Source: a virus. From it: a DNA stretch of 64,000 bases. This document shows, in pieces, positions 1-64,000 of this stretch (position 1 is its first letter; each line of letters starts with the position of its first letter). The position numbers and the translations under genes were made by a program. The notes beneath the pieces were generated by a model that saw only the letters and a list, made by a program, of their open reading frames with translations, searched no databases and had not been told where the DNA came from. The stretch lies in IMG/VR virus record IMGVR_UViG_3300003937_000082, positions 1 through 64,000 of that record; one strand, given 5' to 3'.

Positions 1-2640
1 TATAGGGAAGAAGGCGACTTTCTCGTAGAGTTTGTTAAAGCTTATTATGAGCATAATGAATCTATCATGGATAGGAACGTACCTAAGCTCCGTGACATTG
101 ATACTACTCTTGCGTCTTTTCTTGTATTCTTTAAGAAGAAGTATCTACAATCATTACCACTTGACACTGTTGTTGATACACGATTCATTATAAAACACAT
201 TCAAGACTTATACAAGCGAAAAGGTTCTGAAGAGAGTTTACGCTTATTGTTCCGTATGTTCTTTGATGAAGACATTGAAGTCTTTTATCCTTCGACTGCT
301 ATACTCAAGCCCTCGGACTCTATATGGGGTGGGGCAAAATATCTAGAACTCAAGCCAGTTAACACTGTTGACAATTATCCTATTCAGCGTGGTGATAAAC
401 TCACGGGTGACGTATCAAGTGCTACTGCATTTGTAGACGATATTATCTTTGTGAACTTCTCAGGCATTTTAATGCCTGTTGTATATCTCTCTAATCTCAC
501 TGGTCTATTCATTGCAGATGATGGTATTGCTGTAACAAGATTAGGTAATACTTCAAGTCACGGTAAACTTATATCGGGTTCTATCAGCGAAGTAAAGGTG
601 ACTAAAGGATCCAGAACAGCAGGTCAACAAATTGGTGACACTGTAAAGCTGATATCATCAGGGATTGGTACGAGTGCTACAGGTACTGTCGAATCTATAT
701 CAACGACCACTACAGGTAAGATTGACTTCGAACTCGAAGATGGCGGCTTCGGATATTCAGTTATAACTGATTCTAGTCAAACATCTCAGAACGATACTCT
801 GATTTCAAATCAAGTTGTGATCGTTGCAGGAAATAAAGTCGATGCGATAAAGACTGGCGATCATATTTTGGCGGAATCTGTCACTGGCTCGGCAAACACT
901 GTTGTGATTGGCGGCGGAAGAATTGTAGCATATAATCATCCTCTCCTATATGTCAAGACAGAAGATCAGACAAGAGCAAATTTTCTGACGTTTGTATCAA
1001 ACCAAATGTCACTTGCGGCATCTAATAGTTTATCAGTAAACGCTAAGATGCTTGCTGTCTTTAATCGTGATACAGAAGGACTCTCTACTAACTATAGACT
1101 AGGTGACATATCTAACTCTGGCTATAACGTTGTTACGAAACGATACATTAATGCAGAAGACGTTGCTTTATTTGAAACGTATAGAACTGGTGGTAGTTTA
1201 ACGACTGCACAGACTAACTGGATTCAAGATCGATTATTGCCTGCTATCTATGCCGCTGGCTTTGGTCATAAGTTTAATGCTCTTGCTCAAGGTGAAACAG
1301 CAAGCATCGAGATTGGTACAACTGCTTCTGTTCCTATTACAACTATTTCTCCTTATAACGCATCTGCTACATTTGATGTAACGACTATTGATAACCAAGA
1401 GAGTGTACGTGTTATCACTGACTTCATTGGCGACTTTGCTGACAAGCCTCTTGCTGTTATTATCAATGCGACTGCTATGCAAAGTCCAGGCATCTATGAA
1501 ATTGAAACTGTTGGTAATACAACCTTTACGAACTTCGGTGCGGCTAACAATAACATAGGCACAAGATTTGTCGCAAGTGGTCCTGCTACAGGCACTGGTA
1601 CTGTGACAGACGTTGTTGCTACTAACTATGGCATGAGTGGTAATTTAATAAGTCAAGGATTTAATGCTGAAACACTCAACACAAAAATTAAAGACGCATT
1701 CGAATCAAAAGCAATCACAATCGGATCTATAGCTGGCATTAATGTTACGAGTTCAGGATTTAATTTTGAGAATGATGTGTTTAGCGAGATCGAATATATT
1801 GACGTTGCAAGATTTGACAAGCGAGATGTTATTATTACGTTTGCAAATCCTGACTTTCTATTAGAAGTAGGTGACATAGTAACGCAAGCAGTGCAAATCG
1901 AAGATCCATCATTTGAGACAAACGGTCTTGTATCATATACAGCAAAAGGAAGATTTCTAAAGAGAGAAGGCAACGACTTCTACTTTCGACAACTATCTTT
2001 TTATGACTTCGATGAAGCGTATCAGATAAATATTAAGAATAACTTATATACTATCACAGATGTACGACCCGATTCTACTTCATTACCTATGGGTAAGAAT
2101 GCGTTGATCACAGGTGATGCGAGTTATGAGAAAGGACAAATTGAGTCAATTAAGGTTACCAATACTGGATATAGATACGGTGATCAAGAAGCAGTCGATG
2201 TCCAGAACTTAGCTGGACAGAAAGTAGCGACAGCAACACTTCGAACTCTTGGTCCTGGTACGACAGAGGGAAAGTGGAGTTCAAGTACTTCTTTCTTAAG
2301 TGATAAGACGAAGGCTCTACATGATAATGATTATTATCAAGAGTACTCTTATGATATCTCTACTATTATTGATCCAGAAAGATATAGTACGTTAATTAAA
2401 GATACAGTAGGCGTAGCTGGTACGAAAGTCTTTGGCTCCCCTCTCATAAATACTAATAGTAATTTAAACAGTACGCTTGACGTTGAGTTTCAAGTCTGGA
2501 ATCTAAGTGATGAGAATTATGTTACAGAGGGATCGGAAACTATAATGACAGAAGGCGGTAGTTCAGAAGCGTTGGTCGCACAAATAATTGGACTTGATAC
2601 CACAGCATCGAATGCTGTAACAACATCGATAGGAACCTAA
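1..2640 (+). CDS. Large baseplate wedge/tail structural protein in the gp7 position (5'-truncated by window edge)
   Basis: The reading frame is open from the first base of the window, so the ATG at 67 is probably internal and at least 879 residues are present. The residues encoded before 67 (LVEFVKAYYEHNESI) run straight into the conserved-looking N-terminal block (DIDTTLASFLVFFKKKYLQS, then IKHIQDLYKRKGSEESLRLL). Such a block is typical of large tail proteins of marine T4-like phages. The gene sits directly before a gp8-like wedge gene, the place T4 gives to gp7, and ends 9 bp before it. That position is the main reason for the baseplate assignment; I cannot show homology to T4 gp7 itself. 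Around 1483-1620 the protein carries a copy of the G-x-Y-x-I module also seen in three downstream genes. The C-terminal half is beta-rich and Ser/Thr-rich, as in virion proteins. Confident that it is structural, less so about the exact part. Confidence 0.7.
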   Translation, partial: YREEGDFLVEFVKAYYEHNESIMDRNVPKLRDIDTTLASFLVFFKKKYLQSLPLDTVVDTRFIIKHIQDLYKRKGSEESLRLLFRMFFDEDIEVFYPSTAILKPSDSIWGGAKYLELKPVNTVDNYPIQRGDKLTGDVSSATAFVDDIIFVNFSGILMPVVYLSNLTGLFIADDGIAVTRLGNTSSHGKLISGSISEVKVTKGSRTAGQQIGDTVKLISSGIGTSATGTVESISTTTTGKIDFELEDGGFGYSVITDSSQTSQNDTLISNQVVIVAGNKVDAIKTGDHILAESVTGSANTVVIGGGRIVAYNHPLLYVKTEDQTRANFLTFVSNQMSLAASNSLSVNAKMLAVFNRDTEGLSTNYRLGDISNSGYNVVTKRYINAEDVALFETYRTGGSLTTAQTNWIQDRLLPAIYAAGFGHKFNALAQGETASIEIGTTASVPITTISPYNASATFDVTTIDNQESVRVITDFIGDFADKPLAVIINATAMQSPGIYEIETVGNTTFTNFGAANNNIGTRFVASGPATGTGTVTDVVATNYGMSGNLISQGFNAETLNTKIKDAFESKAITIGSIAGINVTSSGFNFENDVFSEIEYIDVARFDKRDVIITFANPDFLLEVGDIVTQAVQIEDPSFETNGLVSYTAKGRFLKREGNDFYFRQLSFYDFDEAYQINIKNNLYTITDVRPDSTSLPMGKNALITGDASYEKGQIESIKVTNTGYRYGDQEAVDVQNLAGQKVATATLRTLGPGTTEGKWSSSTSFLSDKTKALHDNDYYQEYSYDISTIIDPERYSTLIKDTVGVAGTKVFGSPLINTNSNLNSTLDVEFQVWNLSDENYVTEGSETIMTEGGSSEALVAQIIGLDTTASNAVTTSIGT
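1483..1620 (+). repeat. G-x-Y-x-I module, copy 1
   Basis: Encodes SPGIYEIETVGNTTFTNFGA, then GTRFVASGPATGTGTV, inside the gp7-position protein. Most diverged copy. Confidence 0.7.
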
Positions 2641-2649
2641 GGTAATATA

Positions 2650-4464
2650 ATGGCAAAGATCATTACAGAAAATTTTAAAGTAGAGACAACGAAAGAGATG
2701 TTCTCTACTTTTACTAGTAAGAACGAAACGATTGCGGCAAACTTTCTCACGGGTTTGAATACATATGTTGCCAATGAATCAGGCGTTTCTTTAACTAATG
2801 TCCAAAAGACTGAGATACAAGATATCGTAGAGGGTCAACTAGCTACAAATCTTCCTGTCGCATCTTATTATATCATGGGTTCTAGCATCGACAAAACAAC
2901 TGCAATTTCAAACACTCAAGTAGAGAAGCGTGAATTTCAACGAAGAGTTATCTTTGGCAACAAAGTAACAGAAGATAATATTCGCTACATGTTTTATAAG
3001 AACACTTGGACTAGTGGAACAGTCTATGATGACTTTGATGACACCCAAGATATATTAACAACTAATAATGTCGTGACTGTTTCGAATAGTGAAGGCGACT
3101 ACGAGGTGTTCAAGTGTCTTGAAAATAATAATGGTGGTACATCAACTCAACAACCTTCTTTCACTGGTATTGATGCTACTTCTTATGAGCAAATCTTTAC
3201 GGGAGATGGATACGTATGGAAGTATCTGTTTACTGTTGCCGCAGGTGATGATGTTATATTTGGAACTAGTGACAGCTTACCTCTACCTTATCCATCTTAC
3301 GGTAATGCTAATGTAATTGCTGCCGCTAAAGAAGATATCTCTCAGATTATTATTGAAAACACTCAGACTAATTTGTTCCAAGAATACGTATTTGGACCTA
3401 CGAATGGTCCTAGTACAGTATCTTTTCAGAGTGTTGAGCAATCGAAAACTTCACCAAATGTTGGCGAAATTAGAGTCAGAGCAACTCCCAAGTCTGGCTT
3501 CTCGTTATATACAGGCAACGATGCTTACAAGAACATGTACTTACTACAGACAAACAGCAATGGTGACCTGACTATATATGATGTCTTAAGTAGTTCAACT
3601 CCTAATAGTCCAAACTTAGACATCGATTTGAAGATCAATACGACTAACGGCAATAATTCTAATTACTTTAAGACTGATACATTTCAGCTTGTCCCTAAGA
3701 TTAATGTGACAAGAAGTACATCGACTGGCACTCCTTGTGTTGCATATGGCGTTATCGATGAATTCGGAACATTAAAAAAGGTTGCATTCAAGAATAAGGG
3801 AAGTGAATATAAATTTGCTACTGCTACTCTTGCATTACCTACTTCGATAGCTACTAACTATACGCCGTCGCAAGCCGCTACTCTAAGATGTGTGGTTTCA
3901 CCTACAGGCGGTCACGGATCAGATATGATTTCCGAGTTGGGAATGAGTAGACTATCAGTTATCACAAACTTTTCGGGAGAAGATGTAGCAATACCAGATG
4001 CGAACACATACACTAAAGTCGGACTGATAAAGAATCCTTTTTTTACAGATTCCACTTTCCCGACACAATTCGATAACAGAACTTCAATAGTAATTAGTGG
4101 CGATCACACAGCAACAGCAACAGCTGGACATTATGTTCAGCAAACAATTGCGTTAGATGACATTAATAGTGAAACAATCACAACGAGAATTCATGAAAGT
4201 GTTTACTCTGGAGGTAACACAACTATCTATCTGGTAGATTACTATGGAGACTTCAAGAACACATTTCAAACTGGCAATATTTTAGTAAAAGCTAACTTGG
4301 CTACGACAACGGCTAGTACGCTTGCTATAAATAATGCTAGTAATGATGTTACGTATGGTAAATATTCTCCGTACAGTGGACAAGTTCTACACTTTGTAGA
4401 CTTCGATCCCATTCAGAGACAGGCTACACGTAAAGAAAAAATTAAATTTATTTTCGATTTCTAG
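2650..4464 (+). CDS. 8: Baseplate wedge protein, T4 gp8-like
   Basis: 604 aa, much longer than T4 gp8 (334 aa). It shares gp8 landmarks in the right order: an N-terminal segment ending in a WTSGTVYDDFDD-type block, a segment like T4 'LVYRCLD' (YEVFKCLENN, about residue 151), then GDGYVWKYLF (about residues 185-194; T4 has GDGYVWEYLF). The very C-terminus, KEKIKFIFDF, resembles T4 gp8's EINILFTF ending. T4 gp8 forms part of the baseplate wedge that joins the hub and anchors fibre-bearing proteins. The extra length lies mainly between the YLF motif and the C-terminus, as beta-rich sequence. The start is an ATG with a weak upstream AAGG. The gene follows its left neighbour by 9 bp and precedes the DUF4815 gene by 16 bp, so the three are probably one transcript. 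Confidence 0.8.
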   Translation: MAKIITENFKVETTKEMFSTFTSKNETIAANFLTGLNTYVANESGVSLTNVQKTEIQDIVEGQLATNLPVASYYIMGSSIDKTTAISNTQVEKREFQRRVIFGNKVTEDNIRYMFYKNTWTSGTVYDDFDDTQDILTTNNVVTVSNSEGDYEVFKCLENNNGGTSTQQPSFTGIDATSYEQIFTGDGYVWKYLFTVAAGDDVIFGTSDSLPLPYPSYGNANVIAAAKEDISQIIIENTQTNLFQEYVFGPTNGPSTVSFQSVEQSKTSPNVGEIRVRATPKSGFSLYTGNDAYKNMYLLQTNSNGDLTIYDVLSSSTPNSPNLDIDLKINTTNGNNSNYFKTDTFQLVPKINVTRSTSTGTPCVAYGVIDEFGTLKKVAFKNKGSEYKFATATLALPTSIATNYTPSQAATLRCVVSPTGGHGSDMISELGMSRLSVITNFSGEDVAIPDANTYTKVGLIKNPFFTDSTFPTQFDNRTSIVISGDHTATATAGHYVQQTIALDDINSETITTRIHESVYSGGNTTIYLVDYYGDFKNTFQTGNILVKANLATTTASTLAINNASNDVTYGKYSPYSGQVLHFVDFDPIQRQATRKEKIKFIFDF

Positions 4465-4480
4465 GAAAAGAGTATAATAC

Positions 4481-7400
4481 ATGGGCATTAATACAGACTT
4501 AAATGTTGATCCGTACTATGACGATTTTAGTGAAGCTAAACAGTTTAACCGCATTCTGTTTAAGCCCGCAAAAGCCGTACAAGCACGTGAGTTAACACAA
4601 CTTCAAACCATTCTTCAGAAACAGGTCGAACGATTCGGTTCGAATGTTTACAAAGAAGGTACAGTTATTAGTGGTATCAACATCACTTCACGTCCAGATA
4701 TCTCTTATGTGAAGCTAGATGATACAACTAACTTTACTGACCCAAGTGTTTATAATCAAACTGAATCTGCAATTTTTACTGCAACCGGTAGGTCAACTGG
4801 TCTCGTTGCAGAAATCATTTTAGGCGAAAACGGTTTCCAAACTCAAGACCCAGACCTCAAAACTTTTTATATTAACTATATTGGCTTTGATGATGTTGCT
4901 GTTCCTGGTGCTAGTTTAACAGATGTAAAACAATTCGCACAAGGTGAACAGCTTATAATTAAAGACGTTAACGGCAATGAGGTTGAGCGTAGTATTACAG
5001 TTGCAAGAGTTTCTGGTCATGCTGGCAAGTCTTTTGGCGTTTCATGTGAAGAAGGTGTTGTGTACCAGAAAGGACACTTTATCTTTGTAGATAATCAGTT
5101 TATCATTGTATCAAAGTACTCTAATATTCCTGGCGCATCGTCAGTCGGATTCTCTGTTGCAGAAAATTTAATCAACTCTAATAAAGATACAACTCTTCTC
5201 GATAACGCATCAGGATTTAATAACGAGAACGCACCAGGCGCTGATAGACTTCAGTTAGTGCCACAGCTAGTAACAGTTGCTACTGCTTCAGAACCAGAAG
5301 AGTTCTTTGCTCTTGTGAGATATGTTGGCGGTGAAGCAGTACGTATTCGTGACAGAACAGAATTTAACGTAGTTGGAGACGAACTCGCACGTAGAACTTA
5401 TGAAGAGTCTGGTAACTATGTTACTAATGGACTTAAGGTTACACTAGAACAAGACGGATCAAACTCTTATGCTGTAGTCTCACCAGGTAAGGCTTATGCT
5501 TTCGGCAGAGAGACAGTCAATGTCTCGGCTAGAAAATTGCTAATAGATCCTACTACGCTCACTCAATCTAAAGATAATCAATACACGGGTGTTCAGTACG
5601 GACAGTATTTTACATATAACCATGCAACGTCTCAAAAATTAAATGAATTTGATTTTGATGGTCAAGTTTATTCACTTAAAGATTCGAATAGTGCTATCAT
5701 AGGCACATGCTCTGTGTCAAATGTTATTCCAGGTAAAATCTTTGTATATAATATAAAAAAGAATAGTGGAAAAGCAAACACTGCTATTGCTAAAATACTA
5801 GACACTGTAATTACCAATTCAGGCACTCTTTACGGCGTTAATGCTGGCGGGAAGATTTTTGATGCAGGTAAGGGATCTATCAATAGTATATCAAACGTAT
5901 CGTTTACTAGAAGAATAAGATATTCATTACAAAATAATAGTGGTAATAGCATTACTATTTCCGCAACTGATAATTTTAAACCTCTTGCGAATAGTAGCGT
6001 ACTTGGTGTCACTACTAATAATAATGTATGTACTTGTACTGCACAGTATGTCAACACAGATGACTTACAGGTTAGTATTACTCCTCCTAGTGGTCAAACA
6101 CCTGAATATATTTATTTTGATGCTATCATCACTGGTACAGCCCAAGACGGTTTACAGGAATTAGATGTTTATGTTAACACGACCTATGACTTAAATGGCA
6201 ATGGCTCTTTTGGTGTCCCAAATATTGCATCACTTGGAATTCCTAATGCTATTAAATTACTTGAAGTTATGGACACTGGAGTTTCAACTCCAGTAGATAT
6301 CACATCTAAATTTAAGTTAGTCAATAACCAGAAAGATCATTTCTATGATCACTCATATATTACGCTTAAAGCTGGCGAATCAATTGCTCAAAACAGACCA
6401 CTTAGAGTTAAAGTTAAAGTATTGCGTAGACAGTCTACTTTAGGTAGTGGATATTTAACTGCTAATAGTTACAGTACATTGACTAATAAAAACTTAGTTA
6501 AAAACTTTGAAGGCAAAGACAGCATCTCTTATAATCTAATTAACTGTTTTGATTTCAGACCTTACAAACAGCCTTTAGCTTCTTACGCTCTGGGTGTTGC
6601 AGGCGCATCTACAGTGACATCACTGTCTAATGCTATTGTCGCAGGTGTTTCTCCATCAAATGAATCAACGATAATTTCGAACCAATCTTATTTCATGTCA
6701 CGTATTGACAGTGTAGTGTTAGATGAGTTTGGAGATACTATTATCTATAAAGGCGGCGAAGCAGAGAACCCAAGTATTCCAGAAATTTCAGGAATGTATG
6801 CTTTAAGTAACGTTTATGTTCCTGGTAATGTCACTAAGATTACTGGTAACAATCCTATTCGTGTCGTAGATGTAACAAACAAAAACTACACGATGAAAGA
6901 GATTGCTGGTATAGAACAGAAGATCGACAGACTTACTGATTTGGTATCTCTTAGCTTGTTAGAAACTCAAACAAAGAGTTTGTTTATTCCTGGTGCAGAC
7001 GGAAATGATAGATTTAAGAATGGAATCTTGGTTGATTCGTTTAAAACGCTTGCAGTAGGTGACGTAGCAGACCCAGAGTTTGGTGCCGCTGTCGATAAGT
7101 CTAGAACCGTTGCAACTCCTTCAGTCACACAGTTCCCAGTTGATCTTAAGGTAGACTCAAGCACGGGAGCAAATGTATATCAAGATGTAGTAACTCTTGC
7201 CGATACTGGATCACGTGTTACAGTGATCGATCAGCCTTTTGCTACGAACTTTAGAAACTGTGTATCTAACTTCTATAACTATGCAGGTAAAGCGGCAATC
7301 GATCCTCCGTTTGATGCTGGTTATGATGTTATTCAGAATCCAGCTATCAATTTAGAGATTGATATTGCAACTCCTCTTTTAGATTTAGTTGACAATCTTC

Positions 7401-9889
7401 AAGAAGTTCTTCCTTTAACTAGAGAGCAAGTAAATTCTATTACTGGTGCTATTGTGCAGAATGGAAATTCATTCGCTCAGACTACGACAACTACGACAAC
7501 TTCTACCAGCTTAGTTGCGGGTGATAGCCAAACTACTACTAGCGCCGTAGGAAACTTTGTGACGGATGTTACTATGTCTCCTTATATTCAATCAAGAGAA
7601 GTTAAAATACTTGTAACTGGTCTGAGGCCAAACACACGACATTACTTCTTCTTAGATGGCACCACAATTAACGATCACGTTTATCCTGGTGAAGTTAATC
7701 CAACCATAATTGGATCTACAGCCGAATATAATGTAGGAGAAGTTGAAGTCAAGGGAACATTAGGCGCATCAGTGCGTACAGATACAGAAGGAACTCTTGC
7801 GGCAGTATTTGTGATACCTGAAGCTACATTCTTTGTTGGTGAACGCTCAATCGAAATAGTTGACGTTGATCAGTATTCAAGCATCGATAGTGGTAAGACT
7901 TCATACAGTAAAGCAATCTATAGGGCTTATAACTTTGAAGTAAATAAATCCGATCTAACTCAAACCACTCGTACACCTACTTTCGACATACAAAGAAATG
8001 TTACAACTAGATCGTTTACTAGACGATGGCAAGAAGGAGGAGATCCTATTGCACAAACTTTCATAGTTAGACCCGCACAAGCTTTAGGTGCAAGTATGTC
8101 TATGATTAGTAGTGTAGATGTTTATTTCAAATCCAAATCTACAAGCGTCGGCGCAACACTTGAACTGAGGGAAGTTGTGAATGGATATCCATCTTCGGCC
8201 ACTCTTCCTTTTGGCAGAAAACATCTTCGCCCAAGTCAAATTAAAATTTCTGATAAAGGAACTGAGGCAACTACGTTCGAGTTTAAGAATCCTGTAAAAC
8301 TCAACGTTAACAAAGAGTATTGCTTTGTTGTTATCCCAGATGCTAACTCACCAGACTTCTTGATATACACCTCTAAGGTTGGCAATAGTGATTTAGCGAC
8401 CGGTGAATCAGTCACTAACGATTGGGGAGATGGAGTACTTTTCACTTCTACGAATGACAGCGCATGGAAATCTTATCAAGATGAAGACATTAAGTTTACA
8501 CTGAAGAGATATCAGCACCAAGCAAATGCTGGCTCAGTAGACTTAAGTCCTAATGATGTAGAGTTTCTTACGGTTGCAGACACGACATCAAACTTTAGAA
8601 ATGATGAACTTGCTTATGTGAAAAAGAATACCTCTTACGCTTGTGGTGTAACAGATAGAACTGTCACTATTACAGGAGGAAGTGTGTTCGCAGTTGGAGA
8701 CTATATTCTTATCGAAGATGGTAATAATAAATTCTTGTCTGAAATTGTTGCCGCTAATGATAGTGCATCATCACTTACACTTAGAACTCCTTATGATAGC
8801 GATACGACAACTTCTGCTACTGCATTTATGACTGTAGCAGGTAAAGTATCATACTTTAACAGTAGAAAAGGCGATAGAGTGTTCTTGCGAATGAGTTCCG
8901 CTAAAGCAGGAAATTTCTTCGCATCAGGAGAAGTTCTAAACGGATACAGAACAGGAGCAACCACTACTATTTCGACAGTAGATAACGAACCAATCTCCTA
9001 CTTTCAGCCACAAGTCTTTGTGAGTAACTCTATTAGAACTTCTACGGACTTAACTCTTTATAAGGGATCTGCTGTTGATAAAAGTATTCCTGCTAATGGC
9101 AATGTATATAGTACAAATGCGCTACGAGTTATCAATAGTACATCTAACATCGTTAACGCATCTCTTAGTGATGCAAACGACTTCAAGATTAGGGTTGATA
9201 TGGCTAATAATGGATACCAGTCTGCAACTCCTATAGTTGATCCTGCGTTATCAATGTTAAATGTATACAGGTATAAGATTTCAGATTCAGGAACATTAAC
9301 TTCAAGTTGGGTAACAAGAAAAGTCGTACTTCAGGAACAATTTGATGCAAAAGGATTAAGGGTTTACTTAAGCGCATATAGACCAGCTGGCACATTTGTT
9401 GATGTGTATGCTAGATTTGTTTATCCTACTGACGCTGAAGTTCAGAGCAACTGGATCAAATTGGTAAACTCAAGTGAAGATATGTATTCTAATACTTCTA
9501 ACACGTTAGACTATAGAGAGTTTCAATACGATCTCTCAAGCGAGGCTAACGATTATAGTTCTTTTCAGTTAAAATTTGAAATGCGTCACGCTAATACAAC
9601 TGAAATTAATGATCTTGATCTCGTATCTGCATTTCCATCAGTCACAAGATCCAAAACTGCTGGTAGTTTTGTAATCGGAACTACATATAGAATCACTAGT
9701 TTAGGTAATACAACTCAAGCGCAATGGAATACAGCCGCAGGCACTTCTGGTGTGACATACGCAGTAGGTGACACATTCACTGCTGTAGGTGTAGGAGCTG
9801 GAAACGGCACTGCTAACTCATCTATTATTAGTCCTGCAGAGAACTTGTTCCCACATATCTATGACTACAGAGCGATTGCATTGACATGA
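4481..9889 (+). CDS. Giant DUF4815-family tail/baseplate protein
   Basis: 1802 aa. The N-terminus (DLNVDPYYDDF, then FNRILFKPAKAVQARELTQL and LQKQVERFG) is the hallmark of DUF4815, a domain of T4-like marine phage tail proteins. Position after gp8 suggests a T4 gp9/gp10-like role linking baseplate and fibres; this is inference. A low-complexity Thr/Ser linker lies near residue 1000 (7480-7515). It is followed by a segment with the 'TGLRPNTRHYFFLDG' motif common in this family, then long beta-rich repeats. Residues about 1727-1780 are a G-x-Y-x-I module set into the extreme C-terminus just before the final conserved-looking LFPHIYDYRAIALT, which looks like an insertion. AGGA upstream of the ATG fits a ribosome binding site. 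The stop overlaps the next start (ATGA). Confidence 0.8.
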   Translation: MGINTDLNVDPYYDDFSEAKQFNRILFKPAKAVQARELTQLQTILQKQVERFGSNVYKEGTVISGINITSRPDISYVKLDDTTNFTDPSVYNQTESAIFTATGRSTGLVAEIILGENGFQTQDPDLKTFYINYIGFDDVAVPGASLTDVKQFAQGEQLIIKDVNGNEVERSITVARVSGHAGKSFGVSCEEGVVYQKGHFIFVDNQFIIVSKYSNIPGASSVGFSVAENLINSNKDTTLLDNASGFNNENAPGADRLQLVPQLVTVATASEPEEFFALVRYVGGEAVRIRDRTEFNVVGDELARRTYEESGNYVTNGLKVTLEQDGSNSYAVVSPGKAYAFGRETVNVSARKLLIDPTTLTQSKDNQYTGVQYGQYFTYNHATSQKLNEFDFDGQVYSLKDSNSAIIGTCSVSNVIPGKIFVYNIKKNSGKANTAIAKILDTVITNSGTLYGVNAGGKIFDAGKGSINSISNVSFTRRIRYSLQNNSGNSITISATDNFKPLANSSVLGVTTNNNVCTCTAQYVNTDDLQVSITPPSGQTPEYIYFDAIITGTAQDGLQELDVYVNTTYDLNGNGSFGVPNIASLGIPNAIKLLEVMDTGVSTPVDITSKFKLVNNQKDHFYDHSYITLKAGESIAQNRPLRVKVKVLRRQSTLGSGYLTANSYSTLTNKNLVKNFEGKDSISYNLINCFDFRPYKQPLASYALGVAGASTVTSLSNAIVAGVSPSNESTIISNQSYFMSRIDSVVLDEFGDTIIYKGGEAENPSIPEISGMYALSNVYVPGNVTKITGNNPIRVVDVTNKNYTMKEIAGIEQKIDRLTDLVSLSLLETQTKSLFIPGADGNDRFKNGILVDSFKTLAVGDVADPEFGAAVDKSRTVATPSVTQFPVDLKVDSSTGANVYQDVVTLADTGSRVTVIDQPFATNFRNCVSNFYNYAGKAAIDPPFDAGYDVIQNPAINLEIDIATPLLDLVDNLQEVLPLTREQVNSITGAIVQNGNSFAQTTTTTTTSTSLVAGDSQTTTSAVGNFVTDVTMSPYIQSREVKILVTGLRPNTRHYFFLDGTTINDHVYPGEVNPTIIGSTAEYNVGEVEVKGTLGASVRTDTEGTLAAVFVIPEATFFVGERSIEIVDVDQYSSIDSGKTSYSKAIYRAYNFEVNKSDLTQTTRTPTFDIQRNVTTRSFTRRWQEGGDPIAQTFIVRPAQALGASMSMISSVDVYFKSKSTSVGATLELREVVNGYPSSATLPFGRKHLRPSQIKISDKGTEATTFEFKNPVKLNVNKEYCFVVIPDANSPDFLIYTSKVGNSDLATGESVTNDWGDGVLFTSTNDSAWKSYQDEDIKFTLKRYQHQANAGSVDLSPNDVEFLTVADTTSNFRNDELAYVKKNTSYACGVTDRTVTITGGSVFAVGDYILIEDGNNKFLSEIVAANDSASSLTLRTPYDSDTTTSATAFMTVAGKVSYFNSRKGDRVFLRMSSAKAGNFFASGEVLNGYRTGATTTISTVDNEPISYFQPQVFVSNSIRTSTDLTLYKGSAVDKSIPANGNVYSTNALRVINSTSNIVNASLSDANDFKIRVDMANNGYQSATPIVDPALSMLNVYRYKISDSGTLTSSWVTRKVVLQEQFDAKGLRVYLSAYRPAGTFVDVYARFVYPTDAEVQSNWIKLVNSSEDMYSNTSNTLDYREFQYDLSSEANDYSSFQLKFEMRHANTTEINDLDLVSAFPSVTRSKTAGSFVIGTTYRITSLGNTTQAQWNTAAGTSGVTYAVGDTFTAVGVGAGNGTANSSIISPAENLFPHIYDYRAIALT
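9659..9820 (+). repeat. G-x-Y-x-I module, copy 2
   Basis: Encodes AGSFVIGTTYRITSLGNTT, QAQWNTAAGTSGVTYAVGDT and a Gly/Thr-rich end, at the extreme C-terminus of the DUF4815 protein. The 17-bp string TGGAATACAGCCGCAGG is shared with copies 3 and 4. Confidence 0.82.
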
Positions 9890-10071
9890 TAACTGAAGGA
9901 TTCATAAGAAAAGAAGTTGGGGTTGTTAACACGGATGTGTCTGCATTCAAATCAGCTAAAGCGAGAATTGAGCAAACAAAGAAAATGATAGCTTTGGAAG
10001 ACAGACTAAATAATTTAGAGTTAGTAGTACAGTCACTACAAAAAACATGTAAAGAGATAAGCAATGAGTAG
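9886..10071 (+). CDS. Small coiled-coil protein, translationally coupled
   Basis: 61 aa. The start codon overlaps the stop of the DUF4815 gene (ATGA, 9886-9889) and its own stop overlaps the following fibre start by 8 bp, so translation is probably coupled on both sides. The C-terminal half has heptad-like hydrophobic spacing (IALEDRLNNLELVVQSLQKT), predicting a short coiled coil. The family is not recognised. Its place between a tail protein and a trimeric fibre suggests a small connector or trimerisation/assembly helper. It is very unlikely to be a shadow ORF because of the precise double overlap. Confidence 0.75.
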   Translation: MITEGFIRKEVGVVNTDVSAFKSAKARIEQTKKMIALEDRLNNLELVVQSLQKTCKEISNE

Positions 10072-11257
10072 AACACTAACACAAATAACCAATCAAAACA
10101 CTTTTGGCGTTTGGAAAACTAGAACGAATGATATCATTGGCGTTCTTGGTGATGTTGTCACTATAGGTAACAGCGAAACTAATTCTGGAAACGTTGTCAT
10201 CACTGGAGACATCAGTGCAAGTGGAAAGATGTTTGTTGATACTATACAAGAGACTACAGGTAATAGTTCTAATATTATTACTGTAAATGCAAACTTGGGA
10301 GTTGAAGGCAATCTCATATTAGACCAGGCGTCTGCATTAGGCAAAATTGAGTTTCAATTAGCTAACACTCCCACTTGGTCAATCGAAACTTCGGCTAATC
10401 ATTCCACTATTGATATTAAGAAAGGCACAAAGTACCTGAGAGTGACCAGTCCCAATGGGAATACTGCCGGGGAGATTACTGGTGCAAACATTAAGCTTGA
10501 CTTAGATTTACTTCCAGCAACAGGAACGATTGGTCTAGCTACTACAGGTAATGCCGGAACAGCAACGAAATGGATTGATGGTAGTGACAATGTTACTCTA
10601 ACTGCAACAGTCGCAGATGACAGTCATACCCATGATGACCGGTATTTTACCGAAACAGAAGCAGACGCACGTTTTATTCAAGCAGATAGTGCAGTCTTCA
10701 CTGACGATGTTACAATCCCAATAAGTAAGCACTTATATCTTGGAAAAACATCAAGCGACACGGATGGATACGCATCAATAGAATACAATGCTAGCCGTGA
10801 GTTATCTATTCAGATGGTTGATGGCAGTAACGCCAGTACGCCAACTGCAGGAATAAAAATTGACCTGGCTGCCAAAAACCTTATGATCAACGATGGATCT
10901 ACTGGAAGATTTTCATTCTCAGGTTCAAGTGGAAATTTTGTAGCTGGCGGCGACATCACAGCATTCGGTGGTGTATCTGATCGAAACCTTAAAGAGAATA
11001 TTGTTAAGATCGATAATGCTCTAGAGAAAGTATCAAAAATTTCTGGATACACATTTAACTATATCGGTGATGATACTCCTATGACTGGTGTTATTGCACA
11101 AGAGTTAGAAGAAGTTTTACCAGAAGTTGTTTACGAAACAGAATCACCAGATGGTATACAAAGCAAAGCAGTTCGTCATGGTAATATAGTAGGTCTGCTG
11201 ATCGAATCTATTAAAGAATTAAAGGCAGAGATAGAAGAACTTAAGAAGGACAAATAG
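10064..11257 (+). CDS. Tail fibre/spike with C-terminal S74 intramolecular chaperone domain
   Basis: 397 aa. The N-terminal and central parts are beta-rich with the 'VVITGDISASGKMFVDTI' style of phage fibres and a 'DDRYFTETEADARF' segment typical of trimeric shafts. The C-terminal ~95 residues form a peptidase S74 / intramolecular chaperone domain: SDRNLKENI with Ser305 and Lys310 in the spacing of the Ser-Lys dyad known from phage endosialidases, then GVIAQELEEVLPEVV (about 342-356), and a terminal helix ESIKELKAEIEELKKDK. In the characterised family this domain drives trimer folding and then cleaves itself off just before the serine. All catalytic positions look intact. It is the only clear S74 domain in the window, although many other fibres are present. 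Confidence 0.88.
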   Translation: MSRTLTQITNQNTFGVWKTRTNDIIGVLGDVVTIGNSETNSGNVVITGDISASGKMFVDTIQETTGNSSNIITVNANLGVEGNLILDQASALGKIEFQLANTPTWSIETSANHSTIDIKKGTKYLRVTSPNGNTAGEITGANIKLDLDLLPATGTIGLATTGNAGTATKWIDGSDNVTLTATVADDSHTHDDRYFTETEADARFIQADSAVFTDDVTIPISKHLYLGKTSSDTDGYASIEYNASRELSIQMVDGSNASTPTAGIKIDLAAKNLMINDGSTGRFSFSGSSGNFVAGGDITAFGGVSDRNLKENIVKIDNALEKVSKISGYTFNYIGDDTPMTGVIAQELEEVLPEVVYETESPDGIQSKAVRHGNIVGLLIESIKELKAEIEELKKDK

Positions 11258-12607
11258 ATGGCTATCACGTCCTCAGATCCAGACGACAATCCTGTAACAC
11301 CCAGTCCTTCATTAAAGTTTGGTACACCCAATGACTCTGGGAACCAAAGCTTGCGTAAAGAGTTTCCTCATGAGACTAACACCGGACCAGATGGTCAACC
11401 TAGACAAGGAGCATCTTTAAGTGAGTATTATCGGGGTGCAGGAGTTGTCCCCTATGGCGCTGGCGGAGCGACACAAACAGAAGTTGGAGAATGGACAGAT
11501 GATGAATTGGTTGAGTATAATCCTGACAAGCAACCGCCAAATGCATATGCAGATACAATAGAACATCCTTCAATACCCTACACTGGACTTTACTATGTTA
11601 GACGAGTTACTGCGGCTGGAGCCACCGCCCTTGGGGCAGGACAGGGCTATAACGAAGGCGATTTAATTTTCGCTTGGGGAAGTAGAACAAATGATGATGA
11701 TCCATTTGCATCTGAATTTATAATTCCTAATGGAGCAACCAATCAGGCATACACTCACGAGGGATATCAATACTCTACCGGAGCAGATGCTAGTGGAGTA
11801 CAGGTAGTAATATACCTGAATGTTGTAAACGTGACACAATTCAATTTGCGAGATATTTATAATTCGTGGTTCGAGACTTACTACATTAAACGGAGAATAT
11901 CTAATACGAATTCAACTCCAACTCCAGAAATAAATGAAAACATTCCTATAATAGGATCAGGAAAATATGGAACAAACCCTCCTATTAAGTTTTCTGATCT
12001 ATACGGAGCTGTAAACTATGTTAGTCGAAGCAAAACTATAATAGGACATAACGCACAGACTTATGGCACAATTGGCGCTGGCTCAAATTATATTTCAAAT
12101 TCTTACCCAACAACAATAACGACCGATGGTACGGATGTGAGAAGTGGAAATCATTCAGCAACGACTGGATCTAATTCTAATCAGTGGAGATCAGCCACAG
12201 TTCCTATGGGAACATTTTATGTTGATCCAAATCTCTTTCCGGGAGACGTTAGAATTAAATATCCAGTAATTACTTATCGTTCTTCTGGAGACGTAGATCC
12301 AGGAGACGGCAGAGTTGATGTTAGAAATGTGGGAGTGAAAGTAAATCATTTAGGCAGTAACAACGTCCAAACAGGTGTAATGCTTGCGACTGATATATTT
12401 ACTTTAAATGGTGCTGATGGACAGAGCCTTAATAGTAGTCATAATCCTAGAACGATTAACACTAATGGCACCTTTAATGCAACAACTGATAAGACTGGTA
12501 GATTTATAGTACATCTCACATTTCAACATTATCAGACAACAGACTTCGAAGATCCTGATCTTAACATTAAAGTAAATGACTTTGTTATTGAGTGGGAAAC
12601 AGCATAG
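11258..12607 (+). CDS. Virion structural protein, beta-rich (unknown part)
   Basis: 449 aa, starting on the base after the S74 fibre stop. The N-terminus is Pro/Ser/Asn-rich and disordered, followed by GASLSEYYRGAGVVPYGAGG. A 'SLSEYYRG'-type segment recurs in phage tail proteins. The rest is Gly/Thr/Asn-rich with no catalytic motif seen. The C-terminus (TTDKTGRFIVHLTFQHYQTT, ending NDFVIEWETA) looks like a folded beta domain. There is no signal peptide or membrane segment. Co-transcription with the preceding baseplate genes is likely; the next gene has its own late promoter, so this probably ends the first unit. Fibre or adhesin is the most likely role; the family is not recognised. Confidence 0.65.
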   Translation: MAITSSDPDDNPVTPSPSLKFGTPNDSGNQSLRKEFPHETNTGPDGQPRQGASLSEYYRGAGVVPYGAGGATQTEVGEWTDDELVEYNPDKQPPNAYADTIEHPSIPYTGLYYVRRVTAAGATALGAGQGYNEGDLIFAWGSRTNDDDPFASEFIIPNGATNQAYTHEGYQYSTGADASGVQVVIYLNVVNVTQFNLRDIYNSWFETYYIKRRISNTNSTPTPEINENIPIIGSGKYGTNPPIKFSDLYGAVNYVSRSKTIIGHNAQTYGTIGAGSNYISNSYPTTITTDGTDVRSGNHSATTGSNSNQWRSATVPMGTFYVDPNLFPGDVRIKYPVITYRSSGDVDPGDGRVDVRNVGVKVNHLGSNNVQTGVMLATDIFTLNGADGQSLNSSHNPRTINTNGTFNATTDKTGRFIVHLTFQHYQTTDFEDPDLNIKVNDFVIEWETA

Positions 12608-12621
12608 CCGCTGATTGGTGA

Positions 12622-12629
12622 TATAAATA
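12622..12629 (+). promoter_or_regulatory. T4-type late promoter TATAAATA
   Basis: Exact TATAAATA lies in the 63-bp gap before the fibre gene at 12671. In T4 this element is recognised by the gp55 sigma factor and is the whole promoter. A start about 6-7 nt downstream would give a leader of roughly 35 nt. The gap holds nothing else recognisable. Confidence 0.75.
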
Positions 12630-12670
12630 AAGACAGATAACCTTACATATTTTTTTAAAGGCAGCAACAG

Positions 12671-15600
12671 ATGACTAAAAAATTTAGCGAACTAAGTTCG
12701 ATCACAACGCCAGCTAACACTGATCTCTTTGCGCTGTCCGATGTTTCCGAAACTCAGTCCAAGAAAATTACATTTGCGGACTTAAAGGCTTCTGTGGTTG
12801 ATGAGTCTAGTTTTAATTTTGCAACTCTTGTATCTCAATTAAATGCACATAACCCAGCTAGTAATGGTCAAAACGGATTGTTTGCCACAAAGCTGTATAC
12901 AAATAGTACAGATGGATATCAGCCTGGATCTTATTTCTTAACCTACGCAAATATATCTGGTACTCCTGCAATACCAGTGGACCTTAGTGTACAAACTAAT
13001 AATACTCCAACTATAGGATTCTTAAGATACAACCAAAACACTTCTTTTATAGAGTGGCGTGGTTCTGCTACACTTCAGATGTCGTCTAGTAACTTGCCAG
13101 AAGGCAATAACCTATACTATACAGATGAGAGAGCAAAAGCTAATTTAGTAGCGAACTTCGCTGAACAGTTCAACATTTACAATAGTACGTTTGATCAAGG
13201 AGACGTGAGAGATAGTGTTTATGGACTATCTGGTGCCTTTCAGAACAACCAAGTTTCGGGAGGACAACAACAGTCTAAGACTTTTCGTATAACTGGAGAT
13301 TCTAGTTCAGAAGTAAGAGCCCAATTTTCAGTAGGACATACAATTAGGATATATGGCGCTCAAACAACATATGAGAATCCAACTAATGTAGCAACATTCT
13401 CATTAACTCCTCAAGGTTTTACAGAAAATGAAAATCAAAAGAAATCTGGTACTGCTGCCGCAACTTATTCATACAAAATTTCAGAGTTCGACCTAGAAAG
13501 TGGAGAAATAACTCCTGCGACTGCCGCACAGACAAAAACAATTTATGTTCCAACTTCAGGCGGAGCTTCTAATGTCGCAGATCAGTTTAACGCTTCACAC
13601 TTTATTAGATTAAGCTTTGCAAGTGTTCCTTCAGATAATGGCATTGCAGTCTACAGAAGAATAGGCACATCTGGAGACTATAAACTTATTGCCGTATTAG
13701 GCAGAAAAGAAGTAGAATCTGGATCTTGGATTGACTATCAATCATTTGATTACACGTCATGGTCTGGTAAAAACGCTACAGATAATTCGTTCACTAGTAT
13801 CGTTCATTTTCCACTCACAGCAGAGAGTGTGTCAAGACGTGGTTGGGTAGACAAAAAAATTACAGCAATCACGCAAAACACAACCAGCTTTGATCTAACA
13901 ATAGACGATTGGGTATTTGTTAACTCTGTGGATGGATCTGGAAAATTTTCAGCGCAGATTTGTCACAACGATACATCACTTATTCAGACTGCTATAACAA
14001 ATAACGCAATAGCAGGAAAGAAAAGTATTGTATTGAATGCAAAGACTTACGTAACTTCACTACTTTCTCTACCTGACAATTTCGGCTTAGTCGGAACATC
14101 TTACATCACTAAAATTAGAAAACTGCCATGGACTGGCGGAGATACATCTAATAGCAAGCTTATTGTCGCAGAAGAAGCACAGGGTGCAAAATCAATGTCT
14201 ATCGTTGGTGTTGACATAGATGGAGAAGCATCTAATCAGTTTTTATGGCCGGACTCTACGACAGTTAATAAAAACTACTTGCTAGATTTTGGTACTAACT
14301 GTAGTTCATTGTTACTGGACAGAGTGAGAATTACAAATGCTCCAGCTGGTGGTGTTTACGCAACCAGTCCAATCGAACTGAAAGTCAACACTAGTGAAAT
14401 CACTGATAGTGGCATAACTGACAGATATCAATATAGTCCTTTGGTTGCCGATTCTGGATCAGACACTATGATCGTCGGCAATAGATTTCAAAATTACACA
14501 GACTATGTAGACGTATCGGTTACCAATAAAGGCATTGTTGCAAACAACGTTATCAATAATTGTGGTAGTGGATTGTTTGTATATGGCTCAGTGTTCTTTG
14601 TATCATCGCCAAACGTTCTTATGGGACCAGCACAAGAGTTCTTGCCAACTCCAGATATTCTCAACTCTGAGTATGATCTCATTAATATTGATTTGTCGGC
14701 GGCGAAGGCTGCTTCAAGTTCTTACACTCCAACAACAGGTGGTTATGTTTACCAGGAGAACGGATCAGCGTTTGATTTATCTGCAACAGCAGGGTCTATC
14801 GTAGATATCACTCACCGTGCATTCTATATTCAGAAGACGGCTCAGGGCGTTGAAGAGATTTACGGAACAACAACTCAAGCAGGAAGCTTCCAAGTTACTA
14901 ATCCTAAGACTAGATATACTATTTTGACTCTAGGTAATACAACACAAGCACAGTGGAATACAGCCGCAGGAACAAGCGGTGTTGTGTACTCAGTGGGAGA
15001 TACGTTCACTGCAGCCACCGCAGGAACTGGAACAGGTACTGCAACAAGTGGAGGAGTAGACACGATTCAAATGGTTGATGTCGCCAAATCGCCAGCAGAC
15101 AGAAAAGCTGGATTGTTCTCATTCGAAATTCCTGTCGCTACTGTTAACGCTATTAAAGATGCTGGTACTATAAAATCTATAGGTAGTTTTGTAGTAGGAA
15201 AAAGATATAAGATAACAAGTTTAGGCACTATAACAACTCAGGCTCATTGGAATACAGCCGCAGGAACTTCTGGAGTTACATATACTGTTGGTATGAGTTT
15301 TGTTGCAGCCGCTGTTGGCACATCAGGAGACGGTGCTGCCCTAGAGAATGGAGGTATACATAGCTATTCAACTTTAAAAGATGCGAATCCTTTACATGAA
15401 GGCATAGGATGGGCATCTACATTTAGAAACGAAGTCTCTTGTGGTACCATTTCTAATCAAACAGCTCCTGCCTGGGCTGTCGATGAAGTCAACGGTACTG
15501 ATCCCATATACTCAGTTCGAGTAGATAATCTATTGTATGCAAGTATAGGCAGAAGAGTTAGATTCTCAGATCACACTGGTTGGAGTAACGGAGGAAACGT

Positions 15601-15778
15601 GACAACAGGAATAGTACACAACATTACAGTAAGCGGAACCGAATATACTGTTTACATAAAATTTAGAGGAGCGGGAGGCGGAACAAATCCAAACAGTCCA
15701 GTAAACTTGGGGGTTGGTAATGGTGGTACGCTAAATATAATCGATAGCTTTGTGATGGCACAAGGAAGGATAATCTAA
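12671..15778 (+). CDS. Tail fibre/spike with probable parallel beta-helix domain
   Basis: 1035 aa. The N-terminus (MTKKFSELSSITTPANTDLF) is a common virion-attachment start among phage fibres, followed by a shaft-like 'NNLYYTDERAKANL' segment near residue 150. Residues around 245-370 look like a fibronectin/Ig-type beta-sandwich (VYRRIGTSGDYKLIAVLG). About 430-680 resembles the right-handed beta-helix of phage depolymerase spikes: AGKKSIVLNAKTY, LPDNFGLVGTS, then strings such as VGNRF and IVANNVINNCGSG. The beta-helix is pattern recognition, not a search result. Two G-x-Y-x-I modules follow in close succession (14888-15054 and 15182-15345). It has its own late promoter at 12622. It could bind or degrade a host surface glycan. 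Confidence 0.75.
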   Translation: MTKKFSELSSITTPANTDLFALSDVSETQSKKITFADLKASVVDESSFNFATLVSQLNAHNPASNGQNGLFATKLYTNSTDGYQPGSYFLTYANISGTPAIPVDLSVQTNNTPTIGFLRYNQNTSFIEWRGSATLQMSSSNLPEGNNLYYTDERAKANLVANFAEQFNIYNSTFDQGDVRDSVYGLSGAFQNNQVSGGQQQSKTFRITGDSSSEVRAQFSVGHTIRIYGAQTTYENPTNVATFSLTPQGFTENENQKKSGTAAATYSYKISEFDLESGEITPATAAQTKTIYVPTSGGASNVADQFNASHFIRLSFASVPSDNGIAVYRRIGTSGDYKLIAVLGRKEVESGSWIDYQSFDYTSWSGKNATDNSFTSIVHFPLTAESVSRRGWVDKKITAITQNTTSFDLTIDDWVFVNSVDGSGKFSAQICHNDTSLIQTAITNNAIAGKKSIVLNAKTYVTSLLSLPDNFGLVGTSYITKIRKLPWTGGDTSNSKLIVAEEAQGAKSMSIVGVDIDGEASNQFLWPDSTTVNKNYLLDFGTNCSSLLLDRVRITNAPAGGVYATSPIELKVNTSEITDSGITDRYQYSPLVADSGSDTMIVGNRFQNYTDYVDVSVTNKGIVANNVINNCGSGLFVYGSVFFVSSPNVLMGPAQEFLPTPDILNSEYDLINIDLSAAKAASSSYTPTTGGYVYQENGSAFDLSATAGSIVDITHRAFYIQKTAQGVEEIYGTTTQAGSFQVTNPKTRYTILTLGNTTQAQWNTAAGTSGVVYSVGDTFTAATAGTGTGTATSGGVDTIQMVDVAKSPADRKAGLFSFEIPVATVNAIKDAGTIKSIGSFVVGKRYKITSLGTITTQAHWNTAAGTSGVTYTVGMSFVAAAVGTSGDGAALENGGIHSYSTLKDANPLHEGIGWASTFRNEVSCGTISNQTAPAWAVDEVNGTDPIYSVRVDNLLYASIGRRVRFSDHTGWSNGGNVTTGIVHNITVSGTEYTVYIKFRGAGGGTNPNSPVNLGVGNGGTLNIIDSFVMAQGRII
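14888..15054 (+). repeat. G-x-Y-x-I module, copy 3
   Basis: Encodes TRYTILTLGNTTQAQWNTAA, GTSGVVYSVGDTFTA in the beta-helix fibre protein. Confidence 0.82.
15182..15345 (+). repeat. G-x-Y-x-I module, copy 4
   Basis: Encodes GSFVVGKRYKITSLGTITTQ, AHWNTAAGTSGVTYTVGMSF in the same fibre protein, about 125 bp after copy 3. Confidence 0.82.
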
Positions 15779-15779
15779 T

Positions 15780-18700
15780 ATGTCAAGTATAACAAATGTA
15801 AATAATAACGCAAGTGTAGTTAACGTAGGTCGTACTACACCTGTTTCTCCTGGTGCTCAACCTGCTTCTAAGTCGATTCCAGTTGTAATCGCTACAGATC
15901 AGACTGCAATTCCAGTTGAGGAACAAAACAAAGTACAATCAGAAGTAGCACTTTCACTTTTAGGTATACCACGTGCTGAGGTCGCACTAGGTATTTTCGC
16001 AGACGTTAACACTTATGATGTTAACCCAAGTGAGTGGTCATCTTCTCCACAATATCATATCACAGGACATGGTATTCAACATTTACCGACAGAAGCTGGC
16101 GCACTAGTAGAAGCACCTAGAAACAAAACAGCAGTTCTCACATCGAAGCGTTTCTTCAGATATCAGCCTGGTCGTGTATCAGCCGCAACATTTGGTGTAA
16201 AATCAACTATCGGACAAAAGTCTTTCTCTCAGAATCCGTCTATTCGAAAATTTGGTATCTATGATAACTTCGATGGATACTTCTGGGAAACTAGAGATGA
16301 CTCACAAGAAGATAACTTTTCAGTAGTTAGACGCTCACAGTCTCTCACAAAAGCACCTAACTCTCCAACTGGTATTGCAACTCAACCACTTAAAGGTGGT
16401 GCACCTGCAGATACTATTGGTCAAACTCAGTTTGATGATTATAGAATTATCGGTAATGGTGCAAGCGAATCAATAGTGCCTAGTACACTCTTAGTCAAAG
16501 ATCGTGAACTTATTACGAATAACAGATTTGCTATTATTGATGGAGTTGTTAACGGACTTGACGCAAACAACTTCTATCAAAACTTAGCGGCAGCTATCGG
16601 ATCACCTGAGACTGCGGCTTCTGTAAAAGAGAAGTGTGCAAGAGACCTAGACTACTGGGTAGACTTCTATCTGCTAGATATGGAGCATGGTGGTACAAAC
16701 CACACTAAGATTAATATCACTAACTATGCGACTGCTATTCTTCCTGCAATTGCTACTTACGAGAAACCAACTCACATTGCATTAGGAACTGCATTAACTG
16801 GATATTCAGGATTATCTTCTGCAGGTGTCGCAAAGCTTACTACGCTTACTGGACTTACGAATACAGCTTTCAATAGAAATAATGGACAGTCTGTGTTAGT
16901 TCCAAGTATCAGTGATAATGACTATGGCAACAGAAGTAAGACCGACACTATCTTTGCGGCTAAGTCGCATTACTGGGCATATCACGTAACTGCTAGAAAC
17001 GGAGATACCACTGCTGGTAGTTTTGTAACTAACACAAAATATAAAATCTCTAGTTTAGGCAATACAAATTGGAATGCAATTGGCGCATCAGGAACACCTG
17101 CTGTAGGAGACACGTTTACAGCCACCGGTGCTGGTTCAGGAACAGGTACTGCCGACTCAGCCGCAACATATGTAGTGCCATCTGGATATCCATATACAGT
17201 AGAAGAACTCAAGTACAAGTGTCAAAGAGACCTTGGATACATCGCAGGAGGATACGGAAACGACATCGCAGGAGGCGGTGACGGAGAAACAAAGTATAAT
17301 ATGTCTATGTACTTTAAAGGTGGTAGACCATCGAGCCTTACTGCAGGCGCTGGCATGTCTATCTACTCGCAAGCGGCAAGCGGTAATCCAGTACAAGCAG
17401 AGATTAATCGACACACTCACTTAAAAGATACAATCTTAGCAGACTTTACCACTTATTTTGGATATACTAATTCAAGTTCAGAATACGTTAAACTGAATGC
17501 ACTTGCAACAAGAGTTATTCAGAACTTCTCAGAAGAAGACACACAGCAAATTGATGTTGGTGATAGAGGGTTTGCTGGCAACTTAGTTGCGATGCGAGAC
17601 GGAATAATTTTAACGCACTCTGCTGTTTACGATCCACAACTTCTTAAAGATATTGAACAGATTAGGGCAGTCTCTGATACTAATGATCAACTTAAACTGA
17701 CTAAAGGCGTAGTCCAATTTAAGGGTCACGTCAAAGTTAAAACTGCTGTGCCTGTTCCTACTCCTTCTAGAACTGGAGGCACAGGACTTGCGGCAGGTCA
17801 AGTTTATAAAGTAGTTAAGGTAATTGGACCAAAAGGTAACGAGTTTACATTAGAGAGCGAGGACGGAGTCGCACAAGTCTTTGATGCGGTAGATATTCCT
17901 GCCAACTTTAAAGTAGAAATAGTGGTACCTTTTATCTTCCCTAAAAAGGGTACTACTCTAGCAATTGGTAATACTAAACTCAAACAGGATCTACCGGGTG
18001 GAGCCAACGTATACGTAGCTGACCGGACGAAAGGGTATCACGGATATGATCCTGTAAACTACAGACTCGCACATGGTCTTGCGGCAGATGGATCTAACGA
18101 TACATTCACTAAAGGAATGGTCTTTCCCTATATGTACTCAAGCGATGATAATCTTAGTGCCACAGATTCGGCGGTAAGTAGGCGTGTTGGTTATATCAAC
18201 ACTGCAATTGACATCTCAACGAAGGAGGGATTAAATACAGTATGTGACCAAATCGATTACGTCAACTTTGATCCCAACTTTGTAACTTGGGTAAGATTTA
18301 ATGTTAAGCCAGAGTTTTGGGGAGTGTATGATTATCGTGTACCTAGATCAAGGTTCAGTCACGATACATTAGACGGTAGAACTGCTAGTTCAAATCCGCC
18401 AGCAAAGAAAAGAGTGTACAGTGACGTTGCTACAGGAGAAACTGGCACAGCTAGACCTGGTCAAATCTATAAGCTAAATGGTCTCGGTCAAGATACCGAC
18501 AGTTTGTATAACTTCGACTTTACCAAAGTTACCATGCTTAAGATCGAATTCTCTTGGTACGGTGCTGTTGGTGCATTGTTCTTAGCATATGTTCCAGTAG
18601 AGAATGGTGAAGCTAGATGGGTAAGAGTACACCACTTACGTGCTTCTAACCAATACAAGAATGCCTCTCTGGGTAATGCGACACTTCCTATCACGTATAC

Positions 18701-19952
18701 GACATACGGTGGCGGTGATCAATACTCACTTGGCGATGGAGAAGATACAAACTTCGTGAATAGAGGCTATGGATCTGAGTCACACTCAATTGTCAAATAC
18801 GGTGCTTCGTATTACATCGACGGTGGTGATAGAGGTACTGTTCGACTATACAGTCACAACAACGAAGATACTACAAAGGCTTACGGTAAGCAGTGGACTA
18901 TTGCTAACGGCAGTTATGTATCAAGTGGCAACAAAATCGCAATTAACACTACGTCACTAGCATCTGGAAACCCGAACACTAAAGTAGATCCTACGTTCTT
19001 TATGGGAGCTAGATTTAAGAGTGCGAACAGAACAGACCAAAATATTAAAGTTATTTGGGCAGACAAAACTCACGTATACTTAAGCGGAGTTCCAACTGGA
19101 ACTCCAACGGGCATGAAACTCTTAGTTGACAGAGCAAACGCAACTTATAATCTTGAAACAAAGAAGATTATTTTGAGTACACAACAGTCAAATGCTGTTC
19201 GTAACAGAGTACAGGTTTATCCTACAAAACTTTCTTCATCGAACTTGGGCAACAATCCAATTCGTATGAGGTTTAAGAAGACTCCTGTTTTCCAAACTGA
19301 CACAGTATACAGCGGCACATTTGCATTGAATGCTCCTTATACGTTAAATCCTACTAATGAAGCTTTAAACACAGTCGGAATCACTGAGAGTAGTTCTCCT
19401 TACTTTGACAATAACGAAAGTCTTTTTGGTTGGTTCCAAGCACTTGTAGATGCTGATCCAGTAACAGTATTCGGTAGACTGTATAAAGAAAGTGATTTGT
19501 ATTACTTCGAAATTCTTGAATCATACAACGGTACGATCCAGTTAAAAGCTGGTGCATTCTTACCCGATGCTAGATTCGAGGCAGACGGAAAATATGCTGG
19601 ATGGTCAGGCACTAGCCAAGACTATACAACTGGTACTAATCCAGCAAGAGCGATTGTCGCTCAATCAGTGGCATCTAAAGTAACTTCAGAGAAAGAAGGA
19701 TTAAGTTCAATTAAAATTGCAAATGATACGGTAGTGCCAATTCCGAATACTGGTATTAACGTAGCGACTATATACTTACAAGAGGGAACAGAACAACTTG
19801 ACCTAAGTCCTTACTTTGATTACAATAAAGAGTATCTATCATTCCCCCTTACGGATCAAGCAGATAGTCTTTATTTTGCGATTGACTCTGATACATCAGC
19901 GGGAGACACAGCAGACGAAGTAAGCATAGGTTGTACGTGGGAAGAACAGTAA
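15780..19952 (+). CDS. Giant virion structural protein (FRYQPGR family), long form with large insertion
   Basis: 1390 aa, starting 1 bp after the previous stop. It is a paralogue of the next gene: both share LGIPRAE/LGVPRAE near the N-terminus, FRYQPGR (about residue 126 here), the block IEFSWYGA (about 924), NGEARWV and a KYGASYYIDGGDRGT-type segment. The FRYQPGR to FSWYGA distance is about 800 residues here against about 125 in the paralogue, so some 670 residues are extra. That extra part contains two degenerate copies of a C-x-RD-[LV]-x-Y domain (CARDLDYWVDFY near 283 and CQRDLGYIAGGY near 480) with a G-x-Y-x-I module between them. The proteins are of a kind typical of marine T4-like virions; exact location unknown, probably baseplate or fibre network. 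Confidence 0.75.
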   Translation: MSSITNVNNNASVVNVGRTTPVSPGAQPASKSIPVVIATDQTAIPVEEQNKVQSEVALSLLGIPRAEVALGIFADVNTYDVNPSEWSSSPQYHITGHGIQHLPTEAGALVEAPRNKTAVLTSKRFFRYQPGRVSAATFGVKSTIGQKSFSQNPSIRKFGIYDNFDGYFWETRDDSQEDNFSVVRRSQSLTKAPNSPTGIATQPLKGGAPADTIGQTQFDDYRIIGNGASESIVPSTLLVKDRELITNNRFAIIDGVVNGLDANNFYQNLAAAIGSPETAASVKEKCARDLDYWVDFYLLDMEHGGTNHTKINITNYATAILPAIATYEKPTHIALGTALTGYSGLSSAGVAKLTTLTGLTNTAFNRNNGQSVLVPSISDNDYGNRSKTDTIFAAKSHYWAYHVTARNGDTTAGSFVTNTKYKISSLGNTNWNAIGASGTPAVGDTFTATGAGSGTGTADSAATYVVPSGYPYTVEELKYKCQRDLGYIAGGYGNDIAGGGDGETKYNMSMYFKGGRPSSLTAGAGMSIYSQAASGNPVQAEINRHTHLKDTILADFTTYFGYTNSSSEYVKLNALATRVIQNFSEEDTQQIDVGDRGFAGNLVAMRDGIILTHSAVYDPQLLKDIEQIRAVSDTNDQLKLTKGVVQFKGHVKVKTAVPVPTPSRTGGTGLAAGQVYKVVKVIGPKGNEFTLESEDGVAQVFDAVDIPANFKVEIVVPFIFPKKGTTLAIGNTKLKQDLPGGANVYVADRTKGYHGYDPVNYRLAHGLAADGSNDTFTKGMVFPYMYSSDDNLSATDSAVSRRVGYINTAIDISTKEGLNTVCDQIDYVNFDPNFVTWVRFNVKPEFWGVYDYRVPRSRFSHDTLDGRTASSNPPAKKRVYSDVATGETGTARPGQIYKLNGLGQDTDSLYNFDFTKVTMLKIEFSWYGAVGALFLAYVPVENGEARWVRVHHLRASNQYKNASLGNATLPITYTTYGGGDQYSLGDGEDTNFVNRGYGSESHSIVKYGASYYIDGGDRGTVRLYSHNNEDTTKAYGKQWTIANGSYVSSGNKIAINTTSLASGNPNTKVDPTFFMGARFKSANRTDQNIKVIWADKTHVYLSGVPTGTPTGMKLLVDRANATYNLETKKIILSTQQSNAVRNRVQVYPTKLSSSNLGNNPIRMRFKKTPVFQTDTVYSGTFALNAPYTLNPTNEALNTVGITESSSPYFDNNESLFGWFQALVDADPVTVFGRLYKESDLYYFEILESYNGTIQLKAGAFLPDARFEADGKYAGWSGTSQDYTTGTNPARAIVAQSVASKVTSEKEGLSSIKIANDTVVPIPNTGINVATIYLQEGTEQLDLSPYFDYNKEYLSFPLTDQADSLYFAIDSDTSAGDTADEVSIGCTWEEQ
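17013..17159 (+). repeat. G-x-Y-x-I module, copy 5
   Basis: Encodes GSFVTNTKYKISSLGNTNWN, AIGASGTPAVGDTFTATGAG in the 1390-aa structural protein, between its two C-x-RD domains. Confidence 0.8.
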
Positions 19953-19955
19953 CTC

Positions 19956-22900
19956 ATGCCAAAGCAGATAAAACTTGGACTGGATAAAGTACCCGCTCCA
20001 GTTACTAAGCAGTTTACACAGCTTATCGATATTGAAGGTAATCTTCTATACGATGCGGCTGGTAATCCTGTGGTCACTGAAGATGAAGCGGTATTAGGAT
20101 CTTTTGCAAGGTCTGCTTCTGCGACCCCTATATTCTCTAACAACTACGACAACACTCCTGTTCTATCAGTACCTGTTGCTGAACAATTCTCAAATGAGTC
20201 AGAAGTAAGTAATTCTTTGTTGGGTGTTCCTCGTGCAGAAGAACAAATAAGTCTTTTCTCAGACGTTTCTACTTACGGACTAGACGAAGAGAATTGGAAC
20301 TATTACACGTTCTCAACTGGGACTTATCCTGGTGAATGGTATAGAAAAGAAAATCCTATTTTTGGTAGAAGATTTAATCCCAAGTTTGATGAAGAGAGTA
20401 GTGAGCAAGCATTAGCGATTTCAACCTTTCCGAGTCAGTATACTTTTCCAGGAAGCACTATAGCAAGAAGAGAAGATTCAGCAGGCGATCAGATGGTGCG
20501 CTACATGAACTTCATTGCTATGGGTAAATACTTGTATAATATATTTATTTCCATAAATGAAGTGTTTGCAAAAAGAAACTTTCTCGATGATACAATTAAA
20601 ATTGTAACTAGTGGAGAAGTAGAGATAGATGTAAAATATGAAAGCGCATTTGATACAATCGGAAGAGTTTTTGGGCAGGAAAATATTTTCTATGATGTGG
20701 AGTATGGGTCGAACTTACAAGACGCTTTCGATCAAATCGAAAGATGGACTACAATATTTAATAGAATAATAGCGGGCGGTGCAAGTTTTCCAGAAATGCC
20801 TCCTCCCGCTAATCCCGATTTTACAGTAGGTCTCAAATATAACGCTATTAGGAATTTTCTAGGTAATAAGGCTCAGCCTGGCGGTAGTTCAAAAGCAACT
20901 AAATTTGCTATTCTTGAGAGTAAGAAGACTTTCAGGTATCAGCCTGGTCGGGCAAGTGGATTTACTTTTGGTGTCAGACAAGAAACTGATCCAGCATCAA
21001 ATGTAAATACGATTGAATGGGGATGCTCAAACGACACAGACGAATATATGTTTCAGTTGATAGGATCTAGATTTAACATTGTTAGAAGAAGTATCATCAA
21101 AATGCCAGATAGCTTATTATTAAGACAGGGTCTCGATACTACTGATCAGTCTTCTAGTCCTGTCAAGCCTAAAGGTACAACTGTGCGAGAGGCGATGTGG
21201 GAAACTGTAATACCACGTACTAAGTTTAACGGAGACAGTTTACTCGGTAATGGACCATCTGGATATATTCTATCGTTTGAAGACGTTACTATGTACAAGA
21301 TTGAATTTTCTTGGTATGGTGCAATCGGCGCTAAGTTCTACGCATACGTTCCTTCTGGTAACGGTGAGGCACGTTGGGTATTGATGCATAGATTTGTAAT
21401 TGAGAATGGTCTTGGCGACCCAGTTCTTAAGAATCCAGATTTTAAATTTAAGTACCTAGTTTACACTGAAGATAACGCTACTATGCAGAAGCCTATTGCC
21501 CTATATAAATACGGCAGTAGTTATTATGTTGACGGTGCGGATGAGGGTACTATAAGACTTGCAACTACAACAGTTGACAGTAAGCAGGTAGATAAAGCAC
21601 GAACTCCTATACTAGGCATTCTTCCAAAACAAAAGATTTTCAATTCAGATGGAGAAGGTATAACTAACTTCAAAAAGGCTTATCCATCTACGATGTCTAT
21701 ATCAAGTGATATTGATCTGAGAATAGATGTTGAAGAGGTTAAAGGTTCTCCAGACGGTATACACTTTAACTTTGCTCCTTCTCTACACAATGGAATACAC
21801 GCACTATCTAGAACTTTAAACTTTAAGTTTATAGGCACCACTGGGTCTCAGATAGATATATTAAACGGACAATCACTCAACGTAGAAGATGATAACGCAC
21901 ACATAATTGCCGATGGAATATACAACGCTTACGTAGATTACGACTTTGCTTCTGATCATAAATCTACTAACATTAGAAGACGTAATAGCAGTCAAATTTT
22001 AACAGCAGATACTATTAGAAAAGGCCGTAAACTAGACGGTACTGTAATAGATACTTTAACATCTCCAACATTTACTGGTAGACTTTCTAACTATCATACT
22101 ATTGCGGCATCTACTGTTCCTATCTATAGTAATAACTTTAAAATACATTTCTTGAATCCAAGTGCAAAGGACAGTAGTTATGGACACTTTGCTGATTTTG
22201 CGATATCAGTTACGTCAAAACTGCCTTTCATCGACTCTACCGATGGCAATAAGCTGAAGTTTACTAATGATGCAGGAGAATCTGCGGCGTACTCTTTAAA
22301 TGACGAACTCTTTCAAGAGTATTCATCTGAAGGCACTGCAATAGATTATACAACTAAAGCAGATCGGTATGAATGGGATCCTGGCTACTCAGATATGTTT
22401 ATGGTTGACAGTCGATTAGATAATCCAGATGGCGTTGACAGTGGCTTTATTTCAGCGGTAAAAGGAGAAGTTAGAGTAGTAGATTACCCAGTATCTGCGA
22501 TTGAAGCTGGAACAGGACCACGTAATGGTCAGTGGAAAATAACCTTTAATGGTACTGGACCTTCGTCTTCGCTGTTTACTCTTGACTCCGGCGGTGCAGT
22601 GGTATCGGAAAGCACAGAGATTGGAGTAGCAGGTGTAGGTCTAGACATATACTATACGACAGTTCCTGCTCTCGACCAGAATACGAACAAATACTTTGCT
22701 TATGTGGATGGAGATCCTACTAATAGCGGCAACAGAACCGTTACAGCAGTTCAAACCAAGACAATAACTATCACTCACGATTGGCAACTTGATCCTGATT
22801 TAAACGGAGATAATTTCTCTAACTCTAGAGCAGTTAAGTTTAACTCTCAGCCGCTATACTTAGTCGTGGCATTAAAAGATAATGCTAAAGTAAACAATGT

Positions 22901-23282
22901 TATAGTTGAAGAATTTACACCAGATAACATTAAAACTCATACACCAGTGTTTATCAAAGATGCTCCTAACTTAACTATTACTAACTCTGGCTCATCGAGT
23001 AATATTCTTTCTCCCTCAGCATTTCAAAGCGGAGATAGATTATCAAGCATTAGATTTGATGATCAATGTTTGAATCCTCTAAGACCTGGAACCAAAATAT
23101 ATTCTTTATTTGTTGAAGGAGGTACACCAGAAAAGTTTGATCTGTCAAACATTTTTGGCAGAGACCGAAAAGGATTAGCGAGAGGACTGCTAAATAATAA
23201 AGCAATGTATCTTACAGCGTCAGCAGTAGACGGCACGTCTATTGGTAACGTAGAAGTAACTCTCACGGTGAAGGAACAGTAA
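19956..23282 (+). CDS. Giant virion structural protein (FRYQPGR family), short form
   Basis: 1108 aa, 3 bp after its paralogue. Shared landmarks: SLLGVPRAE, FRYQPGR (about residue 326), IEFSWYGAIGAKFYAYVP (about 450), NGEARWVLMHR, and a KYGSSYYVDGADEGTIRL segment. Compared with the paralogue it lacks the ~670-residue insertion but has about 200 extra residues before FRYQPGR. The two C-termini are similarly built, a short beta segment ending in 'TVKEQ' here and 'CTWEEQ' there. The last base of the stop is the first base of the next start (TAATG). No enzymatic motif seen. Structural role inferred from family, size and context. Confidence 0.75.
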   Translation: MPKQIKLGLDKVPAPVTKQFTQLIDIEGNLLYDAAGNPVVTEDEAVLGSFARSASATPIFSNNYDNTPVLSVPVAEQFSNESEVSNSLLGVPRAEEQISLFSDVSTYGLDEENWNYYTFSTGTYPGEWYRKENPIFGRRFNPKFDEESSEQALAISTFPSQYTFPGSTIARREDSAGDQMVRYMNFIAMGKYLYNIFISINEVFAKRNFLDDTIKIVTSGEVEIDVKYESAFDTIGRVFGQENIFYDVEYGSNLQDAFDQIERWTTIFNRIIAGGASFPEMPPPANPDFTVGLKYNAIRNFLGNKAQPGGSSKATKFAILESKKTFRYQPGRASGFTFGVRQETDPASNVNTIEWGCSNDTDEYMFQLIGSRFNIVRRSIIKMPDSLLLRQGLDTTDQSSSPVKPKGTTVREAMWETVIPRTKFNGDSLLGNGPSGYILSFEDVTMYKIEFSWYGAIGAKFYAYVPSGNGEARWVLMHRFVIENGLGDPVLKNPDFKFKYLVYTEDNATMQKPIALYKYGSSYYVDGADEGTIRLATTTVDSKQVDKARTPILGILPKQKIFNSDGEGITNFKKAYPSTMSISSDIDLRIDVEEVKGSPDGIHFNFAPSLHNGIHALSRTLNFKFIGTTGSQIDILNGQSLNVEDDNAHIIADGIYNAYVDYDFASDHKSTNIRRRNSSQILTADTIRKGRKLDGTVIDTLTSPTFTGRLSNYHTIAASTVPIYSNNFKIHFLNPSAKDSSYGHFADFAISVTSKLPFIDSTDGNKLKFTNDAGESAAYSLNDELFQEYSSEGTAIDYTTKADRYEWDPGYSDMFMVDSRLDNPDGVDSGFISAVKGEVRVVDYPVSAIEAGTGPRNGQWKITFNGTGPSSSLFTLDSGGAVVSESTEIGVAGVGLDIYYTTVPALDQNTNKYFAYVDGDPTNSGNRTVTAVQTKTITITHDWQLDPDLNGDNFSNSRAVKFNSQPLYLVVALKDNAKVNNVIVEEFTPDNIKTHTPVFIKDAPNLTITNSGSSSNILSPSAFQSGDRLSSIRFDDQCLNPLRPGTKIYSLFVEGGTPEKFDLSNIFGRDRKGLARGLLNNKAMYLTASAVDGTSIGNVEVTLTVKEQ

Positions 23283-25747
23283 TGCTATTTCGAGGTCTAA
23301 ACGTACAACTAGCGATGAACGATGTCGATAATGCGGCGCAGTCTCTCATTAATTTGGGTTTAGATCAAAGAGATTTGGCGCTCATTTCTGGACTATCTAG
23401 CAGTGCGAGTATCGAGTCACAAGAGATTCATACGGTGTCTGGTCTTGTCGTAGATCAAAAAAAGGAATTAGCCGCTCTCGCTAGATCATCTACGACCGTA
23501 GGAGGACTTCTTAACAGTTTAAAAGATATAGGTCAGCCTCTAGATTTCAACTTAGAGATTGATAATCAGATAAATGCGGCAGCAATCAAATACAACTATT
23601 TGGACTATTCTAATAATGTTAATAAAACAGCAGATATATCAACATCAAGAGTTTCATCTTGGTCCTCAATAGGATCTTCCATTTTATATGGAGGAGAAGT
23701 CGAGGTATCAGGCGGTACTGTAACGCTTAGTTCATTGGCAACAAGTTCTGCTCCAATTCAAAAAGTTTTTAGAGCAGAAGTTGCGACACACGAAATAACC
23801 ATAAAGGTTAATGGAACTAATAAAAAGTTTTTAGCTATGAAGGGAATTCCATTAGAGTGGAATGGATTTTTTAGAAACGTTGATTTATACCATGCTGTAG
23901 ATTCTGTTAGCGATGATATTGGAGTTGTACCACCAGTTTGGAGAATAACAAACTACGCTGGAGGACAATCTTATAATTCTGGCAGTCTCGGACCAGGTGT
24001 AGTCGATACTCCTATGAAATATCCATTTAAAGATAGTTCATCAAAGGCACGTAAGATTGAGTTTTTTTATAATCCTTTAAAAATTAGAGAGTTACGTCTT
24101 CCTAATTGTAACTTAACCGAATGGACAAACGTTGGCTTAGATAACATTCAACGAATTGATATTAACAATAATGACTTCTATGAATTGCCCAAGTTTGGTC
24201 CTTCAAGTAGAGGCGGTAACGGACTTGCAGAAGACCTGAAAAAGATTACGATTAGTGCGAATGATATGTCGAGAGCAGAAGACTCAAGCGGCGCACAGAT
24301 TCCTGCAAACACGCAATTAAATACTCTTCCTACTACACTAACACACTTAACAATGAATGGAGTATTCTCTGATAGTACTGCAATCGATTTAACTGATTAT
24401 GAGAACCTACAGTTTTTACAGTTTGAGACTTACTATAGTCGAAACGCACAAAGACGTATGAGTGGAGGAACTATATCTCCTAAAACATTTATTGACTCTG
24501 CTAATCCTAAAGTAAAGGGTATAGGTCAATATAGAGTATATCATCAACCATATAGTCAGTTAGATGCTGGAGTATGTGCTAGTCCAAATTTGACATATCT
24601 ATACTTCCCATGGTGTGGAATTAGCACCGCTGAAAATAGATCAGGCGGTACGCAAGCCATTACTATTGCGAGTAATAATATAGGAGAGATAATCTCTTAC
24701 GGCAATCCACACAACGTTATAGACATGAGCAATAAGACCTCGCTGACCAATTACGTGCAAGCTTACTCTGGTCCAGATAGCAGTAAAGATAGGAATCTAG
24801 GTGGTAAATTTACTGGTTGTACAGGTCTAACACAAATATATTGCTATGGTTCAAGTACGATTCAGGCAGATTTACAAACTGCATTTAAGAACAGAAACCT
24901 TAGTTCTCTGCGAACTCTAGACTTGAGATGGACTTCGGCATCGAACGAAATGCGAGATGATAGTTTTGATGGAGCGGAAGCACTTCAGCATATTAGATTT
25001 GCAGGCTCTGCTCATAGTGGTAGCGATTTTTATGGCACTCTAGCTTCTCGATCAAATGGCAATAATGGAGAAGTGTTCTCTAATATGTCAACCTTGCAGT
25101 GGTTGTATGTTTATAGTAACGGTAGCATTGCTGGACCATTACCAGACTTTTCAAAAAATACGCAGATGAGTGGAATATATATTCGAAATACGAATACCAA
25201 CGGCCCTCTGCCTAATCTAGTTTCAAATCCAAGTTTATATTATTTGAGACTTGATAGTAATGCTATGACTGGCACTGTTCCTGCTTGGTCAACTAATTCA
25301 CTGAGATATGTGTTCTGTTATAACAATCAGATTGCAGGATCTTTACCTGCTCTTAATACTCCGTATCTATACTATTTGTATCTTCAGAACAATAACATAA
25401 GTGGTAATCTACCTCTTATGGGCGGAGCTATAAGACTTCAAAGATTATATCTTAACAGTAACTCGATAACTGGATATACAACAAACGCTCTCAAGTATAA
25501 TACAAGTTTAAGTATTATAGACTTGAGCAACAATCAACTACCGGCATCTGTAAGTGCACCCATCATTAACGATTTGTATGATAACTATGCGGGTAATCCT
25601 AGAAATGGCGTTAGTGTTAACTTATTAGGTAACGCAGGTTTGAGTAGAAAGGTTATTAATAGAGATAACGAAGGCGAAAATAGTCTAGCAAATAAACTTG
25701 CTTTTCTCGAATCTCGTTGGACTATTCTACTAGATGCTGGAGCGTAA
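23282..25747 (+). CDS. Virion protein with leucine-rich repeats
   Basis: 821 aa. The N-terminal part (NAAQSLINLGLDQRDLALIS, then INAAAIKYNYLDYS and STSRVSSWSSIG) looks like a structural protein of marine T4-like phages. A first LRR-like block begins near residue 270 (RELRLPNCNLTEW, then IQRIDINNNDFYELP). A clear tandem array spans about 602-760. Seven repeats of 21-24 residues follow the pattern L-x-x-L-x-L-x-x-N-x-[IL]-x-G-x-[LV]-P, e.g. LYYLRLDSNAMTGTVP and LYYLYLQNNNISGNLP. The 'G-x-LP' turn matches the plant-type LRR class. The C-terminus (LANKLAFLESRWTILLDAGA) is a helix cap. Start and stop are coupled to neighbours. LRRs are protein- or glycan-binding solenoids, so a receptor-contact or partner-binding role is plausible but unproven. 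Confidence 0.8.
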   Translation: MLFRGLNVQLAMNDVDNAAQSLINLGLDQRDLALISGLSSSASIESQEIHTVSGLVVDQKKELAALARSSTTVGGLLNSLKDIGQPLDFNLEIDNQINAAAIKYNYLDYSNNVNKTADISTSRVSSWSSIGSSILYGGEVEVSGGTVTLSSLATSSAPIQKVFRAEVATHEITIKVNGTNKKFLAMKGIPLEWNGFFRNVDLYHAVDSVSDDIGVVPPVWRITNYAGGQSYNSGSLGPGVVDTPMKYPFKDSSSKARKIEFFYNPLKIRELRLPNCNLTEWTNVGLDNIQRIDINNNDFYELPKFGPSSRGGNGLAEDLKKITISANDMSRAEDSSGAQIPANTQLNTLPTTLTHLTMNGVFSDSTAIDLTDYENLQFLQFETYYSRNAQRRMSGGTISPKTFIDSANPKVKGIGQYRVYHQPYSQLDAGVCASPNLTYLYFPWCGISTAENRSGGTQAITIASNNIGEIISYGNPHNVIDMSNKTSLTNYVQAYSGPDSSKDRNLGGKFTGCTGLTQIYCYGSSTIQADLQTAFKNRNLSSLRTLDLRWTSASNEMRDDSFDGAEALQHIRFAGSAHSGSDFYGTLASRSNGNNGEVFSNMSTLQWLYVYSNGSIAGPLPDFSKNTQMSGIYIRNTNTNGPLPNLVSNPSLYYLRLDSNAMTGTVPAWSTNSLRYVFCYNNQIAGSLPALNTPYLYYLYLQNNNISGNLPLMGGAIRLQRLYLNSNSITGYTTNALKYNTSLSIIDLSNNQLPASVSAPIINDLYDNYAGNPRNGVSVNLLGNAGLSRKVINRDNEGENSLANKLAFLESRWTILLDAGA

Positions 25748-25756
25748 GGAAAAGAT

Positions 25757-26743
25757 ATGGCACAGGGATTTGTAATAGATTTAAACCTCATTGAAAGTGA
25801 CACAGGTGATTTAGATAGAGGTATCTTAGATAACTTAGGTGGTACTAATATTACCACAGACCTTCTCTTGTTCGATGGAAACTTTAGGTTTATATCTAAA
25901 CTATCTCCTAGTGACTACACATATGATGCAACTTCTGGAGTAATAACTGTTACTGGAGAAGGTAAAGTTGCCTTTTCAGATGGCACTAAAATATCTTTAA
26001 GCGATGCTCCTACTGTATTTGAGACTGAAGTTTTTGATTCAAATGGAATAGATAAATTTAAACTTAGAAATTTAAGTGGTCAAGCTGTATCTCCGTTAGA
26101 CTCTTCGAATGCTAAGAAAATTCTAAGAAGAAATGATGGAGTCAGCGCAGAAAATATATCGAATTTAAGCTCAAAAAGATTAGAAACTAATCCAGGAGCT
26201 TCGACCGGTATAAGTGATGATGACGGTGCTTCCGACTTATTCAATCAATATTCCGCATCAGAACAAATAGACTATATCAACACTCAACTAGCTTTATATT
26301 ATTATAAAAGAGATAGAGTTCCATTAACATTTGAAGACTCATCTTTTGATCAGAGAGTTAACTTTAGAGGCTCTGTGATGATTGTCGATAACGATGCGAC
26401 ATCTACTACACAGCCAAGCAATAGCACTCCGGGGCTTTTTATTGTAGATGCGTCAAATCCTGGCGGAGGTGCTACTAGAGCATTTAGTGATGCATCAAAT
26501 CCGTGGAGTGAAGTTGGCTCTGGAAATACAGCCGCTTTGGTTACGACAGAAGCAAACACCCAACCAAACACTTTAAGTATTAAGCCGAATACTACTGGAA
26601 CGAATCCTGCAAGTAGCAGTACTCCTAATCTACAAACTACCTCAACGCTTATCGTCTCACAAGCTAATGCCTTATCTGGCTTTAATTACAAACTTCCAGT
26701 TGAAATAAACGGCGAAAGGTTTTTCTTATTGCTTAAAGCTTAA
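25757..26743 (+). CDS. Virion structural protein, last plus-strand gene before the inverted gene
   Basis: 328 aa with a good ribosome binding site (AAGGAAAAG) 9 bp after the LRR gene. The N-terminus reads MAQGFVIDLNLIESDTGDLDRGIL, followed by beta-rich sequence (LSPSDYTYDATSGVITVTG) and a central EQIDYINTQLALYYYKRDRVP segment. The last ~100 residues are Ser/Thr/Asn-rich, ending NYKLPVEINGERFFLLLKA, a C-terminus similar in style to that of the minus-strand neighbour (ITYGSTTYKILLNT). No family recognised. Its stop codon shares TTAA (26740-26743) with the stop of the opposing gene. Confidence 0.7.
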   Translation: MAQGFVIDLNLIESDTGDLDRGILDNLGGTNITTDLLLFDGNFRFISKLSPSDYTYDATSGVITVTGEGKVAFSDGTKISLSDAPTVFETEVFDSNGIDKFKLRNLSGQAVSPLDSSNAKKILRRNDGVSAENISNLSSKRLETNPGASTGISDDDGASDLFNQYSASEQIDYINTQLALYYYKRDRVPLTFEDSSFDQRVNFRGSVMIVDNDATSTTQPSNSTPGLFIVDASNPGGGATRAFSDASNPWSEVGSGNTAALVTTEANTQPNTLSIKPNTTGTNPASSSTPNLQTTSTLIVSQANALSGFNYKLPVEINGERFFLLLKA

Positions 26744-26751
26744 GTATTAAG
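26739..26751. terminator. Possible weak bidirectional terminator hairpin between convergent genes
   Basis: CTTAA-GTA-TTAAG is a perfect 5-bp stem with a 3-nt loop exactly where the two convergent genes end, followed on the plus strand by AAAATTTT. The stem is AT-rich and short, so stability is low. Position rather than strength is the argument. Confidence 0.3.
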
Positions 26752-29220
26752 TAAAATTTTATAAGTTGTACTACCATAAGTTATTGGAAAGTACTCAGGC
26801 GAACTTGCCGGTACATTTGAAAGCGCCGTAATATTATTATTTGGAAGCTGAATCTTCAGACTATTAAAGGTTAACTTAGCAACAGTCAAGTTTCTATTAG
26901 ATTCAGGCGTAAGCAGTCCTACAGTCGTACCTTCAAATGGAGGAGCAGTGTTTAGGGGAATGACGCAGAATTCTTTATTAGCACTTCCTGGATTATTTGA
27001 ATTACCACCTATTGTTGATTTTATGAAAACTATAGTGCGAGCCTTAGGTATGGCGGCTGTAAGAGGTGCGGTTAATGTTATCCTTTTAGTACTGTTGTTT
27101 ATAGATTGCACTGTTGTGGTAGTACCAACTTTATTGTTGTTGAAGTCTGGTGATCCAGGTACAGCTCCCGTACCTCCTGCACTACCGCTACCGTAAAAGT
27201 GTACGTAATCTCCTACAGTCACTCCATCTGTTGTAGTTAACTCTATTTGGTTTTGACCGCTTCCCGCAGTAGCGTTCACTTCTCTTCCGTAAACTCCATT
27301 ACATTGAAGATATGATGACTTATCGTCTAGTCCTCTAGACGCATATACTGCACCAATCTGAACATTTCCGGTTTTGAAATTGCTACCTCCAGCATTGCTT
27401 AGATGGTCTTGAATAATGACGTTTCTAGGTCCAGTACCCGTTGCATCGAATACTCTTTTGACCTGTAGTCCGTCAGTTCCATCTGCTTTGATAGTCATTA
27501 TAAGCTGATCTGCAAACACTTTAGATGTCGGGTTAATGTTATATGGAGGTAAAGAGTATAGTGCTCCCTGACTACTGTTTCCAGAAGAATCGAGTCTGAA
27601 TAGACCAATAAGTCCAGTATTCTTGAAGAATACTGCTTCTGCTGTATTTGATATAGCCATAGAAGCATCTGAGTTAAGACTATCTTTAACATACGCAAAT
27701 TCATTACCATCTTCATCTGATCCACTGATCTCTAAAATCTGAAAGGCATACATGTTATTATTGCTCTTTTTGAATACCATCCAATCTCCCACACTTACTC
27801 CACTGAAGCTAGTGGCAGAAATCTTGCCAAAGTTATCTCGTACTTTTATAGTCTTTGTAGATACTGTTGTTGATGTAGAACTCGACATTCCTACAACTTT
27901 ATCGTTCAATAGTTCTGGAGGATCTATTATAAGAGATATTGTATCAAGAACAGTTAACTTAGATGTAGATTTCTGATTCAAGGCACTTGCTTTATTGTCT
28001 TCGAAATACTTGTACGTGTATGGGCCGAATACTTGACTTCTGTTATACGTCTTGTAATAATCTGAAAATGGTGCACGTTCACTATTATCATTAGTTTCTC
28101 TAAATGTTTTTTCTCTGTAAGCACTACCATTGCCTGGATCTGGATACCAAAGCGTGTAACGCACCCTTAATCTATTGCCCCTTTTCTGAGCAGTAAATTT
28201 TATTGGAGATGTGACTTCATCTTCACCAGGTTTGAACTTAAGCGTTTGAGTTGCGGGGTTTCCAGATATGGCACTTGACGTTTGAACTGTCATTGTTTCT
28301 GCTTCTGGATCCACTGATGCGATTTGATATGTAGTGGAATTCGATACAAATGACATTCCTTCGCAAACAGATTTTTTATTAACAGAAGATCCACTATAGT
28401 CTATCGTTACTACTCCAGCCGTCGGACCAGAGTATGTAAGACCGTTTAGTGGGAAGCTACTTTTGTATTGATCATTAGAAGCTGGAGTGGCATACACAGA
28501 CTTGATCGTTGTCCAATTGTTTTCACTACCATCATCTACCGTATCTTCCTCTATGATAAATAACCCTGTAGAGCCCCAATCTTGTTCGAAATTACTCGCA
28601 AGATAACCAGTCCATTGTATAAGACCGTATGTGTTTCTCATCTCTGGATGGAGCTTTGAATTAAAGGCGAAGACTCCGTTATTCCAAAAGTCCAATGGAC
28701 CAATGATAGGAGTGAAGTCTCCGTCTGCATATGATGTCCACAGTTGACTTGATGACAAGCCACCTGTCGTTGAAGCAGTACCTGAATTACCCGTGATGGC
28801 GCCAGTAGGATTTGGTTTAATTCTATCGCTACCGACAAAGAAACAATTTAATCCGTCACCGCCATTAATCCAAGGAGGATTACCTAAAACAGATTTAAAA
28901 TTGCTTATATTATCTTGAATAGTCACAAGAGGCTCAACAACTGTGTTTTGTCCTTGTGTATTAGTGAACGATACTACAGTGCCGTTTAAGTTTGCGAGAT
29001 CAGTTGATTGTCCATCTTCGTTTGTGAAGTCAGACAGTCCAGTGTTTCTTAATCCAATAAGTGGACTAATATCTCGGACAGTAAATCCAGAGAATTGATT
29101 GTTTTCGTCTAGGGCAGTAGAGTTATCGTCCAGTACGTTGGCTAAAGATTGAACTGGACTATCTAGGTCTGCTAGATTCTTGTCAGCACGAAGTCCGAAT
29201 TTGATGTACTTTGATGTCAT
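26740..29220 (-). CDS. Large virion structural protein, sole minus-strand gene
   Basis: 826 aa, read right to left. The minus-strand start has GGATTTAAA just upstream, and a late promoter copy sits 35 bp further up (29262-29255). The N-terminus reads MTSKYIKFGLRADKNLADLD, followed by conserved-looking blocks (LVTIQDNISNFKSVLGNPPW, then INGGDGLNCFFVGSDRI, then GLIQWTGYLASNFEQDWGST and GLFIIEEDTVDDGSENNW). This resembles structural proteins of T4-like cyanophages as I remember them, not checked. It is beta-rich with no enzyme motif. Coding style matches its neighbours, so the orientation looks like a local inversion rather than foreign DNA. It converges on 25757-26743 with a 4-bp stop overlap and diverges from 29293. 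Confidence 0.75.
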   Translation of the reverse strand: MTSKYIKFGLRADKNLADLDSPVQSLANVLDDNSTALDENNQFSGFTVRDISPLIGLRNTGLSDFTNEDGQSTDLANLNGTVVSFTNTQGQNTVVEPLVTIQDNISNFKSVLGNPPWINGGDGLNCFFVGSDRIKPNPTGAITGNSGTASTTGGLSSSQLWTSYADGDFTPIIGPLDFWNNGVFAFNSKLHPEMRNTYGLIQWTGYLASNFEQDWGSTGLFIIEEDTVDDGSENNWTTIKSVYATPASNDQYKSSFPLNGLTYSGPTAGVVTIDYSGSSVNKKSVCEGMSFVSNSTTYQIASVDPEAETMTVQTSSAISGNPATQTLKFKPGEDEVTSPIKFTAQKRGNRLRVRYTLWYPDPGNGSAYREKTFRETNDNSERAPFSDYYKTYNRSQVFGPYTYKYFEDNKASALNQKSTSKLTVLDTISLIIDPPELLNDKVVGMSSSTSTTVSTKTIKVRDNFGKISATSFSGVSVGDWMVFKKSNNNMYAFQILEISGSDEDGNEFAYVKDSLNSDASMAISNTAEAVFFKNTGLIGLFRLDSSGNSSQGALYSLPPYNINPTSKVFADQLIMTIKADGTDGLQVKRVFDATGTGPRNVIIQDHLSNAGGSNFKTGNVQIGAVYASRGLDDKSSYLQCNGVYGREVNATAGSGQNQIELTTTDGVTVGDYVHFYGSGSAGGTGAVPGSPDFNNNKVGTTTTVQSINNSTKRITLTAPLTAAIPKARTIVFIKSTIGGNSNNPGSANKEFCVIPLNTAPPFEGTTVGLLTPESNRNLTVAKLTFNSLKIQLPNNNITALSNVPASSPEYFPITYGSTTYKILLNT

Positions 29221-29254
29221 TTTAAATCCAATAGGTTGAGGGTTCTGTTCTTAT

Positions 29255-29266
29255 TATTTATAAATA
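29255..29266. promoter_or_regulatory. Palindromic bidirectional T4-type late promoter
   Basis: TATTTATAAATA is a perfect 12-bp palindrome containing TATAAATA on the plus strand (29259-29266) and on the minus strand (29262-29255). It lies in the 72-bp gap between divergent genes. The plus copy ends 27 bp before the ATG at 29293; the minus copy ends 34 bp before the minus-strand start at 29220. Both distances match the other late promoters here. Confidence 0.75.
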
Positions 29267-29292
29267 CATGTAGCATAGATTAGGGAAAAAAC

Positions 29293-29625
29293 ATGGCAGT
29301 TAAAGCAAATATTGTAATAGACCAAGGTACAGATTTCTCAGCGTTGATTGATGTAGAAACGGCTACAGATGCCGTATTCAATCTTACTGGATTTACTGTT
29401 GCCGCTCAAATGAGAAAAACGTATGCTTCGGCAACTGCAACGGACTTTGGCTGTTCGCATAACGGAGCACTCGGTCAAATTTCTATCACTCTAAGTAGTA
29501 GTATAACCAATAACTTATCTCCTGGTAGATACTTATATGATATAGAAATTACCTCACCTGGCGGCTCTAAATCACGTGTTGTACAAGGAACAGCGACAGT
29601 AACAGCCGGCATAACAAGGACATAA
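29293..29625 (+). CDS. Small virion structural protein (beta-sandwich type)
   Basis: 110 aa, strong ribosome binding site (AGGGAAAAAAC before ATG), first gene of the plus-strand unit from the bidirectional promoter. The N-terminus MAVKANIVIDQGTDFSALID, a middle LTGFTVAAQMRK and a C-terminal SPGRYLYDIEITSPGGSKSR belong to a small structural protein type common in marine T4-like phages. It probably folds as an Ig-like beta-sandwich: alternating strands, no Cys pairs needed. Its role is likely decoration or connection at the base of the fibres that follow. No signal peptide. Confidence 0.75.
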   Translation: MAVKANIVIDQGTDFSALIDVETATDAVFNLTGFTVAAQMRKTYASATATDFGCSHNGALGQISITLSSSITNNLSPGRYLYDIEITSPGGSKSRVVQGTATVTAGITRT

Positions 29626-29627
29626 AG

Positions 29628-29846
29628 ATGGCAAACATCAAGGCAAAACTTACACCAAATCAAAACTTTATGGTAACTAATTACCAGATTAATGCTGCCT
29701 CTATCAGGCTTGGCGACCTCTTTGACGTTGACGCTAGTAATCAAACAGACGGAGCAGTTATTCTCTATAACAGTACGTCAGCAAAGTGGGAATCGACCAC
29801 TCAAATGGATAATATAAATACAATTATAAACGGAGGCAATTTCTAA
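29628..29846 (+). CDS. Small virion-associated protein
   Basis: 72 aa, 2 bp after the previous stop, and its own stop abuts the next ATG. The segment DVDASNQTDGAVILYNSTSA followed by KWESTTQMDNI is a short motif often found in phage fibre attachment regions ('dGavl.yn....kW'). It probably connects the previous beta-sandwich protein and the fibre that follows; it could also be a split N-terminal part of the fibre. Function unknown. The AAGG ribosome binding site and exact packing support it as a real gene. Confidence 0.7.
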   Translation: MANIKAKLTPNQNFMVTNYQINAASIRLGDLFDVDASNQTDGAVILYNSTSAKWESTTQMDNINTIINGGNF

Positions 29847-31919
29847 ATGTCTATTATTAAGATCAAAAGATCCAGTGGTACTAGTGCGCCATCTGCACTC
29901 GCATTAGGCGAGTTTGGCTACGCATATGGCACTGGTACACAAGCGAACGGCGGAGATAGATTATACTTAGGTACTAGCGGAGAAAGTGGCGGTGTCGCAA
30001 ACGCAATTGACGTAGTTGGCGGTAAATATTTTACTAACCTGCTAGATCACGCACACGGTACACTTACTGCATCATCTGCACTTATCGTAGATGCGAGTTC
30101 GAAGATCGATGTACTTAATGTCGATAATCTTACCCTTAACGCTAATACAATATCTTCTACAAATACGAATGGTAACATTATACTTGATCCCAACGGAACA
30201 GGTACTATTGATTTAAATGCACCAGTCAACTTCTCTACGTCAAGTACGTTTACCGGATTGCTTAACGCAAACGGTGGTATTGCAGTAGACACAAATAAAT
30301 TTACTGTAGCAGACGGAACTGGTAACACTTTAATCGCAGGCACTTTAGGCGTTACAGGCGAATCAACACTTGCATCTGCAACAGTAAGTGACCTAACAAA
30401 CAATCGTATTGTCATCGCAGGTACTGCTGGTGCAATTGAAGATGATGCCAACCTAACATTTGACGGTACGACATTTACAGTTGTTGCTGCCACGCAACTT
30501 ACTGGTGTAGCTACTGTAACAGGACAATTGAATGTAGATAACATTCGTGCTGACGGTAACACTATATCAACACTAGGCACAAATACTAATCTAGTCTTAG
30601 ATCCAATTGGTACTGGATATGTGTCTATTACTGGGACAAATGGATTTGTTATTCCAGTGGGCACAAACGCTCAACAGGGACCAAATGTAGCAGGTGCTAT
30701 TAGATATAACAGTGAGAACACTCAATTCGAAGGATACTCAGGATCTAATTGGTCATCTCTAGGTGGAGTAAGATCAGTTGACGGTCTCACATTCATTATT
30801 GCAGAATCTTCTCCAGCTAACTCAGATGACACATTACACTTCCACGTAGCAACTGGTAATACGACAAACAAAGAAGCGATGACACTTGACGAGGATAGAC
30901 TTGCTGTCCTCAACACAACAACTTCTACAAGTGCTACTACAGGCGCAGTAACAGTTGCCGGCGGTGTTGGTATCGCTGAAAACTTGCATGTTGGTGGAAA
31001 CGGAGCAATTACGCTCGATCTTGCAGTTAATGGCGGAGACATTACCACTACTGCAACTACATTTAACCTACTTAACAATACTGCAACTACAGTTAACGCA
31101 TTCGGTGCTGGTACAGCGATTAGTATAGGTGCTGCCACTGGTAAGACAACTATTAATAACCCGACTGACGTAACTGGTAATTTCAGAGTAGGTGCAACTA
31201 ACTTTACTGTAGACGCATCAAACGGTAACACTGAAACTGCTGGCAATATGATTGTTGGCGGAGACTTAACAGTCAATGGTACTACAACCTCAGTTAACGT
31301 TGATGTACTTGATGTTGAAGATGCTCTGATTAGATTAGCATCTGGCAATACTGCCGATTCAGTTGACATTGGTGTTGTTGGTAGATACAGTGATGGAACC
31401 AACGATCAGTTTACTGGTATCTTTAGAGACGCAACTGCTGGTGAATGGCATATATTCGATGAGTATATCGATACTGACTTAACTGATAATGTTGTTAATA
31501 TGTCAGATGGTTCGTTTAGTCTAGCTAAGTTGAATGTTGATACTGTTAAGTTTGCTTCAAAGACATTCAGTCTTACTGGTGATGTTGCTGGTCAAATCAC
31601 AATCTCAGACTTCGGCACTACTGCACATAGTATAGCAACTACAATTCAACCGAACTCGGTCGCTTTAGGTACTGATACAACTGGTAACTATGTAGCTACT
31701 ATTGCACAAGGTACAGGAGGCCAGACAGACGCTAACAGCACAACTTCAAACGGTATCGTAGTAACGGGATCAGGATCTGAGACTGCGGCAGTAACAGTTA
31801 AGGCTAATATTGCAGATGCCGCAGGCGCAATTGGTACAAGTACATATAACGCAACAAACTTTGATGTATCATCCGGAGGCTTAGTCACTATCGATACTAT
31901 TGATGGTGGAACGTTCTAG
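29847..31919 (+). CDS. Tail fibre with Mtd-like N-terminal attachment domain
   Basis: 690 aa; GGAGG lies 10-14 nt upstream of an ATG that directly follows the previous stop. The N-terminus (IKIKRSSGTSAPSALALGEF, then GGDRLYLGTSG) is the attachment style known from the start of the Bordetella phage Mtd protein and many fibres. The shaft has repeated 'TNGNIILDPNGTGTIDLNAP'-type beta segments. A distant relative of the RGPSTF cassette lies around 31252-31480 (GGDLTVNGTTTSV ... RYSDGTNDQFTGIFRDA). The C-terminus (YNATNFDVSSGGLVTIDTID) is a common end of marine phage fibres. No catalytic domain. Long antisense ORFs inside it are shadows of its low-stop codon usage. Confidence 0.8.
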   Translation: MSIIKIKRSSGTSAPSALALGEFGYAYGTGTQANGGDRLYLGTSGESGGVANAIDVVGGKYFTNLLDHAHGTLTASSALIVDASSKIDVLNVDNLTLNANTISSTNTNGNIILDPNGTGTIDLNAPVNFSTSSTFTGLLNANGGIAVDTNKFTVADGTGNTLIAGTLGVTGESTLASATVSDLTNNRIVIAGTAGAIEDDANLTFDGTTFTVVAATQLTGVATVTGQLNVDNIRADGNTISTLGTNTNLVLDPIGTGYVSITGTNGFVIPVGTNAQQGPNVAGAIRYNSENTQFEGYSGSNWSSLGGVRSVDGLTFIIAESSPANSDDTLHFHVATGNTTNKEAMTLDEDRLAVLNTTTSTSATTGAVTVAGGVGIAENLHVGGNGAITLDLAVNGGDITTTATTFNLLNNTATTVNAFGAGTAISIGAATGKTTINNPTDVTGNFRVGATNFTVDASNGNTETAGNMIVGGDLTVNGTTTSVNVDVLDVEDALIRLASGNTADSVDIGVVGRYSDGTNDQFTGIFRDATAGEWHIFDEYIDTDLTDNVVNMSDGSFSLAKLNVDTVKFASKTFSLTGDVAGQITISDFGTTAHSIATTIQPNSVALGTDTTGNYVATIAQGTGGQTDANSTTSNGIVVTGSGSETAAVTVKANIADAAGAIGTSTYNATNFDVSSGGLVTIDTIDGGTF

Positions 31920-31934
31920 AATACAGTTAGATTT

Positions 31935-31970
31935 AGATGTTAGGTATATACCATTAGACATCTTTATTTT
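31935..31970 (+). terminator. Possible rho-independent terminator after the Mtd-like fibre gene
   Basis: AGATGT (31935-31940) pairs with ACATCT (31958-31963), enclosing GGTATATACC, itself self-complementary, and is followed by TTATTTT. It lies 15 bp past a fibre stop codon in the widest gap of this region (94 bp). The stem is interrupted by unequal internal bulges. Confidence 0.4.
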
Positions 31971-31978
31971 AAATTAGA

Positions 31979-31990
31979 AGCTATATAGCT
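31979..31990. repeat. 12-bp perfect palindrome in the gap before the fibre gene at 32014
   Basis: AGCTATATAGCT is its own reverse complement and lies between the putative terminator and the ribosome binding site (GTGAGGACAG) of the next gene. No TATAAATA is present in this gap, so the palindrome or the adjacent TTATTATATCA could carry a non-canonical promoter or operator. Chance occurrence in AT-rich DNA is also possible. Confidence 0.35.
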
Positions 31991-32013
31991 TATTATATCA
32001 GGTGTGAGGACAG

Positions 32014-32970
32014 ATGTCAACAATTAAATTAAAAAGAAGTGCTGTTCCGGGTAAGGTTCCGACCACTTCAGGTCTAGAGCTAGGCGAATTAGCATTCAAT
32101 ACCCATGATGGAAGGATGTACGCAAAGAAGTCTTCTGGCGGCACAGACTCTATAGTATCTTTCATCGGACAAAGTGCAACTCAGAACAACGTTCATGTAG
32201 TAGCATATACTGGGGATAATAGTAAAACCGCCTATGCAATACCAGCTATTCCTAGAGGCGATCAATACATCTCAGTATATCTTAATGGTGTTCTTCAACA
32301 TATTACAGAATATAGCTATAGTGGACAAACTCTAACATTCAATGATGCGCCACTAACAACTGATGAAATAGAAATTAGAATATACGACTCTTTATCGTCT
32401 AATATTCATTTAAGAGACTATAAAACATTTGTATATACATTCAACTCGTCAAAGACCACGTTCAGTGGTGCTGATGATAACAATCAAACACTAGCATATG
32501 ATCCTACAAAAATATCTGTTTTTGCTAACGGTGTTAAGTTAGTTGACGGAGATGACTTCACAGCTACCAATGGAACTTCTATTGTTCTAGACCAAGCAAT
32601 TGCTTCTGGTCATGTAGAAATCACATCAATGGCTCTTGCATCATTTGTAGATCATGATGTACTGAAGCCGGTTTACACGCCTCTTACAGCAAGCACAGCA
32701 AATCAAGTTGTAGATACTTTTTCGGGAGCAAGATATCGCACAGCTAAATATCTCGTCCAGATGACACAGGGCAGCAATTATCATGCCACCGAAGTATTAC
32801 TAATTCACGATGGAACAACAGTTTATATGACAGAATACGGAACAATATTTTCTAATGCTAGTTTAGGTACTATTGGTGGCGATATTAACGCAGGTAATGT
32901 AAGATTACTAGTTTCTCCCGCTAGTACAAACACGACAATCAAAGCACAACGTTTACAGGTAGGGGTATAA
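32014..32970 (+). CDS. Tail fibre/adhesin with KLKRS attachment N-terminus
   Basis: 318 aa. The N-terminus STIKLKRSAVPGKVPTTSGL followed by ELGELAFNTHDGRMYAKK is a widespread phage fibre attachment domain. Two similar beta-sandwich units follow: YISVYLNGVLQHITEYSYSG and ISVFANGVKLVDGDDFTATN, the latter shared with the fibres at 41305 and 45345 (NGVRLVDGSDYTATNG, NGVHLLNGVDYTASNG). The C-terminal ~100 residues (YLVQMTQGSNYHATEVLLIH, ending VSPASTNTTIKAQRLQVGV) are a compact head domain found at the tips of many tail fibres. The ribosome binding site is GAGG. It ends 1 bp before the next ATG. Probably a short side fibre or the adapter of the next fibre. Confidence 0.78.
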   Translation: MSTIKLKRSAVPGKVPTTSGLELGELAFNTHDGRMYAKKSSGGTDSIVSFIGQSATQNNVHVVAYTGDNSKTAYAIPAIPRGDQYISVYLNGVLQHITEYSYSGQTLTFNDAPLTTDEIEIRIYDSLSSNIHLRDYKTFVYTFNSSKTTFSGADDNNQTLAYDPTKISVFANGVKLVDGDDFTATNGTSIVLDQAIASGHVEITSMALASFVDHDVLKPVYTPLTASTANQVVDTFSGARYRTAKYLVQMTQGSNYHATEVLLIHDGTTVYMTEYGTIFSNASLGTIGGDINAGNVRLLVSPASTNTTIKAQRLQVGV

Positions 32971-32971
32971 C

Positions 32972-35900
32972 ATGACAACTAGAATAAAATCATCCCAGAT
33001 ACTTGACGGTTCAATCGTAGCTTCAGATTTTCACTCAGCTATTCAAATAAACACAACCGCATCAGGAACGTTCGGCTCGGTAATCGTAGGCAATTACACT
33101 TTAGGAAATAATAGAATATCGACAAGTCAAGCTAGTGGCTATAATGGCGACATAATGTTTGATGCATCTGGAGATATCATCTTAGATGCTGATGGAAGTA
33201 CAGTTAGTTTAAAAGACAACGGTCTCAATTTCGGTCAGTTTTATAATACTTCTTCTGGCGACTTTAATATTTATGCACCCCAAGCCGATAAACACATAAA
33301 AGTTTTAGGAAATGATGGCGGCTCAACAGTCACAGCCCTAGATTTTGATATGGAACATGCTGGTCGTGCAACTTTTAACGAGAACATTGTTTTAGGCGGT
33401 GATATAGTACACGCAGGCAATCTAACTATAGATGCAGACGGTGATATTACACTAGACGCAAATGGCGCAGACATCATCTTAGCAGATAATGCAGTCCCAT
33501 TCGGTAGATTCAAACGAGAAACTAGTAATCTTGTAATCAAAGCTGAAACCGTAGACAAAGACATCATATTCAGAGGCATTAAATCTGGTAGCCCTAATGT
33601 AACCATTGATGCGCTTGTACTCGATATGTCTAACGCTGGTGACGCAACATTTAGCTCCCATGTGAAAATGGATTCAGGATCCTCTACAGGCAAGTTTGCT
33701 GTAATGTCTACGGCTGTACACGGCTCATATGACTTCTACAATAACGGCACGTCATACTTCAACGATACTGTCACAGTAGATGGTATTCTTGAAGTTTCTG
33801 GTAGTTCAGGAGTTCTTAGAGGTCCATCGACCTTTACGATTGATCCAGCCGTTCACGGTGCTAACTCAGGCACAGTCGTAATCGCAGGCGATCTTCAAGT
33901 AGATGGTACGACAACAACAATTAATTCTACAACCTTAACAGTAGATGATAAGAATATCACATTAGCCTCTGGCTCTAATAATAAGGCGGCTGCTACAGGC
34001 GCAGGTCTTACAGCAGATTTAGGTAGTGACGGAACTGCAACCTTTGCGTATGATCATACTCAAGATAGATGGCAGATGAATAAGGGTCTAGAACTACTTA
34101 GTGGTGCGGCACTTACAGTCGGCACAGGTACTACTGATGTCGGTAGATTAGAAAGTGTGTCAGGCGTTTTAGAATTAAACGCATACACTGGTAGACAAAT
34201 CGCTTTTGGTAATGATACTAACGGAGAGCATGTCCGCATTGATGCTGATGGTCAAGTAGGTATCGGTAATAATGACCCGCAAGCTATGCTTCACGTATCT
34301 GGTACTGGAGCTCCTGCTATTAGAATACAAGATGATGATGGAACAAATAATTATGCTGACATGGGACACAATGGAGGAATTACGACCTTCGTATCAAGAA
34401 ACAACACAAGTAACGGTAGTTATATTTTCTATGGTTATAATGGTACAACTTTTGATCCTCTGATGACATTAGATCCCGCAGGACGTTTAGGCATTAATCA
34501 AACTCCTTTATCAAATAATTTTGCGCTTCAAGTTACAGGTATGCAACCAAATGGAAGTGATGCAAGAGTTATGTATCTTAAAGGCGCTGGAACATCCACG
34601 TCAATTGGAAGCACTGGTCCAACACTAGTTTTACAGAATACAGACACTACAGCAAATAATATAGTTAAATTAAGTTTTGAATCGGCAAGTGCTGGAGAAA
34701 CAGTTTCTATAAATGCTATTAATACAAATCATAGCTCACACTATGGTGATATGGCATTCAATACGAGAGGCTCTGCTGGATACTCTGAAAAGATGCGTAT
34801 TATGGCTAACGGTGAAGTTGGTATCGGAACAAATGATCCAGATGCTAGATTAGGTATTAAAAGTTCAGGAGCATCTTCATATCCATTACTAATTAAGTCT
34901 TCTGACAATCAACAATTATTTAGATTCAGAGAAGAATCTGATACACGTGGTACATTTTACATTAACGATGCTAGTGAAAATTCAAAAGTAACCTTAGCAA
35001 GTAGTGGACCTTCATCCTTTATGGGTGGCAACGTTGGTATTGGAACAGATTCTCCAGGTGATATCACGTTAAAAGTACACTCTAATGATTCAGACGATTA
35101 CATTGCAATCTTTAAACAAACCCACGCAAGTAACTTAGGCACAATACAGATTGATACACCTTCAGATAGTAATGCCCGTCCTTCACGATTAGACTTTGCT
35201 AGAGGCGGAGTTAACAAGTGGAAAACCGGTATGGTTTATGGAGATTCCTTAAATGGTTGGGGATTGTCTGATGCCACAGGTTCTGGTACTGCATTACAAC
35301 AAACAAGATTCTTAGTAACGCCAACTGGCAAGGTTAGTATTGGTACGTCAGATCCAGGTACCAGCAGATTAAAAGTTTACAATAGTACAGTATCAGGCAA
35401 TACTAGACTTCACGTACATAACGATAAAAATGGTGATGCGGCTGAACTTAGACTTGAAGGTAAAAGAACATCTAATAACGACACTGGTCAATTATTATAC
35501 GTTAACTCTGGAAATGTAGTTGCAAGAATTTCCGCAAACTCTTCAGCAGACGATGGAGACTTAAGATTTTATACAAGTGCAACAGGAACTGGTCAGAACA
35601 TAGTAGAAGCTATGCGAATTGCCACTACTGGACAAGTTAATATTGGACAGACTCCCGCACTAGTATCTGGTAACAACCCTAGACACGTACTGCATATAGG
35701 AGGAACTACAGTAAATCCTTCATATGAGCAATTGTCTATGTCACCAGGGTCTGTTTCGGGAGGTGAAAATGCTACTAGAATTAGAATGGCTAATGTGGGT
35801 AATGATTTTTACTTAACAAACAACTATTACAATTGGGGCACTCATCGCTTTGATGAGACGAATGAGGGTCAAGCGTTCTTCAAGATGTTAGAAGACGGAA

Positions 35901-36691
35901 GATTCTCCTTTGGTGGGCGATCTTCTGCAAGTACTAGTACTCCTAGCTACAATGCGGCTATTAACGGTAATGATGGTAGTATATCTGCTGGTAGCAGTAT
36001 GACTATGGTCAACGGTATGTCTAAAATGAACGTTGTAGGTAATAGTGATACTAGTGATGAAGATGTCGAACTTCGAATGGTCGATTATGATGATACTACA
36101 GGTAGTGCTATTCCTACAATATCATTCTATAAAGGCTCTAGTGGTGGACCAGTAAAATTTGCGTCTCTTAGGGCAAACGATGTACTTGGATTTCAGTTTA
36201 GAGATGGATCAAATAATATTGGTGGCTCTAAAGTAGAGATGGGAGCGTTGGACAACAGAGGAGTTAGACGCCAGACAGCCAGTAACAATTCAAATGTAGG
36301 TGTTTACGAGACTTCTATGCAGGTAAATTTTGCTCCGTCAGCCGCAAAATATTTTAGAATTCAAATGGACGGCAACATTGCGGCAGGACTGAGTTTACAT
36401 GTTTCAGGAGATTATGGTAATGTAAACGCTATAGGTAGTTTTGAGAAGCGTTATGTTATTGGCACAAACGCTGTCAACACAGGCAACTATGGTACTGCAA
36501 GCACTACTATATGCGATATTGGTCCTACGTCTAGCAAAATTTCGTTAGGCAATACTTCAAAGCCGAATGCAACAACTTTGTATATTCCTGTGGTAAACCT
36601 TGACAGCAACTATAGTATTAATTTTCACTTCGTAGCTACGCTCAGAGGGGAAGTAGGTGGAATTACAAGCATAGATATGATAGCACAATAA
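32972..36691 (+). CDS. Long tail fibre protein with RGPSTF cassette and VGIG repeats
   Basis: 1239 aa, 1 bp after the previous gene. The N-terminus is MTTRIKSSQILDGSIVASDF, followed by shaft segments of the type 'GDIILDADGSTVSLKDNG'. Codons 282-373 are a full RGPSTF cassette. After that come several ~50-60-residue units of the form 'MRIMANGEVGIGTNDPDARL', the repeat seen in many marine phage long fibres. The last ~120 residues are unlike the ends of the other fibres here (CDIGPTSSKISLGN, ending GGITSIDMIAQ) and probably form the receptor-binding head. No S74 domain at the end. Probably trimeric; would extend from the baseplate to contact the host surface. Confidence 0.82.
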   Translation: MTTRIKSSQILDGSIVASDFHSAIQINTTASGTFGSVIVGNYTLGNNRISTSQASGYNGDIMFDASGDIILDADGSTVSLKDNGLNFGQFYNTSSGDFNIYAPQADKHIKVLGNDGGSTVTALDFDMEHAGRATFNENIVLGGDIVHAGNLTIDADGDITLDANGADIILADNAVPFGRFKRETSNLVIKAETVDKDIIFRGIKSGSPNVTIDALVLDMSNAGDATFSSHVKMDSGSSTGKFAVMSTAVHGSYDFYNNGTSYFNDTVTVDGILEVSGSSGVLRGPSTFTIDPAVHGANSGTVVIAGDLQVDGTTTTINSTTLTVDDKNITLASGSNNKAAATGAGLTADLGSDGTATFAYDHTQDRWQMNKGLELLSGAALTVGTGTTDVGRLESVSGVLELNAYTGRQIAFGNDTNGEHVRIDADGQVGIGNNDPQAMLHVSGTGAPAIRIQDDDGTNNYADMGHNGGITTFVSRNNTSNGSYIFYGYNGTTFDPLMTLDPAGRLGINQTPLSNNFALQVTGMQPNGSDARVMYLKGAGTSTSIGSTGPTLVLQNTDTTANNIVKLSFESASAGETVSINAINTNHSSHYGDMAFNTRGSAGYSEKMRIMANGEVGIGTNDPDARLGIKSSGASSYPLLIKSSDNQQLFRFREESDTRGTFYINDASENSKVTLASSGPSSFMGGNVGIGTDSPGDITLKVHSNDSDDYIAIFKQTHASNLGTIQIDTPSDSNARPSRLDFARGGVNKWKTGMVYGDSLNGWGLSDATGSGTALQQTRFLVTPTGKVSIGTSDPGTSRLKVYNSTVSGNTRLHVHNDKNGDAAELRLEGKRTSNNDTGQLLYVNSGNVVARISANSSADDGDLRFYTSATGTGQNIVEAMRIATTGQVNIGQTPALVSGNNPRHVLHIGGTTVNPSYEQLSMSPGSVSGGENATRIRMANVGNDFYLTNNYYNWGTHRFDETNEGQAFFKMLEDGRFSFGGRSSASTSTPSYNAAINGNDGSISAGSSMTMVNGMSKMNVVGNSDTSDEDVELRMVDYDDTTGSAIPTISFYKGSSGGPVKFASLRANDVLGFQFRDGSNNIGGSKVEMGALDNRGVRRQTASNNSNVGVYETSMQVNFAPSAAKYFRIQMDGNIAAGLSLHVSGDYGNVNAIGSFEKRYVIGTNAVNTGNYGTASTTICDIGPTSSKISLGNTSKPNATTLYIPVVNLDSNYSINFHFVATLRGEVGGITSIDMIAQ
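33815..34090 (+). repeat. RGPSTF fibre cassette, copy 1
   Basis: Encodes LRGPSTFTIDPAVHGANSG, then VVIAGDLQVDGTTTTINSTT, LTVDDKNITLASG and ends at W-x-MNKGL. About 92 residues, in the fibre at 32972. Confidence 0.85.
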
Positions 36692-36715
36692 TAGAATGGT
36701 TAACAAGACCCTTAA

Positions 36716-36723
36716 TATAAATA
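36716..36723 (+). promoter_or_regulatory. T4-type late promoter TATAAATA
   Basis: Exact TATAAATA in the 75-bp gap before the GTG-started gene at 36767. The extended sequence TATAAATAAGAAT is identical to that at the 54878 promoter. Confidence 0.75.
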
Positions 36724-36742
36724 AGAATGAGAAACGAACAAA

Positions 36743-36756
36743 ATAAACGCTATTGG
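36743..36756 (+). repeat. Shared leader element ATAAACGCTATTGG, copy 1
   Basis: The same 14 bp occur at 54895-54908. Both copies lie between a TATAAATAAGAAT promoter and a fibre gene with a non-ATG start whose coding region begins (G/T)TGGCAACGA. The element overlaps or lies just 5' of the ribosome binding site (GGAGAG). Confidence 0.6.
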
Positions 36757-36766
36757 AGAGTAACAA

Positions 36767-37390
36767 GTGGCAACGACTAAAGCATTAGAACTAGCACAAT
36801 TTGGTACGGGTTTAGTAGTAGATCCTGCCACTGGTTCACAGCAATCGATTGGTGATACGATACTGACCGGCGAATTGCATGGTCCATCGACATTCGTTAT
36901 TGATCCTGCTGTTGTTGGAAATAACACTGGTACAGTTCAGATTAAAGGTGATCTGCAAGTATTAGGTACTACTGTAACACTGTCCTCAACGACAATGACT
37001 GTTGCAGACCTAAATATTACAGTTGCTCAAGGGGCAGCAAGTGCTGGCGCAGCCGATGGAGCAGGAATAACAGTAGATGGAGCTGGTGCTACATTTACTT
37101 ACTCATCTTCTGGCGACAAATGGAATATGAATAAGTCACTCGACACTGACCTAATAGGTAACGTGACAGGCACAGTTTCAGACATATCGAACTTTACTAC
37201 AGCAAATTTGACTGAGCATAGTAGTAGACTATATTATACAAACGCACGTGCAAATAGTGCGATAGACACAAGAGTAAATAAAAGTTTTGTAGATAACCTA
37301 AATGTAGATGCAGATACATTAGACGGAGTTGATTCTACAGGATTTGACGCCGCTGGGACTGCACTAGCACTAGCCATAGCTTTGGGATAA
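36767..37390 (+). CDS. Short fibre protein, GTG start, carries RGPSTF cassette
   Basis: 207 aa starting at GTG (36767), with TTGGAGAG as ribosome binding site and no better in-frame ATG upstream. Almost half the protein is an RGPSTF-type cassette (LHGPSTFVIDPAVVGNNTG). The rest is SRLYYTNARANSAIDTRVNK, a shaft-like motif, and a short tail ending ALALAIALG. It looks like a fibre base without a head, so it may be an adaptor, or a fibre cut down to its attachment part. The next gene supplies a separate small domain. It has its own late promoter. Confidence 0.75.
   Translation: MATTKALELAQFGTGLVVDPATGSQQSIGDTILTGELHGPSTFVIDPAVVGNNTGTVQIKGDLQVLGTTVTLSSTTMTVADLNITVAQGAASAGAADGAGITVDGAGATFTYSSSGDKWNMNKSLDTDLIGNVTGTVSDISNFTTANLTEHSSRLYYTNARANSAIDTRVNKSFVDNLNVDADTLDGVDSTGFDAAGTALALAIALG
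36875..37141 (+). repeat. RGPSTF fibre cassette, copy 2
   Basis: Encodes LHGPSTFVIDPAVVGNNTG through DKWNMNKSL in the short fibre at 36767. It is more diverged than other copies (VTLSSTTMTVADLNITVAQG). Confidence 0.8.
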
Positions 37391-37394
37391 AAAC

Positions 37395-37703
37395 ATGCCG
37401 AATACATTTAAAAATTACACGAGTACATCAGTAGGAACAAGTGCAACAACTGTCTACACAGTTCCTAGTTCAACAGTGGCAGTGACAGTGGGATTAAACA
37501 TTGCTAACGTTACTGCAAATCAAATCACAGTTGACGTTCAAGCCGCAGGAGCATATGTAGTTAAAGATACTCCTATACCTGCTGGAGCTGGACTATCTGT
37601 ACTAGACGGAAAAATAATACTGGAGACCTCTGACACGCTTGTTGTTAAGACAGACACGGCTTCAAGTGCCGATGTCATACTTAGTGTTCTGGAGCAGAGC
37701 TAA
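37395..37703 (+). CDS. Small beta-rich virion protein
   Basis: 102 aa, ribosome binding site GGGATAAAAAC, 4 bp after the short fibre, and overlapping the next start (TAATG). The N-terminus is MPNTFKNYTSTSVGTSATTV, continuing into YTVPSSTVAVTVGLNIANVT. This small protein type recurs next to fibres in marine T4-like phages. It alternates hydrophobic strands and has Asp/Thr-rich turns, suggesting one small beta-sandwich. Possible fibre cap, connector or decoration protein. No chaperone-like features. Confidence 0.72.
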   Translation: MPNTFKNYTSTSVGTSATTVYTVPSSTVAVTVGLNIANVTANQITVDVQAAGAYVVKDTPIPAGAGLSVLDGKIILETSDTLVVKTDTASSADVILSVLEQS

Positions 37704-40700
37704 TGAGTAAGCAAAGTGATTTAGTCGATCTTACACAGATAGGCGAAGGAAACTTATCTGGAGTTAATGCAACTCTTACTGGATATCTAAGAGGACCAGC
37801 TACGTTTGTTATTGATCCTGCTGTACACGGCAACGATTCTGGCACAGTTCAAATTGCTGGCAATCTACAGGTTGATGGCACTCAGACCATTATTAACTCG
37901 ACAACTTTAACCGTAAATGATAAAAACATCGTTCTTGCAAGTGGCGCAGGCAATGCGTCTGCCGCAACTGGCGCTGGTATTACAGTTGATGGCGCATCAG
38001 CAAATATAACTTATACAAGCGCAACAGACCAATGGGACTTTAATAAGAATATTCACATAAGTAGTTCCTCGAATAAAACATTAATTCTAGATTCCACAAT
38101 TACAGGATCTTCTTTAACAAGCTTGGCCTTTCAACGGTCAGGAGCAGATAAGTGGAGAATACTACAGCAAGCAAATGATAGTCATCTATTATTCTATAAT
38201 GACATTAGTAACATAGATCAATTTTCTTTAAAATCAAACGGCAACGTTGGTATCGGAACAATATCTCCAGCCGCAACCTTGGAAGTTAAAGCTACAAATT
38301 CTGCTTCAACAGATTGGTCTAATAGAGGTATAATGTCGAGTGTCCAAATTAATGCGGCAAATAGAACTTTTGGTGGTTTAACGATGGTTGACCACGGAAG
38401 TGGATCTGGCCATGCAGGTCTTGGATTTAGATATGACGGATCAGGCTATAAATTAGAACTAGGTACAGCATCAAGCACAAGTTCAGGAATTAGCACACAC
38501 TTAACAATAGACCGACTTGGAGCAATAACAACTTCAGGCCATTTAGATGTTGGTAATGAATTAACTGTACTAGGAACAACTATTCTAAAAAATTCTGGAG
38601 TAGTAACAATTAAAGCCGCACCTCTTGGAAGTACTTACGGCGCTGGCTTCAATGTTATGACCGTAACAGGCACAAGTAGTGCTCCGTATACAAGTACGAT
38701 TGGGTTTAGTAACTATAGTGAAACAGATGCTATGGTCATAAAAGGCGACAAAGTTGGTATTGGTGTAGCTCTACCGTCCGCAAAATTTAATGTTGTGGGA
38801 GATTCAGGAACGGCCGTTGTAGAAAGCATAAGAAACCCAAATACAGGTTGGAGTCAATACGCATTGACTAGATATGGCTCGGAAGGTGCTGATGTCAGGT
38901 ACATGGATTTTGGTTATTACCGTGGGTCAACTGAAGCAACAAGAGGTTTAGTTGTCAAATCGCAAGCAAATGCCACTTTAGCTACTTTCTTGGATAATGG
39001 CAACGTTGGTATTGGTTTTCCCTCTCCAAACGAAAAACTTCATGTAAATGGCTACATAGAAGCGGCGTCTGGATATAAACTTGCTAGTCACCCAGTAGTA
39101 ACTTATGACGGATTTGATGGCGGATACGCTACTCAATTAGGATCAACGGGAACCAGTACACTCAACGCTACTCGAATATTTGCTGGTGGAAGTGTTCAAG
39201 CAACCTTTAAAGGTGGAGTTCTAGGATTAGGAGTTACTCCTGGATCTTGGTCTGCTAACTATCCTGCATTACAAATTGGCGGCGGCGCAACCTTTACTGG
39301 ACATGCAGGTAATACTCAAACACAACTAGGACAAAACTGGTGGATAGGAACAGGAAATCAATATGTCGTAAATGGTGCCGCTTCACGTTTGGTAATGAAT
39401 CCAGATTCAACGATTATATTTTCACAGGCACCTAGCGGAACTGCAGGTGCGGCTATAAGTAGTAGTACTGATGTTTTTGTTATCGATACGTCAGGTAGAG
39501 TTGGTATTGGCACAGGTGCAGGTGTAGCAACTAATGCACACGCTAATGCCGATGATCTTGTTATAGGTAATACATCAACACGTACAGGTATGACTATTGT
39601 AAGTGATCCTGCTCAAAGTGGTGCTATACACTTTAGCGATGGTACTTCAACTGGTAATGCTAATATCAAAGGTCAAGTTTCATACGAACACGGCGACAAC
39701 AGTTTTAGGTTTTATATTAACTCTAGTACAGAAGCTCTTAGATTGGGTACTTCTGGAGGTACAGTATTTAACAATGGCCAAGATATAAATCAAAACTTCG
39801 TTGTTAAAGCTAGTGGTAATGCTAGTGCTTTGGTTATCGATGGTAATGGCGGTGCTGTTGGTATCGGTTGTTCTCCAGCGGCTTGGTGGAGTAATTCTAC
39901 TGCATTACAGGTATCTCCGGTTGGCGCATTGTATAACACAAGTAACTATGAAGATTTCAATATAGCCAATAACTCTTACTTTAATAGCACTGGAACTGAG
40001 AGGTATATACAAAATGATGCGGCTTGTAAAATAAGATTAACAGATGCGGGTCTAATGGACTTTAGAGTAGCTGGTGCAGGTACGGCAGGCAATGCAATAA
40101 CTTGGGACACTGCTATGTCTATCACTGCACTTGGTAGAGTTGGTGTTGGAGTTACACAAACCGATCCAGTAAAATTTGAAGTAAGCAGTGGAACTGATGA
40201 AGATAAAGTCATGAGAATCCGCCTTATAGATGATAACAATAGTAACGCTACTGCTAATCCTTTCTCTTATGAATATAAAAACTTAGAAATTGAAAATACG
40301 TATAGTGGTGCGGCACCAAGTGCTAATGGCACTAAAGTTGCTAAACTACAATTTACGACAGTAACGGCTTCTGGTTATGCCGCTAGTGCTTCGATTATGG
40401 GATTGGCAGAGAGTAATGGTCATGAAGCAGGTGCAATGGTATTTGCAACTGGACCTAATTCATCTGGTAATGAAGTTGAACGTATGCGGATTAGTAGAAC
40501 TGGCGAAGTGACCGTTGAAGGTCCTTTTAATAACAAATCTAATTATATGATGGTTGACTCTAATTGGGGTCAATGGTCAGGAAAGTATCAGCATCTAGTA
40601 TGTCACAACACGATCACGCAAAGTCAAGCTTGGACAGACGTTGCATATGTATCTTATTCTCCCTCACTGACGATACAAGGAAACGCTCAACGAGGTAATG

Positions 40701-40954
40701 ATGGCGGATTTGGGCAGTCAAATTACTTTGGCACAGTAATGGGTGGATATGGAAATGTTAGTGCTGCCGCAGAAAGAACTATGAATGGGGCCATGAATGG
40801 CGCCGGCTTTGGCACATTAGAGTATCGATACTTGAATAGTGGGGCGCCAAGCGGTTCCTACAGACTACAAGTTAGACTGCCAATTAGTAGCGGCACAATA
40901 TATGTAACAACAACACTTACTGGGCAAGCATGGGCACAGATATCAGAGGATTAA
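37703..40954 (+). CDS. Long tail fibre protein with RGPSTF cassette and VGIG repeats
   Basis: 1083 aa, start overlapping the previous stop. The N-terminus MSKQSDLVDLTQIGEGNLSG leads within 30 residues into an RGPSTF cassette. Long VGIG-type shaft repeats follow (LKSNGNVGIGTISPAATLEV, GDKVGIGVALPSAKFNVVGD, DNGNVGIGFPSPNEKLHVNG, SGRVGIGTGAGVATN, GRVGVGVTQTDPVKFEV). Near residue 930 is ERMRISRTGEVTVEGPF, then a separate C-terminal region (GFGTLEYRYLNSGAPSGSYR, ending TTLTGQAWAQISED) unlike other fibre ends, which I take as the head. No S74 domain. Paired with the small gene at 40959. Confidence 0.82.
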   Translation: MSKQSDLVDLTQIGEGNLSGVNATLTGYLRGPATFVIDPAVHGNDSGTVQIAGNLQVDGTQTIINSTTLTVNDKNIVLASGAGNASAATGAGITVDGASANITYTSATDQWDFNKNIHISSSSNKTLILDSTITGSSLTSLAFQRSGADKWRILQQANDSHLLFYNDISNIDQFSLKSNGNVGIGTISPAATLEVKATNSASTDWSNRGIMSSVQINAANRTFGGLTMVDHGSGSGHAGLGFRYDGSGYKLELGTASSTSSGISTHLTIDRLGAITTSGHLDVGNELTVLGTTILKNSGVVTIKAAPLGSTYGAGFNVMTVTGTSSAPYTSTIGFSNYSETDAMVIKGDKVGIGVALPSAKFNVVGDSGTAVVESIRNPNTGWSQYALTRYGSEGADVRYMDFGYYRGSTEATRGLVVKSQANATLATFLDNGNVGIGFPSPNEKLHVNGYIEAASGYKLASHPVVTYDGFDGGYATQLGSTGTSTLNATRIFAGGSVQATFKGGVLGLGVTPGSWSANYPALQIGGGATFTGHAGNTQTQLGQNWWIGTGNQYVVNGAASRLVMNPDSTIIFSQAPSGTAGAAISSSTDVFVIDTSGRVGIGTGAGVATNAHANADDLVIGNTSTRTGMTIVSDPAQSGAIHFSDGTSTGNANIKGQVSYEHGDNSFRFYINSSTEALRLGTSGGTVFNNGQDINQNFVVKASGNASALVIDGNGGAVGIGCSPAAWWSNSTALQVSPVGALYNTSNYEDFNIANNSYFNSTGTERYIQNDAACKIRLTDAGLMDFRVAGAGTAGNAITWDTAMSITALGRVGVGVTQTDPVKFEVSSGTDEDKVMRIRLIDDNNSNATANPFSYEYKNLEIENTYSGAAPSANGTKVAKLQFTTVTASGYAASASIMGLAESNGHEAGAMVFATGPNSSGNEVERMRISRTGEVTVEGPFNNKSNYMMVDSNWGQWSGKYQHLVCHNTITQSQAWTDVAYVSYSPSLTIQGNAQRGNDGGFGQSNYFGTVMGGYGNVSAAAERTMNGAMNGAGFGTLEYRYLNSGAPSGSYRLQVRLPISSGTIYVTTTLTGQAWAQISED
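37787..38053 (+). repeat. RGPSTF fibre cassette, copy 3
   Basis: Encodes LRGPATFVIDPAVHGNDSG through DQWDFNKNI in the fibre at 37703. Confidence 0.85.
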
Positions 40955-40958
40955 TATA

Positions 40959-41243
40959 ATGAAGAAAGTATACTTAAAGTTTGAACACTACAGTGCGTGT
41001 ATATCTCCTATAGCCGAAGCAAACTTAGATGTGAATGATACTAAAGTATTTCAACATCATCCAGGTTTGGCTAAAGAAACTGGAGAAACGGCTACGGACT
41101 CTAACGGAAACGAATATCCTGTTATGGTGCCTGTTCCTGGACATCATATTGATATGTACATTGAAGATGATGATGAAGTTCCAGAATCATTAAAAGATTT
41201 TGTAGTGCCAACACCAGACAATCCAGTACACAGGCTTAGATAA
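40959..41243 (+). CDS. Small acidic fibre-associated protein, possible assembly factor
   Basis: 94 aa, 4 bp after the long fibre and before a new late promoter, so it closes that unit. It is acidic, with YIEDDDEVPESLKDF near the C-terminus and MVPVPGHHIDM before it. No family recognised. Small genes in this position after phage fibre genes often encode fibre-specific assembly chaperones (T4 gp38/Tfa-like in role), which is the best guess. Sequence similarity to those chaperones is not visible. Confidence 0.65.
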   Translation: MKKVYLKFEHYSACISPIAEANLDVNDTKVFQHHPGLAKETGETATDSNGNEYPVMVPVPGHHIDMYIEDDDEVPESLKDFVVPTPDNPVHRLR

Positions 41244-41257
41244 GTGTGTGTCCTAAT

Positions 41258-41265
41258 ATAAATAT
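41258..41265 (+). promoter_or_regulatory. T4-type late promoter TATAAATA
   Basis: Exact TATAAATA in the 61-bp gap before the fibre gene at 41305, predicting a leader of about 33 nt. Confidence 0.75.
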
Positions 41266-41285
41266 AATGATAATAGAATTATTAC

Positions 41286-41321
41286 ATAAACTAGGAGCCT
41301 AAGAATGGCAGGTTACATCGG
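41286..41321 (+). repeat. 36-bp direct repeat covering leader and fibre start, copy 1
   Basis: Identical over 36 bp to 45326-45361. It spans the leader with its AGGAG ribosome binding site, the ATG and the codons for MAGYIG. Similarity extends some 20 bp further upstream with a few changes. Confidence 0.85.
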
Positions 41322-44300
41322 AAGCAAAGCCTCTGTCGTATCATCAGGTGCGGAACGTAAAAAGACGTTTGCTATCACTACATCGACAACAAATTTAACT
41401 GGCTTAAGCTATACTCCTACGTATGTCCATGTATACCACAACGGTGTTCGACTTGTTGACGGCAGTGATTATACTGCGACTAACGGAACATCTATCACGT
41501 TGTCTAATACCGCCATAAGTGGTGATGAAGTTGTTGTGATCTCGTATGCAACGTTTCAACAAGCAGATCATTATAATAAGACTGAAAGCGATGTCCGATT
41601 TATAAACACTGCTGGAGACACGCTAACAGGAACTCTAGCTGGTACAGCAATAAATTTATCAGGCGATCTTTCGGCTGTCAATACGACTCTTACTGGACAT
41701 CTAAGAGGACCATCTTCTTTTACCATTGATCCTGCAACACATGGAAACGATTCAGGTACAGTGGTCATTGCTGGAAACTTAACCGTAAACGGTACTACGA
41801 CAGCAGTTAACTCTACAACACTAGATGTAGCAGATAAGAATATAACACTTAACAAAGGCTCAGGAGATACTTCTGCTGCCGCAGACGGTGCAGGCATTAC
41901 GATACAAGATGCTGTCAATGCTAGTACAGATGCAACTATACTATGGGGCGCATCAAACGATACATTTAACTTTTCACATCCTGTTTCAGTTACTGGAGAC
42001 ATTATCGGATCAAGTTCTTTGCAGATTCTTAGAGCGGCAGCTGGTGCGGCAAGTGTTTTACTTCAGAGAAACGGAGCGGCAGCATCTTGGTCATTAGCGC
42101 AAGGTCACACTGCAACCAATTACTTTGAAATTCTCGAAGGCTCTAATCCACGCTTAACAATAAAAAACGGCGGAAACGTTGGTATAGGCGAAACTAATCC
42201 TTCAGCACCACTTGTTGTAAATGCTACTGCATCTAGCGAGGGTCTTAGGGTTCAGCGAAATGGTGTAAGTAGTCAATACATTTCTATCCACCAGGCAACT
42301 GGTGGTGATCACGTAATTGAAACTTTTGGAAACAAAGCATTAAACTTTGGTGTACGTGATTCTCAACCAATAACTTTTAAAACAGCCAACCAGACTCGTC
42401 TAACCATTACCTCTGTCGGTAAAGTTGGTATTGATGTATTAGCGCCAGATGATATGCTAGAAGTAGGAGGCACAATAACATCTCGGAATTCTATTGTTTC
42501 TAACACTAGTTATCCTCTATTCTCTGCAAGAAGCAGTAGAAGCTTAAATGATTATGGTGGCTTAAATAAGCAGTATATGAAAATGCATTTAGCTACTCCA
42601 GGATCAAGCACCACAGGAGAAAGTTCAGCCCACGCATATGGAGATTTAAGATTTGCGTTTACAGATGCTAGTGATTCTACCTTAGACGATCTATACACTT
42701 TCAGATATAATGGCAATATGGGTATTGGAACTGTTGTTCCGACTGATCGTTTACACATAAAAAGAACATCAGGAACGACACTCGTCAAAGCAGAAGTCGG
42801 AGGTAACTCTACTGTAGGTTTCGAAATTAAAAAGACTGGATCCACTACTTCTAATTGGAGAATTGCAGACGGACAGACAGTAAACGGCATGTTGCAAATT
42901 TATGATGTAACAGACAGTAGACTTTCTATGTCGTTTGACGGAGCAGGTAAAACTTTAATAGGAAATATTCACAATGCGTATTCAGGAGCAACACTGTCTG
43001 TTGCTGGTAGCACTGTTCTAGCAAACGGCAATCAATTCGTTATAGGAACATTTGGAACAAGTGGGTTACAGCTTATAGGTAATGCAGGTGGTGATAATCT
43101 AGTAGGAACGATGGGCAGTTCAGAGCCTTTACTGTTTAGAACAGCTTCAGCCGAACGTATGCGGATTACTGCAACTGGAGATGTGAAAGTAGGACTGCAA
43201 GCTGGTGCTTCAGCGACATCTGCACCTTTACATGTAGCAAAAGCAAGCACAAATGTTCAAGCAATTTTTGGAGATAACAGTAGTAGTATAGATGATCCTT
43301 CAATTCAAGTTATTGGAAGAAATACAGCAAATAACGCAATACGTTATACGTTTTTAGGATTAGACGCAGATGCCAATCTTGGTCATCTAGGTTATAATGC
43401 CGGTGCAGGTGGATTTGTTAACGCACTTCATTTCAACACTGCCGGTAATGTGGGAATTGGTACGTCAACGGGCGTGAGTGATCCAGTCTCTAGACTAAAC
43501 GTGAGAGCCGCAACTAATCATACAACTGGATCTGACAGAGAAGACTTAGTAACTTTACATCAAGGTATCTCAGCCTGGCAAGTAGGCAGAGGTGCAGGTA
43601 TTCGTTGGGTCGGTGATGTTAGTAGAACAATGGCGGGTATCAGTTCGTATGTATTTGGTAATGAACAGACTGGATTAGCATTTGAAACTGGTGGAGCAAC
43701 TTCTACAGGTAATTTAAAACCCACAACACGTATGGTTATTGATCATACCGGCAAAGTTGGTATGGGAACAACTGATCCAGAAAAATACTTACATATGCAA
43801 CATGGGTCAACTAATGCATTTACTCCTTCAAATGATTCTTGGCACTCTGTTATTGTTCATAATAATGCGGCAGCCACATCAAACACTGCAGGTATTGCTT
43901 TTGAAGTAAGTGGTTCTGCTTATCATCAAAATGCCGCAACTGGTATTGCCGCAGTTAAAAGTGGAAATAGTACTGATTATGGTTCTCATTTAGCATTCAT
44001 CACTCGGCCACATGCTGCCGTTGCTGAAGAACGTATGCGGATCACCGATGACGGTAATGTAGGTATAGGAATAGATGAACCTCTAAATAAGCTTCACATC
44101 GGAGGCGCAGATGGATATTCCTACGTCAAATTCACTTCAGATGCAACAGGTCACACTGGTTCAGACGGAGCAAGAATAGGGTTAAACGGTAACAATTTAC
44201 GTATTATTAATGCTGAATCAAACGGAAGTCTAATATTACAAACCAATAATTCAAATCATTTAGTTATTAGTCATGACGGTACTGTTACTCCAGGATTCGA

Positions 44301-44505
44301 TGGCAGTCAAGATTTAGGCTCAAACTCAATGAGATGGGCAAACGTTTACACAGGTGACTTACATCTTTCTAATGAATCAAAAGGCGGAAACGATGTAGAT
44401 GGCACTACAGGAAATTGGACAGTACAAGAAGGAGAAGAAAATCTCTACTTAATAAACAACAGAACAGGCAAAAAGTATAAATTTGCTCTAGAGGAGATAG
44501 AATAA
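41305..44505 (+). CDS. Long tail fibre protein with RGPSTF cassette and VGIG repeats
   Basis: 1066 aa. The N-terminus MAGYIGSKASVV is followed by an adapter domain YTPTYVHVYHNGVRLVDGSD shared with the fibres at 32014 and 45345, then HYNKTESDVRFINTAGDTLT. An RGPSTF cassette (codons 133-227) and a long VGIG shaft follow (e.g. GGNVGIGETNPSAPLVVNA, ERMRITDDGNVGIGIDEP). The C-terminus is a distinctive block, SQDLGSNSMRWANVYTGDLH, then DVDGTTGNWTVQEG and a Lys-rich NNRTGKKYKFALEEIE end. This is a tip type found in many marine phage fibres. The stop overlaps the next start (TAATG). Own late promoter at 41258. Confidence 0.83.
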   Translation: MAGYIGSKASVVSSGAERKKTFAITTSTTNLTGLSYTPTYVHVYHNGVRLVDGSDYTATNGTSITLSNTAISGDEVVVISYATFQQADHYNKTESDVRFINTAGDTLTGTLAGTAINLSGDLSAVNTTLTGHLRGPSSFTIDPATHGNDSGTVVIAGNLTVNGTTTAVNSTTLDVADKNITLNKGSGDTSAAADGAGITIQDAVNASTDATILWGASNDTFNFSHPVSVTGDIIGSSSLQILRAAAGAASVLLQRNGAAASWSLAQGHTATNYFEILEGSNPRLTIKNGGNVGIGETNPSAPLVVNATASSEGLRVQRNGVSSQYISIHQATGGDHVIETFGNKALNFGVRDSQPITFKTANQTRLTITSVGKVGIDVLAPDDMLEVGGTITSRNSIVSNTSYPLFSARSSRSLNDYGGLNKQYMKMHLATPGSSTTGESSAHAYGDLRFAFTDASDSTLDDLYTFRYNGNMGIGTVVPTDRLHIKRTSGTTLVKAEVGGNSTVGFEIKKTGSTTSNWRIADGQTVNGMLQIYDVTDSRLSMSFDGAGKTLIGNIHNAYSGATLSVAGSTVLANGNQFVIGTFGTSGLQLIGNAGGDNLVGTMGSSEPLLFRTASAERMRITATGDVKVGLQAGASATSAPLHVAKASTNVQAIFGDNSSSIDDPSIQVIGRNTANNAIRYTFLGLDADANLGHLGYNAGAGGFVNALHFNTAGNVGIGTSTGVSDPVSRLNVRAATNHTTGSDREDLVTLHQGISAWQVGRGAGIRWVGDVSRTMAGISSYVFGNEQTGLAFETGGATSTGNLKPTTRMVIDHTGKVGMGTTDPEKYLHMQHGSTNAFTPSNDSWHSVIVHNNAAATSNTAGIAFEVSGSAYHQNAATGIAAVKSGNSTDYGSHLAFITRPHAAVAEERMRITDDGNVGIGIDEPLNKLHIGGADGYSYVKFTSDATGHTGSDGARIGLNGNNLRIINAESNGSLILQTNNSNHLVISHDGTVTPGFDGSQDLGSNSMRWANVYTGDLHLSNESKGGNDVDGTTGNWTVQEGEENLYLINNRTGKKYKFALEEIE
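41701..41985 (+). repeat. RGPSTF fibre cassette, copy 4
   Basis: Encodes LRGPSSFTIDPATHGNDSG through DTFNFSHPV in the fibre at 41305. It has a small insertion after GAGIT (IQDAVNASTDATILWGAS). Confidence 0.82.
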
Positions 44506-45080
44506 TGACTTGGAGCAATAGCTTAGATTGGGATCAACTTCAACCTATTTGGACCCATGGATCTGGTGGCAGCGGTGATAATATACAATATATTTACAAT
44601 TATGGCACAAAAATATACGCTAATAATGGTAACAATGGTCCCGCTATGAGTGGTTTCGTTAAAGGTATAGCTAGAGGTCGGTTTAAGATTCAATTTAAAC
44701 TAGGATACGCATGGGGATGGTCAATGTTCTTTATGGCTGATCAATCTCTTGTCGACCCAGCGTCACCATCTACTAGCCCGGCAGTGGCAGCCAATACCAA
44801 TGGTGTACGTTTTATGAACAATAGTTCAAATAATAAGCTTGATATAGACAAAAATGTGAATGGAACAGTCACTCGAATCCGTACAGGTACAGGTGTATCA
44901 GATAGTACTTTGATTACTTTGCGTAGAGATTCAAGCAATGTTGTTCATATCAAGGTAGGATCTGAAACCTCGTTAACAGTAGGAACCTTTACCAACACTT
45001 TTGCATTTGGTTGTACACTACAATCTCCGTCTTCAGTCGAACTTATTACGGCTATAAACATCAGCGACGGACCTAGTTAA
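44505..45080 (+). CDS. Fibre-coupled beta-rich protein, possible lectin-like head
   Basis: 191 aa, start overlapping the stop of the long fibre (TAATG), so probably made in step with it. The protein is rich in aromatic, Gly and Asn residues (MTWSNSLDWDQLQPIWTHGS, KLGYAWGWSMFFMADQS). The strand pattern, with a late LITLRRDSSNVVHIKVGSET segment, is reminiscent of a concanavalin-type jelly roll, in which one strand pair often reads 'I.L.rd..g.v.v.vdg'. That fold guess is inference. It could be a separately encoded receptor-binding tip for the fibre. No signal peptide or catalytic motif. Confidence 0.7.
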   Translation: MTWSNSLDWDQLQPIWTHGSGGSGDNIQYIYNYGTKIYANNGNNGPAMSGFVKGIARGRFKIQFKLGYAWGWSMFFMADQSLVDPASPSTSPAVAANTNGVRFMNNSSNNKLDIDKNVNGTVTRIRTGTGVSDSTLITLRRDSSNVVHIKVGSETSLTVGTFTNTFAFGCTLQSPSSVELITAINISDGPS

Positions 45081-45091
45081 AGGAGAAGATT

Positions 45092-45289
45092 ATGGATTTT
45101 TCAGAACACAACCCTGCAGTAATAGCAATAGCCGCACACTTATGTGGTTATACAAAATCTGTAGCTATAAATGAAGATGGAAGTCTTGAGTGGTTTGGAG
45201 AAGAAACTCATCCAAGTGACTCAGAGATGACCGCAAAACTATCAGCAAGCCAAACCGAGTATGATACTAATGGCGCAAGAACTGACTGA
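45092..45289 (+). CDS. Small acidic fibre-associated protein, possible assembly factor
   Basis: 65 aa with a good ribosome binding site (AAAGGAGAAG). MDFSEHNPAVIAIAAHLCGY predicts a short amphipathic helix with one Cys. The second half (SLEWFGEETHPSDSEMTAKL) is acidic. The family is not recognised. It ends the 41305 unit just before a promoter-like site, in the same relative position as the small genes at 40959, 49064, 54199 and 59112. Confidence 0.65.
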   Translation: MDFSEHNPAVIAIAAHLCGYTKSVAINEDGSLEWFGEETHPSDSEMTAKLSASQTEYDTNGARTD

Positions 45290-45298
45290 GTAGATAAG

Positions 45299-45306
45299 CA
45301 TAAATA
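45299..45306 (+). promoter_or_regulatory. Variant late promoter CATAAATA
   Basis: One mismatch to TATAAATA in the 55-bp gap before the fibre at 45345, at the same distance from the ATG as the exact site before the sister gene at 41305 (about 40 bp). Homologous leaders support it as the equivalent, probably weaker, promoter. Confidence 0.5.
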
Positions 45307-45325
45307 ATGACAATGGAATTATTAT

Positions 45326-45361
45326 ATAAACTAGGAGCCTAAGAATGGCAGGTTACATCGG
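45326..45361 (+). repeat. 36-bp direct repeat covering leader and fibre start, copy 2
   Basis: Identical to 41286-41321. Downstream coding sequence diverges immediately after MAGYIG, although the adapter domains remain related at protein level. Confidence 0.85.
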
Positions 45362-48300
45362 CATACAGCCAACACCACAGGCTACACAGACTAGAGATAC
45401 TTTTACAGCTACGAGCAACCAGGCATCATTTCCTACCTCAGGCTATACACCAGAATTTCTAGATGTGTTCATGAATGGTGTGCATCTACTAAACGGAGTT
45501 GATTACACAGCCAGTAATGGATCTGATGTGGTGCTTACTGTAGGCGCAACTGCTGGCGATATAATTGAAGTCGTTGCTTATAGTACTTTCACACTCACTG
45601 ATCAAACATTTACTGGCACTACTACGTTAGGTTCAACGCTACGAGCGCCATCTACGTTCACTATCGATCCAGCAGTTCACGGAGCCAACTCGGGCACAGT
45701 AGTTATTGCTGGAGACTTAACCGTAAACGGTACTACGACTACAATTAATTCTACGAGTATATCTTCAGCAGACAAAAATATTACATTGGGCGCTGGCGGT
45801 ACTGCTTCAGGAAATGACGGTGCTGGAATAACGATAGACGGAGCAAGTGCTTCGTTGACATATGTTCACAGTGGCACGAAGTTCTTATTCAATAAAGATT
45901 TACATATTACAGGTGGACTTCATCCAACACAGAACTTAGAGTTGAACACAAACTATCGTGTAAGATGGAACGACTCTAATAATTACTCTATAATGAGCGA
46001 TGCGAATAACTATATAAGAACTTATATAGGTGGCGCTCAGATCCTAAGTGCTGAGTCAACAGGCATAACAGTAACAGGCGAAATAGATGCATCCACACTA
46101 TTAAAAGTTGGTGTGAATGATACTGAGTACGCTAACAACTACATTCGCTTCAAGCCTACAGGTGCCGCATACATTGATCACAATACAGCTGGTCAAGTAA
46201 TTAACTTTAGAGTTACAGCATCTAGTGCTTTAGACACTACACCTTTAGTGGTTAAGGCTGCCGGTATAGCCGTTGCTGGTACTGTTGAAGCTACAGGAAT
46301 TAGTACAAGCGGTACTTTCTTAAAAACTGGAACTAACGGAAATTACACAATAGCCGCAAATGGTAATGACTTTTACTATGGTCGCAATGGAACTAACTAC
46401 CACATAGCAGGAACTGCCAATGGAGGCTTTCAGTTTTTAACAGGTTCTAGTTCTCTCGAAGCTCTTAGAATTACCTCTGCACAAAATGTCAATATTGCCC
46501 GAGGCAAACTTAGCATCGGGACGACGGGTACGCCTACATCACATCTCGACATTAGAGGCAGTGGCGATGTGGATATGATGTCTAAGATTATCAATACACA
46601 GCAAACTACAAATGGCCGCAAGACAGAATTTCTTTTTGGTAAGGATAATGGAGCTAATTTAAGTGGCGTACTAAAGTATGTTTATGAGGGAACTCAAGCC
46701 GATAGAAGAATTGATTTAGTTCATTACGGAACATCGAATGGGTTGAGTATTCTTGATGGCGGCAACGTTGGTATTAATGAAATTGCTCCAGCTACTAAAC
46801 TTCACGTTGTTGGTGGTACCTCAAACAGCACTATGTATGAAACGGCTGTATTTGCGGGAGGTGCAAACTCAACTAGTGGTTCAGGTGCTCGAATTCGGAT
46901 TACTGGTTGTGAGAATGATCCACTTTCTCGTGGTACAATTATTGAAGGTAAGATGGTTGATAACCAAAATTCACACGAATTGAATTTTTACACGAGTGCG
47001 GCAGCCTCAGCACCCGCAAAACGACTTACTGTCGACCAGAACGGCAATGTATATGTAAAAGGTGCCGTAAACTTATCTACAACTGCTGGTAACACTAACT
47101 TTCAAGTGCTTACTACTAATTCTCAAGCCGCAAATTTAGGAGGAAGCATTGGTATGGGTGGTGTGTATAATGCTACCAATCAAATAACCTTCGCTGAGAT
47201 TCACGGAAAGAAAGAGAATAGCACGGCTGCGAATCTAAAAGGCTACATGGCATTTGTTACTAGAGATGACGGTGGTTCTTCGGAAAAGATGAGAATTACC
47301 AGCACAGGCAACGTGGGTATTGCAAAAACCTCTCTTGCCACATGGAGTTCAGGTTATAAAGCACTGCAAATTGGTGGCAGAGGTTTTGTCGGAGCGCATA
47401 CTGGTAGTGACCTTTATCTTGGACAAAACTCTTCCTTCAATGGCGGTTGGAAATATGAAGCTTCAGTAGCCGCATCACTGACACAACACTCTGGTGGTAA
47501 AATAACTCACTTTGTTGCTCCAGCAGGAACAGCAGGTAATGCAATAACCTGGAATAGAGCAATAGATATAAACCCAACCGGCGAAGTTGCAATGGGTTTA
47601 ACACCATCTAATGGAATTGCTTTGAAGATAGGTAATAGTGCAAATAATTCAGCCATAACACGAATTACAAATGGTACTGTTCATGTTGATTTAACTGCAT
47701 CTTCAAGTGGTAAGGCCTTCTTAGAAGTTGGTACAAATCATCCTTTGATTCTTGCAACAAATGCTCAAGAACGTATGAACATAACTACGTCTGGCTACAT
47801 CCACATGGCAGGGGCATCCGATGTTCGTTTAACCCTTGGTTCTCAAGGCACAGCAGGGAACAATGATGCTAACTGGATTAGAGGTAATGCATCTACTTTA
47901 AGTTATAACTCAGCATCTGGCGATCATTATTGGGAAGTAGGTGGTGCTGAAAAGATGCGCTTGTTGGCTGACGGTCAGTTACGAGTAAATCGTAGCACTA
48001 CAGCCGAATATGCTACCTCCTTTAGAAACACAGCAGATAATTTACAACTGCTAATAGGAACTACAACTGGCGGTCTTCTTAATATACAAGGTAAAACAAT
48101 TAATAACGGTACGGCTTATGGAATTGCATTACAAGGAGAAGGCGGTAATGTCGGTATCGGAGATTTAGCTCCAGACAGAAAAGTGAGTATAGTTGGGGAA
48201 AACAATACTACTAATAGTCAATATCCATTATCTCTTGACGCTGTAAATACGGACTATACTCTAGAGTTCAGAAGAAATGGAACGTCTGAATGGTGGATCA

Positions 48301-49064
48301 GACAATCGTCAAGCGGTTTTCACATACATGAGAATGGAGATGGTGACCATTTAACGGTAAAGTCGGGCGGTAGTATTGGTATTGCTACAACAGATCCCAA
48401 AGCTGTGTTAGAGATTCGTGGAAAGAATGAAGCAGAAGATGCTACTGATTCAGATGATGCTACTGGAGCAGAAATACCTATTACAATGATTAGAGGCGCC
48501 AACGGTGGATCTGCTCAAGAGTGGGTGCATTCAACTAAAGCTGTTGCGCCAGGTGTAGGAACACAAACTGCTATGATCTCATGGTACCGATTTGATCTGC
48601 CAGGAGGTTGGTCAGGAACAGGTACTCCCGGACTCTTAGAAGTGACTAACCAGATAAGCGGTATGCACTCTTCTGGTAACGCTGTTGATAGATTTATGAT
48701 TATTCCTTCGAACAGTCATAGTAGTATTCAGCTTTATGGTGGCCTACAAAATACTCAAGTATATAGAACTTTTGCCGCAAGAAATAATTCAGGTTCATAC
48801 ACAACTTCACTAAGCACAGTGTTCTATTACGGTAATCACTCTAGCCATGGTTACGCACAAGGATCTATATTCATGAAAGTTACTCACGCTTCAAGAGAAC
48901 CTATATTCACAATGTACGCTAAGTATATTGGTGGTACTGGAAGCAATAGAAACTATCTACAAAAACTACACTTCTTAGGAACAGAAGCAACGAATAATCA
49001 CGTACCAAGTACTATTCATAGTTCGCCTATATCGATAACTGATTCAGCAGGAGGAACAGTATAA
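45345..49064 (+). CDS. Long tail fibre protein, sister of the 41305 fibre by its 5' end
   Basis: 1239 aa. It shares leader, MAGYIG start and adapter domain type (YTPEFLDVFMNGVHLLNGVD) with the 41305 fibre. The RGPSTF cassette (codons 99-186, with APSTF in place of GPSTF) is followed by a VGIG-type shaft (GGNVGINEIAPATKLHVVGG, KMRITSTGNVGIAKTS, GGNVGIGDLAPDRKVSIVGE) and FHIHENGDGDHLTVKSGGSI. The last ~200 residues (MISWYRFDLPGGWSGTGTPG, TMYAKYIGGTGSNRNYLQKL) differ from every other fibre here and probably form the head. No S74 domain. The stop overlaps the next start (TAATG). Confidence 0.82.
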   Translation: MAGYIGIQPTPQATQTRDTFTATSNQASFPTSGYTPEFLDVFMNGVHLLNGVDYTASNGSDVVLTVGATAGDIIEVVAYSTFTLTDQTFTGTTTLGSTLRAPSTFTIDPAVHGANSGTVVIAGDLTVNGTTTTINSTSISSADKNITLGAGGTASGNDGAGITIDGASASLTYVHSGTKFLFNKDLHITGGLHPTQNLELNTNYRVRWNDSNNYSIMSDANNYIRTYIGGAQILSAESTGITVTGEIDASTLLKVGVNDTEYANNYIRFKPTGAAYIDHNTAGQVINFRVTASSALDTTPLVVKAAGIAVAGTVEATGISTSGTFLKTGTNGNYTIAANGNDFYYGRNGTNYHIAGTANGGFQFLTGSSSLEALRITSAQNVNIARGKLSIGTTGTPTSHLDIRGSGDVDMMSKIINTQQTTNGRKTEFLFGKDNGANLSGVLKYVYEGTQADRRIDLVHYGTSNGLSILDGGNVGINEIAPATKLHVVGGTSNSTMYETAVFAGGANSTSGSGARIRITGCENDPLSRGTIIEGKMVDNQNSHELNFYTSAAASAPAKRLTVDQNGNVYVKGAVNLSTTAGNTNFQVLTTNSQAANLGGSIGMGGVYNATNQITFAEIHGKKENSTAANLKGYMAFVTRDDGGSSEKMRITSTGNVGIAKTSLATWSSGYKALQIGGRGFVGAHTGSDLYLGQNSSFNGGWKYEASVAASLTQHSGGKITHFVAPAGTAGNAITWNRAIDINPTGEVAMGLTPSNGIALKIGNSANNSAITRITNGTVHVDLTASSSGKAFLEVGTNHPLILATNAQERMNITTSGYIHMAGASDVRLTLGSQGTAGNNDANWIRGNASTLSYNSASGDHYWEVGGAEKMRLLADGQLRVNRSTTAEYATSFRNTADNLQLLIGTTTGGLLNIQGKTINNGTAYGIALQGEGGNVGIGDLAPDRKVSIVGENNTTNSQYPLSLDAVNTDYTLEFRRNGTSEWWIRQSSSGFHIHENGDGDHLTVKSGGSIGIATTDPKAVLEIRGKNEAEDATDSDDATGAEIPITMIRGANGGSAQEWVHSTKAVAPGVGTQTAMISWYRFDLPGGWSGTGTPGLLEVTNQISGMHSSGNAVDRFMIIPSNSHSSIQLYGGLQNTQVYRTFAARNNSGSYTTSLSTVFYYGNHSSHGYAQGSIFMKVTHASREPIFTMYAKYIGGTGSNRNYLQKLHFLGTEATNNHVPSTIHSSPISITDSAGGTV
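45639..45902 (+). repeat. RGPSTF fibre cassette, copy 5
   Basis: Encodes LRAPSTFTIDPAVHGANSG through KFLFNKDL in the fibre at 45345. Confidence 0.83.
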
Positions 49065-49297
49065 TGGAAGTGTTTTTTATATATCAGAAATCAGATCGAG
49101 TGATAACTGGACTACTTGCAGGCACTACAGATGGTTTTATAGAAACAGATACACACGCTGTATCTACGAACAAATTAGCTTGGACAGAAGTCGTTACTGT
49201 CAGCGGTGAAGAAATGAGTGCCACATTTGAAGATGTAGAAAGCACTATAAACGAAGATTATAGCGTAGATTCAAACGGATTGGCAAGCGCCGAATAA
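49064..49297 (+). CDS. Small acidic fibre-associated protein, possible assembly factor
   Basis: 77 aa, start overlapping the fibre stop (TAATG), ribosome binding site AGGAGG inside the fibre end. It begins MEVFFIYQKSDRVITGLLAG and is strongly acidic in the second half (EEMSATFEDVESTINEDYSV). No family recognised. Translational coupling to one fibre suggests a fibre-specific helper. Confidence 0.68.
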   Translation: MEVFFIYQKSDRVITGLLAGTTDGFIETDTHAVSTNKLAWTEVVTVSGEEMSATFEDVESTINEDYSVDSNGLASAE

Positions 49298-49310
49298 AGG
49301 ATAAACAAAT

Positions 49311-52300
49311 ATGAGTAAAGCCAGAGATTTAGCAGATAGCGCCGATAAGGATATCGCTGGTACTATTGTACTTGACGATATAACGCTATCTAATGACATG
49401 AGTGTTGCCGATAACGGCAAGGTAATATTTGGTAATGATGCCGACCTTGAGATTTTGTACGATACCACTAACAGTATTATCAAAACTACTAACACTCATA
49501 GTTTTAAACTTATGAATGGAAGTAGCGACTATATTGTAGCTACTCCTGCTAACGCAGTAACTTTATATCATAATGGTTCACCAAAACTGGCTACGGCTGC
49601 TGGTGGCGCTAATGTAACAGGAACACTTACAGCAGGAAGTGGTATAGCCGTAACCAACGGAACTTCTGATTTTTCTAGAACACACTCTACAACTGTTAAC
49701 ACGCTTCAAATTTTAGATTTAAAGGCTACAAGTGCGGGAAATATGGCTGACGGTTTTGGGCCATCTATACACTTTTCCGCATCTGATACAGGAACAACTA
49801 GTAACCAAGTTGCAGAAATTAATGCAGTGAGAGCAGGGTCTGATACGACATTTAATCTCGAATTGCAAACTGCTGATGCTACTAGAATGACTATAGGTAA
49901 TGGTTTTGTCGATATAACAGGTACTTTAAATCTTTCCAACAACAATACTAACAATACTAATAAAGAAGGACATTTATTAGCCCGTCAATACGCCTCTGGA
50001 ACAGAGACAGAAGGTTTTCAGGTATTACAATACTTTTCAAACTCATCCGTTAATAGAATAGATGTGGGCGGTGCGGCTTCAACATACAATGCCGCTACTG
50101 CAATCAATTTTTATACTGCCGCAAATACAACAACACGAACAGGTACAAATAGATTAGCTATTGATTCAACTGGTGCTACCTTCACCGATGATGTGTTTGT
50201 CGGTGCGGGTGACTATGGAGATAAACTTAATGTAACTGGTACAGGACATTTTACTGGAAATGTAACTATATCTCGCCAAACTAATGATTCAGGCTCTACA
50301 GGTTTGACTTTTGAAAAAACAAGAAGCACTTCTGTAAACGGTAATACAATTGTGAATTCTGGTGATCAGTTAGGTTATATAGCATTTCGTGGAAATGATG
50401 GAGATCAGTTTTTAGACGGTGCTTATATTCTTGCTTTTGTGGACTCTAGCCCAGCCAATAATGATATGCCAACTAACTTACAGTTTTGGACAACTGAAGA
50501 TGGCAATAGTTCTCCTACGGAACGCATGAGAATAGCCCAAGACGGGCGTGTTGGCATTGGTCTTGGCGGATCTAACCCTTCGTACATGCTTCACGTAGAT
50601 GGCGGATCTAACCCAGCCGCAAGATTTGAGCAAAACTCTTCCTCTGTACAAATTGGTGAGTTTAGCAGTGGAGCTGTCATATGGATGGACGGATCTAACG
50701 GAGACCTTTCTGGGTCTGACTACTTTGGTATTCATGCCCTAAACACTACTGATTTATCTTTCAGTGCTGATGGTGGTGTAATACGCATGACTATGAAGAA
50801 TGATGGTAAACTTGGTATTGGAACAGCGAATCCAAGTGAAAAACTTGAAGTAGCTGGTACAGCTTTAGTAGAAAACGCTAAATTAAAAGCAATCTCTGAA
50901 AACAAGACAGACACAGCAGTTGACGTATTCGTATACGATACACGCAAAGATAGCGATGGTGGTGCATGGAGAAAGCGTACACAGAACACAAGCTGGTACA
51001 ACGAAACACTCAACACATCTACTCGTGGAGCAAGAAAAGAATTTCCTTGTGTTGCTGTGATTGTTGTAAAAACAGACTCCACAGTTGTTATCTATGACGG
51101 TGATGATCCTGATATGCCAATGTGGATGGTGTTTAATGTAGCAAATAACACTTGGTTAAAACATTCGGGAAGCGGAGGATGTAAAGCAGTTGTAGCAAGA
51201 GATGGTATCATGGTTACAGGTGGAGATATACGAGGATCAATCGTTCGATTTATTGCTGACGATGGCAATGTTTTTGAATCCAGTCATAACTACGAACACG
51301 ATGGCATAGTCACTCGAAATACTTCTGGTGTAGGTCCATCCATTGGTCCTATTAGAATTGTACACAACACAGTTAATGATGTAGCGATTACAGTTCTTCC
51401 AAATGCTCCTATAGATGCCGACACTGGACTACCTGTACCAACCATTGCAGTAGCTACAAGCGGTGGTGTGACTGTTATCAAAGACGATGGCAATTGTGTT
51501 GATATTACTTATACCACTATTTACAAAATTATTATGTTTATTGACTTCACTAAAGACAATAATATTATTTTTGGTAATGACGGTTACACAAGTTTACAGC
51601 GATGGGTTAAAGTTTATGAGATTCCATTAACAGATCAAACCGGGAGCAATGGATCAGATAGGTCAGGCGCACTGTTCCATTATATTCCTTACACAAACAC
51701 AGGTGCATATGGAGCAAATCCAGAACATATGTTTCCTGAAAACGTAAAGTTACTTGACGTTATAAGTAATGCAGTTGCGACAGATGATATTGGAGCTGTT
51801 AGAATATCAGATGATGGTAAATTATTAGCTTACATCGCATCAGATTACAATACTGGTTACATGAACGCTGATACTAAGTTAGCTACACTTGCAAGCACGG
51901 ATGATGCTAATATATCTGCATCAGGCAACACAAATCTTTTAGTTGGAGGGTGGACAAACAACGGAAGTTTCCCTTACGAAACATTCACACAATCTGGATT
52001 AGATATAACTTCAGCTATTAACACGACAGCATATGGCGCTCTCAATAAAACATGGACAGCAGTACCTGGTAGGACGTATACAGCTAAGTTTAATCTTACA
52101 CTCAACAGTGGAGTAGCGCCAAGATTGTTTGTGCAAACAACTTCAAGCTTTGGTAACGGACTAGAGTATCAAACTGTTAACGGAGTGAATTGTTTCACAT
52201 TTAGAGCAACAATGAGTTCGAGTAGTTACTTTACATTCGCTACAAGCAATGGTGATGCAACAAACTTCTCGGTAGCAAATCTAGAGTTATATGAAGGTGG

Positions 52301-53090
52301 AGTAGCTGATCGTAGTGCAAATCCTATAGGATTATCAGTATTTGGCGGAATTACGAAGACGGCTGTGGCAACGGGTGCTGACCTTGTGGGGTATTCTTTT
52401 GGTAGCAATTCAAACTACTTAGAGCAATCGTATAATAGTGGTCTAGACTTTGGAACAGGTGATTTTAGTGTCGTTTGTTGGGTAAAACCCGACTCGTCTA
52501 TGTCAGCTTATCCTTCTATTGTAAATCGGTATGTAAGTAACAATCAAGAAAGTACTGCTTGGCTACTAAAGATTGCGGAAGGAACCTCTAGTTACTATTT
52601 CTTCAGTAATCAAACACAAATACTTAGTGCAACGGGTACAGTTATTTTTGGTGCCTGGCAACAAGTTGCGGCAGTTAGACGTAATGGAATTCTATATCTT
52701 TATGTAGATGGAAAGCTAGAAGAAACTGGGGCAATGACTCACACCGTAACTCAAAGTGGAGCTAAACTTAGCCTATCAAAAGATGCAACGCACCACTTAG
52801 GAAATTCTAATTTAGCCTTACTTCGAGTATCAGCTACAGCACCAAGTCCAGAACAAATTGCCTATATGTACAACCAGGAAAAGCACCTCTTTCGACCAAA
52901 TGCAAAAGCCTCTCTTTACGGATCTTCAAGTCGGGTAGTAGCACTCGCATATGATGATGGCACAGAGCTACTTCATGCCGGTACAAATGCAGGACGTAGC
53001 GTGTTTCAAGGACTAACACGTATAGATAATACAACAGATGCAGTGACGCCCGCTATTAGTGCATCAAACGGAATGGTAGCAGAGGAATAA
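49311..53090 (+). CDS. Composite adhesin: fibre shaft, propeller-like domain and LamG-type lectin domain
   Basis: 1259 aa. The N-terminal fibre part (MSKARDLADSADKDIAGTIV, then FGNDADLEILYD and a few VGIG-type repeats to about residue 520) is followed by three head regions. About 526-863 has repeated 'VAVATSGGVTVIKDDG' and 'VRISDDGKLLAYIASD' segments, suggesting a beta-propeller. About 874-990 (NLLVGGWTNNGSF ... NLELYEG) resembles a carbohydrate-binding jelly roll. About 1029-1190 (YLEQSYNSGLDFGTGDFSVV, CWVKPDSS, WQQVAAVRRNGILYLYVDGK) is a good match to a LamG/pentraxin-type concanavalin fold. The last ~50 residues (DDGTELLHAGTNAGRSVFQG) are a common ending in marine phage adhesins. No RGPSTF cassette. 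Probable polysaccharide-binding fibre. Confidence 0.82.
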   Translation: MSKARDLADSADKDIAGTIVLDDITLSNDMSVADNGKVIFGNDADLEILYDTTNSIIKTTNTHSFKLMNGSSDYIVATPANAVTLYHNGSPKLATAAGGANVTGTLTAGSGIAVTNGTSDFSRTHSTTVNTLQILDLKATSAGNMADGFGPSIHFSASDTGTTSNQVAEINAVRAGSDTTFNLELQTADATRMTIGNGFVDITGTLNLSNNNTNNTNKEGHLLARQYASGTETEGFQVLQYFSNSSVNRIDVGGAASTYNAATAINFYTAANTTTRTGTNRLAIDSTGATFTDDVFVGAGDYGDKLNVTGTGHFTGNVTISRQTNDSGSTGLTFEKTRSTSVNGNTIVNSGDQLGYIAFRGNDGDQFLDGAYILAFVDSSPANNDMPTNLQFWTTEDGNSSPTERMRIAQDGRVGIGLGGSNPSYMLHVDGGSNPAARFEQNSSSVQIGEFSSGAVIWMDGSNGDLSGSDYFGIHALNTTDLSFSADGGVIRMTMKNDGKLGIGTANPSEKLEVAGTALVENAKLKAISENKTDTAVDVFVYDTRKDSDGGAWRKRTQNTSWYNETLNTSTRGARKEFPCVAVIVVKTDSTVVIYDGDDPDMPMWMVFNVANNTWLKHSGSGGCKAVVARDGIMVTGGDIRGSIVRFIADDGNVFESSHNYEHDGIVTRNTSGVGPSIGPIRIVHNTVNDVAITVLPNAPIDADTGLPVPTIAVATSGGVTVIKDDGNCVDITYTTIYKIIMFIDFTKDNNIIFGNDGYTSLQRWVKVYEIPLTDQTGSNGSDRSGALFHYIPYTNTGAYGANPEHMFPENVKLLDVISNAVATDDIGAVRISDDGKLLAYIASDYNTGYMNADTKLATLASTDDANISASGNTNLLVGGWTNNGSFPYETFTQSGLDITSAINTTAYGALNKTWTAVPGRTYTAKFNLTLNSGVAPRLFVQTTSSFGNGLEYQTVNGVNCFTFRATMSSSSYFTFATSNGDATNFSVANLELYEGGVADRSANPIGLSVFGGITKTAVATGADLVGYSFGSNSNYLEQSYNSGLDFGTGDFSVVCWVKPDSSMSAYPSIVNRYVSNNQESTAWLLKIAEGTSSYYFFSNQTQILSATGTVIFGAWQQVAAVRRNGILYLYVDGKLEETGAMTHTVTQSGAKLSLSKDATHHLGNSNLALLRVSATAPSPEQIAYMYNQEKHLFRPNAKASLYGSSSRVVALAYDDGTELLHAGTNAGRSVFQGLTRIDNTTDAVTPAISASNGMVAEE

Positions 53091-53092
53091 AC

Positions 53093-54196
53093 ATGACAGT
53101 AAGAATTACAAAACCAGAGATAAATGTACGTGATAAGCTTGCTGAACTTGACAAGCCAAGTGGTATTGCTGGTGAAGCAATGCTTCGTGCAGAGACACCG
53201 CAAGAACAGTTTGATTTAATTAGTGCTGGACGTAGAAACCTTTTTATAAATGGAGATTTTCGAATAGCCCAAAGAGGAACTTCACACACATATTCAAATG
53301 GTCAATCTGGTTATGATAGTCTAGATAGAATGTATAGTGCAAATTTCTCTAGCGGAACATTAGCATTGAGTCAGCAACACGCTGGACATGATGGTGTAGA
53401 TGCGCTAAAATTTTTAAGAGCTACTACAGCTAGTACTGTAGGCGCTAGTGCTACAGCCTATTCGCAACAAAAAATAGAAGGCATAGAACAGTTTAATAAT
53501 AAACATGTAACTATATCTTTTATGGTTAAGTCTAATGTCGATACAACCTTTCAATTAAGAAGAGAGTATAATTATGGTAGTAGTGGTTCAACCACTGAAT
53601 ATGATACCTTTGTAGATGTTCCTGTTACTACTTCATGGACAAAATTTACACATACTTATGATGCTATAGATTTCAGTAATAAAACAATAGGATCAAATAA
53701 CTACTATTCTATTATGTTTTATTGGTCAACCAACCAGGGTTCAAATAAAGTTAGAGATGGTAATATTGATATTACAAACGTCCAAATAGACCTCGGTAAA
53801 GTAGCCACTCCGTTTGAGTATCGTTCATATGGTGAAGAACTGGCGTTGTGTCAGAGATATTATTACAAATGGGCAGGCTCAGTATACGATTTCTGTACTG
53901 AAGTTCAAAAACATGGCAGTAATGAGTATAGAGCGGTGATCGATGTACCAGTAGCCTTACGACTACGACCAACAATTACCTGGGCTGGTTTAGCGGTATG
54001 GTATGCTACAGGAAGTCTGAGCGCAGGTATCACTGCGATAGGAAACGGTTATCAAAGTTCTACTAGAACTAATATCACTAGAGTTTCTTTAAATTTAACT
54101 CCTAGTAGTATGGCTCTTGCCGCCTATCAAGTAGGAATGTTGAGTGCCGATAGTACAGCTAACGAACAATACATTGCATTCGATTCGGAGTTATAA
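53093..54196 (+). CDS. Tail fibre tip protein with carbohydrate-binding-like domain
   Basis: 367 aa, 2 bp after the adhesin. The N-terminus MTVRITKPEINVRDKLAELD looks like an attachment segment. Then RRNLFINGDFRIAQRGTS (about 47-64) starts a domain seen in many phage receptor-binding proteins ('N-x-x-x-NGdF-x-x-aQRG'). The middle (VTISFMVKSNVDTTFQLRRE, TSWTKFTHTYDAI, NIDITNVQIDLGKVATPFEY) follows a carbohydrate-binding jelly-roll layout. It is followed by GEELALCQRYYYK (about 246-259) and a C-terminal head. Likely the receptor-contact protein of the 49311 unit. Confidence 0.8.
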   Translation: MTVRITKPEINVRDKLAELDKPSGIAGEAMLRAETPQEQFDLISAGRRNLFINGDFRIAQRGTSHTYSNGQSGYDSLDRMYSANFSSGTLALSQQHAGHDGVDALKFLRATTASTVGASATAYSQQKIEGIEQFNNKHVTISFMVKSNVDTTFQLRREYNYGSSGSTTEYDTFVDVPVTTSWTKFTHTYDAIDFSNKTIGSNNYYSIMFYWSTNQGSNKVRDGNIDITNVQIDLGKVATPFEYRSYGEELALCQRYYYKWAGSVYDFCTEVQKHGSNEYRAVIDVPVALRLRPTITWAGLAVWYATGSLSAGITAIGNGYQSSTRTNITRVSLNLTPSSMALAAYQVGMLSADSTANEQYIAFDSEL

Positions 54197-54198
54197 TA

Positions 54199-54882
54199 AT
54201 GAATATACAAACAGTAAAAGTAAAACAACACGACTACTTAGTCAACGGAAACATGTCTGTGCCCAAATCTCCAGACAATCGACATTATCAAGAGATACTT
54301 GATTGGATCAATGCAGGCAATACACCTACTGGACCAGATGTTGTCGAACCAGACTATATTGCACTACGCACAGGTCCCGAAGGCTATGCTCCAGTACATG
54401 AACAGCTTGCTATGCAAACAGACGGAACTTGGGAAGCCCATATAACAGACGTTAAAACACGTTTTCCTAAGACTAACAAGGGTAGTACTACTATAGGTGA
54501 TGTACCTCAGGACTTGCTAGATGCCGCTGCCGATAAACTTGCCGCAAAACAACTCGCAGACTACACTACAGCAAAATCTAGATTAGCACAATATATCGTT
54601 GCAGATGGTCGTGAAGAAGTTACTGAAAGTCAACGTACACATGAACAAGTTTGGGACGAAGATACAGAAGAAATGGTATACGTGATGGCTGATGTCATTA
54701 CCGTCACTGCTATCGAGCCTGTTGATGCTACAATAACAAGACTGGCATATCTTGATGGGGATCCTACAGAAGAAACTATTGAGAACCCTCTCATCACAAA
54801 AGATAAAGCAGAGAGAGCCGATGCTCAAGCTATTGTAGACGCAACTCCTTCAAAAGTAGTGGACGCATACAACGCTTTATAA
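54199..54882 (+). CDS. Putative tail fibre assembly chaperone-like protein
   Basis: 227 aa, 2 bp after the tip protein. The N-terminal segment YLVNGNMSVP followed by NRHYQEILDWINAGNTP is a motif shared by phage fibre-assembly or fibre-adjacent proteins ('NR.Yq.i..Wi..GNtp'). YAPVHEQLAMQTDGTWEAHI and VKTRFPK come next. About residues 105-140 are an Ala/Lys-rich helix (LLDAAADKLAAKQLADYTTA) and the C-terminal third is acidic and helical. Chaperone role is inferred from motif and position at the end of a fibre unit. The stop codon is embedded in the next late promoter (TATAAATA 54878-54885). Confidence 0.7.
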   Translation: MNIQTVKVKQHDYLVNGNMSVPKSPDNRHYQEILDWINAGNTPTGPDVVEPDYIALRTGPEGYAPVHEQLAMQTDGTWEAHITDVKTRFPKTNKGSTTIGDVPQDLLDAAADKLAAKQLADYTTAKSRLAQYIVADGREEVTESQRTHEQVWDEDTEEMVYVMADVITVTAIEPVDATITRLAYLDGDPTEETIENPLITKDKAERADAQAIVDATPSKVVDAYNAL

Positions 54883-54885
54883 ATA
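54878..54885 (+). promoter_or_regulatory. T4-type late promoter TATAAATA overlapping a stop codon
   Basis: Exact TATAAATA; its internal TAA is the stop codon of the preceding gene. Extended identity (TATAAATAAGAAT) with the promoter at 36716. It would give a leader of about 29 nt before the TTG start at 54921. Confidence 0.75.
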
Positions 54886-54894
54886 AGAATATAC

Positions 54895-54908
54895 ATAAAC
54901 GCTATTGG
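54895..54908 (+). repeat. Shared leader element ATAAACGCTATTGG, copy 2
   Basis: Identical to 36743-36756. It is positioned about 10 bp closer to its promoter than copy 1 and is followed by GGAGAG-type ribosome binding sequence and a TTG start. Confidence 0.6.
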
Positions 54909-54920
54909 GGAGAGTGAACC

Positions 54921-57900
54921 TTGGCAACGAATAGAGATTTCATAGTAAAGAATGGACTATCAGTGGGTGGCGATATCGCTGTAACTGGTAATGTCACATC
55001 AGACTTACACTTAAACGATAATGCCAAAATTAAAATTGGTAGTGCCTCTAATGGCGATCTTCAGATTTATCACACAACATCAGGTTCAGACGCAAACAAC
55101 TCTTTCATCGAAGATATCGGTACAGGTAGCTTATATCTGAGAGCAGACACATCAGTAAGAATTCAGTCGTACGGTGACAATAACGACATGATTAGGGCTG
55201 ATAAAGCTGGCGCAGTAACTCTATACCACAATAACGGAGCTCGCCTTGCTACAACAGCAAGCGGCATAAGCGTGCCAGGAACTGCTTCGATTGGTGAGGT
55301 AAGCGTACAAAGTGAATTGTTCTTAGGTTCTTCTTCAAATGGTAAACTAACGCAAAGTGGTTCAAGTTGGTTATTTCATACTTATGCCAGTGGAGCATTC
55401 GGAGAAAGATTTAGAATACTCGATACGGGTGCAAACGTCACTGGTAACTTAGATACAACTACACTAAGTTCAGGCAATATAACAACAACTGGATATCTAC
55501 GTGGTCCATCGACCTTTACGATTGATCCCGCAACTCACGCTGATAATACTGGAACTGTAGTCATTGCTGGTAACTTAACAGTAGACGGTACTCAAACAAC
55601 AATTAATTCCACAACCTTAACAGTAGATGATAAAAATATTGTATTGGCTTCTGGTGCTGCCGATTCGGCTGCCGCAAATGGTGCTGGTATTACTGTAGAT
55701 GGTGCAAGTGCAACACTCTTATATGCCTCATCTGGTGATAAGTTTGCCTTTAATAAATCTTTAGATATTACTGGAAATGCAACTGTCAGTGGAGAAGTTA
55801 GAACGACAAACGTTAATACGGCTTCTTCCACAGGCGTTCTTGCGCTGTATGGAGGAGCTACAAATCCTGGAGGTAAGATAGTATTATCAGGTGGTAATAA
55901 TACTGGTGCTACGGGTTCTGGAATTGCGTTTCACGCTGGTGCTTCTACAGCCAATCCTGCCGAGCGTATGCGTATTCTCAGTGGTGGTAACGTTGGTATC
56001 GGAACAGATGCTCCAGGAACAAAACTTCATGTATCTGCAGGAAGTACAAATGCAAATACTATAGTTCGTTTACAGCAAGGAACAACCGCTGGAAACTATA
56101 GTGGAATAGAATTAGGAAGAACTGACGGTTCAGGAAATGTTCAGACAACCCCTGCCATATTTGGAGGAGTTCCTATATCTGGAATAGCAGGTGTAGTAAT
56201 GGGTTCGACAAATACCGCAATTCCCGCTGTAGCGATTCAATCAGCAAACTCTTCAAATGGACACATCGTATTTAATCCAAAAGGCCAAGAAAAAGTTAGA
56301 ATTAGTGCGGATGGTAAAGTTGGTATAGGTAATAACGATCCCCAAGGTCGCTTACATCTTAATGACTCTGGTACTGCTATACCTACATCGGGCTATGGCA
56401 CAGGGTTGATGGTTTCACGCACAGACGGTTTGATGGGTACGATGTTTGGTTTTTTAAATAGTCCACAATCTGGATATTTACAAGGAGCAAACTTTACTAA
56501 CACAGATACGAAACCTTTTCTCATAAATCCTCGTGGTGGTAACGTTGGTATCGGAACAACTAATCCAAGTACTCTTTTAACTGTAAGTGAAACTGCATCA
56601 GACCACACAAGTGCCGCTATTTCGATAGAAAACACACAAAATGGTGGTTACGGAGGTATACTAAATTTTGTAAGCACAAGAGCTGGTACTCAAGTTACCG
56701 CCGCTACCATCGGAACTGACGGGATGGAAAATTGGAGTGATGTCGCAAGCACCAGTTCAAATTTAAAATTTTCTACAGTCAACGATGGCACTCTTGCGGA
56801 AAGAATGCGGATCCACTCATCGGGTAAAGTTGGTATCGGAACGGGAACAAGTATTCCAAGTTCTTTACTAGAATTAAGAAAAACAACAGCAGGTCTTATC
56901 ACCGGTGGATCAGGTAACACGGGTCCAGTTCTTACACTTCATCACGAAGCTCAATGGGAAAATGGTTATAGCGGAGGAGATTGGTTAGGAGCTATAGATT
57001 TCTCTACAGGTGATGCTTCAGTTGGAGAAGGTGTAAGAGCCTCGATAAGAACAACTGTAAATAATTATTATAATACACATGCCTTAGCTTTTTATACAGC
57101 AAATCAAGGAGATACTACCCTTGATGAGAGAATGCGGATCAAAGAAAACGGCTTAGTTGGTATAGGAACACAAAGTCCACTTGCAAAATTACATGTTCGA
57201 GGGGATTCAACAGATACTAGACTTTTACTAGAAATGGACGGAGATGATGTAGGCGGAGAAGCGAAACTTCAATTTAAAGTTGATAGTCAAGATGCTGATA
57301 CTCGAATTAAAGCCGCAATTATATTTCAAAGAGAGGATCCTGGAACGAGAGGAACAGGTAATTTACATTTTGCTGTTGAAGGAAGCAATAACGATACTAA
57401 TGCTACGACTGCTCATAGCAGAATCATGATTCAATCAGACGGTAATGTTGGTATAGGAAATACTAATCCTAAAAGACCCTTACAAATAGGGGAAACAGGT
57501 TCTTTCCCTATTTCATTCAACGGCAACTATCCTGATATCCACATGAACACTTACTATGAAAGTGGCTGGAGAATACACACAGCAGGGTTTGGCGCCAAAA
57601 CTACTTTCAATGGAGCAACTGGTGCATTTGGATTCTCTAACGTAGCTTCTTCTCAAAGTGCTGGCGCTAACTTTACTCCTGAAGAAAGACTTACTATTCT
57701 AGCTAATGGTAATGTTGGTATAGGAAATACCAACCCAAGTGACAGACTAGTCGTACAAAAAGATAGTGCAAATATAGAACCTATACTTGTTATTAAAAAT
57801 GATAATACCACAGACGATAATGGTACTTCAATAGATTTTTCAGGTAAAGACACTGGCGGCAATAATATAACATATGGTCGTATAGCAGCCATGTATTCTA

Positions 57901-59099
57901 ATCATGCTACTGAAAAATCTCATATGATATTCTCACATAGAAATAACACTGGTAATTTTGCACAATGGATGAGAGTAACGCATGATGGTCGTGTTGCTAT
58001 AGGCGCACATAGTCCTTCAGCCCCATTACATATTCAAACTGCTGACGGCACAACTAATAGTGCGGTTAATAGTTTAACGATTACAAATTTATCTAGTGGC
58101 ACTACTACTACAGGGTTTGGTGGAGAGATTAGATTCCAAGCACAAAGAAATAATGGTGTTAATCAAAACACTGGTGGCATAAGATCGATTGCAGAAGTTA
58201 ATGCTGGAACTAATATATCTTCTGGTCTGGCTTTTGATACAGGCACAGCTGGTGTGACCAGTGAAAAAATGCGTATTACCAATACAGGTATTGTTGATAT
58301 TGGTAAAGCGGCATTTAGCAATGCTCCTACTGGCTCTAAATTCAATGTATATGGAGATGGCGAAGTATTTAGACTAGATGGTACTGGCGGCACTTCAAGA
58401 ACATTCCGATTTAGAAATGTCAGTACAGGTAATCCTGGTATTATTACCGCTGATGGGTCATTAGAGATTGGCACTGAAGACGCAAATACTTCAATCGGTT
58501 TATTGTCCATGAGGGACATAACATATAAAACCACAAAAACAAACAGTACCGCAGGCCATCATAAATTCTACAGCCATAACACTGAAATCGTCAGAATTGA
58601 TGGTCAACACAATAGAGTTGGTATCATGCAATCAAATCCAACTATTCCTCTTGATATAGAGCCTGATAGTTCTAAGAGAATATTTGGATCTCAACAAAAT
58701 AATACTCAACATGGTTTCTGTGAATATTTAATTTCTGGTACAATTGGTGCTGGTGCTGTCACGATTACGATGCAATGCTCTAGCTATTGGCAAGCTGAAG
58801 TTACTGCAACATTCCAGCAATCAAATGGCGGCAGTGATAATAACGTATACTTTAATGGTATTTGGTCAAATAACCATACAACCCATCTATTTAAAAATAA
58901 AACTAATGGCGGAACAGTTCCTCAAATTGGATCTATGGGTGTTACCCCAACATATAGCGTAGGTGTTGGAGATGCGGCATCCAATAGTGGTAAACTAGTA
59001 TTCACAAAACCAGCACTTGCAAATAGTTCGGGTACTTATACTGTGAGGGTAGTTGCATATGGTTATGGTAGTAAAGATATGACATACGTTGTTTCATAA
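54921..59099 (+). CDS. Longest tail fibre protein, TTG start, RGPSTF cassette and VGIG repeats
   Basis: 1392 aa. The start is TTG at 54921, supported by GGGGAGAG upstream and by similarity to the GTG-started gene at 36767 (MATNR against MATTK). The N-terminal fibre part (LHLNDNAKIKIGSASNGDLQ, SFIEDIGTGSLYLRADTS) is followed by an RGPSTF cassette (codons 193-281). The shaft has at least eight VGIG units, several with 'ERMRI..(S/N)G.VGIG'. It ends in a distinct head of about 150 residues (HGFCEYLISGTIGAGAVTIT, ending VRVVAYGYGSKDMTYVVS). No S74 domain. Probably a trimeric long tail fibre. The small gene at 59112 follows. Confidence 0.83.
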   Translation: MATNRDFIVKNGLSVGGDIAVTGNVTSDLHLNDNAKIKIGSASNGDLQIYHTTSGSDANNSFIEDIGTGSLYLRADTSVRIQSYGDNNDMIRADKAGAVTLYHNNGARLATTASGISVPGTASIGEVSVQSELFLGSSSNGKLTQSGSSWLFHTYASGAFGERFRILDTGANVTGNLDTTTLSSGNITTTGYLRGPSTFTIDPATHADNTGTVVIAGNLTVDGTQTTINSTTLTVDDKNIVLASGAADSAAANGAGITVDGASATLLYASSGDKFAFNKSLDITGNATVSGEVRTTNVNTASSTGVLALYGGATNPGGKIVLSGGNNTGATGSGIAFHAGASTANPAERMRILSGGNVGIGTDAPGTKLHVSAGSTNANTIVRLQQGTTAGNYSGIELGRTDGSGNVQTTPAIFGGVPISGIAGVVMGSTNTAIPAVAIQSANSSNGHIVFNPKGQEKVRISADGKVGIGNNDPQGRLHLNDSGTAIPTSGYGTGLMVSRTDGLMGTMFGFLNSPQSGYLQGANFTNTDTKPFLINPRGGNVGIGTTNPSTLLTVSETASDHTSAAISIENTQNGGYGGILNFVSTRAGTQVTAATIGTDGMENWSDVASTSSNLKFSTVNDGTLAERMRIHSSGKVGIGTGTSIPSSLLELRKTTAGLITGGSGNTGPVLTLHHEAQWENGYSGGDWLGAIDFSTGDASVGEGVRASIRTTVNNYYNTHALAFYTANQGDTTLDERMRIKENGLVGIGTQSPLAKLHVRGDSTDTRLLLEMDGDDVGGEAKLQFKVDSQDADTRIKAAIIFQREDPGTRGTGNLHFAVEGSNNDTNATTAHSRIMIQSDGNVGIGNTNPKRPLQIGETGSFPISFNGNYPDIHMNTYYESGWRIHTAGFGAKTTFNGATGAFGFSNVASSQSAGANFTPEERLTILANGNVGIGNTNPSDRLVVQKDSANIEPILVIKNDNTTDDNGTSIDFSGKDTGGNNITYGRIAAMYSNHATEKSHMIFSHRNNTGNFAQWMRVTHDGRVAIGAHSPSAPLHIQTADGTTNSAVNSLTITNLSSGTTTTGFGGEIRFQAQRNNGVNQNTGGIRSIAEVNAGTNISSGLAFDTGTAGVTSEKMRITNTGIVDIGKAAFSNAPTGSKFNVYGDGEVFRLDGTGGTSRTFRFRNVSTGNPGIITADGSLEIGTEDANTSIGLLSMRDITYKTTKTNSTAGHHKFYSHNTEIVRIDGQHNRVGIMQSNPTIPLDIEPDSSKRIFGSQQNNTQHGFCEYLISGTIGAGAVTITMQCSSYWQAEVTATFQQSNGGSDNNVYFNGIWSNNHTTHLFKNKTNGGTVPQIGSMGVTPTYSVGVGDAASNSGKLVFTKPALANSSGTYTVRVVAYGYGSKDMTYVVS
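55497..55763 (+). repeat. RGPSTF fibre cassette, copy 6
   Basis: Encodes LRGPSTFTIDPATHADNTG through DKFAFNKSL in the fibre at 54921. Confidence 0.85.
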
Positions 59100-59111
59100 G
59101 GAGAAATATAA

Positions 59112-59312
59112 ATGAAAATGGTATTTAAAATAGATACAGGTGAAATGATTGCTTACGGGACGGGAGATGTATCACAATGGTCTGACACTACTGTTTATTA
59201 CACGCACGTAGCAGAAGATGAAGTATATCCTGGCAATATCACATACACATATGATGGCGAGAACGTAATAGAGGGTGATCCTATTGCATTACACGATTTA
59301 ACGGGCAGCTAA
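59112..59312 (+). CDS. Small acidic fibre-associated protein, possible assembly factor
   Basis: 66 aa with a strong ribosome binding site (AAGGAGAAATATAA). It begins MKMVFKIDTGEMIAYGTGDV and is acidic throughout (HVAEDEVYPGNI, GENVIEGDP). No family recognised. It is the last gene of the fibre region and the next gene has its own late promoter. Short beta-rich makeup and position suggest a partner of the preceding fibre. Confidence 0.67.
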   Translation: MKMVFKIDTGEMIAYGTGDVSQWSDTTVYYTHVAEDEVYPGNITYTYDGENVIEGDPIALHDLTGS

Positions 59313-59320
59313 TGCTCACA

Positions 59321-59328
59321 TATAAATA
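59321..59328 (+). promoter_or_regulatory. T4-type late promoter TATAAATA for the neck/terminase operon
   Basis: Exact TATAAATA in the 49-bp gap before gp13. It would drive gp13-gp17, which are all packed within 5 bp of each other or overlapping. Confidence 0.78.
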
Positions 59329-59361
59329 GTTATAGCAATCTACTAACTATGGGAAATAGAT

Positions 59362-60105
59362 ATGGCACAGCCAACGACAAGACAGGAATTTGCAGAATGG
59401 TGCCTAAGAAAATTAGGTAAACCAGTAATAGAGATTAACATTGATGAAGATCAGGCACAAGATCGTATTGATGAAGCTCTATCGTATTACTGGGACTACC
59501 ATTTCGATGGCAGTGAGAGAACATTCTTCAAGCACAAAGTAACAGAAACAGATAAAACTAATCAGTACATTACTGTACCAGAAAATATTATAGGTGTGAT
59601 TAATTTATTTCCAGTGGGATCAAGTATCACTGCAAGTACCGGAATGTTCAATGTCCAGTATCAATTTGTATTGAATAACATACATGATATGATCAATTAT
59701 AACTTAACTAATTACTTCATGTCAATGCAAAATTTGCAATTTATGGAAGAAATATTAGTTGGTATGCAACCGATCAGATATAATAGACATATTAACAGAC
59801 TTTTTATTGACGTAGACTGGGATAGATTAGTCGTAGGAGAATATATTGTAGCAGAGTGTTATAGAGTTGTTGATCCTACAGTATACGCTGATGTCTACAA
59901 AGACCGTTGGTTACAAAACTATGCCACAGCTAAAATTAAATATCAATGGGGCAGTAATTTGACCAAATTTAATGGCATGACATTGCCAGGCAACATCCAG
60001 TTTAGCGGAGAACAGATTTTAAATGACGCACGTGATGAGATAGCGAAGTTAGAAGAAGAAATGATATCTTCGTACTCTCTTCCTGTCGTTGACATGATAG
60101 GGTAG
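59362..60105 (+). CDS. 13: Neck protein gp13
   Basis: 247 aa (T4 gp13 is 309). Sequence features match gp13 of marine T4-like phages: TRQEFAEWCLRKLGKPVIEI, RIDEALSYYWDYHFDGSERT, the central NYFMSMQNLQFMEEI and the C-terminal DRWLQNYATAKIKYQWGSNL, GMTLPGNIQFSGEQILNDAR. In T4 gp13 and gp14 form the neck that seals the filled head and joins it to the tail. The gene begins with ATG after GGGAAATAG, heads the operon 13-14-15-16-17 and is followed 5 bp later by gp14. Gene order, size and motifs agree. Confidence 0.92.
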   Translation: MAQPTTRQEFAEWCLRKLGKPVIEINIDEDQAQDRIDEALSYYWDYHFDGSERTFFKHKVTETDKTNQYITVPENIIGVINLFPVGSSITASTGMFNVQYQFVLNNIHDMINYNLTNYFMSMQNLQFMEEILVGMQPIRYNRHINRLFIDVDWDRLVVGEYIVAECYRVVDPTVYADVYKDRWLQNYATAKIKYQWGSNLTKFNGMTLPGNIQFSGEQILNDARDEIAKLEEEMISSYSLPVVDMIG

Positions 60106-60110
60106 ACACT

Positions 60111-61109
60111 GTGGCTAAGAATTACTATTTCGAAAACTACGAGAATTCGATGGAGCAAACTCTTATCGATGATTTGGTAGTGGAGTCGATTAAGATATAC
60201 GGAATAGACACTATGTATATGCCTAGAACTATGGGCGCAAAAGATGATATTTTAAACGAAGACGATCTTCCTGAATATAATGATGCACACCAAGTTGAGA
60301 TGTATGTCAAGAATGTAGATGGTTTTGAGGGAGAAGGAGACTTCTTATCTAAATTCGGTTTACAGATTCGTGACTCGATAACATTAACTATAGCGATGCG
60401 TACATACGAGTTAGAAGTTGGAATTAACAGTGAAATTAACAGACCTCGTGAAGGCGATGTCATCTATCTGCCTCTTAATCAAAAGATGTTTGTAGTTCAG
60501 CACGTAGAGCATGAATCAATTTTTTACCAAATGGGATCTTTGCAGACATATGATCTTAGATGTGAATTATATGAGTATAGTGGAGAACGATTTAACACTG
60601 GACTTCCGTATATCGATGATAGGTTCGAATCTGATAATCTCTTCATTGATAGTGATGGTACAACGTTTACTGTAGAAGTTCGAAGCAATGTGTTTCACAT
60701 GCAGGCAACAGATGAAAGAGGCGATCTTATAAGCACTCCTAAACTTGAAGCGAGAGTTGATGAGAAAATTATATTCGACCAATCACACACTTCTAACACT
60801 AATAAGCCGTTAAGGATATATACAACTACATCTCCAAATAGCGGTAATCCTGTTACTGCGGGTCTTGAAGTCACTGGCACACCAGGCTCAGATGGAGCTA
60901 AAGTCACTTGGACTCCAGCTACAACTGGTACATATTACTATATTAATACAACCACAATTGGAATGGGCGAAACAATTACAGTAGAAGCATCTAAGCTACA
61001 GAGTGTGGAAAGTTATGACGATATTGCGGATAACACAACTATAGAATCATTTGCCGACAACATTGTAGATTTTAGTCAGAGCAATCCGTTTGGGGAGGAT
61101 AACTTCTAA
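60111..61109 (+). CDS. 14: Neck protein gp14, GTG start, with extra C-terminal beta-sandwich domain
   Basis: 332 aa (T4 gp14 is 256). GTG at 60111 is chosen because it preserves the family N-terminus (MAKNYYFENYENSMEQTLID, then KIYGIDTMYMPR); the first internal ATG would remove part of it. VKNVDGFEGEGDFLSKFGLQ and RPREGDVIYLPLNQKMFVV are also typical of gp14. Residues about 185-278 (TFTVEVRSNVFHMQATD ... IIFDQSHTSNTNKPLR ... TTGTYYYIN) form an added beta-sandwich. The 'FDQS..SN..KPL' and terminal 'YYY' features resemble a cupredoxin/Ig-like domain of cyanophage proteins. The first base of the next ATG is the last base of this stop (TAATG). Confidence 0.9.
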   Translation: MAKNYYFENYENSMEQTLIDDLVVESIKIYGIDTMYMPRTMGAKDDILNEDDLPEYNDAHQVEMYVKNVDGFEGEGDFLSKFGLQIRDSITLTIAMRTYELEVGINSEINRPREGDVIYLPLNQKMFVVQHVEHESIFYQMGSLQTYDLRCELYEYSGERFNTGLPYIDDRFESDNLFIDSDGTTFTVEVRSNVFHMQATDERGDLISTPKLEARVDEKIIFDQSHTSNTNKPLRIYTTTSPNSGNPVTAGLEVTGTPGSDGAKVTWTPATTGTYYYINTTTIGMGETITVEASKLQSVESYDDIADNTTIESFADNIVDFSQSNPFGEDNF

Positions 61110-61906
61110 TGTTTGGTCAACACTTTTACAACGAATCGACACGAAGATATGTTGCTGTATTTGGCACATTGTTTAATGATATTCAGATAGGTCGCAGTAA
61201 TAACGCAGGTAAAGAGATACAGCGAATGACTGTGCCAATCAACTATGCGCCTGCTCAGAAGTTACTTGCAAGACTAGAAGGCGATCCAAATCTCGACAAG
61301 CCTGCCATTACTCTACCTCGCATGTCATTTGAAATTATGGGCATGAACTATAATCCAGCTCGTAAAGTTGGTTCGCTTGTAAGACAAACAAAATCTATAT
61401 CAACAGATGACAGCAATGTGCTAAACTTGTATAGTCCCGCACCTTATGACATCGATTTTCAGTTAAACATAATGACGAAATACACTGAAGACGGCACAAA
61501 GATTTTAGAACAAATCTTACCCTTCTTCAAGCCAGACGTAACAGTTAGTGTTAAAATGATTGATAGCATGGATTTCTATGTAGATATTCCTGTAGTGTTA
61601 CAGAGCGTAACTACAGAAGATTCATATGAAGGAGACTTCGAATCAAGAAGAGTATTAATGTGGACTCTGAACTTTCAGATGAAGGCATTCTACTTTGGTC
61701 CAACTACAAATAAACGAGTAATTAAGTTCGTTGACAATAACATATATAGTAATACAACTGCTACAAAAGCAGAAGAACAAGTGAACGTACAACCAGGATT
61801 GACCAGTGGAGGTCAGCCTACTACGAAAATTGCGGATTCTGTCGCATACGCAAATATTAATATTGATGATAATTGGGCAGAGATCGTACAAATATTGGAT
61901 GCTTGA
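61109..61906 (+). CDS. 15: Tail completion/sheath stabiliser gp15
   Basis: 265 aa, close to T4 gp15 (272). FGQHFYNESTRRYVAVFGTL, FNDIQIGRSN, ALPRM-like TLPRMSFEIMGMNYNPARK, YDIDFQLNIMTKYTEDGTKI and LEQILPFFKPD are family hallmarks. In T4, gp15 forms a hexameric ring that ends the tail and docks on the gp13/gp14 neck. The start overlaps the gp14 stop. Nothing unusual apart from a Thr/Gln-rich C-terminal tail. Confidence 0.92.
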   Translation: MFGQHFYNESTRRYVAVFGTLFNDIQIGRSNNAGKEIQRMTVPINYAPAQKLLARLEGDPNLDKPAITLPRMSFEIMGMNYNPARKVGSLVRQTKSISTDDSNVLNLYSPAPYDIDFQLNIMTKYTEDGTKILEQILPFFKPDVTVSVKMIDSMDFYVDIPVVLQSVTTEDSYEGDFESRRVLMWTLNFQMKAFYFGPTTNKRVIKFVDNNIYSNTTATKAEEQVNVQPGLTSGGQPTTKIADSVAYANINIDDNWAEIVQILDA

Positions 61907-61907
61907 C

Positions 61908-62339
61908 ATGATTAAAGATGAAATTAGTAATAGCTTAGGTCTTGAGCCTTTGCAAAATTTGAATGAAGGAGAAGGCGAATTGGTAGTTCCTAAGAAGACT
62001 GAATTAGCAGAACTAAACCCTGTTGACGATAAGGTTGACAGAGATTATGACTATGCTAGGACTAACTTCTATAACATCATTGAAACCGGCACGGAAGCAC
62101 TTGAGCAAATGCTAGATGTTGCGAAGGCATCAGAGCATCCTCGTGCATATGAAGTCGTATCAACTATCATGAAAACTCTTGTAGACGCAAACAAAGATTT
62201 AGTCTCAATGTCTGCTAAGAAACAAGAGAGCGAAGATGAAAAAAGCCCATCCGAAAAGACGGTGAGCAACAATAATCTTTTCGTGGGATCTACTGCTGAA
62301 CTTCAGCAACTCTTAAAGGACATGAGAAACGGTGAGTAG
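61908..62339 (+). CDS. 16: Small terminase subunit gp16
   Basis: 143 aa from the ATG at 61908, one base after the gp15 stop. A longer reading from 61806 would overlap gp15 by 100 bp and add a non-conserved basic stretch, so the downstream ATG is preferred. The core YDYARTNFYNIIETGTEALE, QMLDVAKASEHPRAYEVVST, IMKTLVDANKDLV is helical and matches gp16 of T4-like phages (T4: 164 aa). There gp16 forms a ring that recognises DNA and regulates the packaging motor. A charged linker (KKQESEDEKSPSEK) separates it from a C-terminal helix. Overlaps gp17 by 8 bp. Confidence 0.88.
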   Translation: MIKDEISNSLGLEPLQNLNEGEGELVVPKKTELAELNPVDDKVDRDYDYARTNFYNIIETGTEALEQMLDVAKASEHPRAYEVVSTIMKTLVDANKDLVSMSAKKQESEDEKSPSEKTVSNNNLFVGSTAELQQLLKDMRNGE

Positions 62340-63948
62340 TATACAGGCAAAAGGTTACAATGGTAACATAAATCTAAAACGAAAAGGCACAGATGTAGAA
62401 TTTTCGCAGGAAATGATATCTGAATTTCTTAAGTGTGCCAAAGATCCTATATACTTCTCAGAGAAATACATTCAAATCGTACATGTTGATCATGGTCTTA
62501 TACCTATTAAAATGTACGATTATCAGAAAGAAATTTGTACTGCTATCACAGAGAACAGGCGTGTCACAGTTAATACGTCAAGGCAGGCAGGTAAAACTAC
62601 TACAGCCGTAGCGGTAATCCTACACTATATCATATTTAACGACTTCAAAACAGTAGCATTGCTTGCTAATAAGGGCGATGCCGCACGTGAGATATTAGAT
62701 AGAATTAAGATTGCATATGAAGCACTCCCAAGTTGGCTACAGCAAGGAGTTATCGAGTGGAACAAAGGCTCAGTTGAATTTGAGAACGGGTGTAAGATTA
62801 TAGCTGGTTCAACATCATCAAGTGCTATTCGTGGTAAATCTATATCATTCTTGTACATCGATGAGACTGCATTCGTAGAGAACTGGGATGAGTTCTTCGC
62901 TTCAGTTTTTCCTACAATCTCATCTGGTGACACCACAAAAATTCTATTTACTTCCACACCTAATGGTCTCAATCACTTCTATAAGACATGTATTGGCGCA
63001 CAAGAAAATAGAAATGGTTACATATACATCGAAGTGCCATGGAACAGAGTTCCTCGCCGTGATGATAAGTGGAAGAAAGAAACTCTTGCGGCAATGGATT
63101 TTGATCAGCAAAAATTCTCTCAAGAATTTGAGTGTGCTTTCTTAGGTTCATCTGGAACGTTGATAGAAGGCTCAAAACTTAAAACTATGGTAGACCTACA
63201 GCCTATTGCTCAGACTGACAAGATGAAGGTATATGAGCAACCTCAACAGGACCACGTTTACGTGTGTGTTGTTGATGTATCAAGAGGAAAGGGTCTAGAT
63301 TATTCTGCATTCCAGATAATTGATGTGACTCAAATGCCATATAAACAAGTTTGTGTGTATAAAGACAACACTATTACCCCTATTGACTACGCTGAAATCA
63401 TATATAGAAGTATAGAGAGATATAACGAGGCTTATACTCTAATAGAGGTAAACGACATTGGCGAACAAGTATCGGAAGTACTGCATTATGAATTTGAAGT
63501 TGAAACGCTAATGTACACTGAATCAGCAGGAAGAGCAGGTAAAAGATTATCAACAGGCTTCTCTAAAAGCGCAGATAAAGGAATCAGAACCACAAAAAAT
63601 GTGAAGTCCATTGGCTGTAATATGCTCAAAATGTTGATTGAGCAAGATCAGCTAATTATTAACGACTTCGGAACAATAAATGAACTTTCGACATTCTCCA
63701 GACGTGGCAACTCTTATGAAGCAGAATCTGGAACACACGATGATTTGGTTATGTGTCTAGTGTTATTCGGATGGATGACCGATCAAACGTTTTTCAAAGA
63801 AGTCACAGACATAAATACTATCGATAAACTCAGATCAAGGAACGAAGAAGAACTTATGGAAAGCCTTCTACCAATTGGTTTCAACACTTATGACGAGGAT
63901 ATCCTTGACGATGAGCAGATAGGAACAGCCCAGTGGCTAAACTACTAA
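62332..63948 (+). CDS. 17: Large terminase subunit gp17 (packaging ATPase/nuclease)
   Basis: 538 aa (T4 gp17 is 610; T4-like cyanophage forms are shorter). The ATPase domain has Walker A SRQAGKTT (83-90; T4 SRQLGKTT), Walker B FLYIDE (173-178) and coupling motif TSTPNG (207-212). The nuclease domain has the RNase H-type acidic residues Asp315 (VVDVSRGKGLDYSAF), Glu372 (LIEVND) and Asp470/471 (THDDLVM). All look intact. It translocates DNA into the prohead and cuts the concatemer by headful packaging, as known for the family. The start ATG overlaps gp16. The shorter length comes mainly from a reduced N-terminus. Confidence 0.97.
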   Translation: MSSIQAKGYNGNINLKRKGTDVEFSQEMISEFLKCAKDPIYFSEKYIQIVHVDHGLIPIKMYDYQKEICTAITENRRVTVNTSRQAGKTTTAVAVILHYIIFNDFKTVALLANKGDAAREILDRIKIAYEALPSWLQQGVIEWNKGSVEFENGCKIIAGSTSSSAIRGKSISFLYIDETAFVENWDEFFASVFPTISSGDTTKILFTSTPNGLNHFYKTCIGAQENRNGYIYIEVPWNRVPRRDDKWKKETLAAMDFDQQKFSQEFECAFLGSSGTLIEGSKLKTMVDLQPIAQTDKMKVYEQPQQDHVYVCVVDVSRGKGLDYSAFQIIDVTQMPYKQVCVYKDNTITPIDYAEIIYRSIERYNEAYTLIEVNDIGEQVSEVLHYEFEVETLMYTESAGRAGKRLSTGFSKSADKGIRTTKNVKSIGCNMLKMLIEQDQLIINDFGTINELSTFSRRGNSYEAESGTHDDLVMCLVLFGWMTDQTFFKEVTDINTIDKLRSRNEEELMESLLPIGFNTYDEDILDDEQIGTAQWLNY

Positions 63949-64000
63949 ATTGCTGTTTTTATAAATATAGAAATAAAGAAGTTTATAACTTACAAAATAA
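63949..64000 (+). promoter_or_regulatory. T4-type late promoter after terL, at window edge
   Basis: TATAAATA at 63960-63967 lies 12 bp past the gp17 stop. It is followed by a small hairpin (AAGTT-TAT-AACTT, 63979-63991). In T4-like phages gp18 (tail sheath) usually follows gp17, so this probably drives a sheath gene beyond the window. Confidence 0.7.

Follow-up and report, generated by a model that had tools for sequence, protein, structure and literature searches.

A perfect 12-bp palindrome, TATTTATAAATA, lies between two divergent genes of a virus whose tail, neck, and terminase genes are T4-type, and we consider it very probably a bidirectional late promoter of the T4 (gp55) type, as an earlier note on this DNA had proposed. 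The octamers on its two strands stand at the spacing of the other late promoters nearby, they are conserved where the two genes are divergent and not where genes are in tandem, and both have changed together in a lineage whose late octamer appears to be a different one. The window analyzed here is a stretch of 64,000 nucleotides from a 64,062-base IMG/VR record whose terminase is closest, among isolates, to those of the Sinorhizobium phages phiN3 and phiM12 (57% identity).

The palindrome and its two genes

The palindrome consists, exactly as the earlier note had read it, of two outward-facing TATAAATA octamers that have 4 bp (TATA) in common, and the octamer is exact on both strands, without a -35 element. 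Sharing of this kind is possible since TATAAATA begins with TATA, a half that is identical to its reverse complement. A gp55-type late sigma factor on the host RNA polymerase would read only this 8-bp element, and because T4 late octamers span -13 to -6 (PMC1524935), the start sites are predicted at the positions given in Table 1, 23 bp apart. Polymerase bound in the plus orientation would produce the tail-fibre-assembly mRNA, and polymerase bound in the minus orientation the mRNA of the 826-aa protein, in both cases presumably late in infection. Both complexes would require the same base pairs, so that only one could form at a time. At bidirectional promoters of E. coli, opposing polymerases cannot occupy the site together, and the competition matters only at high activity (PMC12825309). 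Mutual exclusion may be used here, as the earlier note suggested, for splitting expression between the two genes.

The 12-mer occurs once in the entire record. Markov models of order 0-4 predict 0.014-0.037 copies by chance per window and 1.3e-5 to 3.5e-5 copies in the 72-bp gap, between the divergent open reading frames (ORFs), where it is found. The distance from octamer to ATG is 34 nt on the minus strand (ATG at 29220) and 26 nt on the plus strand (ATG at 29293); for the other intergenic octamers of the window this distance is 26-43 nt, which bears out the claim that the leaders on both sides resemble those of other late promoters. None of those other gene-preceding octamers has TATT in front of it. 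In total, the window holds 12 copies of TATAAATA against a chance mean of 7.2, which is only a mild excess; the signal is the placement of the octamer just ahead of genes rather than the total number. Three copies, at window positions 4326, 11854, and 21504, fall within genes with no start codon nearby downstream, and these are probably due to chance. A search of the window for Rfam families found none.

Table 1. Features at and around the palindrome (window coordinates; a dot marks a feature without strand)
Feature	Position	Strand	Basis
12-bp palindrome TATTTATAAATA	29255..29266	.	sequence; also found among divergent relatives (18 protein clusters)
late octamer TATAAATA for a predicted start at 29249 (spans -13 to -6)	29255..29262	-	sequence; position rule of PMC1524935
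late octamer TATAAATA for a predicted start at 29272 (spans -13 to -6)	29259..29266	+	sequence
next one-way late octamer, 26 nt ahead of a 690-aa structural gene (29847)	29813..29820	+	sequence
826-aa protein	26740..29220	-	beta-rich predicted model; presumed virion structural
110-aa protein, phrog_1084 / phrog_3304 (L-shaped tail fibre assembly)	29293..29625	+	family match
72-aa protein; its gene probably shares a transcript with the 110-aa gene	29628..29846	+	ORF

The earlier note had placed the palindrome between two divergent structural genes. Their divergence stands, and both octamers lie shortly upstream of genes of the late or structural kind; the plus gene belongs to a tail-fibre-assembly family, and the minus gene is presumed to be of virion structural type from its gene context. 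The 110-aa plus protein also has a weak LtfC-like match, under Pfam's cut-off. For the 826-aa minus protein no match was found in PHROGs or Pfam, nor by tblastn in 50,697 isolate phage records, and a relative of it gave one Pfam match, again below the cut-off. Its predicted model is beta-rich and of moderate confidence (mean pLDDT 71, pTM 0.55); a fold search with this model gave no hit in the PDB at E < 0.001, and such matches as it returned, to viral proteins, had low TM scores. Members of the family carry an N-terminal KYxKFGLRADKNL motif and are encoded on dozens of metagenomic phage contigs and in zero isolate records.

At its other end, the minus gene meets a convergent plus-strand gene (25757-26743), and the two stop codons overlap by 4 bp at window positions 26740-26743. 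In 32 relatives checked (L085-L154) the same two stops range from a 15-bp overlap to a 14-bp gap, with the 4-bp overlap commonest. Since the stops overlap or adjoin and leave no space for a terminator, transcripts of the minus gene probably run on antisense to their neighbor.

A match to the late sigma factor gp55 (phrog_234) is found in the long palindrome-bearing relatives G001 and G002 (E 2e-62). The 64-kb record itself has none, and it is probably a fragment.

Conservation with divergent gene order

Relatives were collected with two starting points, the plus gene and a minus-gene alignment, and about 150 further loci were read; for the cluster counts, the minus-gene family was clustered at 60% identity. 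As the sequences in which the 12-mer is found were picked for having it, column conservation within the 12-mer is circular, and we have therefore built the case on the comparison of divergent with tandem gene order.

The earlier note had named loss of the palindrome from close relatives with the same gene order as grounds for abandoning its proposal. The proposal came through this check: all divergent relatives with the same two neighbors carry either the 12-mer or the 14-mer TATTTATATAAATA, the latter in two lineages. The minus proteins of these relatives are down to 23-30% identical with that of the window, a distance at which unconstrained DNA in the gap would have diverged. By cluster, the divergent loci comprise 18 with the exact 12-mer and 2 with the 14-mer; in 4 others the outward octamers are complete and separated by 1, 3, 3, and 6 bp. 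One divergent cluster (L133/L158) departs from this, its two octamers lying well apart. Tandem members of the minus-gene family, in contrast, have a single one-way octamer or none, and one of them (L110) is a palindrome-free member of a cluster in which other members carry the palindrome. Outward elements with shared bases are thus kept in divergent order and absent from tandem order (Fisher p 2e-4 to 2e-3 at the cluster level, varying with the inclusion of distant gaps).

The tandem TATAAATA promoters in these loci number 50 distinct ones, of which 1 is palindromic. This locus (L010, positions 3775-4000) keeps the palindrome but has lost the minus gene, and its upstream gene stands in tandem. 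The spacer next to the palindrome is still similar to that of the relatives, which suggests that the minus gene was lost recently; a palindrome can evidently persist for a time past its second use.

A further line of evidence comes from G003, a 152-kb genome (loci L322 and L323) that has 3 copies of TATAAATA against 13 of GATAAATA. Of the latter, 12 are on one strand, typically 18-23 nt ahead of start codons with a ribosome site, and the match of this phage to phrog_234 (gp55) is diverged (E 9e-23). From these counts, the late octamer of the G003 lineage appears to be GATAAATA instead of TATAAATA. Its divergent gap reads TATTTATCAAACCTGATAAATA, that is, two outward GATAAATA octamers with 6 bp between them, 19 and 23 nt from the genes. 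A GATAAATA pair cannot have 4 bp in common because GATA is not its own reverse complement. Both halves match the late octamer of the phage itself, as two working late promoters would predict and an operator would not.

We also asked how far the palindrome recurs elsewhere in IMG/VR. A pattern of palindrome plus any ATG did not separate late promoters from chance; the scan was therefore run with a palindromic octamer, a ribosome site, and an ORF, scoring whether an ORF of 100 aa or more lay divergently on the opposite side, against TTATTATAAATA as a composition-matched control. With T4 loci and doubly counted sites removed, and among the matches listed, 22 of 84 palindromes had such a divergent ORF as opposed to 2 of 83 controls (p = 5e-6), a share possibly inflated up to twofold since palindromes can be found from either side. 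The divergent pairs with the 12-mer include gp4-like/gp13-like (L260) and gp4-like/tail-tube cap genes (L356); other pairs join a gp13-like gene with other genes (L269, L385) or involve a helicase gene (L326). These loci, from metagenomic phages and in part with T4-type late structural genes, support a wider recurrence of the palindrome.

Other readings of the symmetry

It is worthwhile to consider whether the plus octamer alone could be the promoter, with the TATT before it there by chance and the minus gene transcribed from elsewhere. Elsewhere in the window a one-way octamer is enough for the late genes, and L010 carries the palindrome without a divergent gene. We nevertheless regard this as very improbable: TATT, or an equivalent second octamer, is present in all of the divergent relatives with the same neighbors despite the distance between their proteins, it is missing from 49 of 50 tandem promoters, and the spaced variants retain two full octamers. 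Moreover, sigma-70-like sites occur by the minus gene no more often than shuffling of the sequence would produce.

The perfect dyad symmetry would also suit an operator, at which a dimeric DNA-binding protein controls one or both genes. DsbA could be a model for such a protein, for it binds AT-rich sites over T4 late promoters, and its sites overlap two of them (PMC2988020). Dimer binding would not readily account for half-sites at variable spacing (overall lengths of 12, 14, 17, 19, and 22 bp) with every octamer intact, for the match of each octamer to the late consensus of its own phage, or for the absence of the symmetry from tandem late promoters, and this makes an operator very improbable. 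We hold it most improbable of all that the palindrome serves the housekeeping sigma factor of the host, instead of gp55, as a bidirectional promoter with a shared -10 element. TATAAA is similar to a -10 element, and bidirectional promoters are a common bacterial type in which 10, 18, or 23 bp separate the divergent starts (PMC12825309), the last being the distance predicted here; against this, both octamers keep all 8 bases, the structural genes of the window have this octamer in front of them too, and the joint change to GATAAATA parallels the other late promoters of that phage. The near-absence of palindromes at tandem promoters and the shift of both octamers in the GATAAATA lineage are both as predicted for a T4-type late promoter firing in both directions, the reading of the earlier note, which is supported.

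Known counterparts and what the layout means

The arrangement is already known in kind. The T4 genome contains TATTTATAAATA a single time, in the 50 bp that separate its divergent late baseplate genes 26 and 51. Scarlato et al. reportedly described overlapping promoters in the T4 26/51 gene cluster in 1989 (Virology). In GenBank M77695, overlapping TATA boxes are annotated for these two genes, and Gruidl et al. 1991 is cited in PMC2988022 as a study of the T4 25/26/uvsY transcription units. The 12-mer of the 26/51 gap is also present in AV114, Kpn6N, VR20, and ZZ1 and is conserved over five genera of Straboviridae, including Mosigvirus, Jiaodavirus, Gaprivervirus, and Zedzedvirus. In RB49 and 44RR the sequence in this gap is a degenerate form of it, and EC-F2, which has gene 51 in tandem, lacks it at 26/51.

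At the T4 and window loci alike, the identical 12-mer occupies a short gap flanked by late genes that diverge. They differ in that the T4 genes encode baseplate hub proteins, as opposed to a tail-fibre-assembly gene and an 826-aa structural-type gene, and in that T4 has a second minus-strand box (GATAAATA) and shorter leaders. Descent of the window's locus from 26/51 was considered and rejected, as its flanking genes are not homologous to gp26 and gp51: these belong to phrog_150, which neither flanking gene matches. Given that the two pairs are of different families, the device most likely arose at least twice.

Two other systems deserve mention. The bidirectional sigma-70 promoters of bacteria (Warman, Grainger) likewise have one near-symmetric element read both ways, with a 23-bp start spacing among the preferred distances and exclusion between polymerases (PMC12825309). 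They depend on another sigma factor, whereas the element here is 8 bp without a -35, and T4 late promoters are activated by the sliding clamp. In Pelagibacter phage Mosig, the 14-bp TATTTATATAAATA stands at 60971-60984 (L302:3472-3485) between divergent metabolic-type operons; it resembles the palindrome in its outward octamers and divergent genes, and differs in the overlap, which is 2 bp, and in its genes, which are Asp_Arg_Hydrox-domain and nitroreductase-like.

What the present analysis adds to the T4 precedent is strong conservation, together with repeated recruitment at several late gene pairs that are unrelated to one another. Late promoters that diverge and overlap, familiar from a single T4 locus, prove to be a recurrent T4-type layout, with 26/51, gp4/gp13, gp4/tail-tube cap, gp13 with others, and the pair in the window as its loci.

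This layout may also bear on how a direction is chosen. Activation of T4 late promoters depends on the polarity of the clamp, and when the nick is moved to the other strand, the direction switches. Both directions of the palindrome have the same octamer, so that sliding-clamp polarity could make the choice. It is conceivable, although we think it rather unlikely, that the strand of the clamp-loading end sets the direction and that the promoter follows the direction of replication, switching the output of virion genes as it does so. A palindromic promoter is well suited to this question, as the strength of the octamer is no longer a variable: it offers a clean natural test of whether clamp polarity, and hence replication direction, selects the transcribed strand. 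If that were true, the repeated evolution of this layout in T4-type phages would reflect replication-direction switching.
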